A stretch of 64,000 nt of DNA from NCBI RefSeq assembly GCF_000264995.1, contig NW_006767436.1, positions 1,328,800-1,392,799 on the forward strand. The letters run 5' to 3'. The first letter of the stretch is position 1; each line of letters starts with the position of its first letter. The notes under the pieces were generated by a model. That model had not been told where the DNA came from. It saw only the letters and a list, made by a program, of their open reading frames with translations, and did not search any database. This document shows, one piece after another, positions 1 to 64,000 of the stretch. Source of the stretch: Punctularia strigosozonata HHB-11173 SS5. Taxonomy: Eukaryota > Basidiomycota > Agaricomycetes > Corticiales > Punctulariaceae. Made by a program: the position numbers and the translations under genes.

Positions 1-3000
1 GAGGTCGACCTCGTACGGACCTTAATTCACGTCCTGAAGGATCTTCCATCGGATCTTCCACGGGATGTCGACGATGTCATCGACATTCTTACCCGTGTAC
101 TGCGCGTGAGCAGAGGGGATGGGGCCAGCTCTGAAGCAAACAGTGCCGAACGATCGAAGGTTGGCTATCTAGTAGGGATACTGTTTGCGGAGCTTTCCAG
201 CGCGAATCCAGTGGTTCGCAGGGCCGCTCAGACCGGCATTCACCTCATCGCCGAGCTCACTGGGCGACCAGCAACAGAACATATGATGCCTTATCGCGAG
301 CGGATGCTTACCACGATATTCAACAAGCCACTTCGTGCCCTGCCATTCAACATGCAAATCGGTATGCTGGAGGCCATACGCTTCTGCGTCTGCTTGAGTC
401 CCCCTTTGCTGGAAGTCACTGAGGAACTGCTCCGGCTAATTCACGAAGCGCTCGCTTTAGCGGATGCGGAAGATTCTAACCTCATAGGTCAGCGCAATGA
501 CAGGCAAAGAAATATGGACCTCATCAAACTTCGCGTCGCGTGCATTACACTGCTCACCGCATCTATGCCCATGATGGACTTCTACGCCAAGCATCCGACA
601 ACAAGGCAAAGGTCTGTTATTGCAGTCCCCGCCGCTAGCTCATGTTGACCCGTTGGATCGTAGGGTTACCAGTGTGTACTTCAAGTCACTCTACGCCCCT
701 CATCAAGAGGTAAAAGAGGTGGCGCATGAGGGCTTGCAACTGGTCTTAGCGCATCAAAACCGCTTGCCGAAAGAGTTGTTGCAGACCGGTCTCCGTCCGA
801 TACTGATGAATCTGGCGGACCCGAAACGACTGTCCGTGTCCGGCTTGGAAGGTCTTGCCCGCCTTCTGGAGCTCCTTACGAACTACTTCAAGGTCGAAAT
901 TGGTCACAAGCTGCTTGACCATTTCCGTTTTGTCGCGGATCCTCAGATGCTCCAGGCGTCCTCCAAGCTTCCGCTAGCAGACAACGACAACATCATGAAG
1001 CTCGTTCGTCTAGCCAATATTTTCCACCTCCTCCCTTCGGCCGCGAATATATTCCTGGAACAGCTTGTCAACGCCGTCGTCCAGACAGAGGCACATCTGC
1101 ACTATTCCAGCCGCAGCCCTTTTTCTGACCCCTTGGCAAAATATTTGGATCGGTATCCGGTCGAAGCTATGGATTTCTTCATGAAGAATCTGCATCTTCC
1201 GAGGCACGTACGGACACTGAGAAGTATCCTGCAGGCCGGACTAGCCCCGCGTCTTCAACGAGAACTTGCCTCTCGCACCCCGACCTTGGTATATGTGTGC
1301 TTACAGGGCACCGACCTCAACCTCCGCACGCCCGGCCTTTTGCTCTGCGTGGATCTTGTCGAACAAAACCCGACATGGATCAATGAACACGGTTATGTGA
1401 TCGAGGCCCTTCTCCAGACATGGAGGAACTATGCCCGTACTGGAGATGTGTCTACAGACGTCACCGAGCGTTATGCTCTGACCATGCGTATCTTTGTCAA
1501 AGCGCTCGAACAGACCCCGCGTATCGACCTGTTCTTCGACCTCATATCAGTGTACTCGACGAACCTCTCTATCGACACCGTGCGGCTCACGCACTTCCTA
1601 TACGGGCGTATCGCGTTGAACCCAAACCTGCCATTCCGGCGCAACGTATTGTACCGTTTTATCGCGTGGTTCGAAGACACGTCTCGCAGTTGGAGCGATA
1701 AGGGCCATTTCATACGCCTGATTGTCACTCCGACACTATCTGTCCATGCGTTATCGTCTCCAGATCATCGTGGGTTACTAGACGAGCACATCATTGACTG
1801 GATGCTCAACCATATCTGGACACCGATGATTGACAATTCGGCTTTCGCTGATGCAGAAGATACTTTCAAGGTCGAGTTGTTGCATATGACCACCGTTATG
1901 GTCCAGCACTACCCGGATCAACTAGAGCCAATCAGAACAGCAATCATTCGATGCGCCTGGCATTATATTACCAATAGTGATGCTTTGGTTACTCAAACCG
2001 CTTATCTTCTGGCGGCTCGTTTCTTCGAGGTGTACGACTCCCCTGAGAAGTTCATTTTGCGAGCATGGACTGGTTTACTCAAGCCACCTCACGCTGAAGG
2101 GACCAGATCTCTCGTACGACAATCTCTCGAGGTTCTTGCACCGGTCCTGCCTCGCTGCATTTCTACCGAACGCGGCAAGCCAACCTGGGCGAGGGCAACA
2201 CGTCGCCTACTTGCAGAAGAAGGCAACGGCCTCTCGCAGTTGCTCGTTATTTACCAGCTCATCGTCCGCCATCCTGACTTGTTCTATCCTGTTCGCGTGT
2301 TGTTCGCGCCGCATATGGTGTCGTCTTTGCCCAAGCTCGGATTTTCACCCATGTCAGGTCACGAATCACGCCTGCTCTCCTTGGAGGTTCTCCAGGTCCT
2401 TTTCGATTGGGAGCGCAAAGCCTCTTCCTCGGACGTCGATATGGATTCCGTTGATGTTACCGGCAACGAAGAACGATCAAACTGGACCATGCCACTTTCT
2501 CTTCGTGAGAGCATGGTTAGCTATCTTGTTCGATTAGCCACGAATCAACACGAGCCTCCCTTAAGAACCGTGCTCCTTCCACGAGCTCTATCCCTTTTGC
2601 GACTTATGCTTGGACATTCGGGGCTAAAAGATGTCAGCGTCAAGCTGCATTTCTTCTCCCGATACTTGGATCAGGTCTGTATTGCATGATCTTCTTGCTC
2701 ATCATCGCTAATGTCATCGTGGTTAGGCTGATCTCACTAACGAGGTTTCACTCCAACAAGCCGTCGGGGCAGCCAAGGTCTTGGATATCGTCGCCGCGGA
2801 GAAACCCCAAGAGTGGTACCAGGAGCATGTAGCGATACTTCAAAAGCTGGTGCGGAAAGGGATGATGACGGACGAGGCGGCACTCCACGACTCCTTGCAT
2901 CCGATATTCGATCGACTGGTCCGAGCATATCCCTTGCCCAAAGAAGACGACGACCAAGGCGGGGAAGCGGCCGAGTTTCATGCATGGATTTATGCTACCG

Positions 3001-6000
3001 TCGGCGAAGGATTAGGGAAAACTGTTGCATTACGTGGAACCTTGCTCATGCTGAAGACTGTGGTTTCCGTTACACCGGAGCGCATCGAAGCGTTTCTCGT
3101 ATCACTTATGCGACTAGGCTCGAAGTTGGCAAAGGATCACATATCGGCGGCGCCGACGGTCCCAGGATACGAACATGCAGTCCGAGTTTTGATCAGCATA
3201 TTTCAGATATGCGAAACGGGCGTTGCGTTCCTCGGAGAACAACGGCGTTGGTTCATCAACTCGCTTCAGATGATCGTGGACAAGTCCAAAAGCTCGACGA
3301 TGTGCGTGTACGTGCTTGACGTGGCAAGAGACTGGGCGCTCAGCAAGAGGGACCCCTACCCGACTATGAAGGACAAAGCGCAAATCCTGCGGACCATGGT
3401 GGCCTACGAGTCTCGAGGCGATTCGCTCTTCAACAGCTATCTGGAACTAATACTGGACATATATACCGAACCGTCCCTACGGAGGAGTGAGCTCACGACC
3501 CGGCTTGAAGCGGCGTTCATTCTAGGGTGTGATGCGAAGGACACACGTCTCCGAGAGCGATTCATGTCGTTGCTAGACTCCAGCGTTCCCCGGTCGCTCC
3601 ACAATCGCTTGACGTATGTGTTGGGCGTCCAGAGTTGGGAGTCGGTTGCCAGTCACCATTGGATACATATCGCGCTAGCCCTTGTTCTGAGTGCAGCTGA
3701 TGGCGATTACCCCTTGTTACAATCCGTTGTCTCATCTCGTGGGGTCTCCGCGCCATCCTCTCGACGCGTGGGTTCGATCCTCGAACCTATGCGTTGCCTG
3801 CTTTCCGCAGACCCGCAGGTCGCACACGAGATGTGGGTTGCTGTGTTTCCCATCGCGTGGTCTTGTTTGTCCCGCCGAGAGCAAGTTGACATTACGCACC
3901 ACATGATCGCTCTCCTCAGCAGGGAATACCACATCAAGCAGACGGAGTTGCGGCCCAATGTCATCCAGACATTGCTCACCGGTGTTCATGCGTGCACGCC
4001 CCCAATGTTACTTCCGCCCCATCTGGTCAAATATCTGGCCAAGACCTTCGGCGCTTGGCATATCGCGCTCGAAATCCTCGGCGCCTCCTTGGAGCATCTC
4101 CGTGACGAAGAGATTTCTATTCGAGACACAATCTATGATGCGCTTGCCGAGGTGTACGCGGAGATGGCTGAGGAAGACCTCTATTATGGATTGTGGCGTC
4201 GTCGGTGTCTCCATCCAGAAACAAATGTTGCAATCGCTTACGAACAGCATGGGATGTGGGAGCAGGCATGCACCAGCTATGAGACCGCTCAAAGTAGGGC
4301 ACGCTCGGGTGCCATAGCCTTCTCGGAACCTGAGTACTGCTTATGGGAAGATCATTGGGTTTTGGCCAACGAGAAGCTGCAGCACTGGGATCTTCTGTAC
4401 GAACTAGGAAGAAACGAAGCCAATCACGAATTGATGCTCGAAGCCGCCTGGAGAATCAAGGACTGGGGCCAAAACCGTGAAGTGCTTGAAGAGCAAATCA
4501 ACCTTCTTCCCGAGGTTGCGACTCCTCGTCGCCGAGTTTTCGAAGCGTTCATCGCGTTGCTGAAGGCGCCGTCAGCGGTCGAGAAGAATGTCGAATTTAC
4601 TCGAATCCTAGAGGATGCCATGCAGCTATCGCTACGAAAATGGGTTGGTCTTCCTTTCCATCTCTCCGCTGCCCACGTACCTCTTCTGCAGCACTTCCAA
4701 CAATTTGTGGAACTTCAAGAGGCCGTTCAGATATTTGGCTCGCTCTCGGGGACCACGGCGCAAAACCTCGAAAGGAAATCTCAGGATCTCAAAATGGTCT
4801 TGCAAGCCTGGCGGGAGCGATTGCCCAACATTGAGGACGATATCAGTATTTGGAGTGATCTCGTTGCTTGGAGGCAGCGAGTCTTCGATTCCATCAACAA
4901 GGCATATATTCCTCTGATCAGCGGCGGTTCGCAGTCCGGAAATGGGTCCTCCGGGAGCTCCGATACCTTCGGATATCGTGGTTATCATGAGACTGCATGG
5001 ATTATCAACCGTTTCGCACATGTCGCTCGCAAGCACGATCTACTTGAGGTTTGCTTCGCTTACCTGAACAAGATCTATACCTTGCCCAACATCGAGATTT
5101 CTGAAGCGTTCTTAAAGCTGCGCGAGCAGGCTCGCTGCCATTACCAGCGGCCCAACGACCTGCACGCTGGCCTGGAAGTCATTAACAATACGAACCTCCT
5201 ATACTTTTCTCCAGCGCAGAAGGCGGAATTTTTTACTCTGAAGGGGATGTTCCAAGCGCGTTTCGGAAACAATGATGAAGCCAATGCAGCATTCGGACAA
5301 GCAGTGCAGCTGGACATGAACCAGGCGAAGGCGTGGGCAGAATGGGGCAAGTACAACGACCGCATGTTCCAGGAGAACCCGACGGATCTCTCTCACGCCG
5401 CTTCTGCGGTGAGCTGCTACCTACAGGCCGCTGGCATCTTCAAGAATGGCAAGAGCCGACCTCTCCTCGCCCGTGTTCTCTGGCTTCTCAGCGTCGATGA
5501 CAACAGTCTCTTAATTTCGCGGCAGTTCGACCAGTATAAGGGAGATGGTGCTTGGTGGTATTGGATCACGCTGATACCACAACTATGCCTTTCAATGTCC
5601 CAAAGGGAAGTAAGCCAAGCACGATATGTTCTCCTCAATTTGGCGAGGTTGTTTCCCCAAGTTCGTCCATCACAAGCCATCGCAGAGCCATGATATTGAA
5701 GAATTTATTTAGGCGTTGTTTTACCAGCTGCGCACAACACGGGAGGAGATGTCGATTATGAAGAAACGTTTAGCTGCGGTTCAGGCTGTGGACACCGCTC
5801 GACAAGCTGATCAGGACCACTCTATGCAGGATGTAACAACCGCACAAGGAGCAGAGGCAGCGACTGGCCCTGATCAAGCTCGTTCGGGCGTCGACAGTTT
5901 AGCCTCCACCAGCGCGAACGGCACTACGGGAGCCCACACATCATATACCACCAGGCAGCCATGGGACGTTGTTGATGAAGTCGTGAAGATTCTAAAAACG

Positions 6001-8031
6001 GCGTTCCCTCTCCTCATTCTCTGTCTCGAGAGCATGGTCGAACAAATCACACAGAGATTCAGAGCCACTCAAGAGGAGGATGCTTATCGTCTTGTCTGCA
6101 TGCTTATGCAAGACGCGATTAGCGTAAGTGTCTCGACTTCAAATAACGATACCAGATTGACCCGATACCGCAGACACTTGTTCATCTGGCCAACACGCCC
6201 GAGGACGAAGGGAGATTACCAGTGCACACAATTCGCAATTTGACACAGATGGCGGTACACTTCCAAGGTTCCATGCGTGTGAGTCCAGAGCTAGAGTCCA
6301 CGTATGTCCCGCCTTGCTCATCATCCCTACTCTGTCAGGCGGAATATGAGGAGGAATTTCTGCACAGCAAGCCTACTACGTCTGAATATGTGCAACGCCT
6401 GCAGAAATGGCGCGACAAATACGAGAATTACTTGGATGCCCGACCACGTGTCATGTCCCTGGACCTTCTCAGTCACTACCTGACAGAATTCCAGTATGGC
6501 AAATATGACGAGATCGAAGTTCCTGGTCAATATCTACATGTAAGTGCGACAAAGTTGATCTCCATCAGCGCGATATTCATTGCTACAGCAGGAGTGTGAT
6601 AACAACCAGAATTTCGTTCGCATACAGAAATTCGACCCCAGATTCGAAAATTGCAGGACGGCGGGGTTCTGTTGGAAGCGCCTTACCATTCACGGCCACG
6701 ACAACTCGAGGACGACGTTTGCGGTGCAGTTGCCGTCTAATAGACATTGTCGCCGAGAAGAACGAGTCATGCAGATTTTCCGCACGTTCAATGGGTAAGC
6801 TCTGCTCATATGTAGTGTTTCTCCCGCTCACCATATCACAGGCATCTCGAACGACGGAAGGAAGCTCGCAAACGCGGGTTACAGTTCCATCTTCCTATCG
6901 CGGTTCCGTGCAGTCCGCAACTACGTTTGGTGCAAAGTGACAATTCGTACATCACATTGGGGGATATATACGATCAGTATTCCAAGGCTCACGGCTTTGA
7001 GAGAGAAGAGCCGATCGTAGCTATATGCAACAAATCCAAGGCCATCTTGAAAGATTTCAACACCTTGAATGGCAGGAGGGTTCGTTGCAGTTATGATATA
7101 TCTAGAGATATCCCTGCTCACCATCTTGCAGCCAACCAAGGCCGAATACTTCACCCTCAAGAAGGATCTTCTCGATGAGGTGCAAGCAAAACTGGTTCCT
7201 GATGACATCCTGCTCAAGGTAGGTACTTTTCCAACCTTGACTATACCACACACGGTTCATATTGCTGGCGTAGTATATGATGCGAGTCATGGATGGCCCG
7301 CAAGAGCTATGGCGGATGCGCAAACAATTCGCACTCGAGCTAGCAGCTTCTAGCTTCATGACATACATTTTCTGCTTGATGGGCAGGGTACCAGTGCGAT
7401 TCCACGTCTCGACAGCCACCGGACGCATGTTCATGAGTGAGCTGGCGCCGTCGCTCAATAGCAATTCGCCAGTCTTCGCCACCAGCGACACGGTGCCTTT
7501 CCGGTTGACCCCGAACTTGCAACGCTTCCTTGGTCTCGTTTCTATCGAGGGAGTTTTCAGTGCCTCCATCATTGCGATCGCGCGGTGCTTGACCGTGCCC
7601 CAGGTACGAACTCCAATATCTCGCAGATAGAGATGAAGTCTCATTTATGCACAGTATGAACTCGACTTCTCCCTTTGCCTCTTCGCTCGAGACGAGGTCA
7701 TGGCATGGCTTGCTGCACGCGATGCTAGCGCCAGCAAACCTGCTACGTACGATATCGCGTTCCGGAACAGTGTGCAAGCCAATATCGACATGATCGTTAA
7801 GCGGGCTGAAACTATGGCTTGCAAGCTGGAGCGCGAACAGGTGCGGCACGATTGTGGACTTGTCCAGTGGTATCCATCTAATGCGTTTTGTTTTTCATGC
7901 AGGCTACACAGGCGTCTGGGACGAACAGCAATGTCATCCCTGTGTGTCAGACTGTAGTTAACCTCATCTCGACTGCAACAAACCCTATCAACCTGGTGAA
8001 AATGACGGAGCCTTATCATCCCTGGTTCTGA
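1..8031 (+). CDS. TRA1: Tra1/TRRAP, C-terminal part (SAGA/NuA4 subunit), 5' end outside window
   Basis: Tra1 is the giant scaffold of SAGA and NuA4 that receives transcription activators in the nucleus. HEAT-like helical repeats fill roughly 1-4100. A FAT domain follows (about 4100-5700, with LYYGLWRRRCLHPETN), then the PI3K-like domain (about 6600-7700: FHLPIAVPCSPQLRL, GDIYDQYSKAHGF, FATSDTVPFRLTPN). A FATC tail ends in PYHPWF at 8029-8031. The HRD and DFG catalytic motifs of true kinases are absent (the equivalent stretches read HVSTATGR and ATSDTV), as expected for this pseudokinase. The coding sequence is broken by short introns, for example about 612-661 and 2673-2730. Full-length Tra1 is about 3,700 residues, so roughly the first third lies to the left of the window. 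The family call is secure; exact exon borders in the middle were not all checked. Confidence 0.95.
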
Positions 8032-8114
8032 GTATAATACCCTCCTGTGTATTAGTCTATCCTATTTAATCAGTATTCAGGCATCCACAGCACAGTACTG
8101 TAACCTCCTCGTGA

Positions 8115-9962
8115 TCACCCTCTGGTCCGGTTCACCATTCCCTGAGTCTGCTTGAATGTGCGAATGAACTTCTCGCAATCAAGCATGGTCTAGGAGGCTC
8201 TCGTTAGCACACCGCAGGAGATATTCAGAGAAAGTAACCGTACATCCTCTGCCATCTTGTACACGTCCGAATGTGGCCCGTTGTACATCATCGCGTTTGC
8301 AAACATTAGGTAGATGTCACGCTGGAATTCAGTGACATCGGCGATGCTTCCATCTCGAATCTTTGCCTTGATGGTCTTAAGGTCCATCGGTCGCTTAACA
8401 ATTTCTCGATAATCAGGAGCTTCGGTATGGCGAATGGGGTTGTGAAAAATGTTTCCATTACGGTGCTCCATGATCTGGGCATGGAGCATGATGATAGCTT
8501 GTTGGAATCTTTTGTGCGAAAACAGATCCTCTATACCACGCCGCCGGCGGCCTGCTCCTGCGCCGGTATCTATCGGATGGGAATAGGTGAATATTGGCGA
8601 TTGGCGTGACATGGCTCAAAACGTCACCTTGACCTTCATCATCGACCGGTTCGGAATCCTCTCGGGCCCGTTTTCTCGAGCGACCGTCACTTTCGCCACC
8701 GTCCACGGCTTTTCGTTTGCCTAGATACCTCCTGAGCTTACATATTTCATTGACTTCCAACCAATTCATACTCACCTTCGCGTCTACGTTCTCCAGGAGA
8801 CGACGGTGAGAATGGGGTATCTGTATCTGCATCCGGGGTGTCAGCGGGTGTCTCCAACGCTGTCCTGGGCGTGGCGAGAGTTGACTGTTGGCCCGCCGTC
8901 TGCTCATCTGTAGGGGCGGGCGTGCTCGGGGCTGTGATAGTCTGTATATCGGGTTGTTCTTCATGATCTGAATCCTCTGCTTTGTCATTATCGGTGTCCT
9001 TGAGAGAGCTGGTATCACGAGTGTTCTCTGGTGTAGCGTGCACCGCGGAGGCGTCTTCTGCGTCTTGCCTCTCTTCGTCCTCCCTCTCTTCTTCTTCAAG
9101 ATCTGGAGATGCGTCGTGAGGGCTTGGCTGAGTGCCTTTGTCTTCTTGGTTATCTTCGCCTAGGACGGATGTATCGCGTTTGAGATCGGGTTTCTGCTGC
9201 AAAACCTCATGTTCCTCAGCTTCCCCTGGAGAAGCGATAATTGGGGGTTCCTGTATCACTACATGAGAACCAATAATGTCTTTGAAGTAACAGAACGGAC
9301 GTCTTCGCGTTGCAGTTCTGCAGCTGCCGGACTTGTTTTCGTCTTACGCTCGCGCTTGCCGGGTACCTTGTCATCCCAGGCACCGGAACGTATTTCCTCG
9401 ATTTCGCGAACGACGTTCCTGCAAACCTGTCTTAGCGAGAGAACCATATTTCGCAAGAAGCGAGAAAAGCACACTTGAACTTGGTTTCCTCGGCCGCAAT
9501 GAGCTCCTTGAGTTCGTTGGCGCGGGCCATCCAATGTTTCTCTGCTAGCCTATAGTGGAGCGGCGCTGTAATCCGCATTAGATACAATAAACGCAGCTCC
9601 ATACAGCGCGGCACCTTTCGGCGGAACATCGTCAGCGGGTCTGTGTGTGGTTCAGTAGGCGTGAAATGCGCGCGCGCAATCGGGAACACGGACAGCTCGA
9701 ATTCAGCCTCTCTCATGAGTCTAAGATATAGCGCATTGCAGGTCTGTTTGGATTGTCAGCCTCGGTCCCAAGCCCGTAGTCTTTCGCAGCGCACTCTGGG
9801 GGACCAGAAGCTCTTTGGCCGTTTCAGCATGGGATGCCGGGAGAGGAGTGCCGAGACGTTCTCCCAACGCGGAATACCGACTTCATACACAGCCTGTGCG
9901 AGGATCAAACTCTCGATATTGCTCAAATGAACCTCTTCCGGATTCACGATTTTGGGCGGCAT
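8115..9962 (-). CDS. Bromodomain protein of BRD8/Bdc1 type (probable NuA4 subunit)
   Basis: Read on the minus strand, the protein starts MPPKIVNPEEVHLSNIES and has an N-terminal part typical of BRD8-like proteins (WENVSALLSRHP, then a helical segment around 9430-9716). A long acidic Glu/Asp/Ser/Thr-rich linker covers about 8750-9260, followed by a basic patch KRKAVDGGESDGRSRKRARE. A C-terminal bromodomain lies at about 8250-8560 (IMEHRNGNIFHNPI, YREIVKRPMDLKTIKAKI, MFANAMMYN). The acetyl-lysine-binding Asn of the BC loop is present (the N of MMYN). The last intron (about 8185-8245) joins KMAED to the final exon TMLDCEKFIRTFKQTQ, stop at 8115-8117. BRD8 in animals and Bdc1 in fission yeast are NuA4-type subunits, so the same role is inferred here. 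It converges on TRA1 with only 83 bp between stops. Internal exon borders are approximate. Confidence 0.82.
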
Positions 9963-10328
9963 GTCGGTCTCGCTGGGACGGTGAGCGTTCGGGACAAGTC
10001 ACGACTGAGCGACTTCGGTAATTGCCGCCAGGGCGATTTCTCGGCGTTGACAGTGGGTTAACCAGCGGCAAGCCGATATCGACTCCCCTCGTAATTAATG
10101 CGCCGCAGTGGGACCGTCTGTATATCGTGATATGCCCTCGGACACAACGTCCAGAGAGGGGGCACGTTCACCGTCAGAGCAAAGCCGAAGGAGAAAGGGG
10201 CGACTACCATATTAAGCGGACTCTGACGACTCGGTCGTAGGTACGTAAGCCATATGAACCCCAGTGCATCACGCAGTTGGCGCACGCCGCAGTCCCGCCC
10301 CCCTCTGTTCCCGACCACCACCGCCGCG
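9963..10328. promoter_or_regulatory. Divergent intergenic region, bromodomain gene / aspartic protease
   Basis: This 366-bp gap separates two genes transcribed away from each other and must hold both promoters. I see no clear TATA box. The stretch next to the protease start is C-rich (CCCGCCCCCC at about 10291), as is common in leader regions of such fungi. Confidence 0.45.
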
Positions 10329-11888
<1,560 letters not shown>

Positions 11889-12185
11889 TCTTAGCTTGCC
11901 TGGACTATGACGTAATCGGCTCCCGGGGACGTTCTTCATACCCTCTGTACGCTTAGTAGGATTGCGATACGCCCAGTAATGCATGTTTTGGATCAACGGA
12001 CGTGGTTGCCAATAGTGGGCGGCTGCGACATGGTTAATGCGCAGTGCATGCCATCCGTGCTCGAAAGTTCTGGCCGTTCAGGATGTTGTTCACTTGGCTA
12101 GGGTTCACTTGCATCGATTCGCACAATCATAGCTTCGTCTACCACACCTATTGAGCCGGGGTGCCCGATCTTACATTTCGTTACT

Positions 12186-14415
12186 ATGCGAACAGTAACA
12201 GGCTATCGTGATGCAGCCTCAAGAGGGACAACACCATCGTGGACGTACTCGTCAAAGGAAAAACGACGATTACTTTCTCAAGCATTACATAGGCCACTTG
12301 ATCGCGTGGGGGTACTTGGGAGCGACACGGACGGTCATACCGGGTTCGTTCCCCTCACAGTCCTTCCTTATTATTGACCATTCACGACCTTTATCCACAG
12401 CTGCGTAAACACCCTGAGCTGGGCGCGCGATGGGGAGCTGTTGCTAAGTGGAGGCGACGACACAACGTAAGTGCAATGCGCTTGCAACTGCATGCTTGTT
12501 GTCCTGTTCAGCGATTGCTGAAACGAACCCTCCCACCATCAGGGTCAGGATATGGCGCATGGACACGGCAAACACATCAGTGGAATACCCTTTCGCTTGC
12601 GAAGCTGTCATACACACGGGTATGTCTACTGGCAGGCTGCGCCTTTCGGTGCTAGCAACCTCATCAATCGGTCAGGGCACCGAGCAAATATCTTTGGTGC
12701 GAAGATGCTCCCGGGTTCATCGCGCATGTAACGTGCCGTCTCGCTGTCGTGTACCATCAGCTTGCTCACTCCGCCACTACCTCAACAGTGCTACAGTCGC
12801 AGGGGATAGAGAGGTGCGCATATGTGACATCTCGCGCGCACCGGGACGTCCGCAGATGAGAGGCACCGGACTGCAATACGACACCAGTGAGGCATGCGTT
12901 CGCGTGCTGAGGTGTCACAAGAGACGAACAAAACGGATCGTCACCGAGGAGAGCTTCGACCGTTTCTTGACGGTTGCAGAGGTACGCCCTTCAGCAATTC
13001 ACTGGGGGATGCAATTTTCACTCTCTCCCACCAGGATGGGGCTGTTATCCAACATGACCTTCGTACATCCCATAGGTGCGGAGCCGGAAGCTGCCCTACA
13101 CCTCTCATCAAGGTGCCGCACGAGCTTTCCGCGATCGCAGTACGTTGTCCGCGTTGAAGACTCAGCGAAAATTGGAGTTCATCTGTCTCGCAGGTCTCCC
13201 CATTGGCGCCGTACCATATTGTGGTGGCTGGCGAATCTCCCTATGGGTACCTTTTCGATCGCCGTCAGTCAGGCAGGCACCTACGAGAACAATGGGGTAT
13301 GGCTCCCGATGGAGACCATCTCACCACGTGCGTTCGGAGGTTTGGACGGACCGGCAGGGCGCCTGGCGAGCGAGTAGGCCATGAACATATAACGGGTGCC
13401 CGAATGGCGCAAAGCAATGGGCACGAAGTAAAAATTTCTACTGCCTCCCCTGTGCAGTGCTGACTGCGATACAGGTCCTGTTGAGTGGGTGCCGATACCA
13501 TCTACACATGCTGCTAAGCTGAGTGCGTGCCTCTACGACGGTCTTCCGTTTTAGGCTACAGCGCGGATGCTGTTTACCTATACTCGACTCGTGACGACGT
13601 GGAACCACCGGAGAAACTGTCTTCGCTGCTCGAATCCACCAATACCGAGCATGATTCCAAACCCGCACATTCCACGATATCGACCATCGATGAAGATGCT
13701 CACGACGTCTCGGACTTATGGGAAATTGAACAAGAGGAATATGGGAACAATGAAGAAGCGGACGGAGAAGACGATGACTATGACGAAGAAGTAGGCGAAG
13801 ATGACCTGACACCCGATCCTTTTTCTCGCGTACCGGTTGTCCTTCCCCGAAGTCGGTATGCTGGGGCGTGCAATGTTGAGACAGTGAAAGATGGTGCGTG
13901 ACTGTCGCTGTTACTAGTTTGATCTCATTTCATTTGGTATTTAGTGAATTTCCTGGGGCCCAACGACGAGTTTGTAGCATCTGGGTCGGATGATGGTAAC
14001 TTCTTCATTTGGAAGAAAACCTCTCGCCGGATCCATGGCGTCTATGAAGGCGATGGAAGCGTGGTCAATGTTATCGAGCGACATCCACATCTACCGCTGT
14101 TGGCGGTCAGCGGCATTGATACAACGGTGAAGGTGAGATCATAGGATGTACTCCGTTGGCACGTCAATGATTACTTATAGTGGACTGTAGCTGTTTGCCC
14201 CTGCTCACGGTCGTAGCAGATTCTCCCGCCTTGGAGAAGCCGAATCGATCATGCAGACGAACATAGAACGAGCCGAAAGAACGATTTCGAGGCAAATGGA
14301 ACTCGACCTCGCCAGCCTTCTGTTGCATCATCGATTGATTGTGCGGCGCAGATCCGAAGCTGGAGATGAAGATGTCGATGATGAGGACATACAAGCTCAA
14401 TGCCCTACCCAGTAA
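12186..14415 (+). CDS. WD40 protein of the DCAF6 family (CUL4-DDB1 substrate receptor)
   Basis: Assembling exons gives HTG-CVNTLSWARDGELLLSGGDDT, then HRANIFGAKMLPGSS, CAGDREVRICDIS, VAEDGAVIQHDLRTS, IVVAGESPYGYLFDRR and LSYSADAVYLYSTRDD. These are WD40 blades in the order seen in human DCAF6. A long acidic insert (EEYGNNEEADGEDDDYDEE, about 13730-13800) precedes the last blades VNFLGPNDEFVASGSDDGN and HPHLPLLAVSGIDTTVK. The C-terminal helix (SIMQTNIERAERTISRQME) ends at the TAA at 14413-14415, also as in DCAF6. The family acts as an adaptor choosing targets for CUL4 ubiquitin ligases. The start at 12186 follows from the frame that splices into CVNTLSW (intron about 12345-12400); an upstream exon cannot be excluded. 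At least seven introns are inferred. Confidence 0.8.
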
Positions 14416-15131
14416 TGAGACTCGCATCAGTTGTAGCGGGAAGGCGTACAGCGTAGCGCATGAATGTACTATATCCTTTGCCTCTTGTCCTGAGTGGTGG
14501 TGGGTAACCACCGGCAGTTGCGTTGATGCCTCTTAACGAGTACATCGATCGTGGCGTCTCGCGCTTGCAGGAGACTCAACATGTGCCACGTTAGCTCTCA
14601 CAAACATCGTTTATCCAGACCTCATTGTTCCGGATAGGCGTGGCAAGTGGAGGCAGGGATATGTGGGCGAGATCGGTCATGGTGTGATGCGCCCGCCGCC
14701 ACGGCCTCTCGTCACTGCCGCTTCCGTCGACGGCGGGCATGCCCAGCTGTAGGCAATATTGTCTCGCTATACCATACAGTCCTCGCCGGATAACGCACAG
14801 CTCACAAGTCACCCTACAATCTTCCTTGGTGATTGTGCTGTACGACGTACGTTGCTCATATTCTCGTCGGGCGCCTCGGCTAACCTCCAACTACCACCAT
14901 CGCATCAGTACCTCACAATCACCTCGTTTATGCTCTCAACCATCGTTTCTCTGAACATCACATTGTGGCAACTGGCATTCTGCGTGGCTCGAAGGGCGCG
15001 CTCGACGACCTGAGTAAATATTTCCACTTCGCTCTTGTGTCCCGCTGTCACGACGCGCGAGCGTTTCTCTCGCTCTCCCCTTGACTGTCGCTCTCACCCG
15101 TCGAGCAGCGTTCTTGCCTCTCTGAGCGGAC
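14416..15131. other. Intergenic region before the CDK gene, no gene seen
   Basis: These 716 bp hold only short overlapping open frames on both strands with no recognisable motif. The last 150 bp are pyrimidine-rich (CTCGCTCTCCCCTTGACTGT area at about 15065), which fits a leader and promoter for the kinase gene at 15132. Confidence 0.4.
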
Positions 15132-18100
15132 ATGAACTCATATGGTCGGCCTCGAAGACACCGCGACAAGGGTCGCGACGAAGACCGTACGACCCGTGGT
15201 GGCTCCCGCAGAGATGACCGTGTCGATGAGTATTCGGCGTCGTACAGCTATGCCCATCCTACAGAAAGCTACCGAACGTCTTCAACGTACGAATTGGACA
15301 GAGAGCCGAGTTCATCCACCCGTCGCGCCGACGACTGGAGGCACGAAGACGGATATGGACATCAGTCATCGGACCCGTTTGGGCGGAGCGTGAGGGAGCC
15401 GACGTATGAACATCCTGACCCCCGTGAAGACAGCGGTTGGAATGGGCGTGCACATCACTCGTCGTCAAATGCTCAATGGCCTGACCGCTACGAGACGAAG
15501 TCATATACAGAGTCCAGGGACTGGTACGATCGAGGTCCTGAAGTTTATGCAGAAGACACTCGGAGCGATCAATACCATGCTGAGCGAGGCCGGTCCAGGG
15601 CCGACGAACGGGGCAGATACGACGACGCGTACGAACGCCCTAGGGATTACGAGGGGGAATGGCGCCAATCGACGCGGCCTAGTGCGCAGCATGATGATGG
15701 ATGGACCGATGCACCACGAAGGCAATGGGGTAACTCACACAATGCAACTTCCTCTCGGGAGCCGGCGGAGGATCGTTCTTGGGAACCGGCCGCGTCCTGG
15801 CGTTCTCGAGAGGCGTCCAGCTATACGCCGAAGAACCAACAAAATTATCGAAATAATTACAACAACAAGAAGTCGAAAAAGAACAGGAACAACTTCAATC
15901 CGCGGAAACAGCAAAGGGAACGTACCCACGACGAGGGACCAAACAAGTGAGTAGCCACTTTGCTCGGCATCCATCGTTGCTCAAGCGCCCATCAGTTGGA
16001 CTCGGCGCACACCTGCCGGGACTTCCTCAAAAAATGACAAAACCTCTAAGAAGCGCCGCCAGCGATCCCCTTCGCGTTCAAGATCCCGCTCTCGTTCACG
16101 TTCGCCAGCTGCATCTCATTACTCCCGTCGAACCAGTCGCAGTCGTTCACCTGCATGGTCCGAGACTTCCAAGCGAAGAAAGCGCGATTCCAGCTTGACC
16201 GATCGGCGCAGTCGGAGTCCGGAAGACAGGCGGACGCCTCGAAAGCCTCAAGGGCGCCCATCTCGTCGTACGCCTTCTCGTTCGTCTAGATCGCCAGCAG
16301 AGAGCCGCGGGCGTGGACGGCGTCCCAGTGTCTCGTCCATTTCAAGCCCTGGGCGAAGCAGAAGCAGATCCAGGAGTCATAGCCCCCTGAATCGCCCGAA
16401 ACCCAAGCATCGTTTACCTCCAGCGACTTCCGTTGACAGTATATCATTGTCGAAGGCGACTCTGCTCAAGACATCGAAGGAGCTGCTTCCCCGTGAAGGG
16501 GGCAAGGACCGCATTGCCCCGATTAGCCTGAAGCACACGAACGGCAGGCATGCTGAACAAGCAGCAGCGGCAGCCGGAAATGCAAATGTCCATGCTAATT
16601 CGGTAGATGTATCAATCGGAGCCACGAGTATGGGCCCCCCACCTCAGCCTACGCCGAATGCCGGTACCATCACGGTTGTAGGCGCACCCCCTGCAAAGTC
16701 ATCTCCACCCATGTTCTCCGCGCGTCCCGCAGGGAAACCTGGTTTCCGGCCCATCGGCGCTGCGAGCTCGTCGATGAAACGATTCTTTCCCTCGGACGAA
16801 GAGGAGGATACTGCTGCAAGCGCTACTACAACTACCGCCTCCGTTCAACCCACCGTCGTTGGGAGAGTAGAACATGCTGCTGAACGCACTCCTGAGCGGG
16901 ACAATAGTCCATCAACCCGAGCTCAATCTAATGGCGTCCGGTCTGGGCGAGAATCAACAGAACCCTCACGAGGACACACGCCGGTCTCTACCGACGCCGA
17001 GCAGGCCGTCCCTGCTCAGACGGTAGGAGCGACCAAACGGGCGAATGACGGAGACATGACCAGCGACGTCAGCAATGAGAATTTGCCCGGGACAGATCGC
17101 GCGGGGCAAATTACCCCTTCGCCGCTGCCGCTGCCGCCGCCGCCACCGCAGGAACTCTACTCCATTGTCAGCCAGGTCGGTGAAGGGACGTTCGGCAAAG
17201 TTTACAAGGCTCGGAACGCTGTAACTGGTGTTCATGTCGCTCTCAAACGCATTCGGATGGAAGCGGAGCGCGATGGCTTCCCTGTGACGGCGATGCGAGA
17301 AATCAAGCTCTTGCAGTCGCTCAGACACGAGAACATCGTGCGCCTGTACGAGATGATGGTCTCTAATGGTGTGTGAATTGTCCGAAACACGATTGTGTCC
17401 ACTGAAACTTGCCTCATCAGGCAACGTGTATATGGTTTTCGAGTATATGGACCACGATCTTACGGGTATCCTGTCGCAAACACAGTTCTCATTCACGGAT
17501 GCCAACTTGAAATCGCTGTGCCAGCAAATGCTTGCTGGTCTCGCCTATCTCCATCACAAAGGTGTTATACACCGCGACATTAAGGGCTCGAACATACTCG
17601 TGAACAATCGTGGAGAATTGAAGCTTGCTGACTTCGGTCTCGCACGTTTCTATCAGAAGCGGCGAAGAAGCGATTACACCAACCGAGTTATCACGCTCTG
17701 GTACCGGCCGCCAGAACTGCTCTATGGCGCGACTGTATATGGACCTGAAGTTGACATGTGGAGCGCAGGGTGTGTATTCTCAGGCGTTGGCCCAGCACCC
17801 ATCTCATCGTTACCATAGATGTATCATGCTCGAGCTGTTTACAAAGAAGCCAGTCTTCCAGGGCAACGATGAGATCCACCAGTTGGACGTCATCTTCAAG
17901 ATATTGGGCACACCGACCACTGAACGATGGCCAGGCGTGACCGAGCTGCCGTGGTTTGAATTGGTGAAGCCGAAGGAAGTTATCCCAAATCACTTTCGGG
18001 GTTTGTTCCAAAAGTATGTGTCCAAAGACGCATATATGGCAACGGTGTTGACCTTGACTTGTGTATAGGTGGATGTCACCAGCCGCCCTCGATCTAGCGG

Positions 18101-18350
18101 AGCAACTGCTTGATTATGAGCCCTCGCGACGCATCAGTGCGGTGCAAGCTCTCGATGCGCCTTACTTCACACAAGAAGATCCGCCCGCTGTGTTACCCAC
18201 CGAGTAAGTCGGAATAACCCATCCGATTCCCATTGCCTCACTCGCGACATACATAGCCTCTCAAGCCTTGAAGGAGAGTGGCACGAGCTTGAGACCAAGC
18301 GCGAGCGAGCGAAGAAGAAGCGAAAGACCGAGGGTCCCGGTCAGGCGTGA
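15132..18350 (+). CDS. CTK1: Ctk1/CDK12-like CTD kinase with RS-rich N-terminal arm
   Basis: This is a cyclin-dependent kinase expected to phosphorylate the RNA polymerase II C-terminal domain during elongation. The first exon encodes a low-complexity arm rich in Arg, Ser, Asp and Tyr, starting [18 protein letters not shown] and turning Asn/Lys-rich near 15830-15930. The second exon opens with RS repeats ([17 protein letters not shown], about 16063-16115) and Pro/Ser-rich sequence. The kinase domain starts near 17158: [18 protein letters not shown], a PITAIRE-type helix reading [28 protein letters not shown], and T-loop [14 protein letters not shown]. These are hallmarks of the Ctk1/Cdk12 branch. 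Introns interrupt at about 15949, 17368, 17770, 18014 and 18207. The protein ends with a basic [13 protein letters not shown] tail, TGA at 18348-18350. The RS arm resembles that of metazoan CDK12. Confidence 0.92.
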
Positions 18351-18442
18351 TATACACACGCTGATAGCGTTTGCAGTGTACCCATTCTGACTATCATCCT
18401 CCATACTCTACACGGCGCTAGTACAAGATGCATGAATCAGGT

Positions 18443-19914
18443 TCAGGCTTGAGATGCCGCTGCTAGCCGTGCAGCCCTCTTTTCGGTGAGGTGCTGCACG
18501 ATGGACTCGACGTTGGCGGCCGTCATGCGGATCTGCATATCCCATTGCTTGGTGAACGGGGCGCCGGTATCTTCCTCCTCTTGCTCGACATCGCCGAGGC
18601 CGCCGGCCTTGCCCTGGGCATTGTCTTCCTCGCGCTCGCTCTCGAACCATATGAGCTTGTCAACCTGGTCGATCGAGGCCTTAAGACGTCCTTGCTCGAT
18701 CATCTTGCGCGCCATCGTCTCGGCCGCACCAGGGGTGAGGTCGAGCAGCGCACCTAGGCCGCGGAAGGTGATGTTCTTGTAGATTTTCGAGCTCGCGAGC
18801 AGGTTGTGCTCGAGCACGGCGCGGTCCAGCACGGTCGACGGGCCCCTTCGCGTGCTCACGTTGGGCTCTTTGTCATCGTCGTTGTCATCATCAGCCTCGA
18901 CCGCGGCTGCGAGCCGCTCGTTGACCGAGAGCGAGATCTTCGCGAGCTGGTGGGGCTTGAGTGTCTTCTCGAACTCCTTGACTTCGGCCGGGCGGAGAAT
19001 GTGGTCGAGAAACATCTTGGAGAGGATGTTGTGCGTTGGGAGCTCGGACGTGCGCTCGTCGCGGCAGAGGGAAGCGAGGAGTCGGGAGCGGTTTGGGCCG
19101 GCGGGGGCGAGGACGGCGCAGGTGACGGCGGCGGAGAGCATGAACTGGCGTTCGTCCTCGTCAATCTCGCCTGTCCAGGAGAGGTCGTGGTAACGTGCGG
19201 CAGCTTCGAGGAAACGCCGGCTATAGTCCATGATGCGGGCCTGGCAGAGCTTGAAGGAGAGGAGGGTCGCCTTGTCCTGGCATGAGCCGACAAGGAGCGC
19301 GGCGCGGTTATAGTACGTCTCGGCTTGGACGGAGTCTTCGTCTTCGAGGAGGAGGCGGATGATGTAGACGTAGAGCTTGAATTTCTCTTCGTCGTTGCCT
19401 GTCCTATAGGTGGCTACCTGTCAGGAAACTGTAGGCGGCGACCTGAGCGGCGTGGTTCACCTGTTGGCAGAATCAAGCGAAATGCCCATGAGCACTCGTG
19501 CGGCTTCACTCCATTCCTCCTCCGATTCCAGGATTTCTGCCAACTGATATCGCAGGGCGTTCACCTAGTGGGGCGAACGTGGGTATCAGAGCACGGAAGG
19601 TGGACGGACGCGATCAAACTCGCCTGCTCTTCGTAGCTCACTAGCCGCGGCTGTACGACGTCGAGGGTAATCTGGACGACCTTTTTCCGTAGGTCGCTGT
19701 CCGAGATGTCCTTGAACTTCTTCACGATCTCGGAGAGCACCTGGCGGCCGACAACCACGCTATCTTGATTGACGACCGATTCCACGAGAGCGTGCAGATC
19801 TCGAGAGAACGTTGGCTGACTGGTCGTAGCAAAGACATCGTTCACGAGTGCTTGGTAGGCGGCGCCCTTGTCCTTCTGATAGAGTGCGGCGACCTGGGCG
19901 AGTTTCTGGTCCAT
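18443..19914 (-). CDS. CSN4: COP9 signalosome subunit 4
   Basis: CSN4 is a PCI-domain subunit of the COP9 signalosome, which removes Nedd8 from cullins. The minus-strand protein starts MDQKLAQVAALYQKDKG, then ALVESVVNQDSVVVGRQVL and helical repeats. After introns near 19560-19620 and 19390-19470 it continues MDYSRRFLEAAARYHDLSW, a segment diagnostic of CSN4. It goes on through the PCI winged helix (ITFRGLGALLDLTPGAAET, DQVDKLIWFES) to the C-terminal helix SIVQHLTEKRAARLAAASQA. An acidic loop (ADDDNDDDKEP) sits before the winged helix. Its stop lies 92 bp from that of the convergent CTD kinase. The ATG at 19912-19914 matches the usual family N-terminus. Confidence 0.93.
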
Positions 19915-20436
19915 CGTGTGGCGGGGACACGGTCAATGGTGGCGGTGCATCACCGGGCGACTAATAGCGCGTCTCTCGAGGCCGTCTCGCGCTCGTTCTC
20001 AACATCCGTGACTGTGGTGCATCTTTGGTGCACTTGCTGTGGGTCTGGTGAGATACGGCGTCTGCTCTTTGATTATCATCAGCTGGGCTGAGAGGCTCGC
20101 ACGGCATTTGCTGAGGTGGACGGCCTGTGAGAGGCTGCATCTTCCCTCGCCCGCCCGGTCGCCATCACGACTTGATACCCAATCACGCCCGACGGCGCCC
20201 CCGGCTCTCTTAAGCACCTTTCGCCTTCCCTCGCACGTCGTGCTCCTACGGCTGCCCTGCTCGTGCTCGTAGCTGCTCGTGCCCTTCTCCTTTCGTTCCG
20301 ACGACTGCAAAGACGACCCCAGCGTCCTTCCAGCTAAGCTGCTAGACGGCTTCCTGCGACCCCCCTCTCACCTTCTTCGTCCTTCGTTCCTTTCACCGCT
20401 TCTTCAATTTCAGAGATTTGTTTGCCACCCGGAGTG
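19915..20436. promoter_or_regulatory. Divergent promoter region, CSN4 / YP-repeat gene
   Basis: This 522-bp gap lies between the CSN4 start and the start of the repeat protein, which are transcribed in opposite directions. The half nearest the repeat gene is strongly pyrimidine-rich (about 20290-20410), a common feature of fungal transcription start regions. No TATA box is obvious. Confidence 0.45.
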
Positions 20437-23400
20437 ATGTCTCGTCTCACCAATCCCGTCTTCAACAAGCCCTCGCCCTTCGACGTCCCTCGCCCGGCCC
20501 ACCCGCTCAGCCCGCCAGACACCGAGTCCGAGTTCATGGCCGCCCACCACCTCTCCCACGCGACCGTCCCGATACAGATGGCGTCTAGCGGCCTTGGGTT
20601 AGAGACCGAGCCTGCGACAAGCCACGCCCCGGTGCCAGGATCTTCGACCAACCCGACGGAGACTCCCGGGGCTCGGTTGCGACGGGTCGCCTACATCAAC
20701 TCTGGACTGCGGGACACGAGGGACCGCGAGAGCCGTGACCGCTCAGCACAGAGAAATCTTCGCTGGCTCGTCGTCGTTCTCCCTCCTGCTACAATTTCGG
20801 AGGCGCAGAGTCACCACGTCGGACACACGCTCTCGACCGGGCCGCAACACCGTCTGTCGCACGGGATCCTGATGCCGTTGTTCCCTACAGTGAGTACTCG
20901 CATTTGGTGCCATCAGCGATTATGTTTGGTTCTGACTGCACTCTCAGATGTACGGTCAGCTCACGGCGATTGCGAAAGAGTTCAGCTTCCCGAGCACCAC
21001 AGGGATATGCCTGTATTTGCACATGACGGAGGCCGGGATCACGATGACTCCCCGCATCTCGGAGGAAACCTGGTCGCTCCTCTGGGGACACCTGTTCGAC
21101 GCCCGGGCACCTCAGGCCCCTGCACATCCACTCCCGATTGGCGGCCGCATCGAGTTCGATCTCGACCTCCGCAAAGCAAGGTGGTACGAGCCTTGGCTGA
21201 CCGCGTCTCGCAGGGAGGCCGCCGACCTCCCCATCTCGGTGCCTCCGTCGCTCTCACATTGGCGACACGATAGCCGGGGCAGCGTGGGCCTCGGAGACGA
21301 CCGTCGGAGTTATGTTGAAGAGAGCTCGCCCGACGACGTCCCCGACGCCGCGTCCATCATCCAGCGAACCCCTGCGCAGCGACATGTACCGCGCAAATTA
21401 TCGCTCCTCGACCGATTCGAGACCGCCTCTCAGCTCTCCTTCAGAGCTCCCGTGCCGCCCCCGCTGCGCCCCTCTCCACCGTACTCCGAACAGATCCCGC
21501 CCGAGCAGCGGAGTCACACGCTGACGCCGATCGCTCAACAGGAGGAGCCGCAGTCCGCGAAGCGCGACCTCGAATCGCGCGTGAACACCTGGCGGGAGAG
21601 TGCGACGGTGCTCAAGACACCCATGGCCGCGCGTGGGCAGGTCAGCCTCGACCCGGCAAACCTGCCCAACTCGGTTTCGCTCAATGACCCGATTATCGCC
21701 CGCGCAGCAGCAGAGGAGGAGGAGGTGCAGTCCGAGCTCAACTTAGACGACTTCACGTGGAGCATCTCGAGCGCGGGGCCACCGAGCGACGCGAGCATAT
21801 CCCCGGTCGCCTGGGAATACGTCCTGTCTCCGCATCTCGACAGGCGCCTGCAGGGCTCCGTGTGCCTCACGCCGTCTGTGTGCACATCATTCGGCCCGGA
21901 GGACTACGACGTCGAGTACTCGCCCGTCTCGAACGCCTGGCGGTTGCCTAGCCCAGATCTCGGCATGCGCATGATGTCGGATTGCCCGCCCACGCCGACG
22001 ACGGCGACAAGCTGGGGCCCCGCTTCCTGGCCAGCGTCGCCCGCAGAGTACAGCCGCCCGCCGTCCGTACACCTTGGCGACCGCGCTGTCTTCAGCCGTC
22101 CAGCGACACCGACGACCGCCACGAGCTGGGGACCGCCTTCGTGGCCCGCGTCTCCCGCGCTGAGCACCTTCAGTCGCGCGTCCTCGGTTGATCTTGGACA
22201 TCGCGCGATGTTCTCCCCCGTCCACGGCCACTTTGCCCTGCCGGCTCGTAGCCTCGTCTTCCCTTACTACAACGCTTGGAAAGGCGCTGTGTGGAATCAC
22301 GTCTGGCCTTACACAGCTCATCGGGAGGTCGTGCCAAAGACCGCTCCTGGTGAACCCCATGGGGACGCAGCCTACCCGTATCTTCGCTTGTACGCTGCTG
22401 CATATCCTCATTTCGACCTGTACCCGCCGAAGGCAGGCGAGCTCAAGGTGGACGTGTCCAAGTCGCTGCCCGTCAGCCTCATCGCGAGGTATCCGGCTTT
22501 CAACCTTTACCCGGCGGTATATCCCAACATCGAGTTGTATCCGGTTGTGCCGCGGATAGAGCGTGTCAAGGCTTCGAGGACAACCGGAGTAGCTGTCAAG
22601 CTTGCGAAGGAGTACCCAATCCTCGACATCTGTGAGTTATGTCCTCCGCCGTGACTGAACTGGACTGATCGCTATGGTAGACCCGGCCGTGTATCCTTAC
22701 AACGTTTCAGATATATATGCTCCGGTTGCTGTTGATGAATCGTCGTACTACAAGTCGCAGTCGGTCGTCTTGCGTGCTGCCTACCCTGCGTTCAATCTCT
22801 ACCCGGCAAGCTACCCAACAATCTGCATATATCCGAGCGCGACTGGGCTCATTGCTGCGAATGCGCTGAACGTGCATCGAATTCGCATCGCTTCCCGTCA
22901 GGCATCTCGAGAGTACCCGGATTTCGACCTTTATCCCGCTGACCAGAGGATTGACGATACGTACTACTACAAGAGTCTTCGCGTCCTCCTAGATGGCGCC
23001 TCTATGTTGTACCCTGCATTCGACATCTACCCCGGCCGGGACCAATCTTCGTTCATCCACCGCCAAACAGTGGTTGGGCAGTACCCTGACATAGTCCTGT
23101 ACCCCCAGGGACAAAAGATCGACGATACGTTTTACTACAAGTCCCTTTCGGTCTCGCTGAGCGGCGCTGTTTCGCATTATCCTCATTTGGTCATCTACCC
23201 GTCGCAGGAAGTCTCGTCGCCGATCTCGCCGAATGCACGCAAAGCCCCGCCCACCAGGATCATTGCTGGAGGAAACAACGTCCGAAGGCCTCTCAAGTCC
23301 CCGATGCCAATTCGTCGGCGGTTGTCCATCACGAGGGCGCCCATGCCCCCCGTTCCACGTCTGCCGCGCACTGCCCAGATGATGCCCATGAGCCCTCGCC

Positions 23401-25238
23401 TGCCACCGCCAAGACGTGAGCGGGCCGACACGTTGAACAGCACTCCGGTCTCTTTGTCGACGTATCCCCATCTTTGCATTTGTGAGTCTTGCAACATGGG
23501 GCGTCCCTCCGATTTCTCAATCTTGTTTTTGCCTTAGATCCAGCGGCTTATCCCCATCTGGAGATATATCCGGCTGTGGCGGCATGCTTGGAGGAGCCAT
23601 TGTCGTGGACGGGCTTTGATACGGTGTATCCTGCCTTTGATCTCTGTAAGCTCCTTCCCTTGCATGCGCTCGACCCATTTGGTTAACACTAGGTTAGATC
23701 CAGCTGTGTATCCACAATTCAGCATTTATCCTGCTGTGATCGTCGCTGAGGATGCACCCTCCTGGACTGGCTTCGACGTTGTTTATCCCTTCTTACGTAT
23801 CTGTGAGCGCACCCCGTTCTTTTCATCCGTCCTTCCGCTGACAATTATGAAGATCCTGCTGTGTATCCCCATCTAGAGATTTACCCGATGGCAAGTTTGG
23901 CTGGCGAAGACGTAGAGCTTGTTGCCATGTACCCCATCATGTGCATCTGTGAGCGAGGTCATTATTTCAAGCCGTCCACTTAGTGATCTCGACGCCCCAG
24001 ATCCGTCACAATATCCGTACTTCGAGATTTATCCGGGTGAGGTTTGCGACGGCAGTGTTGAGGCATATCAGAAATCGACGTCCGTGGTCCTTGCACCTGC
24101 CTACCCCGCCTTCAATAATTGTGAGTTTTCTAGGCTTCGCCCATTGTCTGATTCTGAACGTGATTGTAGATCCGGCGCAGTATCCCGCGTTCGAGATCTA
24201 TCCAGGGGAGGTTTCCATGGGGGAACTGACTTTATGCCGACCATTGTCTGTTAGACTTCCGGCAAAGTATCCTGCTTTCCAGATATGTCAGTGCAATGAT
24301 AGCTGCTTCTTCAGGCCGTGTACTGATTCCAAGCCTTTCAGACGCTGCTGAATACCCGTGCTTCGCGATCTATCCTGGCTCGACGCATGCTCCCGCTGTA
24401 TACGGACGTCATCACCGCTCCCACAGGGAGCTCCACGATGAAGTTGTCGCGCACTTCCCCGGTCTTTTTCGTCGCCGAATCCATACCCACGCGCAGCTAC
24501 ATGATCAAGTGATGAGCGAGGGTGGCATGAACTCCATTACTCAGGTAGAATCACCGCGCTCAGTGGTATCCGTTCCGATATCCCGCTCCCGTTCCGGAAG
24601 CCTAAGCTCACGACCGGCCGCGCCGTCTCTTGCGGCTGTGCCCGCAAGAATGGGTCCACCATCACCTGCGCCCTCGAGGAGGTTACCACCGATACCTGCC
24701 AGCCCTTTAACACCTGATATGAAGCTCGCGACTGCACCTTCGACCACCCTCCCTTCAAGCCGTTCCGCCGGATTGGGTCGCCACTTGTCCTCTGCCACTC
24801 GGCCGTTACCAAGCATCAGGGGTACAATGACCAGCATGTCATCACTTCCAGACAGTGCAGAGTCATCGAAACTAGAGTCGATGCCCGCACCGCATCCTAC
24901 TGCGGAATCGCTTGACCGCTCAAGGTCGTTGTCAAGTGCTACGAGACCTCACGCGCTGATGAAGCGGAATAGCCTGGTCCTGGAGCGAGCCCGCGCATTC
25001 AACACTGCGACCAATTCAACAAGTCAGTGTGATGACCCATTAGATATCCGCCGATACTCATTCGATTCATTCCATCTTTCTAGGTAACGCACCCGACCAT
25101 CCCATGCGAATCACTAAGGAAGCGTTGGCACAATTCCCTATGCCTCCGCGTCCCCCCTTGCCTTCTGCGCCCAACGCTGGGGGTGCCAGACCTGTCTCCG
25201 TCGCGAAGCTGGACCGGTCCAAGTTCCCCTTCGCATAA
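20437..25238 (+). CDS. Unnamed protein with about 24 Tyr-Pro repeat boxes in symmetric exons
   Basis: I do not recognise this family. Ten exons can be traced: 20437-20889, 20948-22631, 22681-23481, 23538-23645, 23698-23802, 23853-23948, 24001-24120, 24170-24286, 24342-25022, 25084-25238. The N-terminal part is globular-looking (YGQLTAIAKEFSFPSTTGI, ETWSLLWGHLFDARAP). A Ser/Pro-rich region with two copies of TPTTATSWGPxSWPASPA (about 21990-22165) follows. From about 22370 to 24390 the protein is a run of boxes of the form YP-x-hydrophobic-x-hydrophobic-YP, such as YPAFNLYP, YPNIELYP, YPDFDLYP and YPHLEIYP. Every intron from 22632 to 24341 cuts the same Tyr codon after its first base (phase 1), so exons 3-8 are all symmetric and each small one carries two boxes. 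The tail is Pro/Ser-rich, basic and probably disordered. There is no signal peptide or membrane helix. Function is unknown. Confidence 0.85.
21978..22178 (+). repeat. Two-copy direct repeat inside the YP-repeat gene
   Basis: Two adjacent units of about 40 codons each carry TPTTATSWGPASWPASPA or TPTTATSWGPPSWPASPA. Each is followed by a Ser-rich stretch and a conserved SV-x-LG-x-RA-x-FS end. It looks like an in-frame tandem duplication inside exon 2, separate from the Tyr-Pro boxes downstream. Confidence 0.75.
22370..24395 (+). repeat. Array of Tyr-Pro boxes with co-duplicated introns
   Basis: About 24 boxes follow the pattern YP-x-[FILV]-x-[ILV]-Y. In the distal part each exon (23538-23645, 23698-23802, 23853-23948, 24001-24120, 24170-24286) contains two boxes, is an exact multiple of three (108, 105, 96, 120 and 117 nt) and is flanked by phase-1 introns of 50-55 nt. 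Six of the seven incoming exons begin with an ATCC or ACCC-type sequence completing Tyr-Pro; the one at 24342 starts with ACGC and gives Tyr-Ala. The layout is best explained by repeated duplication of an exon together with its intron. Confidence 0.85.
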
Positions 25239-25499
25239 TAGATGAGCGTGGCCACGTTTTCATCTTCGTAGCATAGGATCAGACTCCCCCGACTTCATTA
25301 GCTATCTCTGCTTTCACGCCCTCTTCTTTATGATTGTAACTTATGTACGCGCTGGATGTTCGTCTTATTCTACATTGCAAATGGTGGTCGTTATCGAAAC
25401 CGGAGCATGAACTGAGCAAACATGGATGGGTAGAGTGGACGAAGGCAAACGCGAACAATGACAGAGGAATGTGATGGTGATAATACCATATCGTACGCT
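25239..25499. other. Convergent 3' intergenic region, YP-repeat gene / PUB gene
   Basis: 261 bp carry the two 3' ends. No further feature is seen. Confidence 0.4.
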
Positions 25500-26606
25500 T
25501 CATACACGCGGCCCATTGCCGTCGTACGCCGGTGGGTCATCATCAGCTTCTGCTGGACTCGAGTCGGTGAGGCGATACCCGCTTCCCGGCATCCTACGAG
25601 TTGACCCCGGTATGTCCAGTTCGTCAGAGCCGTCGTCAGAACCGGCCCTGGCAACGGTCACTCCACGAGCTGCGGCTGCTGCTCGTGCCTCTCTCAATTG
25701 TTTCTCACGCTCGTCGCGCAGTAACTTAGCTTTACGGTCATCAATGAATGCCAGATGAACCTGCATATTGACTCAGATGGATCCTCATAGTCATCACAGG
25801 GTGCGATACGAACGTTCTTTGCCACCGCATCGGCGGCGGCTTTCTCTTCTTTCTTGGCCCGTTCTTGTCGTGTCATCTTCCCGGTCTGTAACTCTAGTGC
25901 TTCCCTCAACATCGCCGCGCCTATCCGCAGGTCATCCATGTGCCGCTGGTTAAAGACGTAGTACGGCTGGAAATTCTTGACTTCGGCTCGGAAACCAAGC
26001 TGTTCATGCGCCGTTCAGTAGATGTGTGGCGCTCCGGCCGTAGATATGATGATACTGACTGCAATGGCATACTCGAGGACGCCTTGTCTTTCCACTACCT
26101 TCTTCTTGATTGTGTCGTTGGTTGGTTTGAACTGTTGGAACTTTGGATTTTCAGGTTCACGCAACAGATTCTCAGCCAGCGTAGAGAGAATCTAGCAGAA
26201 TGCGCCACTCAATGTTAATATGAGATCCCACAGGAGGCAGCAATGTAGGTCGCTTAAGCACTTTCAAGGAGTCGACGGCCTGCTCGCGACCGTTGGGCCG
26301 CATGATGCCTGGATCGATCAATCTTCTAAACGCTTGACGTTTCTCTCGCTCTGCACCGAATGCTGCGTCTGAATCAGGGGTAGCTTGCTGAATTCGACGT
26401 TCAGCAGCAGAAGCGGCTGCTATAAGGGCCTGTCTTCTGTCCTCCGAGGGGGTGGGTGAGGACACCTGGCCAGGATGCCCAAGCTGTGAGGTCGGTGTAG
26501 TAGCCACTGGATCAGACCAAGCCTCAGACCTCTCTGTGACTCAAACGCGCACGCGTAACGGTCACGTTATCGGTACGGATCCAACAAAGCGTCCCGATTC
26601 CCTCAT
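25500..26606 (-). CDS. PUB-domain protein (probable p97/Cdc48 cofactor)
   Basis: Minus-strand exons give RRQALIAAASAAERRIQQ, DPGIMRPNGREQAVDSLKVL, then LAENLLREPENPKFQQFK, NDTIKKKVVERQGVLEYAIA, VGFRAEVKNFQPYYVF. This is a PUB (PUG) domain as in UBXN6 and peptide N-glycanase, which binds the tail of the AAA ATPase p97/Cdc48. After it come a coiled-coil-like basic stretch (RQERAKKEEKAAADAVAK, DDRKAKLLRDEREKQLREAR) and a Ser/Asp/Pro-rich end, stop at 25500-25502. No UBX or transglutaminase domain follows, so it is neither a full UBXN6 nor an N-glycanase. The start is uncertain: the clear frame opens at about 26553. An ATG at 26604-26606 spliced to it through a 50-60 nt intron is my best model, leaving only 55 bp to the lipase stop upstream. 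Confidence 0.72.
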
Positions 26607-26661
26607 GAGTATAGGTACTAAGTTAGTGCATATCGTACATGGTGGCGATTATAATTTCTCG

Positions 26662-29600
26662 TTAAAAGCCTTCATCGCCTTCCTCACCCGGAGCTAGATG
26701 TTGTGCTGCTTCTGCTGCGGAGACATGCCTTCGCACATCCTCCAACGTTCCATCGTCTTCCGAAGAGCTATCATCGTTCCACTGTTCTTCGGGTGGGCTC
26801 CTATTGCCGTTGACTGGCGTCGCGCGTTCCTTGCCCTTGCCCTTGACTGAGGAGAAGGGGGAAAACGAAGGGAACGACGTGGTCCGCAGACGACGCAACA
26901 GAGTGCCGCCAGCAGGCGGCGTAGAAGGCCGAGGTGCAGGAGCTGTTACGCCTTCTGGAGGAGGATCTGGAGTCGGTGCATTCGCTGCTTTGTGTGCAGC
27001 AGCACTCCCAAAGCCGTTTTCATTCTCTCTGCTATGGGGACTGCTGAAGAGCCCAGCGACAGCCTTCCGCCTAGTAACATTCCTGCCGTTCGGGGCCGGA
27101 TCCCGGACTTCATCGACCGACTGCTTGCCGTTGGGAAGAAAAGGTGCAACACTGTGTGTGTGGGCCAGCTTTCGTAGGAGCCTGGTGCTTTTGTAGTAAT
27201 GCTCGGCTCCTTTTGCCAATTCAGCCTCTGCATCTGTATCCAGAGATAGTGGCGGTTCCTTCATCGGTATGGCTGACAATGCTTCGGCGGAGAGCATCTC
27301 AGGCGTCTGGTCGACCCGAGTCGAGGATTCAGGAGTTGCACGATCCCGAGCCTGCGCCGATCTGCGCACTGCTTGCCTGCCCAAGTATATCTGCTTTTCC
27401 AGCCGGTATCGGTTTTCAATCATATGGAGCTGTCCATGCATCAGTAAACATACGACATATGCACACGTAGCATTACCTTGGGCCATGTCACAGCCTCGCC
27501 TTGAGCCATCATTCTCTTCAAGTTCACCGGGTCGGGGTCGCTGAGAATTCTGAAAAAGTCCTGAAATGCACGTCAGGCGTGCTCCTGAACAAGTTTATAT
27601 ACCGACTGTGAATCGAGCTCTTGGCCATATGCTACAATCAAAACAATGAGCGTCACCGAGTTGCAGCATTGATGGAAAGCCAACTCACGTCACTGTCCCA
27701 TCAAAGCGTTGGAGGAACACACTTGACCAATCCTGCCCTAGTAACTGCGGCAAGAGCTCCAAATCTCGGATAACCTGCGTAAGGCATGAGAGGCGATAAC
27801 GTGTGCGCTCCTTACGGACGCACCTTAAAGTTCTTCGTCAATTCGAGTTTCAGCCACTGTTCTGCTGCGGATAGCAAGTAATTTCCGCGCCAGCCTATCA
27901 ACGAAGAACAGTGTTGGATTGTGTGTGTCGTTCAAGCGAATGGCCGCCGACCTTTTCCTTTTCCATGAGCCACGGGTTTGCCAGCTGAACCTCGAGGGGC
28001 GAAGAAGAAGAGGTGCACATGAGGATTGACTTGCGAAACTACGGGATGAGTCACTGGATTGATGGTCCGTGTAAAAGACCGTATCATCGACAGGGTGATT
28101 TGCGTGCTGACCGTTGAAGTATAGATTCAGAGCTTGGAGGGGTATGTCCACTCTGAACACGGCTTGAATGATCGACAATGGCGCAATGCATAGGAGACTA
28201 TACCTTAACGATCCGTCCTTAAACTTACTGCCCCAGTTCCATGGCACGATACGCCCATCCTTCAGCTTCTGCATGATAACGACGGGGTTCAATATCCCTG
28301 GAACGGCTGCGGAGGCAAGCAACGCGCTCCAGATCACAGTGTCCGGGGTGGTAAGATAGTTCAGCAACTTCGTAGGACTGAGAGAGATGAGGAACTCAGT
28401 GGAATGCTAGGAAAATTAATCACGTCTACGCACGAATGTCGATCCGCAGGAACAACCGAAATGTTCAATACCCTTCCTGTCCGCATATACGCTTCCTTGA
28501 AAGTCATGGAACCTCTTGTGAAGAACGAGCACTGCCGCGCCCAGTGAATGGCGTCAAAGCGGGCACCCGTCTGCCACAGGCGTTTGGCCCACACGCCAAA
28601 AGGCTCGGAGAACGCCGTAAGCTTGACGGCAAGTTCCGGACGAAGAAGCGCCCTCAGTTCGTCGTCTGTACGAGTGCAAACCATAGCCGCCACCACACCA
28701 CCAGCTGAAGTACCCGTTATGACCCTCGGCAAGAGGTCGGCGTCAAGAAAAGCTTTGACCACTCCAAAGTGATCTACCAGAAGGCCGATAAGCAGCGAAT
28801 ACACGATGAGACGGATGGACCACGTACAATATCCAAAGCTAGCACCGCCCGACAGACAAAGGGCACTGGTGCCTAGGTTAGTGTTGGCGCTCTTGAAGAA
28901 ACGTCGTTTTTCATCGTTGGAAAGATCCTTTGACTCTCGGATGTAGGCAAGCGCGCGTTCTTGTTCATCGATATAGGATTCGACAAGGTTTTTGGTGCCG
29001 TAGAACGTTTCACTGTATAGTCTAAAAGTTGATCCAGGTTATTGGTCAACGCCAAAGCTGTCGACGATCAGGGCATACCTTGCGGACTCGACACCAGCGA
29101 AGTTTGTCCGGATCGATGTCTCTAAAACCCCTAGCACGCCGCGGACGTCATTCTTCTCGCGCAATGTCCTTAGGGATCGTCGAACCTGGTGGTATATAAG
29201 ATGGTTCTTGAATTGACGTTGTCTCTGAAATTGGTAAACCATTACGCACCTTGCGAACAAGTCTCCAGTCATAATAGGGATCCTCGTCGACGGCTTTCCA
29301 CTCGTCGAACTCCAGATATTCGTCGAGGGCAGCAGCAGCAGCTTTCCATTCCTATGGCAGGTGTAGGGTCACCGAACTACGCCTCAATGCGACATGCGCC
29401 TGAATACGTACCTCATAGGTTCGTGCCGCCCTAAGCTGCTTTCGGAGTTGCCCCTTCCGTCCGCGCCCTAAGCAGTATTCATCTTGAGTCGCTGTCCTCG
29501 TTCGCCAGACCAAGTTCAAGACACACATGCGGTGAACCACTCCTTGGTGTTGACTAGTTGGCGAATGAGCACGTAGAAGCCGAATTCGATGGCAATCAAG

Positions 29601-30111
29601 GTAAATATGAATCCCTTCGTGAAAGACCCCAGTCAACTTCCACTTCTGGCAGATTGCCGCGAGTATAGACGCACCAGCAAGGGCCATCGAAGCAATATAT
29701 ATAGCCACTCCTGCCTTTTTTCATGCCCTCGACCCTTCCTCCTCCGCCGGTCCCTGTATTAGGGGCATGAACATAGGGAAGTCCGCCGCAAACGGCACGC
29801 ATACCGTTTGGAGACTCGCTGGTTGATGGGTGCAAAGTCGCTCAAAGCAGAGACCTTTCGAACCCGGTGCGTTGTAGCAGACAATGCAGGAGAGTTAGGC
29901 GGTTGCGACTGTATCTCATCATTGTCGTTGATATAGACATCGTTGCGGAGGGCGTCTTCAAATGCTTGGATGTGGCTGTCATTGACCGAAATGTCAATCT
30001 TTTGGACATAAAGCGCAAAACACTATGCATTGTCCATTCGACGCACGCTTCGTCAACGTAATTTGCGGTAACTTCCTTGTGAAAAGTCGAATCGTCGGAT
30101 GAGAGATCCAT
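26662..30111 (-). CDS. Patatin-like triacylglycerol lipase (Tgl3/4/5, DUF3336 type)
   Basis: This is a lipid-droplet triacylglycerol lipase of the patatin fold. The minus-strand start MDLSSDDSTFHKE (30111) splices into CFALYVQKIDISVNDSHIQ. A membrane-associated segment with a hydrophobic helix (FIFTLIAIEFGFYVLIRQ, about 29555-29610) follows, then the DUF3336 region (DPYYDWRLVRK, VRRSLRTLREKNDVRGVL). The oxyanion loop SGGASFGYYHFG is split by an intron near 28815. The nucleophile elbow GTSAGG is at about 28705-28722 and the catalytic Asp lies in KFKDGSL at about 28208-28228. Downstream pieces RDLELLPQLL, DFFRILSDPDPVNLKRMM and MIENRYRLEKQIYLG match the helical end of the family. A long disordered tail with phosphosite-like Ser/Pro stretches ends at 26662. 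Many short introns are present; exon borders at 29620-29830 are not resolved. Confidence 0.86.
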
Positions 30112-31170
30112 GCAGCTGCACTAGCGACGCAACGCCGAGGCACTCCGCCGGACGCCCAGCGTGATGATCACGTGCCGGCGCGTCTCATTTGGTCCGCGTT
30201 GTCTCACGTTGGCAATGCAAACCACGACCTTGTTCCTGCAAGCTCAGAACGCTGGTCCGCTCGATCGCTGGCAATACGAATATTCGTGTCTGTTGAACTT
30301 AAGGCAGCGGCCAGGCTATAATTGGGTGCCGGTCTGATGATCTTTCGACCATTGCTTTGGGTCGCCCTTTTTGTTGCTCATGGGGAAGCCAGCAGAATTC
30401 AAAGCTGGCCATGCCGCGCATAGAACCTTTGGTTCTTGTCTCCATCTGGCCAAAATCACCGCTTCTCGCGTTTCCGGGGTGAATAACGATTATGCAGCGG
30501 TGCAGTATCCAACTGCAGTACTTAGCGTCGACGTCGACATCACAAATGACTGACGGGGCCGAGTCGCACATAGCGACCGGGATAAAGGGTTCAGCTGGAG
30601 CCTGACGGCGGCCAACGGGGCGAAGAGCGTGACCAAAGGGCAGTGGGGTTGCACTGCTGTGTCGAAGATGACGACATCCTGGCTATCGCGAAGACGATTT
30701 CAACCAGGCTAATCCCACTCAATCCAGTGACCGCAGCGAGACTGTTGCCTGTAGCAGTGTAGGTCGCTTCCATAGGCACCTTCTTGGTGAGATCATCTCG
30801 CGCTCGCGGTATCGGCTCTCATCCAGAACCCCTTTCCTCAGAGCAACGCACAGCAGCGCACAGCTCTACCGTCTTCAGCGATCGCCGAGTATGACAGGTA
30901 CCTGTGCCATCAAGCCCCTCTGTGCATACATGATACCGCAGCCCGCGAGCTCGCTATTCCCAGCTTTATCGGGATCCATCCTGGATCCATCATATTATCC
31001 AGCTCGATCAAGCAGGTGCTCCCATCTTGGACTAATTATAGCCTCCAGCTGGTGACGTTGTGGCTGGTCGTTATCCAGAACACTATATAAACCCCTTCGG
31101 ATCCCATCATTGCCTTAGACTCGTCTCATCTCACACTCACACCCTCATCCACTTACTACACGTTTAAATC
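30112..31170. promoter_or_regulatory. 1.06-kb divergent promoter region, lipase / CipC-like gene
   Basis: This is one of the longest gaps outside the rearranged zone. It has only short, unconvincing open frames. A good TATA box (TATATAA, 31084-31090) lies 81 bp before the CipC-like start, followed by CCCCT (31092-31096), the stress-response element core, and a CT/CA-rich leader (CTCACACTCACACCCTCATC). A near-perfect direct repeat GGATCCATCCTGGATCCATC lies at about 30970-30990. Confidence 0.55.
31084..31090 (+). promoter_or_regulatory. TATA box of the CipC-like gene
   Basis: TATATAA lies 81 bp before the ATG in a position usual for highly expressed or inducible fungal genes. Confidence 0.6.
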
Positions 31171-31662
31171 ATGGGTTGGTTCGGATCCGCCGACAGCAGC
31201 ACCGACCAGGCTGCCGCCTATGACCAGGTATGCTGAGCATCCCATATAAACGATCTAAGGTTGATCTAATCATATCGCTACGCCGACAGGTCACCAACGC
31301 CCCTCACAAGGCTGAGCTCTCTCACGAGCTCATCTCCGGCGCCGCTGCCTACGAGGTAAGACCTGTTATGGCTATCAGTAGTTCCCTGTATTGACAATCC
31401 GTATAGGCCGCCAAGGCATACGAGAAACACTGCAGGGAGAACGGGAAGCCCGCGTCCCACGCTGAAGCCGTTGAGATCTTCTCTGGTATCGCAGGTGCCT
31501 TCGTTGACCGTATGGTCGAGACCAAGGGCGTAAGTACTTGGCGTACCTTCTCACTATAGTCGGTGACTCATCGGCGTCATGCAGCTCGACTTCATCGACA
31601 AGGAGAAGGCGAAGCGCCAGGCTGTCCAGCAGATCGATGGTGGCCTCCGCGAGGAATACTAA
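31171..31662 (+). CDS. CipC-like antibiotic-response protein (DUF3759)
   Basis: This is a 107-residue cytoplasmic protein in four exons (31171-31227, 31290-31355, 31407-31529, 31585-31662), all spliced with GT-AG borders and adding to 324 nt. The sequence MGWFGSADSSTDQAAAYDQ, HKAELSHELISGAAAYEAAK, KAYEKHCRENGKPASHAEA, GIAGAFVDRMVETKG, LDFIDKEKAKRQAVQQ matches the CipC family. That family was first described as concanamycin-induced in Aspergillus and is common among abundant stress- or interaction-induced proteins of basidiomycetes. The biochemical role is unknown. Its strong TATA box and long upstream region suggest regulated expression. Confidence 0.9.
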
Positions 31663-32004
31663 ATGTGTGGATATTGCAATCGAATGTAACCATATATACA
31701 TAACTCTGAACATACCTCCGTATATAAATCGCCGTGAACTGCTCAATCTATGGGCAACTCGAGCCTGCACACCGAGTTCATCCGGGAGCGCAACAGGTGG
31801 TGGTGCGCGCTTTGATATGAGGAAATGTGCAACACTGGTACCGGTGTTAACGCGCAGATGCTATAATGTCCAGCGGATTTAGGTACAGATTACCCAATGA
31901 GAGGCAGTAATACATCCAACGTCTATGAGAAATAGTACTACATGGAAACAACGCTCCGGACTACGGGGTGGAAACATGCAATTCTTTGCCGCCTTTGTTC
32001 ACTG
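31663..32004. other. Convergent 3' intergenic region, CipC-like gene / ORC4
   Basis: These 342 bp hold the two 3' ends. The stretch after the CipC-like stop is AT-rich (ATGTAACCATATATACATAA at about 31686) and probably contains its polyadenylation signals. No other gene is visible. Confidence 0.4.
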
Positions 32005-34906
32005 CTAACGCACTTCACCAGCTTTCGCCAACCATTTCCTCAGGTTGATTTGCCCTTGACGCTCAACTGCACGTTTCACATCGTCCCTATCAACCGCGCA
32101 ACGGTATTTGACGAACTCTCTTAAGATTGAGGCGTTTGGCCCAGCAATCGGGACAAAGACGGCGGTTGACACGAGGTGCTCGAAGGCCTAACAAAAGCAT
32201 GAGCATTCACCACATAAAGCATCACAAGACGATCGGAAGAATGGCACTTTTAAGAAAATTATCGATAGGGTACACTCACTGAAGCAAGCACTTCTCGTGT
32301 GCACTTCACCATCCCAATACCGCCTCCGGCAACTGTCACAGGAGCACTGAGGCTAGCCCGTACCTGGTCCTTGAATAGCTCGTGTAGCATTTCAAACGTC
32401 ATGATATCATGACCAGATGTCTGCGTATGTACGGCCGCGATGAGCAAGCAGATAGCCGGGTATGGCAAGGCTGCAGTGATGCAGCAATGTTAACCGCGAA
32501 GAGAGGAGAGGTTCTTCATGGACTCACCATGCAGAGACTGGAATTTGGTCGGACATCGTTGCAGTTCAAGTGCAGCTACCAAATTACTCAAGCTCGGAAA
32601 CGGCTCGGTGGGTTTCAATCTCAACACAAGGTTCATCTGCAATGACTCCGTTAGGTATATATATGCTAGGCATTGGGAAAGCTTACTTACCAGCACACGG
32701 TTCAGCATCCGTACGTCCCGCGTTAAAGCGTACATCTCCTCGAGAACACCTTGAACCTTCTTATCGTCGAGGAAGATTTGCACCATCCGCACCCAAGTGT
32801 CAGACCAAGTCTCGTCCTCGTCGCTATCTTGCACCTCTTGTACGCCAGCGGGCTCCACAGTTAGTATTTGCCTCATTATACACAACCACCGGTGTTTTGT
32901 GTTAGGGCCGGCGGTTCTGATCATCCTGCCACTAAAACGACTTTTGACGCGCTTCTCCAATAAGTTGATCGTGTCGACTCTCGTGGTCACACCGACGACC
33001 GCGAGCCCGCCACTAGCTCTCTGAGTCGGATGGCTACTACCAGCGGGTACCTGCGTTGCTTCCGGCTCATTGGTCCACTGAGATCCAGCATAGCTCGCCT
33101 GTACGGTATCCAAGAGGCAGTAGAGCAAACTCTGTCTCGGGTGCATGGCGAAGAGGTCAAAAGCATCAATCACCACGATCACTGGTCTTTGAAGCGTTGG
33201 CAAGACACCAATGAGGGCGGGAAGGTGAGCTGAGGGCGGAAGGGTGATGTTCGGCCCGAGTTGCGCGTCGGGATCCTCGATAGGCTCCTCGTCGCCGTCA
33301 CCGCTCGTCAGGTATTCGTCAAAGGTGACCTCTCGAACCTCTTGTGCCAACTGCCACGCAATCTCACGCATAGCCAACCGATCATTGTTCTGTGCGTGCC
33401 CGGATAAACGGATGATGATAGGCCGCTTGTCATCAGCCCTGGCTGGGTCCACCTCATGCGTTGAGAATTCAGAAAGAATACGATCCAGAAGCTGCCTCAG
33501 TTGTTTCAGATAGGTAACGAAGCACATCAAGAACGAGACCAAGGATAACCGACCTTGGTCTTCCCGCTTCCTCTCGGGCCCACCAACATGCAGCTATTAC
33601 CCTCTCCTCGCTCAACGGTACCTTGGAGCAGATTGCGCAAGTCTTCATGGGCTTGAACATTCGCAGGCTCCGGGGTTTCGTCGTCTTCTTCATCGTCATC
33701 CTCGTTCATATGCGATGACTCAAGCATAAGTGCGAGCGGATCCCTGAGAGCCGCGAGAACTGCCTTCTTCTGTGCATTGAGACACGGAACAAGTTCTGGA
33801 GGCAGGGGGCGCTGTTGGCGAGCAGGTGACTTCGAGGGGGAGGATCTAGTAGGCGACGAGGGTGGGGCTTGAGGATGCTTCGTGGGCGTTTTGAAGGGGG
33901 ATGCGGTGCGAGACTTCGAAGGAGTAGCTGCTGGTGTTTCGAGCATATCACTGGTCGAAGGGAGCGGAGTTTTCGGGAATGTCCTTCTACTCTTGTCCTT
34001 TCGAGGCGTTCGCGGAGCCAGATCGGCACCGGAGCCATGCTCGGCAAAGTTGATTACAGGTTTTGGTTTCGAGCTCTCGCCTTTCTTTGTCGACGCCCTC
34101 ACAACCTTCGGTGACTCTGGTGTGGGCAGGCGATCATTAGACTTCCTCTCTCCTGGTGGCGCTTGAGCGGTCTGTCGTAAGGGAGGGAGTGCTAAGGGGT
34201 CGTCGGTATCTGCTTCTTCCACCGACTCATCGAGAGTCTGGTCCTCTCGTTGCGACCTGTCTTTGTTGGGACGTGTTGAAGTGCTAGCGACAGGAAGAGT
34301 CGTGGACTTGATTCGCGGGGCCCGTGGTGTGGGCGCCGCAGAGACGGTGGGAGCGGGAGTGGGCAAGAGAAGGGAGCCGTCGTGGAGACGTGCACGTTTA
34401 GATGCCGAGGTATAAGTGCGGATGGGGCGCTTTGAGGGTGATGTTCCAGGATCGATGCCAACAGGCGTCGACAGATGGGATATTCGAGGCACTAGAACCG
34501 AGTCAATGACCATGCGCGGTGTAGGGGAAGAAGATCGCAAGGCTTTGGGGGTGGATCTGGCTATCGTGATGTTCAATTCGTCGGTGCTTTCGGTAGATTT
34601 GCGTCGGCGTCGGCGTGTAGTAGGAACATCGTTCGGCTCGTGGTGGTCTCCGTCTGATTCATGACTGTCCGCCTTCTGCGAGGCATTATTAGCGAGAGAT
34701 TTCTTGGTGCGAGGGCCTCTTTCGATGGCAGAAGCATTCGCAAGGAGTGCTGCAGGGGCTTTCGACGGAGATCGTGGCCGTTTGGACTCCTTTGCGACGG
34801 TTTCGGATGTCTGTGTTGCACCCGAAGAGCGTATGTTACTCCGCGTCTGCCGTTTATTTGCTGGCTCAGTTCCGGTCTGAGTTGTTGCTTTACGCTTTGG
34901 AGGCAT
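32005..34906 (-). CDS. ORC4: Origin recognition complex subunit 4
   Basis: ORC4 is an AAA+ subunit of the complex that marks replication origins. The minus-strand start MPPKRKATTQTGTEPANKRQ (34904-34906) opens an exceptionally long disordered, basic, Ser/Thr/Pro-rich arm of about 400 residues, with many SP/TP sites (TPRTPRKDKS-type). The AAA+ core then begins: AQKKAVLAALRDPLALML, Walker A GPRGSGKTK (about 33555), FSTHEVDP, IIIRLSGHAQNNDRLAMREI, Walker B VIVVIDAFDLFA (about 33170), VVGVTTRVDTINLLEKRVKSRFSGR. The winged-helix end follows through several short introns (MTFEMLHELFKDQVRASLS; AFEHLVSTAVFVPIAGPN), stop at 32005-32007. The region 33469-33565 contains an intron. No RGRP AT-hook core like those of fission yeast Orc4 is visible in the arm. 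Confidence 0.93.
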
Positions 34907-35077
34907 GTTGGGGGTGTGGAGTAGAAGCGACGAGGCGTCGCTCCAGGAGAGCTCACACCCAGTGAACACGACCTGTCACAGCCCGTCACATTGCGTTCCT
35001 TCAATCACGTGACCGTGATAGGCGCGCGCACCTAATCCCCTTCCTATTCCTGGTGTCAGTGTCTCTGTTTATGCGAT

Positions 35078-36275
35078 TTACATTATCCCTTCGCTCCGCA
35101 AGATACCGATGACATGTACAGCCGAGTGTTTATCACGATCTATCCCAGTCCAGTCGCCTTTCTTTGCAGTGGGCCAGTGATCATCACCGTATGCGAAAAC
35201 GTCATCATCGGGGTCCCTCGAGTCGTTCGTTACTGCGCCGTAGAATAAGTTAGACACTCTTCGGATCGATCCGCAAGCGCTCACCATGACGAGCCTCGCG
35301 TTCAGCGGCGTCCCCCTCAGAACACCATAACATCTCCTCCAACTGGGCACCACTGATGGTGACAGCAACGGTCTTCGCATCCTGTACGTTCGGAAGGATG
35401 TTCAGGAGTAGATCAGTCACCAGTCGCGAGGTACCATCTGGCGTCTTAAAGGAGGTGATTGTAGGTAAGGGTAGATATTCAGCCTTGAAAACTCATTAGT
35501 CGATCGCGAATCGTCGATGTCATCAGTGAAGGTTACACAACCCACCTCTAACAGCATGCCCTTCAGCGCGCCCCCCGCAAGAATCACATGCCCTGCTCTC
35601 ACAAGCCAGTCCGTGCCAATCTTATATATGGCGCCTTCTACCGTCACTTGCTGACCCTGGGCAACTCGCTGGGCAGGTTGATTCCTGTTAGGCGGAGCTC
35701 CGGACTGCCGGACTGGTTTCCAGTGCGCTCCCAGTTGATCAATGAGCTCTTCCAACGCTCCCGGAGGGCTCAAAGTTACAAATGTGGACCGATAGTGGGG
35801 TGGCCCAATGAACGGCTGATGATGCGCGGCGTGTGTGTGCCCGTGTTCAGACGACTGCGTCGCTTGAGCCTGTGCTTGCGTGTGCGCTTGAGCGGCCGCT
35901 GCGACTTCTGAGTGGTACGGAGCGGCGAGGTCCTCAAGCAGTACGAACACGTTGTCATTCATGGTGAGGGCCCACATGGATCGTTCCGGGAAAGCGGATG
36001 TACCAGCACTCTGCGACGCATTCACTGCCGCACCAGTGGCTGACCGGTAGGATCGTACTGATATTTGCCACCGACCTACCGGGGTACCCTGCATCAGCAT
36101 TAGTCGGTACGGCTACCTCGGGTCTCAAGTACGAACCTGGTGGTTATGGACGATATTTTCATGGATGAGCTCAAGGCCCGATGTAGGTGCGTTGATCCAC
36201 CTTGCCAACCTATGCTGTGGGTCAACAGACTTCATATGAGTGGATAGGACGAGTACTACACCCTGTGAACCCCAT
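35078..36275 (-). CDS. MED20: Mediator subunit 20
   Basis: Med20 belongs to the head module of Mediator. The first exon is tiny: MGFTG (start codon 36273-36275), spliced over a roughly 50-nt intron to LARWINAPTSGLELIHENIV, the typical Med20 opening. The body reads RWQISVRSYRSATG, MWALTMNDNVFVLLED, an Ala/Gln/His-rich insert (about 35790-35900), PHYRSTFVTLSPPGALEELI, VEGAIYKIGTDWLVRAG, GALKGMLLEV, then TPDGTSRLVTDLLLNIL and an acidic tail ending RDKHSAVHVIGILRSEGIM, stop at 35078. Introns lie near 36095-36135, 35470-35545 and 35235-35285. It sits just upstream of ORC4 on the same strand with 171 bp between them. Confidence 0.88.
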
Positions 36276-36694
36276 CTCGGTGGGAGATCGAAGGGAACGA
36301 AAGACAGGTGGTGGCGATGATGGCGTTCCCCCCTCGTTTCCCCTCTTTGCTGTGCTCAACTGCATGGGGTTGCCATCACACGATCTTGCTAAACATCCAG
36401 TAAATCTGATGGCTGTATAAATCCGCCAAGCAGGCAAAAACAACCTCTGAGTCCAGCGCAACCGACAACACGTCCTCACATGGTTATGGACGAGGCTGTC
36501 CATCACAGATCGGCTCGTCATTCCATCCATCCCCTTTTATCGCGTCCCGCGTTACGGTGCTCGGGTTTGGGCTCTCGCTTCTTCTTCTAATGCTTGGCTC
36601 CTGAGCTGGACTCTTCCTTACTGCTCGTCTTCTTTGAAGCATCGCCAGATTCGTTTTCTCATAGGCACCTTGAAGGTACCGGCCCCTGGTGGGC
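36276..36694. promoter_or_regulatory. Divergent region, MED20 / polytopic membrane protein
   Basis: This 419-bp gap lies between two genes pointing away from each other. A TATA-like element (CTGTATAAATC, about 36412-36422) lies on the plus strand, about 280 bp before the assumed start. No other feature is clear. Confidence 0.4.
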
Positions 36695-39215
36695 ATGTTA
36701 CGCTCCCGCCTTGCTCCGTTGACACTCGCTGTCCACGGGTTGGAGAAGCCATCCGCCCAAGAATTTGTCGAGCATCCAGATTTGTGTGTACTATACCTCT
36801 TCCCATAGCCCATGGCTGATCGCCCGTCTCCCAAGTCGGCAAATCTGCGCGTTCTTCCTGGGATGGGTCTTCTTTTGCAGCCTTCACTACATTGCCGTTT
36901 CGCCTTTTCTGCGTAGTGTCATCAGTCTCGTCACGCAACGACTAGCCAACAAGCACGCGAAATTCGACCCGGAAGCGCGTCCTACTTCCCTCACGGATGA
37001 GAAGGAGAAGAGCATCATCGCTTGGCGGCGGGACAGCGAGGCCAGCGAATATGTCGAACCAAATCTTCTCTCGCTCAAGAGAGATAATCATATCTTGACT
37101 TTCACCTTATCACTCTGTCTCGCCTTCGCAAGCGTGGCTCAATTTGCTTCTCTATTAGCTTTTAGCGGGAAGGGCGGCGCAAGTTGCGGTACGGCAATAC
37201 GTTGGCGGCGCACGCCTTTCTGCATGCTGAAACTTTCTATAGCCTTTGTAGTCGCCTGGGGTGGCGTGGCGAATCAGTTGGCTCGACTTGTCGGACTTTT
37301 AACAGTCATATTGGAGCTCAGACAGCTTGGAATTGCACGTTACGAGGATATATTGTGTTGGACGTGGATCTCCGTTGGGCTGGGTAAGCACATTCTCTTT
37401 TTTTGTCCTATCACAACGACCTTGACATGTCATCTTACAGTTTTTGTCTTCGTCACAAATGCAATCAGCACTGGTGCCGTTCAGTAAGCCCCATACGTGA
37501 TTTCGTCGTCAAATGCTCACGGCGCGCACAGGCAAGTTCCATTCCTCCCGCACACATTCTTATGCTATAGGAGGCAGTGAGTATTCTTTATGATGGTTAT
37601 GACTCATGTCCCTCATGACGATTGCAGTTTCTTGCCAACGTCCATTGTTTCCTCCCTCGTATACCTTTCTCTTGAGATATACATAACAATTCGTTCCTTT
37701 TTACATGTTTCCGAGCCCAAGGACCGGTCGTGGCAAGACCTTGCCGATACACAAGTGTTGCGGGGCTTGAGCTTGATGTTCCTAGAGCTTTTGACTATCG
37801 GCCCTAGTGCGGCACCCACCACACTTGTGGGTGATTTTGTCCCATTTTCCATTGGGGCCATCGCAGTGCTCGGTAAGCTGCTTCATGTAAGATCTAAAAT
37901 CTCTCGTTGACTATGTTTAGTTGCGTTCAATCATCACCATACCCGTGCGTCGGAGATCCCGGTCATCGTATCACAACCCCAGTCAAAGGGCGTCGGCCGA
38001 AACTCCCGCCCATCGACCTACTTGAAACCATCTCCATCGCATTCCGTTCACTCCATCAACTTGAAGATCGGTCAACCTTATTTTCCGCATCATCCGTTTG
38101 CGAACCCCGGCTTCAACGATGACCATGACGATGATCCTGCTCCCATGAGCCCCATGACTGCTCGCACTTCGCTGACCATCGACTCTGCAATGGAGAAAAG
38201 TGTCAAAAACGCCGTAATCGGCAAGGCGTCACGCATCTCCAAGATTCCCGATGTTCCAGCCAGGATGCACCACGCTCCCGGGCGTTCTACTCTGGAGTTG
38301 ATCACTGTGCCACAACCTACGAGGAAAAGTTCAGCAGCGGAATTGGGCGATGGGCCATGGAGACATACACAAAGCCTGTTCAGTGGTTCGAGACTTCCAC
38401 AGCAAGATGGACAAGGGACATCAAGCGCACGACCCACGCATCGGCGCGATCCATCAAGAAAGATCGTTCAAGATCAGGTCCAGTTGGCCGAACACTTGGA
38501 ACAACAGCTGGAAGAGCGTGTATCCAGTACCCCTACGGGTCCCGTTCCTCCACCAGCAAGGCCTAGGATTGAAACGCCGAGGGTAGAAACTACGTTCACG
38601 TCGCTATCCGAATCTCAACCCCTGAGCCCCCACTCAACGACTACTATGAACTCGGCTATTTATGGCTCGGATATTGTTCGTTTCACCTCAAAGGTCGACA
38701 AGACAAAGCGTCCATCCAGGTCTCTGCGACGACTTGTATCTCGATCGTCAATGACGCCGTCCTCGTCGGAGGGCTCCTCAACCACGGTGTCACCGACGAA
38801 CCGTCGACCGGTATCGTTGGTATCTACGGCAGCCTCTCACATCAAGGAGAGCCTACCGGCTGTAGTAGAGGGTGAACAGCAACCGCCTGCTGGGCGGAGC
38901 AGAGCGCCCACGTTCGGTGAAGCCGCGTTCAGACGTGCTGGATATGGTTCATCTTTGGCTGCGATTATGGGCAATGACTCTGGGCCTATGCCGCCAAGTA
39001 GACAATTGTTGCGCCCTCCAAGTCGGCTTATCCGTGGACCTCGCTTGCCTCCGCCTGTCGCAGGAGGCAGGGACAATCTATCGAGAACAGTCGCCTCGGA
39101 CTCCCGCTCGCCACTCACTCGGATACCGATACTAGCTTCATTTGAGCCAGAATCATCCGTAGTATCGCCGCCGCTCTCTGGCTCGACTTCGACACCCTCT
39201 ACGCAGCCAGTTTAG
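36695..39215 (+). CDS. Unnamed multi-pass membrane protein with long disordered tail
   Basis: Not recognised. The N-terminal half has about six or seven hydrophobic helices: ICAFFLGWVFFCSLHYIAV, LTFTLSLCLAFASVAQFASL, KLSIAFVVAWGGVANQLARL, TWISVGL-VFVFVTNAIST, TSIVSSLVYLSLEIYITI and FVPFSIGAIAVL-VAF. Introns sit at about 37383-37440, 37480-37530, 37570-37626 and 37873-37920. The C-terminal half (about 37970-39213) is hydrophilic, Ser/Pro/Arg-rich and contains a short coiled-coil-like stretch (VQDQVQLAEHLEQQLEERV). The start is inferred: the frame lacks an ATG before the first helix, so I propose ATG at 36695 (MLRSRLAPLTLAVHG) joined through an intron at 36739-36808. The layout suggests a plasma- or endo-membrane protein with a cytoplasmic regulatory tail. 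The function is not assigned. Confidence 0.65.
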
Positions 39216-39417
39216 CGCGGGCGATTCGGATGCGTCCTCGTCCACCGTGCGCCCATAAGATGATAGCGGAAATATAGGGTATTGTACTTACATTACGTAA
39301 CAACAGAGGCGATGATGTCTGGACAAGTCGAGTCTTGCACCGTGCACCGCACTGTTCTCCTTTCATTTCACTCAGCACTTGCCGCACACGCGAGCGGTTC
39401 GCCAGACGTCTACAACT

Positions 39418-40748
39418 ATGGCTTCGAGTGAACTATTGAAGCAGATTCAAGCAGGCAAGAGGTTGAAGAAGGCGGAGACCAATGATCGCAGCGCTCCGGT
39501 CATTGATACGCCCAAGGGCGGGGGATCAGTTGTTGGCGGGGGAGGTGGTGGTGGAATAGGAGGTATAGCTGCAACAATAGGTGGATCGATACCGGGAGGT
39601 GGTGGCGGACCTCCCCAGCTCGGGGGCCTTTTTGCTGGAGGAGTCCCGAAACTCAAACCAACCGCACCAAATGGTGAGACATGCAGCATCCCACCACCTG
39701 CCCAGGTTAACACAACAATAGCCAAACTACCGACTCTTGGAAAACCTCCGACCATACCTAAACGTGAACCGACTGGCGCTGCGGCTCCTCCACCACCGCC
39801 TGGTCGGCCTGCACCCCCCAAGCCTCATGCTGCTGCGCCCAGCATTCCTTCCCGAAGCGCCCCTGCGCCGCCTCCACCTCCGAGCCTGCCAGCGCGGTCG
39901 GCCCCTGCTCCCCCAAGTGTGCCTGCGCGGACGGTACCCGCACCTCCCAATGCTCCCAGTCTTCCGGCTCGGACTGCTCCTGCCCCACCCCCACCTTCCA
40001 GTGCACCCGCATTGCCTCGGAGGGCCCCTCCAGCCCCTACAGACGTACCAGATCGCAGTAGCTCTCCTGTTCCTCGATCTGCGTCACCTTCCACGCCGGC
40101 TAGGAGCGTCCCGCCGCCGCCGCCAAGATCGTCCCCTGCACCCGGTCGGCGCCCCCCAGCGGTTCCTGGACGTGCCGCTCCGCCGCCTCCAGCTCGTCCA
40201 GTGTCCTCTGCTTCATCTGCTCCATTGACGCCATCCCGAGCTGTTCCGCCTCCTCCTACACGCAAGGCCCCGAACGGTGCAGCGCCTCCGCCTCCGCCCC
40301 GCTCAAGGACGATCTCAGATATATCACCAGCACCAGCACCAGCCTCGCCAGCCCCGCCACCCCCTCCTGGCCCGTCGCCCGCAGCACGGCGTAGTCTAGC
40401 CCCACCTCCTCCACCGCCAACGGCGCCTGATAGGGCCAGAACATCCTCGCTCACTGCCGCAGCAAGTGCTCCCATCTTACCTCCAGGGCGCAGGGTCGCG
40501 TCCAGCTCGATTCCGGCGCCAAATGGAGCCGGTGCCAATGGCAACCCGACACGCAAAAGTCAGTACTGATTGTACCGTATCCTTGACCATACTGACGTCT
40601 TGCTTCAGTTCCATCACCCCCGCCCAATGCGGGCTCGCATACATTTCCCGTGTCTGACTTCCCACCACCTCGCCCATTCAAGCCAGCGACCAAGCAATAT
40701 CCTAGTGGGCGGCAACGCGGAAGTGACTTCAGCCTTGCGGATTTGTAG
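39418..40748 (+). CDS. VRP1: Verprolin / WIP-family actin regulator
   Basis: Verprolin binds actin monomers and the WASP homologue Las17 to drive Arp2/3 actin assembly at endocytic sites. The start MASSELLKQIQAGKRLKKAE gives a WH2 actin-binding motif with its LKKAETNDRSAP core right at the N-terminus. It is followed by a Gly-rich stretch (about 39520-39640) and then about 280 residues of proline-rich SH3-ligand repeats (APPPPPSLPARSAPAP types). A 50-nt intron (about 40559-40608) leads to the last exon, IPSPPPNAGSHTFPVSDFPP then RPFKPATKQYPSGRQRGSDF, like the WASP-binding end of verprolins. Stop at 40746-40748. An in-frame upstream codon at 39379 is not ATG-initiated with confidence. Most verprolins have a polyproline run before WH2; it is absent here unless an upstream exon exists. 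Confidence 0.9.
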
Positions 40749-40929
40749 ACGATTAGTTCTTAGAAGTGTAGTATACCCAGGAGCATGTCTGTCGGTGTTA
40801 ATCGGCCGAAGATGGCTGAATACCTCATAGAAGCGGTGACTCCCCTTCCGAGTGCAATGCACCTCCAATGCAACCGATGTTCATTCATCCATCTAGACTG
40901 GGATTGACCCTATAGACTCCCCTCTATAC

Positions 40930-42828
40930 ATGTTGTCGCGCTGTCCTTCATCTCATGCCGTCAACCAGCCAGCAATGTCATCACTGCTCGCGAGTGCATG
41001 CCCCTTGACAAGCAGCCGCCGTCGTTCAGCTAGTAATCAGCCCAGTTTCTTCTACCAGAACAAGCAGCTGGAATTGTATGCTCGGCGGGATGCGTACCCT
41101 CTGACTCTCAGACAACTGGTTTACTTTGGGCGGTCCTTAAACGAGAACAAGGTCCTCCAAGTTCGTGCCATATATGTTGCGCATCGGTTTGTCACACTAA
41201 ACTGACACCGCGCCCGCTTAGAGCGCCAATTATGTTCGGAAGGAGCTGCCTGTTCGGATTGCTCACCGGCTACGTGACATACAGGCCTTACCGTACGTGG
41301 TTGTAACGCAGGAAGGTGTCGGAAAGGTGTACGAGGTATCTACCAATCTCGCCGCTCAGGAACATCTTATCACTCACGCGAACCAGTTGTATTGGGCTGC
41401 ATTTGAAAAGTTGGTCTTAAATCAGTGCTTACGGTGCATTAGTCCAAAACCCATTCTTAGAATCCGGCGTTATCCTGAAGTCAGAAGTCTGTCTGAGAAT
41501 GATGCTTTCTGTACATTCCTGCAGGACCTCCTTGGCGAACAGTGAGTATGTCTCGTTGATTACGTATACATATTTAATGCATTCATAGCCGGGCCGTCAT
41601 CCCACTGCTTTCACTCGGCTTGTCTCTCTCCTCTCCGTATTTACCTCCGGAGCAGCTTGATTCATTCATGCGTCGCATGCTCGTCAGCCGTTTATCCAGG
41701 AGAGTGATTGTGGAACACCACATCGCTCTATCGGACACTTACGCAGGACGTGACGCTAGAGGTGCCGATGCCCACGTCGGAATCATTGACACGCGTCTAG
41801 ATGTAGGGAGGACCATACAAAAATGTTCTTCTTGGTTGAGAGAACGACATCCCGATGCGGAGCCAGATGAGGTTCCTGGCATTTCGACTGTCGCGTGGCC
41901 AGAAGTCGTTGTAGAGGGTCAGCTGGCAACCACTATCTCGTATATTCGAGAGCACTTGGAGTACGTGCTGATGTATTGTTTTATTGGCTTTTTTACGCTA
42001 ATTCAGCAGGATAGATATATCGTGTTTGAGATTCTGAAGAACGTAGGTTGATCCCTGCAGGATTCTCTTCGGTCTTATGCATCTGACCGCATGCAACAGT
42101 CCATGCGGGCGACACGTAGATTCCACGCAACTTCCAAGTCTGTGCCCCCAATATATGTCACAGTAGTCGGCAATTCAGATACAGTTGGCGTTCGCATATC
42201 TGATCAAGGTAATTGAGGATATTAGTATCACTTCCGTGTTATAGGCACTTTGATCTCCTTTCCTCGTAGGCGGAGGGCTAGTGACAAAGGCAATCAAATC
42301 ACCTTCGGATTTGTTTTCCTTCTCGCACGCTCGCAACGCGTCACGCTTGGAGGATGAACGACTCGTTGCTCTGAGGACGGCATCTTCGCATCCTCACGGA
42401 ATCAGAGCGACTGTCGACGAACAAGTGAAAAGGTGGAAAAATGGCTCCTCTCTGGGCGATGGCGATGTACCAGGTCGAGGGTCGAGTCGTGTCCTATCGC
42501 GAATCGGCATAGGGCTACCAATGAGTCACATCCATGCAACGTGCGCTAAGGACCCGTACACTACAAGCATTTCTTTTCATCTCCAAATCTTCCTTAGGTA
42601 TTTTGGTGGCAGCTTGGAATTGGTCTCCTTGGATGGTTGGGGTCAGTCGTTCGTTTTTTGTACAACATCATGGACATTGACATAGATGTCATAGGTACGG
42701 ATTGCTATGTCCGCTTACCGAGACTGGTGCGTGCGACTACGTAGCTCATATATGGGTTTCTAATCATAACTTTGTTCTGTGGCATGCACTACCAACAGGG
42801 TACCAACGTTGAGGGGATCGAAGTTTAG
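40930..42828 (+). CDS. Mitochondrial pyruvate / branched-chain ketoacid dehydrogenase kinase
   Basis: This is a GHKL-fold protein kinase that phosphorylates and switches off a mitochondrial 2-oxoacid dehydrogenase. The N-terminus (MLSRCPSSHAVNQPAMSSLL, then SSRRRSASNQPSF) looks like a matrix targeting signal. The body has FYQNKQLELYARRDAYPLTL, RQLVYFGRSLNENK, ANYVRKELPVRIAHRLRDIQ, VIVEHHIALSD, the N-box FEILKNSMRATRRFH, the G1 box DQGGG split by an intron, the G2 box IGIGLPMSHIHAT, then YFGGSLELVSL and DCYVRLPRL, stop at 42826-42828. The branch resembles fungal BCKDK-like kinases rather than classic PDK1, but substrate cannot be told from sequence. Odd point: between FEKL and RRYP (41411-41467) about 16 extra codons are in frame and no GT-AG intron removes them cleanly. 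Confidence 0.86.
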
Positions 42829-43243
42829 CGGGAGTTTTCTGGGCGGCGGAACATCAATTTTGATGCGGCGGTGAAGCGCGGTTGTTTCACTTTTCAAGAT
42901 GGATTTTTACACTGCATGTGACGGGCAGTAACAACCCGCCGGCGGACGCGCTTAATCTGCAACGCTGAGTTGCCTCTATGTGTGCACAGTATCTAGGTAT
43001 AGAACCATGCACGTTGTATTTCCGTCGCTCTGTTCCTGTCAATGCATGTCTTGGGGTCGCAAGGGCTGAGGAATCCGTTGACAAAGCTTCCGTCAACGGG
43101 TCAGCAGTGCCGCCGATGGAGGAACGCCGGGTCACAACCGATGTATCAGTCACACATGCTACGTGTCCTCCGTTGCCACCGTTCATATAAACCCTGGTTT
43201 ACGTGGAGGTTTTGCACGTCCCTTTCATCCTCTCCCTCTAGCC
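42829..43243 (+). promoter_or_regulatory. PDI1 promoter region with TATA-like box
   Basis: This 415-bp gap lies before the PDI start. CATATAAA (43185-43192) lies 52 bp before the ATG. TACGTGTCC at about 43160 contains the ACGTG core shared by Hac1/XBP1-type unfolded-protein-response elements; this is suggestive only. The homology to the inverted copy begins inside the TATA-like box at 43189, so the copy lacks this promoter. Confidence 0.45.
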
Positions 43244-44613
43244 ATGCGTCTTTCTACTCGTTTCTCGGGCATGCTCGCCCTCGCCCTAGCTGCGACAGCG
43301 GTCGCATCGGACGTCCTTGATTTGACACCGGCGAACTTCGAGTCGACGGTGAACAACGAGGACCTCGTGCTTGTTGAGTTCTTTGCCCCATGGTAAGCTT
43401 GTCATAGACTTTACCGCGGAAAGTTGCTGATATCTGGACATGTGTGCGTAGGTGCGGGCACTGCAAGGCGCTCGCTCCGCACTACGAGGAGGCCGCGACT
43501 GTACTGAAGTCGGAGAAAGGCATCCCCTTGGCGAAGGTTAACTGCGTTGACGAAGCCGACCTTTGCCAGGCTCACGGCGTGCAAGGCTACCCGTGAGCGC
43601 GTCCCTTATAACGAGCGGGAACGAGACTCTGATGACATGCTGCAGCACCCTCAAGGTCTTCCGTAACGGAACTCCTGCGGACTACACGGGCCCTAGGCAG
43701 GCTGACGGTATCATCAGTTACATGACTAAGTGAGTATTGTATTCTTCTTGCGGATCGTGGCTTATGTAGAGCACAGGCAAGCGCTTCCTGCCGTGTCCGA
43801 AGTCACCGCTGCCAATCATGACGACTTCAAGCAGGCGGACAAGATTGTGGCCGTGCTGTACGTTGCGACGCCCACAGACGCACCGCACGCGGAGTTCAGC
43901 GCTACCGCCGAGAAGCATCGGGACGATTACCTATTCGGTATCAGCAGCGACCCGGCCGCCATCGAAGCAGCGGGTGTGACTCCACCTGCGATCGTGCTGT
44001 ACCGCAAGTTCGATGAACCTAGCACTGTTTATCCTTATCCTGTCCCGTCGACGACGGTCTCCGACCTCGAGCAGTGGATTAAGGATCTCTCCATCCCTGT
44101 CATCGACCAAGTGGGCGCTGAAAACTACGCTGTTTACGCGCAGAGTGGAAAGCCGCTGGCTTACCTCTTCGTGGATCCTACCGATCCCAAGTTGCAGGAA
44201 CACATCGACCTCATACGTCCCATCGCCTTGGAGCACAAGGACAAGCTTAACTTCGTATGGATCGACGCTATTCGTTTCGGGGATCACGCCAAGGCGTTGA
44301 ATCTCGCTGAGCCCAAGTGGCCGAGCTTCGTCATTCAGGACCTGTCGCAGCAACTGAAATACCCCCACGATCAGTCTTCGGACATCACGCACGACAACAT
44401 CAAAAACCACGTTGCTCAGTTCGTCGCGGGCAAGCTCGAGCCTCAGCTCAAGAGTCAGCCGATACCCGAGACTCAAAACGAGCCAGTGTACGAGGTTGTC
44501 GGCAAGTCGTTCGACCAGGTTGTGCTTGACGACTCGAAGGACGTTTTCATTGAATTTTATGCGACTTGGTGAGTACTCCACTGCACTCCTCTAATATTCG
44601 CGATATTTACTGG
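43189..44613 (+). repeat. Left arm of a 1.43-kb inverted repeat (within PDI1)
   Basis: The sequence from TAAACCCTGG (43189) to ATATTTACTGG (44613) recurs in reverse complement at 45104-46529 with introns included. The two encoded stretches differ at about ten residues over the 270-residue b/b' segment plus one in-frame codon deletion. The spacer is 490 bp and contains the last PDI1 exons. Confidence 0.92.
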
Positions 44614-45013
44614 CCATCTTTTAGGTGCGGTCATTGCAAGCGGCTTAAGCCTACATGGGATTCTCTCGGCGAGCGCTTCGCCGAGGTCAAGGATCGCGTG
44701 ATCATGTAAGGAGTCTGCATAGTCAACTAAGAATTCTACTGATCCTTCCGCTTACAGTGCCAAGATGGAGGCTACGGAGAACGACTTGCCTCCTAGTGTG
44801 CCGTTCCGTGTGTCTGGCTTCCCGACGCTCAAGTTCAAGCCCGCTGGTAGCCGTGAATTCCTTGACTACGAAGGTGATCGTTCGCTCGAGAGCCTCATCG
44901 CCTTCGTCGAGGAGCATGCCAAAAACTCGCTCGCGCCGACGGCCCAGGAGCCTGTCAGCGGCGATGATGGAGCTTCGACTTCTCAGGAGCATGATCACCA
45001 CGACGAGCTCTGA
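43244..45013 (+). CDS. PDI1: Protein disulfide isomerase, intact copy
   Basis: PDI forms and reshuffles disulfide bonds in the endoplasmic reticulum. The signal peptide is [20 protein letters not shown]. The a domain has active site CGHC at 43453-43464, reached through an intron at 43393-43451. The b and b' domains follow ([52 protein letters not shown]). The a' domain has a second CGHC reached through an intron (about 44571-44624), then [20 protein letters not shown]. The C-terminal helix ends in an acidic stretch and the retention signal HDEL, stop at 45011-45013. Six introns are visible. All key residues are present, so this is the functional gene. Its first five-sixths are repeated in reverse at 45104-46529. 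Confidence 0.96.
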
Positions 45014-45103
45014 GTATTACATACACATCTACTGGATAGTCTCATGTTTTTGGGCATAATACTGTAATTATTATATCGAGTTCTGGCGACAAGTTAATCG
45101 GAC

Positions 45104-46529
45104 CCAGTAAATATCGCGAATATTGGAAGTGTGCAATGGAGTCCTCACGAAGTCGCATAAGATTCAATGAAACCGTCCTTCTAGTCGTCAAGCACAACCT
45201 GGTCGAACGACTTGCCGACAACCTCGTACACTGGCTCGTTTTGAGTCTCGGGTATCGGCTGACTTTTGAGCTGAGGCTCGAGCCTGCTCGCGACGAACTG
45301 GGCAACGTGGTTTTTGACGTTGTCGTACGTGATGTCCAAAGACTGATCGTGGGGGTATTTCAGTTGCTGCGACAGGTCCTGAATGACGAAGCTCGGCCAC
45401 TTGGGCTCAGCGAGATCCAATGCCTTGGCGTGATCCCCGAAACGAATAGCGTCGATCCACACGAAATTGAGCTGGTCCCTGTGCTCCAAAGCGATGGGAC
45501 GTATGAGGTCGATGTGTTCCTGCAACTTGGGATCGGTAGGATCCACGAAGAGGTAAGCCAGCGGCTTTCCACTCTGCGCGTAAACAGCGTAGTTTTCAGC
45601 GCCCACTTGGTCGATGACAGGGATGGAGAGATCCTTAATCCACTGCTCGAGGTCGGAGACCGTCGTCGACGTGACGGGATACGGATAAACAGTGCTAGGT
45701 TCATCGAACTTGTACAGCACGATCGCAGGTGGAGTCACACCCGCTGCTTCGATGGCGGCCGGGTCGCTGCTGATACCGAATAGGTAATCGTCCCGATGCT
45801 TCTCGGCGGTAGCGCTGAACTCCGCGTGCGGTGCGTCTGTGGGCGTCGCAACGTACAGCACGGCCACAATCTTGTCCGCCTGCTTGAAGTCGTCATGGTT
45901 GGCAGCGGTGACTTCGGACACGGCAGGAAGCGCTTGCCTGTGCTCTACATAAGCCACGACCCGCAAGAAGAATACAATACTCACTTAGTCATGTAACTGA
46001 TGATACCGTCAGCCTGCCTAGGGCCCGTGTAATCGGCCGGAGTTCCGTTACGGAAGACCTTGAGGGTGCTGCAGCATGTCATCAGAGTCTCGTTCCCGCT
46101 CGTTATAAGGAATGCGCTCACGGGTAACCCAGCGCGCCGTAAGCCTGGCAAAGGTCGGCTTCGTCAACGCAGTTGACCTTCGCCAAGGGGATGCCTTTCT
46201 CCGACTTCAGTACAGTCGCGGCCTCCTCGTAGTGCGGAGCGAGCGCCTTGCTGTGCCTGCACCTACGCACACACATTCCGATGTCAGCAACATTCCGCGC
46301 GAAAGTCCATGACAAGCTTACCATGGGGCAAAGAACTCAACAAGCACGAGGTCCTCGTTGTTCACCGTCGACTCAAAGTTTGCCGGAGTCAAATCAATGA
46401 CGTCCGATGCGACCGCTGTCGCAGCTAGGGCGAGGGCGAGCATGCCCGAGAAACGAGTAGAAAGACGCATGGCTGGAGGGAGGGGAGGATGAAAGGGAAG
46501 TGCAAAACCTCCACGTAAACCAGGGTTTA
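45104..46529 (-). repeat. Right arm of the PDI inverted repeat
   Basis: This is the reverse-complement partner of 43189-44613. It ends abruptly on one side within the intron that precedes the second catalytic domain, and on the other side inside the TATA-like box, where a transposon-like end (46530) abuts it. Introns are kept, so the copy arose at the DNA level and not through mRNA. Confidence 0.92.
45181..46470 (-). pseudogene. Truncated, catalytically altered inverted copy of PDI1
   Basis: It starts with the same signal peptide (ATG at 46468-46470) and the same exon order. The a-domain motif reads CRHS (46250-46261) instead of CGHC, losing the resolving cysteine. A Ser codon is changed to TAG at 45181-45183, just before the second thioredoxin domain. 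That domain and HDEL are anyway absent because the duplication ends at 45104. The b/b' domains are nearly intact ([19 protein letters not shown]; one Arg codon deleted after IVLY; several substitutions such as P to T and S to L). Exon-intron borders still look usable. Either it is a young pseudogene or it makes a roughly 360-residue secreted, non-catalytic chaperone-like fragment; I favour a pseudogene because its promoter is missing. Confidence 0.85.
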
Positions 46530-47036
46530 CTGGGTGCCGTTCCGTAAGATTTAGAGACGGGTGATCGTCTCTAGATTCATCATATCGAACTCCGCGAATT
46601 CTAGAGACATGATCTGGGTGGGTAGGTAGGTAGATTGCCGACGAGGTCCTTGTAGCGTAACAGCCGGTTGCTGCGCTGCACGTACGCCACTCGTGCAGTC
46701 GACAGCGTGCCAGGCAGCTCAACGGTTTTCGTGAGCTGATGAAGCCGACCACACCGTCTCACCACCGGCACCAAAAAGCCCTAAGTACATGTGTACATAC
46801 AGTGCTATGTAATGTATGCTAGGCAAGCCATCTTCAGCTCCCCGGTCGAAGCGGGGATTGCTGTGTTTCCGTAAGACCATGCTGAGGGGGCACCACAGGG
46901 ATCCACAGTTTCAGTGGGCGTAGAATGCCGACACACCGTTTCACCCCGCACGTTTCACATGTTACAGTGGGTGACTTCCCGTAAGGATCTGTAAGGCCGA
47001 ATAGAATAGATTTGGCTTACAAATCCACTAAGCGAG

Positions 47037-47058
47037 CGATGCCGAAAAATCGGCATCG
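47037..47058. repeat. Hairpin with AAAA loop inside the MITE
   Basis: CGATGCCGA, AAAA, TCGGCATCG forms a perfect 9-bp stem with a four-base loop. Confidence 0.85.
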
Positions 47059-47103
47059 ACGAGCCAAATTGTCGGTTTGCAAGTCGCTCGTACAGACCTT
47101 TTA

Positions 47104-47135
47104 TCTGGAAGGGGGGGTCGACCCCCCCTTCCAGA
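47104..47135. repeat. Perfect 32-bp palindrome centred on TCGA
   Basis: The left half is TCTGGAAGGGGGGGTC and the right half its exact reverse complement, including runs of seven G and seven C. It sits near the middle of the MITE. Confidence 0.9.
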
Positions 47136-47380
47136 CCGAAATGACCGTTTACAGACAGGAATTTGTCATACACGTGACCCTCTCTCTTCCTCATTCGCTG
47201 CTCAGCCCTTCTCAACGGACCTCCGCGTTTATGATGTCTATTTCCGCCCCACACCGTACGGGGGCATAAACGTACAGCATAACCCACAGACCGGGGTTTG
47301 AACTGTTTATTCTGTGTTTCTGTCGCTACAGATCTTACGGGAAGTCATCCAGTACATGTTGAGATGTTAACACGAACTTG

Positions 47381-47820
47381 CTATTCTAATTGCTCCGCGA
47401 AATCAGGCTCCTCCTCCTCGGGCTCGTGAAGCCCTGGTTCAACATCGTGCCAGTCCCCCTGTAGGTAAGCCTCCGGAGGGGGCCGGTACTGCTCCGCCGC
47501 ATGAAATAATCGTAACACGTCTCTGGTGTAACGGGCCGTTGAGGAAACGCAGTTGTGTAATGCCACGGCGTTCTGCAGGAAGGCAATGGGATCTTGGGAC
47601 ATCAACGTGCGCACGTAAGGCTGCTTGATGTAGATTCCTGAGTGATATTCGCGGCGTAGGACTGAGAGCTCTTCGGAACCCACACAGCGGAAGAGCGCGT
47701 GGACCTCGTCCTCGACATCGTTTTGACAGAGCCGGCAGAGGCGCCACTACTCTCGCGGAATGGCCTCTTGCCGTCGCTCGCGGCATGCCGAAGGAGCCGG
47801 ATGATACGCGAGGGGCGGAC
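47381..47820 (-). mobile_element. Remnant of the 3' end of a LINE (non-LTR) polyprotein
   Basis: Minus-strand translation gives CRLCQNDVEDEVHALFRC (47684-47737), a CX2CX8HX4C zinc-binding pattern with the ExxHxLFxC signature found after the reverse transcriptase in fungal LINEs. An open tail to the stop at 47381 follows. An in-frame TAG precedes WRLCRLC, and upstream similarity is in another frame (LLRHAASDGKRP), so it is a decayed fragment. No reverse transcriptase core is present. The family call rests on this short motif. Confidence 0.45.
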
Positions 47821-47863
47821 GAAGAGCGGAGCACAAATTTGACACCACTTATCCTTGCGTAAC

Positions 47864-47968
47864 AAGGAGACCAACTCCAAGCTACCACCAAAATATCCAA
47901 AGAAGAATTGGAGATAAATAGAAATGCCTGTAGTACGGTCCCTGGTTGCATGTATGTGACTCATTGGC
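47864..47968 (-). pseudogene. Inverted decayed fragment of the dehydrogenase kinase gene
   Basis: In reverse complement this matches 42517-42630: ATGAGTCACATACATGCAAC (against ATCCATGC in the gene) and ATTTTGGTGGTAGCTTGGAG. It encodes MSHIHAT and YFGGSLELVSL and keeps the intervening intron in mutated form, with both splice sites lost. Its order and orientation relative to the PDI copy mirror those of the source genes. Confidence 0.8.
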
Positions 47969-48090
47969 AAAGTCGCTTTACGATATTAGAGTATGTTCAC
48001 GTGAGCACATCAGTGACATAACTCTGAGTGGCGGTGCCAGTGTGCTTGTGCCGTTCACTACGACCGCCGCGAAAAATTACCTTCAGAGCG

Positions 48091-48415
48091 ATGAACAACC
48101 AGCACGGCGACAATTCAGGTCCTACCGGGCAGGCCGGTGGTGCTTTCATGCCATCCATGAAACAAGATATGGAATACATCTGTGCTGGTACGCTGCCTTG
48201 AAGCGCTCTGAATGACGGATCTTACTCAGTCGGTTCTCAACAGACTGTGGTGCTAAGAACGAGATCCGCTCGAGGGAGCCAATACGATGCAGAGAATGCG
48301 GCCATCGTATCATGTATAAGAAGAGGACTCGGCGAAGTACTTGCTTTCTTAGTGGATACTCCCAGAGGCTGAATGTTCCGACGACTTTGTAGTGGTGCAG
48401 ATGGAAGCGCGATGA
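48091..48415 (+). CDS. RPB12: RNA polymerase I/II/III shared subunit Rpb12 (RPABC4, Rpc10)
   Basis: This is a 70-residue zinc-binding subunit common to all three nuclear RNA polymerases. Three exons join with GT-AG introns: 48091-48187, 48244-48336, 48393-48415 (213 nt in all). The N-terminal extension is [19 protein letters not shown]. The zinc ribbon is [12 protein letters not shown] then [17 protein letters not shown], with CX2C...CX2C all present. The end is RRMVQMEAR, stop at 48413-48415, one residue different from the yeast RLVQFEAR type. The total of 70 residues equals yeast Rpc10. No single open frame exceeds about 33 codons, so length-based searches miss it. It sits just beyond the rearranged PDI block. 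Confidence 0.95.
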
Positions 48416-50351
48416 CCCAGCGCCGTATATCCAGTGCAACATGGCCGTCAACTTTATACCCTATCGACACCTTTTCTCCCGAGCGGATCAAACGGCGACG
48501 CCAGGGCGCATGTACCCTTACGGAGATCGATGGCCAATAGCCATGCGTCCAGATGTGCAGGCAGCATGGGCCGGTCTTGTTAGACTGGTATAAGCATGCA
48601 TATTTATGCGTAAGGTGGCTACCGAACAAGCACTACCACCGCCGTCGGACCCATAACCACAGATTTAGCATGCATGTTACGACAATGCGGTCGAGAATAA
48701 TGTATACGTCTCTGTCCACCGATAACGTCGAACGTTCATTGTCCCAAACAGCGACAACGTTGCCGCGTGAATTGATGCACTAGGAGTATGTCAAGTTCAA
48801 CATCTGAGAAAACTTGATGTGTCTTTACAATTACACACCGTCAGAGTCACCAGTTCATCGTCCTGCTCTAATTTCTTCCATTTGTATTCCTTGTCATCGA
48901 CTTTGAATCGACGTGACCTACAGGATCCTCAACGCCGGCCCAAGACAAAAGAATCGTCATCTGTACTCGCTGGTGGATTTCTTCCGTCTTCTGAGATCTG
49001 TGAGTTCATACTACAATCGAGAACGAGTCAACACGGCATGAAGCTGGAGAACAATCCCACCCACTTCTTCGATGCCGAATATCACCTTTGCAGAATATTC
49101 ATGTCGCCAGGCGATTTCACCAGCAAGCTCCCATATATTATTTCTGTGGTTGCGCCTCTCGAACGTAGTGTGATTGCTCATCATAAGATTCCCGGGGAAG
49201 GGGTGAGAGAACTGGTGAACGATAAATCTCATGCTTTCTGCGAATTGAATATAAATCTTCACCTTATACATCTCGATCTGATTGTTAGATCCCTCCATGA
49301 TCTGGTTGACCCGGAATGTCCGCATGTCTCTGTCTTCGGATTCAGAGAAGATGAAGAGGAGTTGAATATCACTGGTGGGCATGGCTAAGCGGGTATCGTA
49401 CGGAGGGTGACGAGACATACCCTCAACTCTTTATTTGACGATTACCGAAGATGACGCAGTGGGAAGGATATCCGAACCTCCGGAGGGCCTTTGCCATGCG
49501 GTGTTCAACAAGTTTCCTGCAATGGTTCCCCTGATCTCGGTGGCTGCCGGACGAGCATGTGGAAGTGAGAGGGCGCGCGGATCAAAGACCTTGTGCTTCC
49601 TGACGCTACGGAATGCCACTGTGCCCCACGTTGGAATAGAGTACTCCTGACGGGTGCGCAAGAAGACCAAAATGAAAGTATCGGAAGCAGGGCCCTGCGA
49701 TCCGAAAGCTAAGAGATTTGGGTGTCGTGAGCTATTGCGGCCTGTACAGGCAAGCCATTGTTCGAGGGCGTGTAAGGATAGAAGCTCCTGTTCACAGCTA
49801 CACGAGCTTTCGGACCGCAGCTAGTAGAGCTGCGTGTGGTCGACGGATGATGCCTGACGTCTGGCATCGCACCGTGTTCTTAAAGCGTGATGTTTTCCAG
49901 GACATATCCGATGCGAGTCGGTCCGCAGGGCCTCACATCGGCAAGGCTCCTGAGATACGACGCGATAGAGATCGGCGGTATGGCGGGGGTCATGCAACCA
50001 AAGCACGGTGCGATGAGAGCGAGATAACTGCGAGATAATCACGCCAGTGCGGAGTTAAATGTTTCCAAGAGCTGCATGCGGAGGCACGGTGCACGATCGG
50101 CCTTATTGTTGGGAGTAAGTTAGCACTGCCGGAGACTCGGAGTATCCAACTCTCCCTCTTGAAGTTGTAACTTGTAAGTTGCGGGCGGAGGCTGTACGGG
50201 GTCGAAATCACCTGACCGCTGACCCTATTCGCGTTCGGCTGACGTCGCTCGGCAAGTCCCCTTCCGGCCCCGATGCAGATTCCGACGGTTTTGCCACTCA
50301 TCTCGGTTCCAAACTCCTATACACACTGACGCTCATCTCGTAAAACCCATC
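48416..50351. other. 1.9-kb region with no recognised gene
   Basis: It holds one longish plus-strand open frame (48819-49388, about 190 codons) and an antisense one (49011-49418). Neither carries a motif I recognise, and both could be chance or relics. The right 300 bp presumably contain the promoter of the bZIP gene at 50352. No terminal repeats or reverse transcriptase motifs were seen. Confidence 0.4.
48819..49388 (+). CDS. Uncertain hypothetical ORF
   Basis: The frame is open for about 190 codons and reads, in its second half, SPGDFTSKLPYIISVVAPLE then CELNINLHLIHLDLIVRSL. No family, signal peptide or clear introns were recognised. The first codon is not a convincing ATG in context, and the opposite strand is also open for 135 codons, so chance is a real possibility. 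Confidence 0.2.
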   Translation: MSLQLHTVRVTSSSSCSNFFHLYSLSSTLNRRDLQDPQRRPKTKESSSVLAGGFLPSSEICEFILQSRTSQHGMKLENNPTHFFDAEYHLCRIFMSPGDFTSKLPYIISVVAPLERSVIAHHKIPGEGVRELVNDKSHAFCELNINLHLIHLDLIVRSLHDLVDPECPHVSVFGFREDEEELNITGGHG

Positions 50352-52229
50352 ATGTCAACCGCTCGTGGGCAGTCCTATGACCCCCAGGTACTCTCGTGTC
50401 CTGTACGGCATACAGTTGCTCATGGTCCATAGGATTCTGATATAGAAACACCGTCGTTAGACGGACATGAGGGAGAGACCGGCAAGGATGCAGCGAAACC
50501 AGGACGAAAGAAGAATCCAAAGTACGTGTAGCTACACTGCAGCGCAGCGCGCACTCGGTCCGACCATGAATGACTTTGTAGTTCGCAGGCAGCTCGTCGA
50601 GACCAGAATCGCATCGCTCAGCGTGAGTTCCGACTCAGGAAGCAGCAACGCGTGAGTGTTCGAGCTCAGTCCCTCGCCCACTCGTATGAAACTATCGAAA
50701 TAGATTCGTGATCTCGAAGCCCGCGTAGAGATCCTATCAGGTAGTAAAGATGAGGCAGTATCAGAGCTGAGATTGACACTGAAAGGTGGGTTGTCACGTT
50801 TCGTACCGGTCCTACTACCTCGCCTAACGCTTCGTGTGTTAGACCTCATGGAGGAGAATCAGCAGCTGCGTAATCTTGTGCGGGGACTGAGTCAATTCAT
50901 CGGCGAAGGTTCTGGCGGTTTACTCTCGAAACTTGGCTGGGGTATGGAAGAGTTCACAAATTTTGTCAACCGAGGCGAGACGGACACTGCATACGAGAGC
51001 TATCAACGACGGAAGAAGCTACGCGCGGAACAAGAAGCAGCTGCAGCATCGCAAAACGGCCAGGGCGGTCACAAGCGTTCTGCAGAAGAACAATCCATCA
51101 TGGGACCATCCAAAAAGGCTAGAGAGAGCAGCTTACTACCTGACCCCCAAAGCATTGGGACATATCCGCTTATGGTATCCGTGCCTCCCGCTCCTTCCCC
51201 TGGCAGCACGCATACTGGCGCAGGTCGCTCTTCACACGAAAGCAGCCTGTTCTCGGATTTAATGCGAGGCTCCGGAGGCTCTCCCATGTTCATGCCCCCA
51301 GCTCCCGCTTCCACTCAATCTACGTCGCCAACCTACGGCAACCAACCTGTCTCGAATGCTGTGAATGGCCAGCTCGCGTATCAACCGCCTTACGCGAATC
51401 CTCCCATTATGCCTTCTGGCACTATGAATTCGGAGACACCGCTTGTATCAATGCCGTTTACTAGCAATACGCCGGTCTCCATGTCCCAACCTCAACGTAC
51501 AATAACTGAGCAGGTGACACCAAGGGAGGCGGATGTCGAAGACGACCCAAAGAAGAATGAAGCATATAAACTCATACAGTGAGCGTTGTTGCATAACCCG
51601 CGGTAGCAGCATCTCATACAATATTTCCACTTTTCACCTAGTTATCATCTTGATAACTACAAGCGGAATCGTGGATATTGCTTACCCGCTTCTTTGCGGC
51701 CCACTCTGGTGCAGAGGTAGGAGACTGCGAATTATTTACATCCGCGTCGCTAATAGCGTCATTCAGCACGGTCCCTCATGGTAAGATCAAGACTGCCCAC
51801 GATGATGGTGATGTATTCTGATTCCAGCACAGAAAGTGTAATCGACGGTATTGTGCATCCTGAGCTGCGTGATAGGATTATTCTCCTGCGAGGTAGGTTC
51901 ACGCAGTGACAAACGAACCCATGCTCACGTTCCTCAGGTCGATTCGACTTGATTGACTGTCTACACGAGTATCGTATAAATGTGACGGTCCATGGCGACG
52001 ATGTATTAGCCCACACAAATTGGGAGCTCAACGAAAAGTGGTTGAGGAAATATAGGTGTGCTCGCATTTATTCCCCACCGTTGCCGTTGCTGACATTCGT
52101 GCTTCGTACAGTTTTCTTGCCGACCAAGCAACCCTCAATACAGCCAACCGTTGGAGAAGAGAGCGCGGCGAGCCCGACTTGCTGATAACTGACATCGTAC
52201 CTGGAGACGGATCTTCGGAAGAGTCTTGA
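50352..52229 (+). CDS. bZIP transcription factor with DUF3425-like C-terminal domain
   Basis: A nuclear DNA-binding regulator. MSTARGQSYDPQ is spliced (intron about 50388-50432) to DSDIETPSLDGHEGETGKD. The basic region then follows across two more introns: GRKKNPNSQAARRDQNRIAQ, REFRLRKQQR, IRDLEARVEIL, with the NxxAxRxxxxR-like core. The leucine zipper continues as LRLTLK-DLMEENQQLRNLVRG. The middle (51100-51520) is a Pro/Ser/Thr/Met-rich probable activation region. The C-terminal exons give EAYKLIQ-YHLDNYKRNRGYCLPASL, RPTLVQR, DGIVHPELRDRIILLRGRFD, VTVHGDDVLAHTNWELNEKW, characteristic of the DUF3425 domain that accompanies many fungal bZIPs. Stop at 52227-52229. Its targets cannot be predicted from sequence. 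Confidence 0.88.
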
Positions 52230-52414
52230 ATTCCGCTCTCCGGGTGATTGCGGCTCTCTAGGGTTTTACTGCCACGTTTTTCATTGTTGTGTCCTGTGTT
52301 AACTCGATGTATCTCTAGTGACAAAGTACCCATTTGTATAGTATTATTTGTCGAGTAATAGCTTGATGACAGAACTTGCACTGAGATAGCGGACAGCGCC
52401 TGTCCCCTTGAGTA

Positions 52415-52782
52415 TCACCACGAAGCCTTGCGGACGCCAGGCAATTCGCCGTTGCGCGCTTTGAGCTTGAATTGGAACTAGAACTGACGTTAAGGAAATC
52501 CGGCTGATCGACTGGCACACTCACCCGGCATAGCGCGAACTCGCTCATGACACCTCTGCCTCGACCGGTCTCTGCACAGCGGTTCTTCACGGTGCTGGGG
52601 CGTGCGTGTTTATCGAACGTGTTGAGTTGAAGCTGGGCTTGGTGGCGGACTTGGGGTGGAAGGGTTTGGTTGCGGGCGACGTATAGGTATGCGCGACGAA
52701 TGACTTCGTTGGCGGCGACACCATGGCGAGCCTTGATATCGCGTATAACGCGCGCGTTGCGCTGCGCTAGAGGACCGAGCAT
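52415..52782 (-). CDS. MRP2: Mitochondrial ribosomal protein uS14m (Mrp2)
   Basis: A small-subunit protein of the mitochondrial ribosome. The start MLGPLAQRNARVIRDIKARH (52780-52782) was chosen because it gives the family's usual length of about 115; an upstream in-frame ATG at 52881 would add 33 residues. The body reads YLYVARNQTLPPQVRHQAQL, NRCAETGRGRGVMSEFALCR. A short intron (about 52477-52525) leads to FQFKLKARNGELPGVRKASW, the classic uS14 ending, stop at 52415-52417. Only one of the four zinc-ribbon cysteines of the bacterial-type C+ form remains, as in other fungal Mrp2. Confidence 0.93.
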
Positions 52783-53009
52783 AGTCGGTTGAAGCAAGGG
52801 GAACACGTTACGACAAACGCTCAGAACGGAGGCGAGTAGGCGAAGACTTCTGCTCAGCTCGGCGTTATCCGGGTTCGCCACTGACCACCATCAACGGCCT
52901 CCACTCCACCTTGGCGTGCTCCTCCCGGAACACTGTTATGGGCGTTTAATCGTGCGCGAAATCTTTCGATTTACGGAACAGTTTACTGACCCCTGGCTTG
53001 TAGCTTAGA
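52783..53009. promoter_or_regulatory. Short bidirectional promoter, uS14m / small membrane protein
   Basis: Only 227 bp separate the two divergent starts, so the genes probably share a promoter. No TATA box is visible. Confidence 0.5.
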
Positions 53010-53252
53010 ATGCCCAGAATACTTCGTTTCACGAATAGTCAACGACGTACCATCGTCTCCGCTTTGTTCGCCTGCACATTTCTCGCGTCTGTGGTCACCG
53101 TTTCCGCGTCCAACTTCTTACCGTGCCCGGCGCATCCCACTCGTAATCGCTTTGCCGACGATGGCAGCAACGCCCCCGTACGCTCAGGGTCCGTGACAGT
53201 GGAGAAAAGGCCGAGGAGGTGGATAGAAGAGACCAGGCCAAACTCGCAGTGA
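53010..53252 (+). CDS. Small single-helix membrane protein, possibly mitochondrial
   Basis: 80 residues in one exon. A basic N-terminus (MPRILRFTNSQRR) is followed by one hydrophobic helix (TIVSALFACTFLASVVTVSA), then SNFLPCPAHPTRNRFADD and a basic end VEKRPRRWIEETRPNSQ. The architecture resembles small fungal inner-membrane proteins that assist respiratory-complex assembly. The head-to-head position with a mitochondrial ribosomal protein gene supports that location, but I cannot assign a named family. Confidence 0.6.
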   Translation: MPRILRFTNSQRRTIVSALFACTFLASVVTVSASNFLPCPAHPTRNRFADDGSNAPVRSGSVTVEKRPRRWIEETRPNSQ

Positions 53253-53525
53253 TGGGAGGCTTAGTGAACGGGGAACGACTACGAAGGGCAGCATCCTTAT
53301 GGACGCCGAAAGTTCGAAGATTCTACGACTTCGTTCATACACGGGCGATTATGCCTCTAATAATGCAGTAATAACCATAGAGCAACACCCTGCCTGGTCC
53401 CCCTTCATCATCTGCTACCCGACATCTGTCTTTCCGAATTCCTTCGGAACTGCTCCTCTTGCTCTGCATGCGTCCCACTAACCGGATATCTGGTTAGAGC
53501 ATGTACTTATCAAAAGAAAGCCCAC

Positions 53526-56291
53526 TCACGGAAGAGGGTTCTCTTGTATGGGAATGCATGCAAGGAAGGCAAGAAACGCGACTGCTGCTTGGCAAATGAA
53601 CACAACTCGGAGTGCGGCCGAATACGAGTCAACTGCCGCTTTTCTCGTTTGCGGATCCAACTCCGGTATGATGGCCGTTGAATGCCTGAGGTTGTATGAT
53701 TCAGGTGTGAGTTGCTCCGGGATGATATTCCAGATGGAGCACAAACCGGATTTTCTCGATGATCTACCGCCTAACTCAGTATAACATCTCAAAGGAGAGG
53801 CACCGCACATACTTCGAGAGCATTTGGGCCTTGTATTCGCTGCCGTAACTTGTCATTCAAGACGCCTTGAAGGATGGCGCCGCTGAGGCTATTAAGGCGA
53901 TGTCGTGCAAAGGACGAGAAGCAGATACTTTTGTGAGTCCATGTTGCATTCTATATATTACATACGTACCTGACTCCGAGTACCTGTCCTGTAGTCCTAA
54001 ACAGATATGTAACTAGAAAGGTTAGTAATCAAGGTCCAGGTAGTTATATGCTCGGACTCACTTCCGGTTGCGACCGCAATGTCTTCTTTGGAGACGGTAG
54101 CAATCATTGCCTGTGGTACGATGAGCGGGTGGCTGTTCATGCACAAGAAACTTTACTCACAATGAGTGTGCTTGTGATGAGGCTAGCCATCCCGAATCCT
54201 TGAGGCACGATATCGTACCAGAGATGGAAGGCCGACGTATCATCGTTCCAGAAAACCACGAGTACATTGGCAGCAACGGAGAGCCCAGCGGACGCTAGGG
54301 TAAGGGTATATAATTTCCCGGTGCGACGCATGAGCCTATTGTGAATGCCCATGTAAGTAGTGTTGTACCAAGAAAGCGATGAAGCTGACCATCCGGCGAA
54401 GACGCTGCCTGTTGAAAGGGCAACCTAAGTGAATAGTTAAGTTTCGATAAATGGGACGGCTTGAGGGGCGTACGGAGTGTGGTAGCAGGTGCAGTCCTAA
54501 GTAGCCGAGTTAGCCCAAGGTCGATTTACGTCGGTCGATGTTTCGTACCTGCATCCGTGGACGAGTCAAGACGGACCGAACTGAAATACTAACATGGTAT
54601 TGACATTCAAATTTTCGACTTCCCGTCGTTCCGGATACTCACCAGAGGAACGTTGTACAACTGAGGGACACATATCAATGCAGATCTGACGGTCAGGGTA
54701 TAACAAGACGGACCATCGAGAACGCCGCAATACTGCCCAAAAGGTTACAGATAGAGACGGCGAGGGGCGTTCTTTGAGTTATTAGGCGCAGCGGCATAAC
54801 AGGATATGGCGACCAATGCGTCTCGACCATAACAAACAAGATAGCGAATACAACGCTGGCCGCAAAGAGCCCAACGATGAGCGGGTGACCCCAGGGAAGT
54901 TCTTCAGAAGTCTTCAGGCTAAAACCGAGGAGCAATGTGCCCACTGTCCCCACCAGTGTGAAGGACCCAAGGGCATCTACGCGCCTCAGCTTGGAATACG
55001 TGCTTTGGTTTTCAACCTCCGACGGCAGCTTGATCGAGACCTTCCACATGACGAGGACAACAGAAAACACCAGGACCGGGATCTGATGCAATACAGGTTT
55101 AGTTACTATAAGGGCGAGACGCGTGGTGCTCATTACCTGCACGAGAAATGCCGCACGCCTTGATGAACCCGACACTGAGGTGAGCCGAGCGTTAAAGTGC
55201 AACAGTCACGTACCAGCCAAAGGCGTCGTTCATCCAGCCACCCAATGGCCCTCCCAATCCTGCGCCTAGTCCGAATAAACTAAATGTGGAGTCAATAAAA
55301 TCGGTGCGCAGCGAGATTCAATCACGCACATATTTGCCATGCCTTGGTACAGCCCGCGTTGCTTCCTGCATGTTAGCGTGAGGGTTAGGCGGTTGTGATT
55401 GCATTTATACATGACAGGACTCAACAGAGGAATGAGATCTGTCACCGCCACACTCGAGACTAAACAGTGTTCTCATAAGCTTGTGCATGCCCATAATGAG
55501 CGTCGTGAGGAATTTACCTGTCATGACCCTGTGCGGAGCGGGTGAGAAGGTGATAAGCTCGTCCGGCCGCATTCGAAGGTCACCTGAATGTACTGACCCT
55601 CCGCCTCCCATGCCTGCGACGGCGCGAGCGGCAATCAAGGCCTCCATCGACGGAGCAAGGCCACAAGCAATCGTTCCCAGACCTGGCCTTTGTTTAATAA
55701 GCGAACCGGTAGAGGACGAATACGATATGCACCAAAGAACGTCAGTCCCAAGAGCATGGCGCCCTTACGACCCAAGATGTCCGATAGACGTCCTACAAGC
55801 ACGGGACAATCAGATCCCGCTCCTGCGGCCGTTGCGGCATGCGTTACTGACCATAGAGTGGCGTGAAGCAGCACACGGAGAGTAAGTACGAGGTTCCGAT
55901 GTATGAAGCCTGGTTAGATCTACGAAGCGCTCAACCGAGCTGTACCATTCGACAGAAGAAGCCACGGACTTGTTGAAATAGCTTCCAATCGGGCTTAGCA
56001 ATGTTGCAACGATGGTTCCTGTGGGAAACGATTACCCCTGGTCCGGTCACGAATGTATTCTGTTTGAACGCTTGACTGACCGTCCAAAGCGCCAAGGAAG
56101 ACGGCGCTCCACAGACCGGCCAAAATCCAAGCGAGATCGGATCTGGATACCTGGTTCAGCATCGGCGCGCTCGATACATCAGAGCTTGTGTCCGCATCGG
56201 AGTCATCGACGGCATGGTAGGACGGCGGAGGCGACTCGCTGAGAAGCGCCCGTGTCTCCGCTGCGTCTGGCGAGGCGGTCCGGATCGTCAT
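53526..56291 (-). CDS. MFS transporter, DHA/Vba-like drug or amino-acid exporter type
   Basis: A polytopic major-facilitator protein with a hydrophilic N-terminus MTIRTASPDAAETRALLSES then SESPPPSYHAVDDSDAD, resembling fungal vacuolar and plasma-membrane exporters with 12-14 helices. The first helix is AWILAGLWSAVFLGALDG. The loop GRLSDILGRKGAMLLGLTFF is the MFS signature between helices 2 and 3. MEALIAARAVAGMGGGG is helix 4. Later helices are LGSFTLVGTVGTLLLGFSLK, IVGLFAASVVFAILFVMVET, TLTLASAGLSVAANVLVVFW and VVFICQAAVAFLAFLACIP. It ends IQENPLP at 53526. At least eight short introns are spread across the gene. Substrate is not predictable. A further 3' exon cannot be excluded. Confidence 0.83.
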
Positions 56292-59248
56292 GGTGGGTGG
56301 CAGCGTGGCTGGCAGAAAATCCGTGAAGGCTCGCAGCTAAGACCGTGATCCCGGACGCGGACACCGATGGCGACAACTGCAAGAAGCACGGAGGAGCTGC
56401 TCACAGCGCGTCCTCAGGTGGGGACTCGGATTCTCGAGTTCGGGTTCCTTATAGCACGCTCGGATTTCGCCCAGCGCTGTCATCAGACCCTTGGGAGATT
56501 TCGAGGTTTCTTTTCGTCAACAAAGTCATTCTCCGATCTTCTCGGCAGCTGCTTTCTACGCGATTCGGGTTGACGAATTCGGATCTTCTGCCCCGGGGGC
56601 TTCCACACCATTCATCCTATCAGTTCGTTACATCCCAGCCTTCGATTCCGTCTACCGCATATCCTCATACATCTCGCCTCCGCCTCATCCCTGGCCCACG
56701 CATAACGTGCCCGGGCCCGTGTACCGTCCTTCCGCCTCCTCCGCACTCTCCGGCCATAAATTTGCCATCTCTGTCGCCGCCCTGAATCCAGGGCACTGTA
56801 CCACAGCATATCCGGGTTTGCGAGACGCCGTCTTGCCAGCATAACACGCATCAGAGGCCCGTAGACATTGCAACCCGAGACGCGGCAAACCCGTCGCCTA
56901 TCGTCTCAGCTGTGCCGATCCCGAGCCTGTCGGGTTCAGCTGCAGTTCGCGTGATTGTCATGGACACATCAATCCCCTTCGAGCCATGACCATGTACGCG
57001 GGGCGCGTCCGGGGTTTTACGTGTCGCGTACTTATGGCGTCTGTGAGTGGGCCAGTCGAGTGCTGCACCGGCAACATCGGGCAGCTTGAGTTGCAAATAT
57101 TGACCGCGTTAATGCAGGGATGAGGGAACCGGTGTTTGCAAATTCGCACCAATGTCGGTAGCGCTATTCCACGCGTCTGCTCCCTAGGGCAGAAAAATGT
57201 TCATATCCGGAATAACTCGAGTGTATACCCCCTTCTGCGGGTGCCGTACCTACAGCCAGCCGCACCAACGCCCGCAAAACATTCATGACGGTTCCTTGTA
57301 CACAAGGCGTGTCCGAAGGGTGGTCATTTGGCAACCTCGTGGCTTTGTCGGTTGTCCATCCCCATGTTCTTCCTTCAGTAATCGAATTTCCAGAATTACC
57401 CCCGAAGCGCGCCTGCTGACGCTGGAAACCACATTTGCATATCTTCGCTCGCACCTGGGTGCGCAGCGCCGATCTCACCGGTTCTTGTACCAAGTGAGCC
57501 CCAGTACTGCAATCCACCCACGTCATTGACTTATGGCATTGTTCTCACCGCGAAGGCAGCCGAAGAGGTGCTAGCTAAGTCAAGAATGCTATCGCTATTC
57601 CCTTGACCGTGGACCCTCTGCGATGGGCGCTGCGATCGCGATACGCCTGTGGTCCCTGCCTCAGATGCCGGATATGAAGCGGCAAGAATCGGGGTAAACG
57701 CGGCGTCCTGGGTTCGCATAACATCGCGGGGACTGTCCCTACGTGAGGCAGATAGACTTGTTCACATCGTTTTCCGTTCGGGACGGAGATAACATCTCGG
57801 TTTGCGCCTGTTTCGAGCGCCTGACAGCCTAGTTTGGGGTCCGAAATCTGATGTCGAGGGCTAGGTCCTCTCGCGATTCCACATATGTTGTCCAAGTCCG
57901 ACCATCGCAGGGTAAGCGTATACATTCGATCGCGTGCCGCATCCACACTGAGGCAGATAAAGATTCATTGGTTCAGGCCGTCATACCCACATGCCCTGAC
58001 ACGAGGCCTGCCCTGCATTGGTGAAGCGGCTAGGACCTGCGGACGATCCCCATCAGATATACGTCTCGTTCAGCATTTGGCAGTTTGCTACCCGTTCCTC
58101 CTACCTCCCGCGCCAACAACTTGTCTTGGAGGATCTCATCGGTCTCCCTTAGAGGTTCTGTGTTTCCTCAAGCTTCAGCCGCTTTTTTTCTCTTTGACGA
58201 TGTCATACAAGGTCGGATGGTTCTTTTATGTTCATCTACCTAATCATCTGCACAGCACGACGGTGATCCTCGAGACATACTGGGATCCCGCCATCGTGGA
58301 TCCCGCCGAGAGTTTGTACAGTCATGCTCCAGATTTGCTATCAATTCACCATCGGCGTGTTCACCAATTACAAGAAGGCGTGTCTGGCTACGAGAATCCC
58401 CCATCGTCCAAGAAGACTCCTCCGAGTCCGCGGGCGCCAAAGCCACTCAGGATCATACTGTTCGTTAGTTCAGAAGCGTGCATCTCGTTTATAACAATCT
58501 CATACAATCAATCTAGCGAAACATGCTTCTCCCGTGTTTCTTCCAGATCTGCGAAAGCGAGGCACGTTGTGCAGATCTGTGGTACCGGTATGTAGTGTCG
58601 CTGCGCGCCCGGCGAGGCGACGGTTGCGGTATGATCGCTCTCATGCGCGAAGGTTGTGCAAGGAGCTCGTTGTCTGAGCATATGCTTACCGCAGCTTACT
58701 TGGTAGAGGCATGTCCGAGATTCCCACCGGTTCCGCGGATTGAAAGTCGAGACGCATATCGTATCCGATTGGCTCACTGCCACCCAATTGTCCCTTGCGA
58801 GATTGATGGCAGGTACACGGCTGTGAGGTCCCTACCTAGGTTGACGCGTATGCAACTCTGCTTCGCGAGGGCTAGAATGGGTGATGGAGGCGTGATATGT
58901 CAAAAGATACCGGGTTAGGTGTGGGATCCGGGGTCCGCGAGACGCGAATACACCACGTCGACATCCGCGCCTAGCTCCTGTTCTCTCCTCGATACCCGTC
59001 GACTGCCCTCTCGTTGTAGAAGCAAGCACGGATCGTGTCCTGCAACGGTCACCCGCCAGAAAGCATAAAAGCAATTCTTAAAGATCACAGAAGCCTCAGT
59101 CTGTTTACCGCAGCTTAGTCAGCGCCTAGACCGGCCCCTTCTGACAGGGCCAACTCAAGAGCTTGTTCGCCGTCGCCCGCTCATTTGTGCGCGGTCTGCC
59201 CCCACTCGTCGACGTCCTCACCTCCACCGCGCTAGTTGGTCGTTCCCC
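56292..59248. other. 2.96-kb region without a supported gene
   Basis: This is the largest gap in the window, lying between the divergent MFS and AGC-kinase genes. Open frames occur on both strands but none shows a domain. The best candidate is a pyrimidine-rich leader (about 58178-58195) followed by ATG at 58200 and a possible intron at 58212-58254; the product would be under 90 residues and matches nothing I know. No tRNA, terminal repeats or reverse transcriptase motifs were found. Confidence 0.4.
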
Positions 59249-61963
59249 ATGCCATCAACAGTGCAGCTTTCCACCTCCATGTCGTTTCGCGCTGACCCTG
59301 ATGGGCTCACCCCTACGGACTCGACTGCCCACCACGACATCCACACCCTGGCGTCGCCCAACAGCGCCTCAACACCGTGGAAGTCGCTGTTGAGGCTCGG
59401 TAACCCGTCGTCGAAGAAGCTCGCCCCGAACGGGAACGTGTCCTCGTTGACGCTCGACACCGCCAACGCCCCCCACTCTCCCACCGCGTTCGCACAGATG
59501 ACCAACGTCTCAGCCACTCCCACCTCTTATGTATCCATGGACAGAAGATCGTCGTACAATTCATCTAATACCCAATCCAGCGATTCGAACAACGGCTCGT
59601 CGCCGCGCATGCCCCACCGGACTCCGGCCGCCGCCTTCTACTCCGCCTCGCACCACGTTCTCCCCCCGATCCAAGAGCCACAATCATCTTCCCGCCCTCG
59701 GACTAAGTCCGACAAGCAGAAGGGCCTTGGCCGTGGCCGCAAGCAGCCGACGGTGCCCGCGTACCCTCACACCGCAGGCTCCTCGCAAGCGTCGTTTGTC
59801 CTCCCCACTGCGTCGCCGTCGCGACCGGGCCCTCTGTCACCCAAGTCGGTCGGCGCGTCCGCAAGCCGCTTTCTGCGCCGCGTGGCCTCTGCGCCCAACG
59901 CCAAAAACTTGTTCTCACTCGGATCGCGATCACACTCGTCTCACGGGAACGCAGCCACCAAAAACGGGTTCCTGGCACCGGGATCTGCAGTGCCGCCTGT
60001 ACCGGGCAGCACGAATGATCTCAATGGGCGTTCTGAACAGGAGGCGAGTTCGCTGGAGACTATCTCATCTACATCATCGCGGGGTCGCCCGCCGGCGTTG
60101 CGGATGAACAGTTCTTCCAATAAGATCGGCAAGACTAAGGATCGGGTGGCGACTGGGATGCTGGAGGGGCCAGGGAAGATCGCTTTCCGGAGGACGTACT
60201 CAAGCAACTCCATCAAAGTTCGCTCGGTAAGCAACTTCTCGCCGCCGTGCCTGACACCATCGTTGATCTTGTTCTGGCTGGCCAGGTCGAAGTTGGGCCC
60301 TCGAGCTTCCAGAAGCTCAAAATGCTGGGTCGTGGCGACGTAGGCAAAGTCTATCTGGTTAGGGAGAAGAAAAGTGGCAAGTTGTTTGCGATGAAAGGTA
60401 CGCGCGCCTGTTCTGCGTCGCCGTCTTTTTTCTTGACAAACGCGTCATCACAGTGTTATCGAAGAAGGAGATGGTTGCCCGCAAGAAGATCAAGCGCGCG
60501 CTGACGGAGCAAGAGATTCTTGCCACCGCAAACCATCCCTTCATCGTTACGCTCTACCACTCTTTTCAGTCGGACGAGTACCTCTATTTTTGCATGGAGT
60601 ACTGCATGGGCGGCGAGTTCTTCCGGGCGCTGCAGTCGCGGCCAGGAAAGTGCTTGCCGGAGGATGCGGCGCGGTTCTATGCGGCCGAGGTGGTCGCCGC
60701 GTTAGAATACCTTCATCTCATGGGCTTCATTTATCGGGATCTCAAACCGGAAAGTAAGTCTGACTCCGCTCGATTTGTTCCCGATGGGCGGCTGACATAC
60801 GGCGAAACAACCATCAGACATTCTCTTGCATCAGTCTGGACACATCATGCTTTCCGATTTTGACCTGGCCAAACAATCAGGCGAACCTGGAGGCCTACCG
60901 ACCATCCGCCAATCGGAGACCAACGGGGTGAGTGTCGGTCCTCTCGTGGTGAGAGCGGGATTGACCGAGCGATTTGGGTGAATTTGTATGATCTCTCGCC
61001 GTTGTCAGATGCCATTGGTCGACACCAAGACGTGCACTGCCCATTTCCGGACCAATTCGTTTGTGGGAACGGAAGGTGATCGATCATCTCAGTTCCTTAT
61101 GCGTCAATCGCTGATGGGGGGCAACCGCCCACGATCTCAGAGTACATCGCGCCCGAGGTTATTGGGAACCTGGGACATACATCGGCCGTGGATTGGTGGA
61201 CGCTCGGCATCTTGATCTATGAGATGATCGTGAGTGACGAGCCGTGTTTAATCGCTGCTTCGCTCATCCCCGAGATGCTCCAGTACGCCACGACGCCGTT
61301 CAAGGGTCGCACGCGGGAAGACACCTTCCAGAACGTTATCAAGCTGCCTGTTCATTTCCGTGATACGCCCAAAGTGACCTCGTGCGTGCTACACCGCCTG
61401 CGGTTGATACGTGCGGTGGCTGATGTGATACCGTGTGGTGCTGCGTGCAGGGCGGGGAAGGACATCATCAACCGGCTCCTGGACAAGAGGGAGAACTACC
61501 GGTTGGGCAGCAAGAGCGGAGCGAGCGAGGTGAAGCAACACAAGTGGTTTGCCAAAACGAACTGGGGTCTCCTGCGGAATTCGCAACCTCCCGTGAGTGG
61601 CGATTTCGTCCCGTGGGGGTGGCCCGGGGCCCATGATCCGAAGATCGTGCGGCCGCGTCTAATTCAGACGGGGACCGCTACTGCCTATTGCGGAACGTTC
61701 GCTGACCACATGCGCGCTCTCGCACATAGATCGTGCCGACGGCATCGAACGGGATTGACGCGGTCAACTTCCGACATCTGCAGGAATCGACGTCCCTGCA
61801 CCTCGAAAAGGGCGAGATAATGGCCATTGCCGGCGCCGGGCATCCAGTGAACGGCGCGCCGTCGACGCCCGGCGTGGACGACGGCCTGGACCCCATGGAC
61901 GCCGCCTTGTTCGCGTCCTTCTCGAACGTGACCTTGCATTACGACGACGAAACGGACGAGTGA
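59249..61963 (+). CDS. AGC protein kinase of the Nrc-2/Fpk1 (flippase kinase) family
   Basis: The family phosphorylates membrane flippases in yeast and controls polarity and conidiation in Neurospora. A disordered Ser/Pro-rich arm of about 320 residues (59249-60220) precedes the kinase: [80 protein letters not shown] (DFD in place of DFG, normal for this branch), the extended insert before [17 protein letters not shown], and [17 protein letters not shown]. The C-terminal tail has [19 protein letters not shown] and the hydrophobic motif [11 protein letters not shown]. Introns lie at about 60228-60285, 60396-60453, 60753-60818, 60928-61009, 61071-61110, 61229-61283, 61381-61451 and 61592-61728. 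The GTE-EYIAPE junction was checked by hand. An alternative start is Met at 59279. Confidence 0.9.
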
Positions 61964-63015
61964 TAGTGTAGTGAAACGAAACGTCCTTCCTGGCTTTTTT
62001 TTCCCTCTTCCTCTCGTTATCCCGGACTGGCGGCAGGTTCATGGACAGGTCTGTGTTTCGCGTACAATATTGGTTTGCGCTCTCCCCGGGTTTCATCTCG
62101 TTCACGCTCATTCTCTCACCTCGTCTCTCATTCATCACTGCTGCATCACCGCCATGGCATTCATCACAAAGTTGCTATCCTACAATTTGGCGTTACTACT
62201 ACTTGACAATTCTGGCCACTTGCTCTCGGTTTCTATGCATCATCTTTAGAGTTGGGGACCGTGTACATTATGCAGTTATTTTCGAGAGCCGAACACGGAG
62301 CCTGTCCCGCGTCTGAATGGAGGAGGGTACTTTGCCTGGGAGCGGAGACAAGCTATCTGGGTGATGATCAGCTCGTGTTTAGCCGACAGCAGACGGGCAC
62401 GGGGATTCTGCTGGAGGGGAGACGTCATGGGCACTGGCGGGGGAAGACGCCGGAGGGAGGCGGCGGTTGGGCGCTGGGTGTCGGGGCTGGGTCCGGGAAA
62501 GAGAGAGGATTTGGCTTTGCGAGAGGAAGCTTCTGATGGAGTCTTCTGCCGACCGTTTGTAGGCCGTGTGTTGATCATGCACGAGGCGTGACGACGGCCG
62601 GTGAATTTCTCGGATTTTGGCCATGTGCCCATCTGAACTTTTCGGGGGTTCGGGGTACGTAACCTCACCCTAGATCTGATCGGCCCAATCGGGGCTGGCG
62701 GGGGGGCGAGCGCGACGGGTGGGCGGCGGCGGGGGGAGGAGGGAGCGCACGGGGACCGGGGACGCTCGCGGGGCGCGGCGGCGGGGGCGTCAGGGTCGCT
62801 GGCAGACTCGCCGTGCTCGTATCCGGGCGCGAGGGAGGGGCGGAGGGGGCGCGAGGGGAGTGGCCCGAGGAGGATCAGTCTGATGGGTCGTGCACGTGAG
62901 AAAGCCTCGGCGGAAGCTATCGCATTCCACCGAAGCGCTCTGCGTATTTAGATTCGGCTCAGCCAAGGCGCGTTCCAGCGACGTTGGGACGGGCCACCGA
63001 CTCTTTGCGCTGTCC
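61964..63015. promoter_or_regulatory. G-rich upstream region of the HSF-type gene
   Basis: The left part is the 3' flank of the kinase gene (T-rich, about 61990-62200). From about 62400, and densely from 62690 to 62870, the plus strand is very G-rich with many runs of three or more G. This lies 150-320 bp before the HSF start and is probably its promoter or leader. Confidence 0.5.
62717..62743 (+). promoter_or_regulatory. Potential G-quadruplex motif
   Basis: GGG-T-GGG-CGGCGGC-GGGGGG-AGGA-GGG satisfies the simple pattern of four G3 runs with loops of 1-7. More runs follow at 62751-62792. Formation in vivo is not shown by sequence. Confidence 0.6.
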
Positions 63016-64000
63016 ATGTCCGAGATCTACAACGACTACCCCCGCCCACACGACTCCCACTCGTACAGCGGCGCGCACGACATGGCCTACTCCAACCACC
63101 TCGTCCCCTCCGCGCCCTCCTCCGCCTCCAACGCGTCCTCGCCCTCCGACGGCCACTCCCCCGTCAACACCACCCCCAAGGGCGAGCACCAGCAGGGCCA
63201 GGCCGCCCCGCCGCAAAAGCCGGAGGGCAAGCAGCAGGCGACCTTCCTTACAAAACTCTACGCGTAAATTTTCTCGTCCCCCCTCGTCGCGCCCGACCCC
63301 TCGTCCGCTGACCGCCCGTTCCGAAACAGGCTCCTCGAGCGTCCCGAAAACCACCACATGATCCGCTGGGATCCCCAGGGAGAGCACATCATCGTCGAAA
63401 AGCCAGAGCAGCTCGCAATCCACGTCCTTCCGAGCGTTTACCGTCAGTCGCGCTTCGCCAGCTTCTCCCGGCAACTCAACGTAATTCTTTCCCGATTATT
63501 TCACTTCTCTTCCCCGGAGTTCCTGACTTCTTCTGCACAGATCTATGGCTTCATGCGCAAGGTCAACCTCCGCAACGTCGACCCCGCGATCGACGACCCC
63601 GACGCCAGCACGTGGTGTAAGTCGCGTTCCGGAACTTACGTCGCCGCGACGCTAACGCATGATCCATGACACACAGCACACCCCACCCTCAACCGTCACT
63701 CGCCGCCCGACGTCGTCGCCAACTTCAAGCGCCGCGTCCCGCCGCGCATACCCAAGTCCAAGAAGCGTGAGGCCGAAGTCCCGCCCAACTTGGCTCCCCG
63801 GTCCGCCGTCGGCCTTGCACCCATGCCACCCTCGATGGGCGGACCCTTGCCGTCGGCGATGACCTCCTCTCCTTTTGTTCGTGGACGAGCTCGTGCATTT
63901 ACTACTCCTGGGTCGTTTACTCCGTTGAGTCAGGGAGGTGCCGTGGGTTGGGGGACCAGTTATCCTCGATCTTCTCTTCCGCCTCTGACCGTCCCCAACG
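63016..64000 (+). CDS. HSF-type DNA-binding transcription factor, 3' end outside window
   Basis: Start MSEIYNDYPRPHDSHSYSGA (63016-63018) leads into a Ser/Pro-rich arm. The HSF-fold DNA-binding domain follows: QQATFLTKLYA-LLERPEN, IRWDPQGEHIIVEKPEQLAI, LPSVYRQSRFASFSRQLN, IYGFMRKVNLR. Introns lie at about 63266-63330, 63481-63540 and 63617-63676. Recognition-helix residues SFSRQLN-IYGFMRK are the conserved HSF core (usually NFSSFVRQLNMYGFHK). After the domain come SHPTLNRHSPPDVVANFKRR, VPPRIPKSKKREAEVPPN and a Pro/Ser-rich stretch that runs off the window. The usual coiled-coil trimer region is not seen up to 64000. It may be a heat-shock factor proper or one of the HSF-type developmental regulators of mushrooms. 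Confidence 0.9.

Follow-up and report, generated by a model that had tools for sequence, protein, structure and literature searches.

Symmetric (1-1) tandem exon duplication is known in many animal repeat proteins. Among short Tyr-Pro motifs, YPXL/I is reportedly bound by PalA and ALIX (Vincent et al. 2003). Ligand motifs of the YPX[LI] and YPXnL kinds are not known to include a second Tyr-Pro or alternating hydrophobic residues, and most fungi should possess the ligand-binding proteins Bro1 and Rim20. Two further motifs are the calcineurin-docking PxIxIT, with the core P[^P]I[^P][IV], and the sorting signal YxxPhi. Recruitment of ALIX via YPDL and YPXnL motifs is described in PMC2803184. Rra2 of Cryptococcus (PMC12345238) came into consideration through its link to the Rim pathway.

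The gene described here encodes an uncharacterised fungal protein in which a Tyr-Pro box is repeated about two dozen times, and in which the same codon of the box is repeatedly cut by an intron. The best explanation, held at a probability of roughly 0.42, is that the protein would serve as a scaffold of repeated putative docking motifs.

Gene model

All coordinates are positions within the window, the whole 64,000-nt stretch of DNA that was analysed, with position 1 as its first letter. A ten-exon model at 20437-25238 on the forward strand predicts a protein of 1,439 amino acids, with exon limits inferred from splice signals, reading frame and the register of the repeats. Retention of any one of the model's nine introns results in a stop codon.

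20437..20889, + strand: exon 1, with the start (from about 20758) of an N-terminal domain common to a paralogue
20948..22631, + strand: exon 2, with the remainder of that domain (to about 21214), a Ser/Pro-rich middle and the first boxes
22681..23481, + strand: exon 3, 801 nt, symmetric 1-1, with internal boxes lacking introns
23538..23645, + strand: exon 4, 108 nt, symmetric 1-1
23698..23802, + strand: exon 5, 105 nt, symmetric 1-1, forming a duplicate pair with exon 4 (identical at 20 of 35 aligned positions)
23853..23948, + strand: exon 6, 96 nt, symmetric 1-1
24001..24120, + strand: exon 7, 120 nt, symmetric 1-1
24170..24286, + strand: exon 8, 117 nt, symmetric 1-1, forming a duplicate pair with exon 7 (identical at 21 of 39 aligned positions)
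24342..25022, + strand: exon 9, with the last box followed by a Ser/Pro-rich tail
25084..25238, + strand: exon 10, carrying the stop codon

The Tyr-Pro boxes

The box is eight residues long, with the consensus YP-x-[FLI]-x-[IL]-YP, and occurs in 23 copies plus one broken copy. The commonest residues at each position give YP-[AH]-[FL]-[DE]-[IL]-YP, and the second Tyr-Pro is nearly as constant as the first. Twenty boxes fit a strict definition (YP-x-[FLIMV]-x-[ILVFM]-YP), ten of them with Phe at position 4, and no more than one such box was found in any of 5,000 shuffles. The count of 23 allows [FLIMVAN] at position 4, [ILVFMN] at position 6 and Y[PA] at the end; the broken copy, YPYNVSDIYA, is counted only in the widest tally. 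The first-pass annotation had put the number of boxes at about 24, which is borne out by these counts of 20 strict, 23 relaxed and 24 with the broken copy. In the DNA of the window, the pattern TAYCC-N13-TAYCC, which is blind to boxes cut by an intron, has 15 matches against 0.20 expected, a number reached in none of 100 shuffles.

Most boxes are paired, and the arrangement along the gene is as follows.

22373..22426, + strand: double-box unit U1, aa 627-644, without intron
22490..22543, + strand: double-box unit U2, aa 666-683, without intron
22613..22721, + strand: double-box unit U3, aa 707-726, with a broken copy as its second box, Tyr codon cut by intron 22632-22680
22782..22835, + strand: double-box unit U4, aa 747-764, without intron
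22914..23201, + strand: four single boxes at aa 791, 823, 847 and 879, without introns
23463..23572, + strand: double-box unit U5, Tyr codon cut by intron 23482-23537
23627..23732, + strand: double-box unit U6, Tyr codon cut by intron 23646-23697
23784..23887, + strand: double-box unit U7, Tyr codon cut by intron 23803-23852
23930..24035, + strand: double-box unit U8, Tyr codon cut by intron 23949-24000
24102..24204, + strand: double-box unit U9, Tyr codon cut by intron 24121-24169
24268..24376, + strand: double-box unit U10, Tyr codon cut by intron 24287-24341

In all ten pairs, including the one with the broken second box, the two boxes start ten residues apart, and 11 of the 13 start-to-start steps between units or single boxes measure 32-44 residues. 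The linkers also repeat, with a strand-like pattern YYKSxSVxL, and those preceding single boxes 823 and 879 have IDDT[YF]YYKSL in common. Such regularity would also suit a structural role for the boxes, with the double-box units (YPxFxIYP-Ax-YPxFxIYP) forming beta hairpins, or with the whole row forming a stacked beta-rich repeat or self-assembling filament. The alternation of hydrophobic residues, the constant offset within pairs, the prevailing period and the recurring linkers all favour this alternative, but steps of 24 and 95 residues interrupt the period. The structure predicted from the single sequence of a 179-residue part of exon 3 places strands mostly on the linkers and on few boxes; its mean pLDDT is 33 and none of the 179 residues reaches 50, which leaves the model uninformative. 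A recount of the spacing slightly raised the odds of a structural role and lowered the probability of the docking scaffold from 0.45 to the figure given above. A structural role is judged somewhat unlikely, although it is the most credible of the alternatives.

Selection on the boxes was assessed over 18 codons in the seven units that carry an intron, which were aligned purely by the place of the intron, whatever residues they contain. The fraction of pairs that differ is 0.34 at codon position 1, 0.24 at position 2 and 0.63 at position 3, and all seven units keep the Tyr-Pro that opens the first box, the second Tyr of that box and the Tyr-Pro that follows. As judged from this codon comparison, the box row is old and under selection at the protein level.

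Introns and the growth of the array

Each of the array's seven introns lies in a double-box unit, after the first base of the second Tyr codon of that unit's first box. This agrees in every case with the first-pass annotation, which had listed starts at 22632, 23482, 23646, 23803, 23949, 24121 and 24287 and one Tyr codon cut after its first base; the lengths it had given for the symmetric exons (801, 108, 105, 96, 120 and 117 nt) and their phases were likewise verified. Were introns scattered randomly over the 1,641 nt of the array, the chance of all seven hitting codons of this kind within the 23 boxes would be about 1e-13. The introns are 49-56 nt long and all in phase 1, and each of the six exons between them is a multiple of three in length.

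It had been proposed that the gene grew by tandem duplication of an exon together with its intron. For exons 4-8 this has good support: with boxes included, all ten exon pairs score z of at least 4.4 against shuffles, reaching 13.4 for exons 4 and 5 and 11.3 for exons 7 and 8. When the boxes are masked, the linkers of exons 4 and 5 (U6 and U7) still match, with a score reached by none of 500 shuffles, whereas those of exons 7 and 8 (U9 and U10) do not clearly match (p = 0.09). The small exons are alike along their full length, and would therefore have been copied whole; together with the single intron position and the lack of AG|G at the intron sites, this makes the copying of exons 4-8 along with their introns a well-supported interpretation. 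As an account of the whole array, the proposal is incomplete: 12 of the 23 boxes start upstream of exon 4, introns are absent from three of the ten double-box units and from all four single boxes, and intron-free parts of exon 3 are also duplicated, as the linkers before boxes 823 and 879 show.

An alternative history would have the seven introns inserted independently at one place in pre-existing repeats. The 21 pairs among the seven introns have a mean z of 0.24 (best z 2.2, p = 0.023), no greater than the mean of 0.46 over 15 control pairs that include an outside intron, and this dissimilarity favours separate insertion, as do the three intronless units. Both have another explanation too: after an old duplication dissimilar introns are unsurprising, since intron similarity is expected only between recent copies, and intron loss would account for the intronless units. 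Furthermore, the sequence at the insertion sites is T|A in seven of seven cases and never AG|G, the proto-splice consensus at which recurrent insertion would be more likely, and independent insertion does not account for exon pairs that are alike over their full length. It is accordingly regarded as quite improbable.

DNA identity among exons 4-8 is only 0.62-0.68. The introns resemble one another no better than control pairs do, and between repeat units the third codon positions are scrambled; the expansion of the box row is therefore old, with no sign that it is under way now. The earlier suggestion that units can be gained or lost without shifting the frame is thus upheld in so far as it is implied by the symmetric phases of all six exons; no sign of present-day change accompanies it.

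Relatives of the protein and of the box

A single paralogue of the N-terminal region was identified (E = 4.7e-8, 32% identity), and the alignment of the two sets the limits of the domain; by eye, no boxes were seen in the paralogue's two long open frames. The predicted structure of this 101-residue domain (single sequence) has a mean pLDDT of 52. In tblastn searches, the 101-aa N-terminal piece found no relative in prokaryote genomes, and exon 3 found none in viral contigs. Searches of the PDB took in exon 2 and the boxes, and the box profile returned a lone match at E = 1.6, attributed to chance.

The genome-wide search for box DNA gave 28 matches, 15 in this gene and 13 elsewhere, with 9 in the reversed control; outside this gene, then, the genome shows no clear enrichment of the pattern. 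Only one of the 13 stands, by eye, in a convincing coding context: match L033, which is the same as L018, a small gene at about 4715-5343 that has one box, YPALEIYP, and is unrelated in the rest of its sequence. Given the control count and the single convincing case, this box may be due to chance. The other 12 were dropped because their coding context was unconvincing by eye, among them a YP-rich six-residue tandem stretch (L032) taken for a simple repeat. A weak match at E = 0.03 (L029) has no box, and nothing was gained from loci L064 and L071. The double-box DNA pattern occurs in no stretch of the viral contigs and at three loci in the prokaryote genomes, all low-complexity repeats once translated.

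The whole 1,439-aa protein matched no Pfam family, even with E values up to 10 allowed, and in the literature six box strings were unmatched and the box formulas appeared in none of the matches listed. This agrees with the original impression that the repeat belongs to no named family.

Function of the boxes

If the protein is a docking scaffold, each box would be extended as a strand, gripped in a partner's groove by its alternating hydrophobic residues and by the Tyr-Pro at either end, and with so many copies assembly on one scaffold would be multivalent and of high avidity. The N-terminal domain would have a separate job, common to the paralogue, in which no box was seen. The symmetry of the small exons means that skipping or duplicating them would change the number of docking sites with the frame intact.

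Several observations touch on this reading. The excess of boxes over shuffles, selection at the protein level, homology of whole exons and homology of some linkers speak for docking, as do the paralogue of the N-terminal region, in which no box was seen by eye, and the single L018 box, which sits in unrelated sequence as a docking motif might. Against it, the fairly regular spacing and strand-like linkers would also suit a folded repeat, and the box pattern elsewhere in the genome is not clearly above the reversed control.

One candidate for the partner is a Bro1-family V domain (Rim20/PalA or Bro1), in which case the protein might be a multivalent adaptor of ESCRT or of the ambient-pH pathway. 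YPx[LI] is present in 10 of the 23 boxes and YPxxx[LI] in 22, and the ALIX_LYPXL_bnd V domain is encoded by two genes of the same genome (PF13949 at two places, in four matched pieces, with best E values of 6.3e-41 and 2.1e-30). For one of these genes, a fragment gave a weak alignment to ALIX (E = 0.088), with FYN[DE]L in common; the fragment of the other has no ALIX match in the PDB. As Bro1 and Rim20 would be found in most fungi anyway, the presence of these genes says little. Furthermore, the second Tyr-Pro, nearly as constant here as the first, is not known to be needed in such ligands, and half of the strict boxes have Phe at position 4. These boxes are unlikely to be ligands of this type.

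The boxes might instead be PxIxIT-like calcineurin-docking sites or YxxPhi sorting signals, since a loose P-x-[FILV]-x-[ILV] fits 21 of the 23 and Yxx[LIMFV] fits all of them. The stricter calcineurin core fits only one of the 23, and neither motif explains the second Tyr-Pro, which makes this a very improbable identity. A more elaborate proposal is that the repeat defines a fungal family without a name, whose strand-like boxes all dock one partner; with the intron placed in the motif, exon skipping or exon gain could tune the number of sites in frame, as a valency dial for a signalling or trafficking scaffold, possibly on Bro1/Rim20. This is considered unlikely.

Should the boxes dock, a single protein would offer some two dozen natural variants of the same motif, a ladder useful for finding a fungal binding groove and for studying the evolution of valency; should they be structural, they would represent a repeat fold that lacks a Pfam model. 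The exon layout makes the number of units countable across species. Either way, a large fungal protein that has a paralogue matches no curated Pfam family.

Comparison with known systems

The Kex2-processed repeat proteins, as described in PMC7329392, resemble this protein in that many short repeats are found in a fungal protein, which raises the alternative of a secreted precursor of repeated peptides. The likeness ends there: by eye, the first 40 residues contain no hydrophobic stretch and no signal peptide is visible, and within the array KR/RR sites are confined to aa 914-957 rather than occurring once per unit, so that such a precursor is considered extremely improbable. With the ligands of PalA/Rim20, Bro1 and ALIX, the boxes share a Tyr-Pro followed by a spaced Leu or Ile, in the short or the long form counted above; they differ in their second Tyr-Pro, their alternating hydrophobic residues and their two dozen or so copies per protein. 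The gene has in common with tandem exon duplication of the symmetric kind its small 1-1 exons, its repeated intron position and its frame-neutral units, and is distinguished by being compact, by carrying the intron within the Tyr codon of the motif itself, and by an array that is partly intronless.

Gene structure and the box array

The gene under study encodes an array of Tyr-Pro boxes, each of eight residues (YP-x-[FLI]-x-[IL]-YP), and is referred to as the YP-box gene. Its exons are numbered E1-E10.

20437-25238, + strand: YP-box gene, a ten-exon frame without internal stop, 1,439 residues
Six exons between the seven array introns, + strand: 801, 108, 105, 96, 120 and 117 nt in the gene model
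20890-20947, + strand: intron outside the array, phase 0
25023-25083, + strand: intron outside the array, phase 1

In a reading-frame test, keeping any single one of the nine introns gives rise to a stop codon. The array introns are each 49-56 nt long; their seven starts had been placed correctly by the first-pass annotation, and all seven are in phase 1. Third-position GC declines from 5' to 3' across 20437-25022 (0.75-0.76 in E1-E2, 0.65 in E3 and 0.47-0.58 in E4-E9), while TAT makes up 30 of 59 Tyr codons inside the array, compared with 2 of 14 outside it.

The strict form of the box, YP-x-[FLIMV]-x-[ILVFM]-YP, occurs 20 times, against at most one occurrence in any of 5,000 shuffles of the whole protein. 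A looser form raises the count to 23, and one further copy is broken. The protein has 45 YP dipeptides, every one of them within residues 621-1180. Among the strict boxes, position 4 is F in 10, L in 6, I in 3 and M in 1, position 6 is I in 13 and L in 7, and A or H at position 3 and D or E at position 5 are each found in half (10/20). The broken copy and 19 of the 23 boxes are arranged as ten pairs (U1-U10), in which the box starts are ten residues apart; the remaining four boxes are single (S791, S823, S847 and S879, named by residue). Successive pairs or single boxes are spaced by 24-95 residues, with 11 of 13 steps falling between 32 and 44.

Every one of the seven array introns interrupts the second Tyr codon of a pair's first box, and none lies within a second or a single box; for all seven to fall by chance at such Tyr codons of the 23 boxes, taken over the 1,641-nt array, the probability is approximately 1e-13. 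The flanks are T|A at all seven sites and at none AG|G, the proto-splice site consensus. Three pairs (at residues 627, 666 and 747) have no intron.

A separate internal repeat is present in E2 (21992-22216), where TPTTATSWGPxSWPASP followed by a VxLGxRAxFS stretch occurs in two tandem copies; elsewhere in the genome it has matches no better than E 0.12. The divergent neighbouring gene (18443-19932, - strand), which starts about 500 bases from the start of the YP-box gene, resembles COP9 signalosome subunit 4: PSMD12-CSN4_N and PCI domains were found by Pfam in 18443-19420, and no Pfam match in the piece at 19561-19932.

Growth and age of the array

With boxes included, all ten pairings of E4-E8 are similar along their length (z 4.4-13.4), E4/E5 being identical at 20 of 35 residues (z 13.4) and E7/E8 at 21 of 39 (z 11.3). 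Once the boxes are masked, p is still at or below 0.02 for 13 of 91 linker pairs, compared with an expectation of about 2, the top pairs being S823/S879, U6/U7, U4/S879, U4/S823, U4/U9 and U4/S847. Although E7 and E8 match strongly as whole exons, the U9/U10 linkers alone give p 0.09. Because the masked U6/U7 linkers still match, E4 and E5 are copies in which linker and intron site were duplicated together, in keeping with the growth by exon-plus-intron duplication proposed in the first-pass annotation. This does not account for the whole array, however: the upstream linkers of S823 and S879 are alike, which shows that intron-free parts of E3 were duplicated too. Furthermore, the intron-less U4 resembles the intron-bearing U9, so that copying must have been followed by intron loss or gain. 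Similarity between the introns themselves is not above that of controls (their 21 pairs average z 0.24, with a maximum of 2.2, and the 15 control pairs average 0.46), and DNA identity among E4-E8 is 0.62-0.68.

When the seven intron-bearing units were aligned on intron position alone and 18 codons compared, codon positions 1, 2 and 3 differed in 0.34, 0.24 and 0.63 of pairs, respectively. Both Tyr residues and the first Pro of the first box, and the YP that starts the second, are constant in all seven. The array is old and maintained by selection on the protein. This one genome has no sign of recent unit gain or loss, which other strains or species would be needed to show.

Relatives and function

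The protein appears to belong to no named family in the databases searched, as had been suggested for the repeat: the whole 1,439 residues matched 0 Pfam families at E up to 10, and a PDB search covering E2 and the box profile returned nothing for the former and a single chance-level match for the latter. The host genome, of 33.6 Mb, has short introns and a gene content that point to a fungus, probably a basidiomycete. It encodes a single paralogue of the N-terminal region, located on another contig (E 4.7e-8, identity 32%). Outside the YP-box gene, the box pattern gives 13 matches against 9 for the reversed pattern, and the motif is therefore not common genome-wide.

L017, 3721-5754 (G000:C1 3674220-3676253): the paralogue, a 677-residue open frame with the N-terminal domain in common, identity 32-33% (33% against a shortened copy)
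L018, about 4715-5343 (G000:C3): four-exon model of about 153 residues with one YPALEIYP box

No YP box was seen by eye in the two long frames of the paralogue, which has long low-complexity stretches and whose 677-residue frame matched Pfam only below the cut-off. In L018, which holds one of these 13 matches, the box sits directly after an intron and the remaining sequence is unrelated to the YP-box protein; it has no Pfam match, and no paralogue in the genome beyond a match at E 0.08. Mushroom genomes probably encode comparable small proteins, as well as comparable proteins with YP boxes. A 66-codon open frame at 1429-1626 of L032 (G000:C3, near 1504377) carries a YP-rich six-residue tandem stretch (YPPLRVYPSSAPYPLPTLY...); despite one box-pattern match it was taken for a simple repeat. 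Double-box DNA matches in three prokaryote MAG records (L058 at 7406, L059 at 4923 and 5073, L060 at 130) were likewise rejected, as low-complexity LY/CLYLYP-type stretches.

The favoured reading is that the YP-box protein, with its many copies of one motif, acts as a scaffold on which these would serve for docking. The array is real, old and unusual in layout, and the protein is most likely an uncharacterised scaffold. The strongest rival is that the boxes form a folded or self-assembling beta repeat, which the fairly regular spacing would suit; a structure prediction of part of E3 from one sequence (mean pLDDT 33) favours neither reading. If the boxes are docking motifs, they may be ligands of the V domain (ALIX_LYPXL_bnd, PF13949) of ALIX and its fungal relatives Rim20/PalA and Bro1, a domain which binds YPX[LI]/YPXnL motifs, although a motif of the ALIX type is not known to require either a second Tyr-Pro or Phe at position 4. 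The host genome encodes two V-domain genes, judged by eye from their frames to be Bro1-like (L020) and Rim20-like (L019); the Bro1-like fragment has no match to ALIX, whereas the Rim20-like fragment aligns weakly with it around FYN[DE]L (E 0.088). The boxes themselves contain YPx[LI] in 10 of 23 cases and YPxxx[LI] in 22 of 23.
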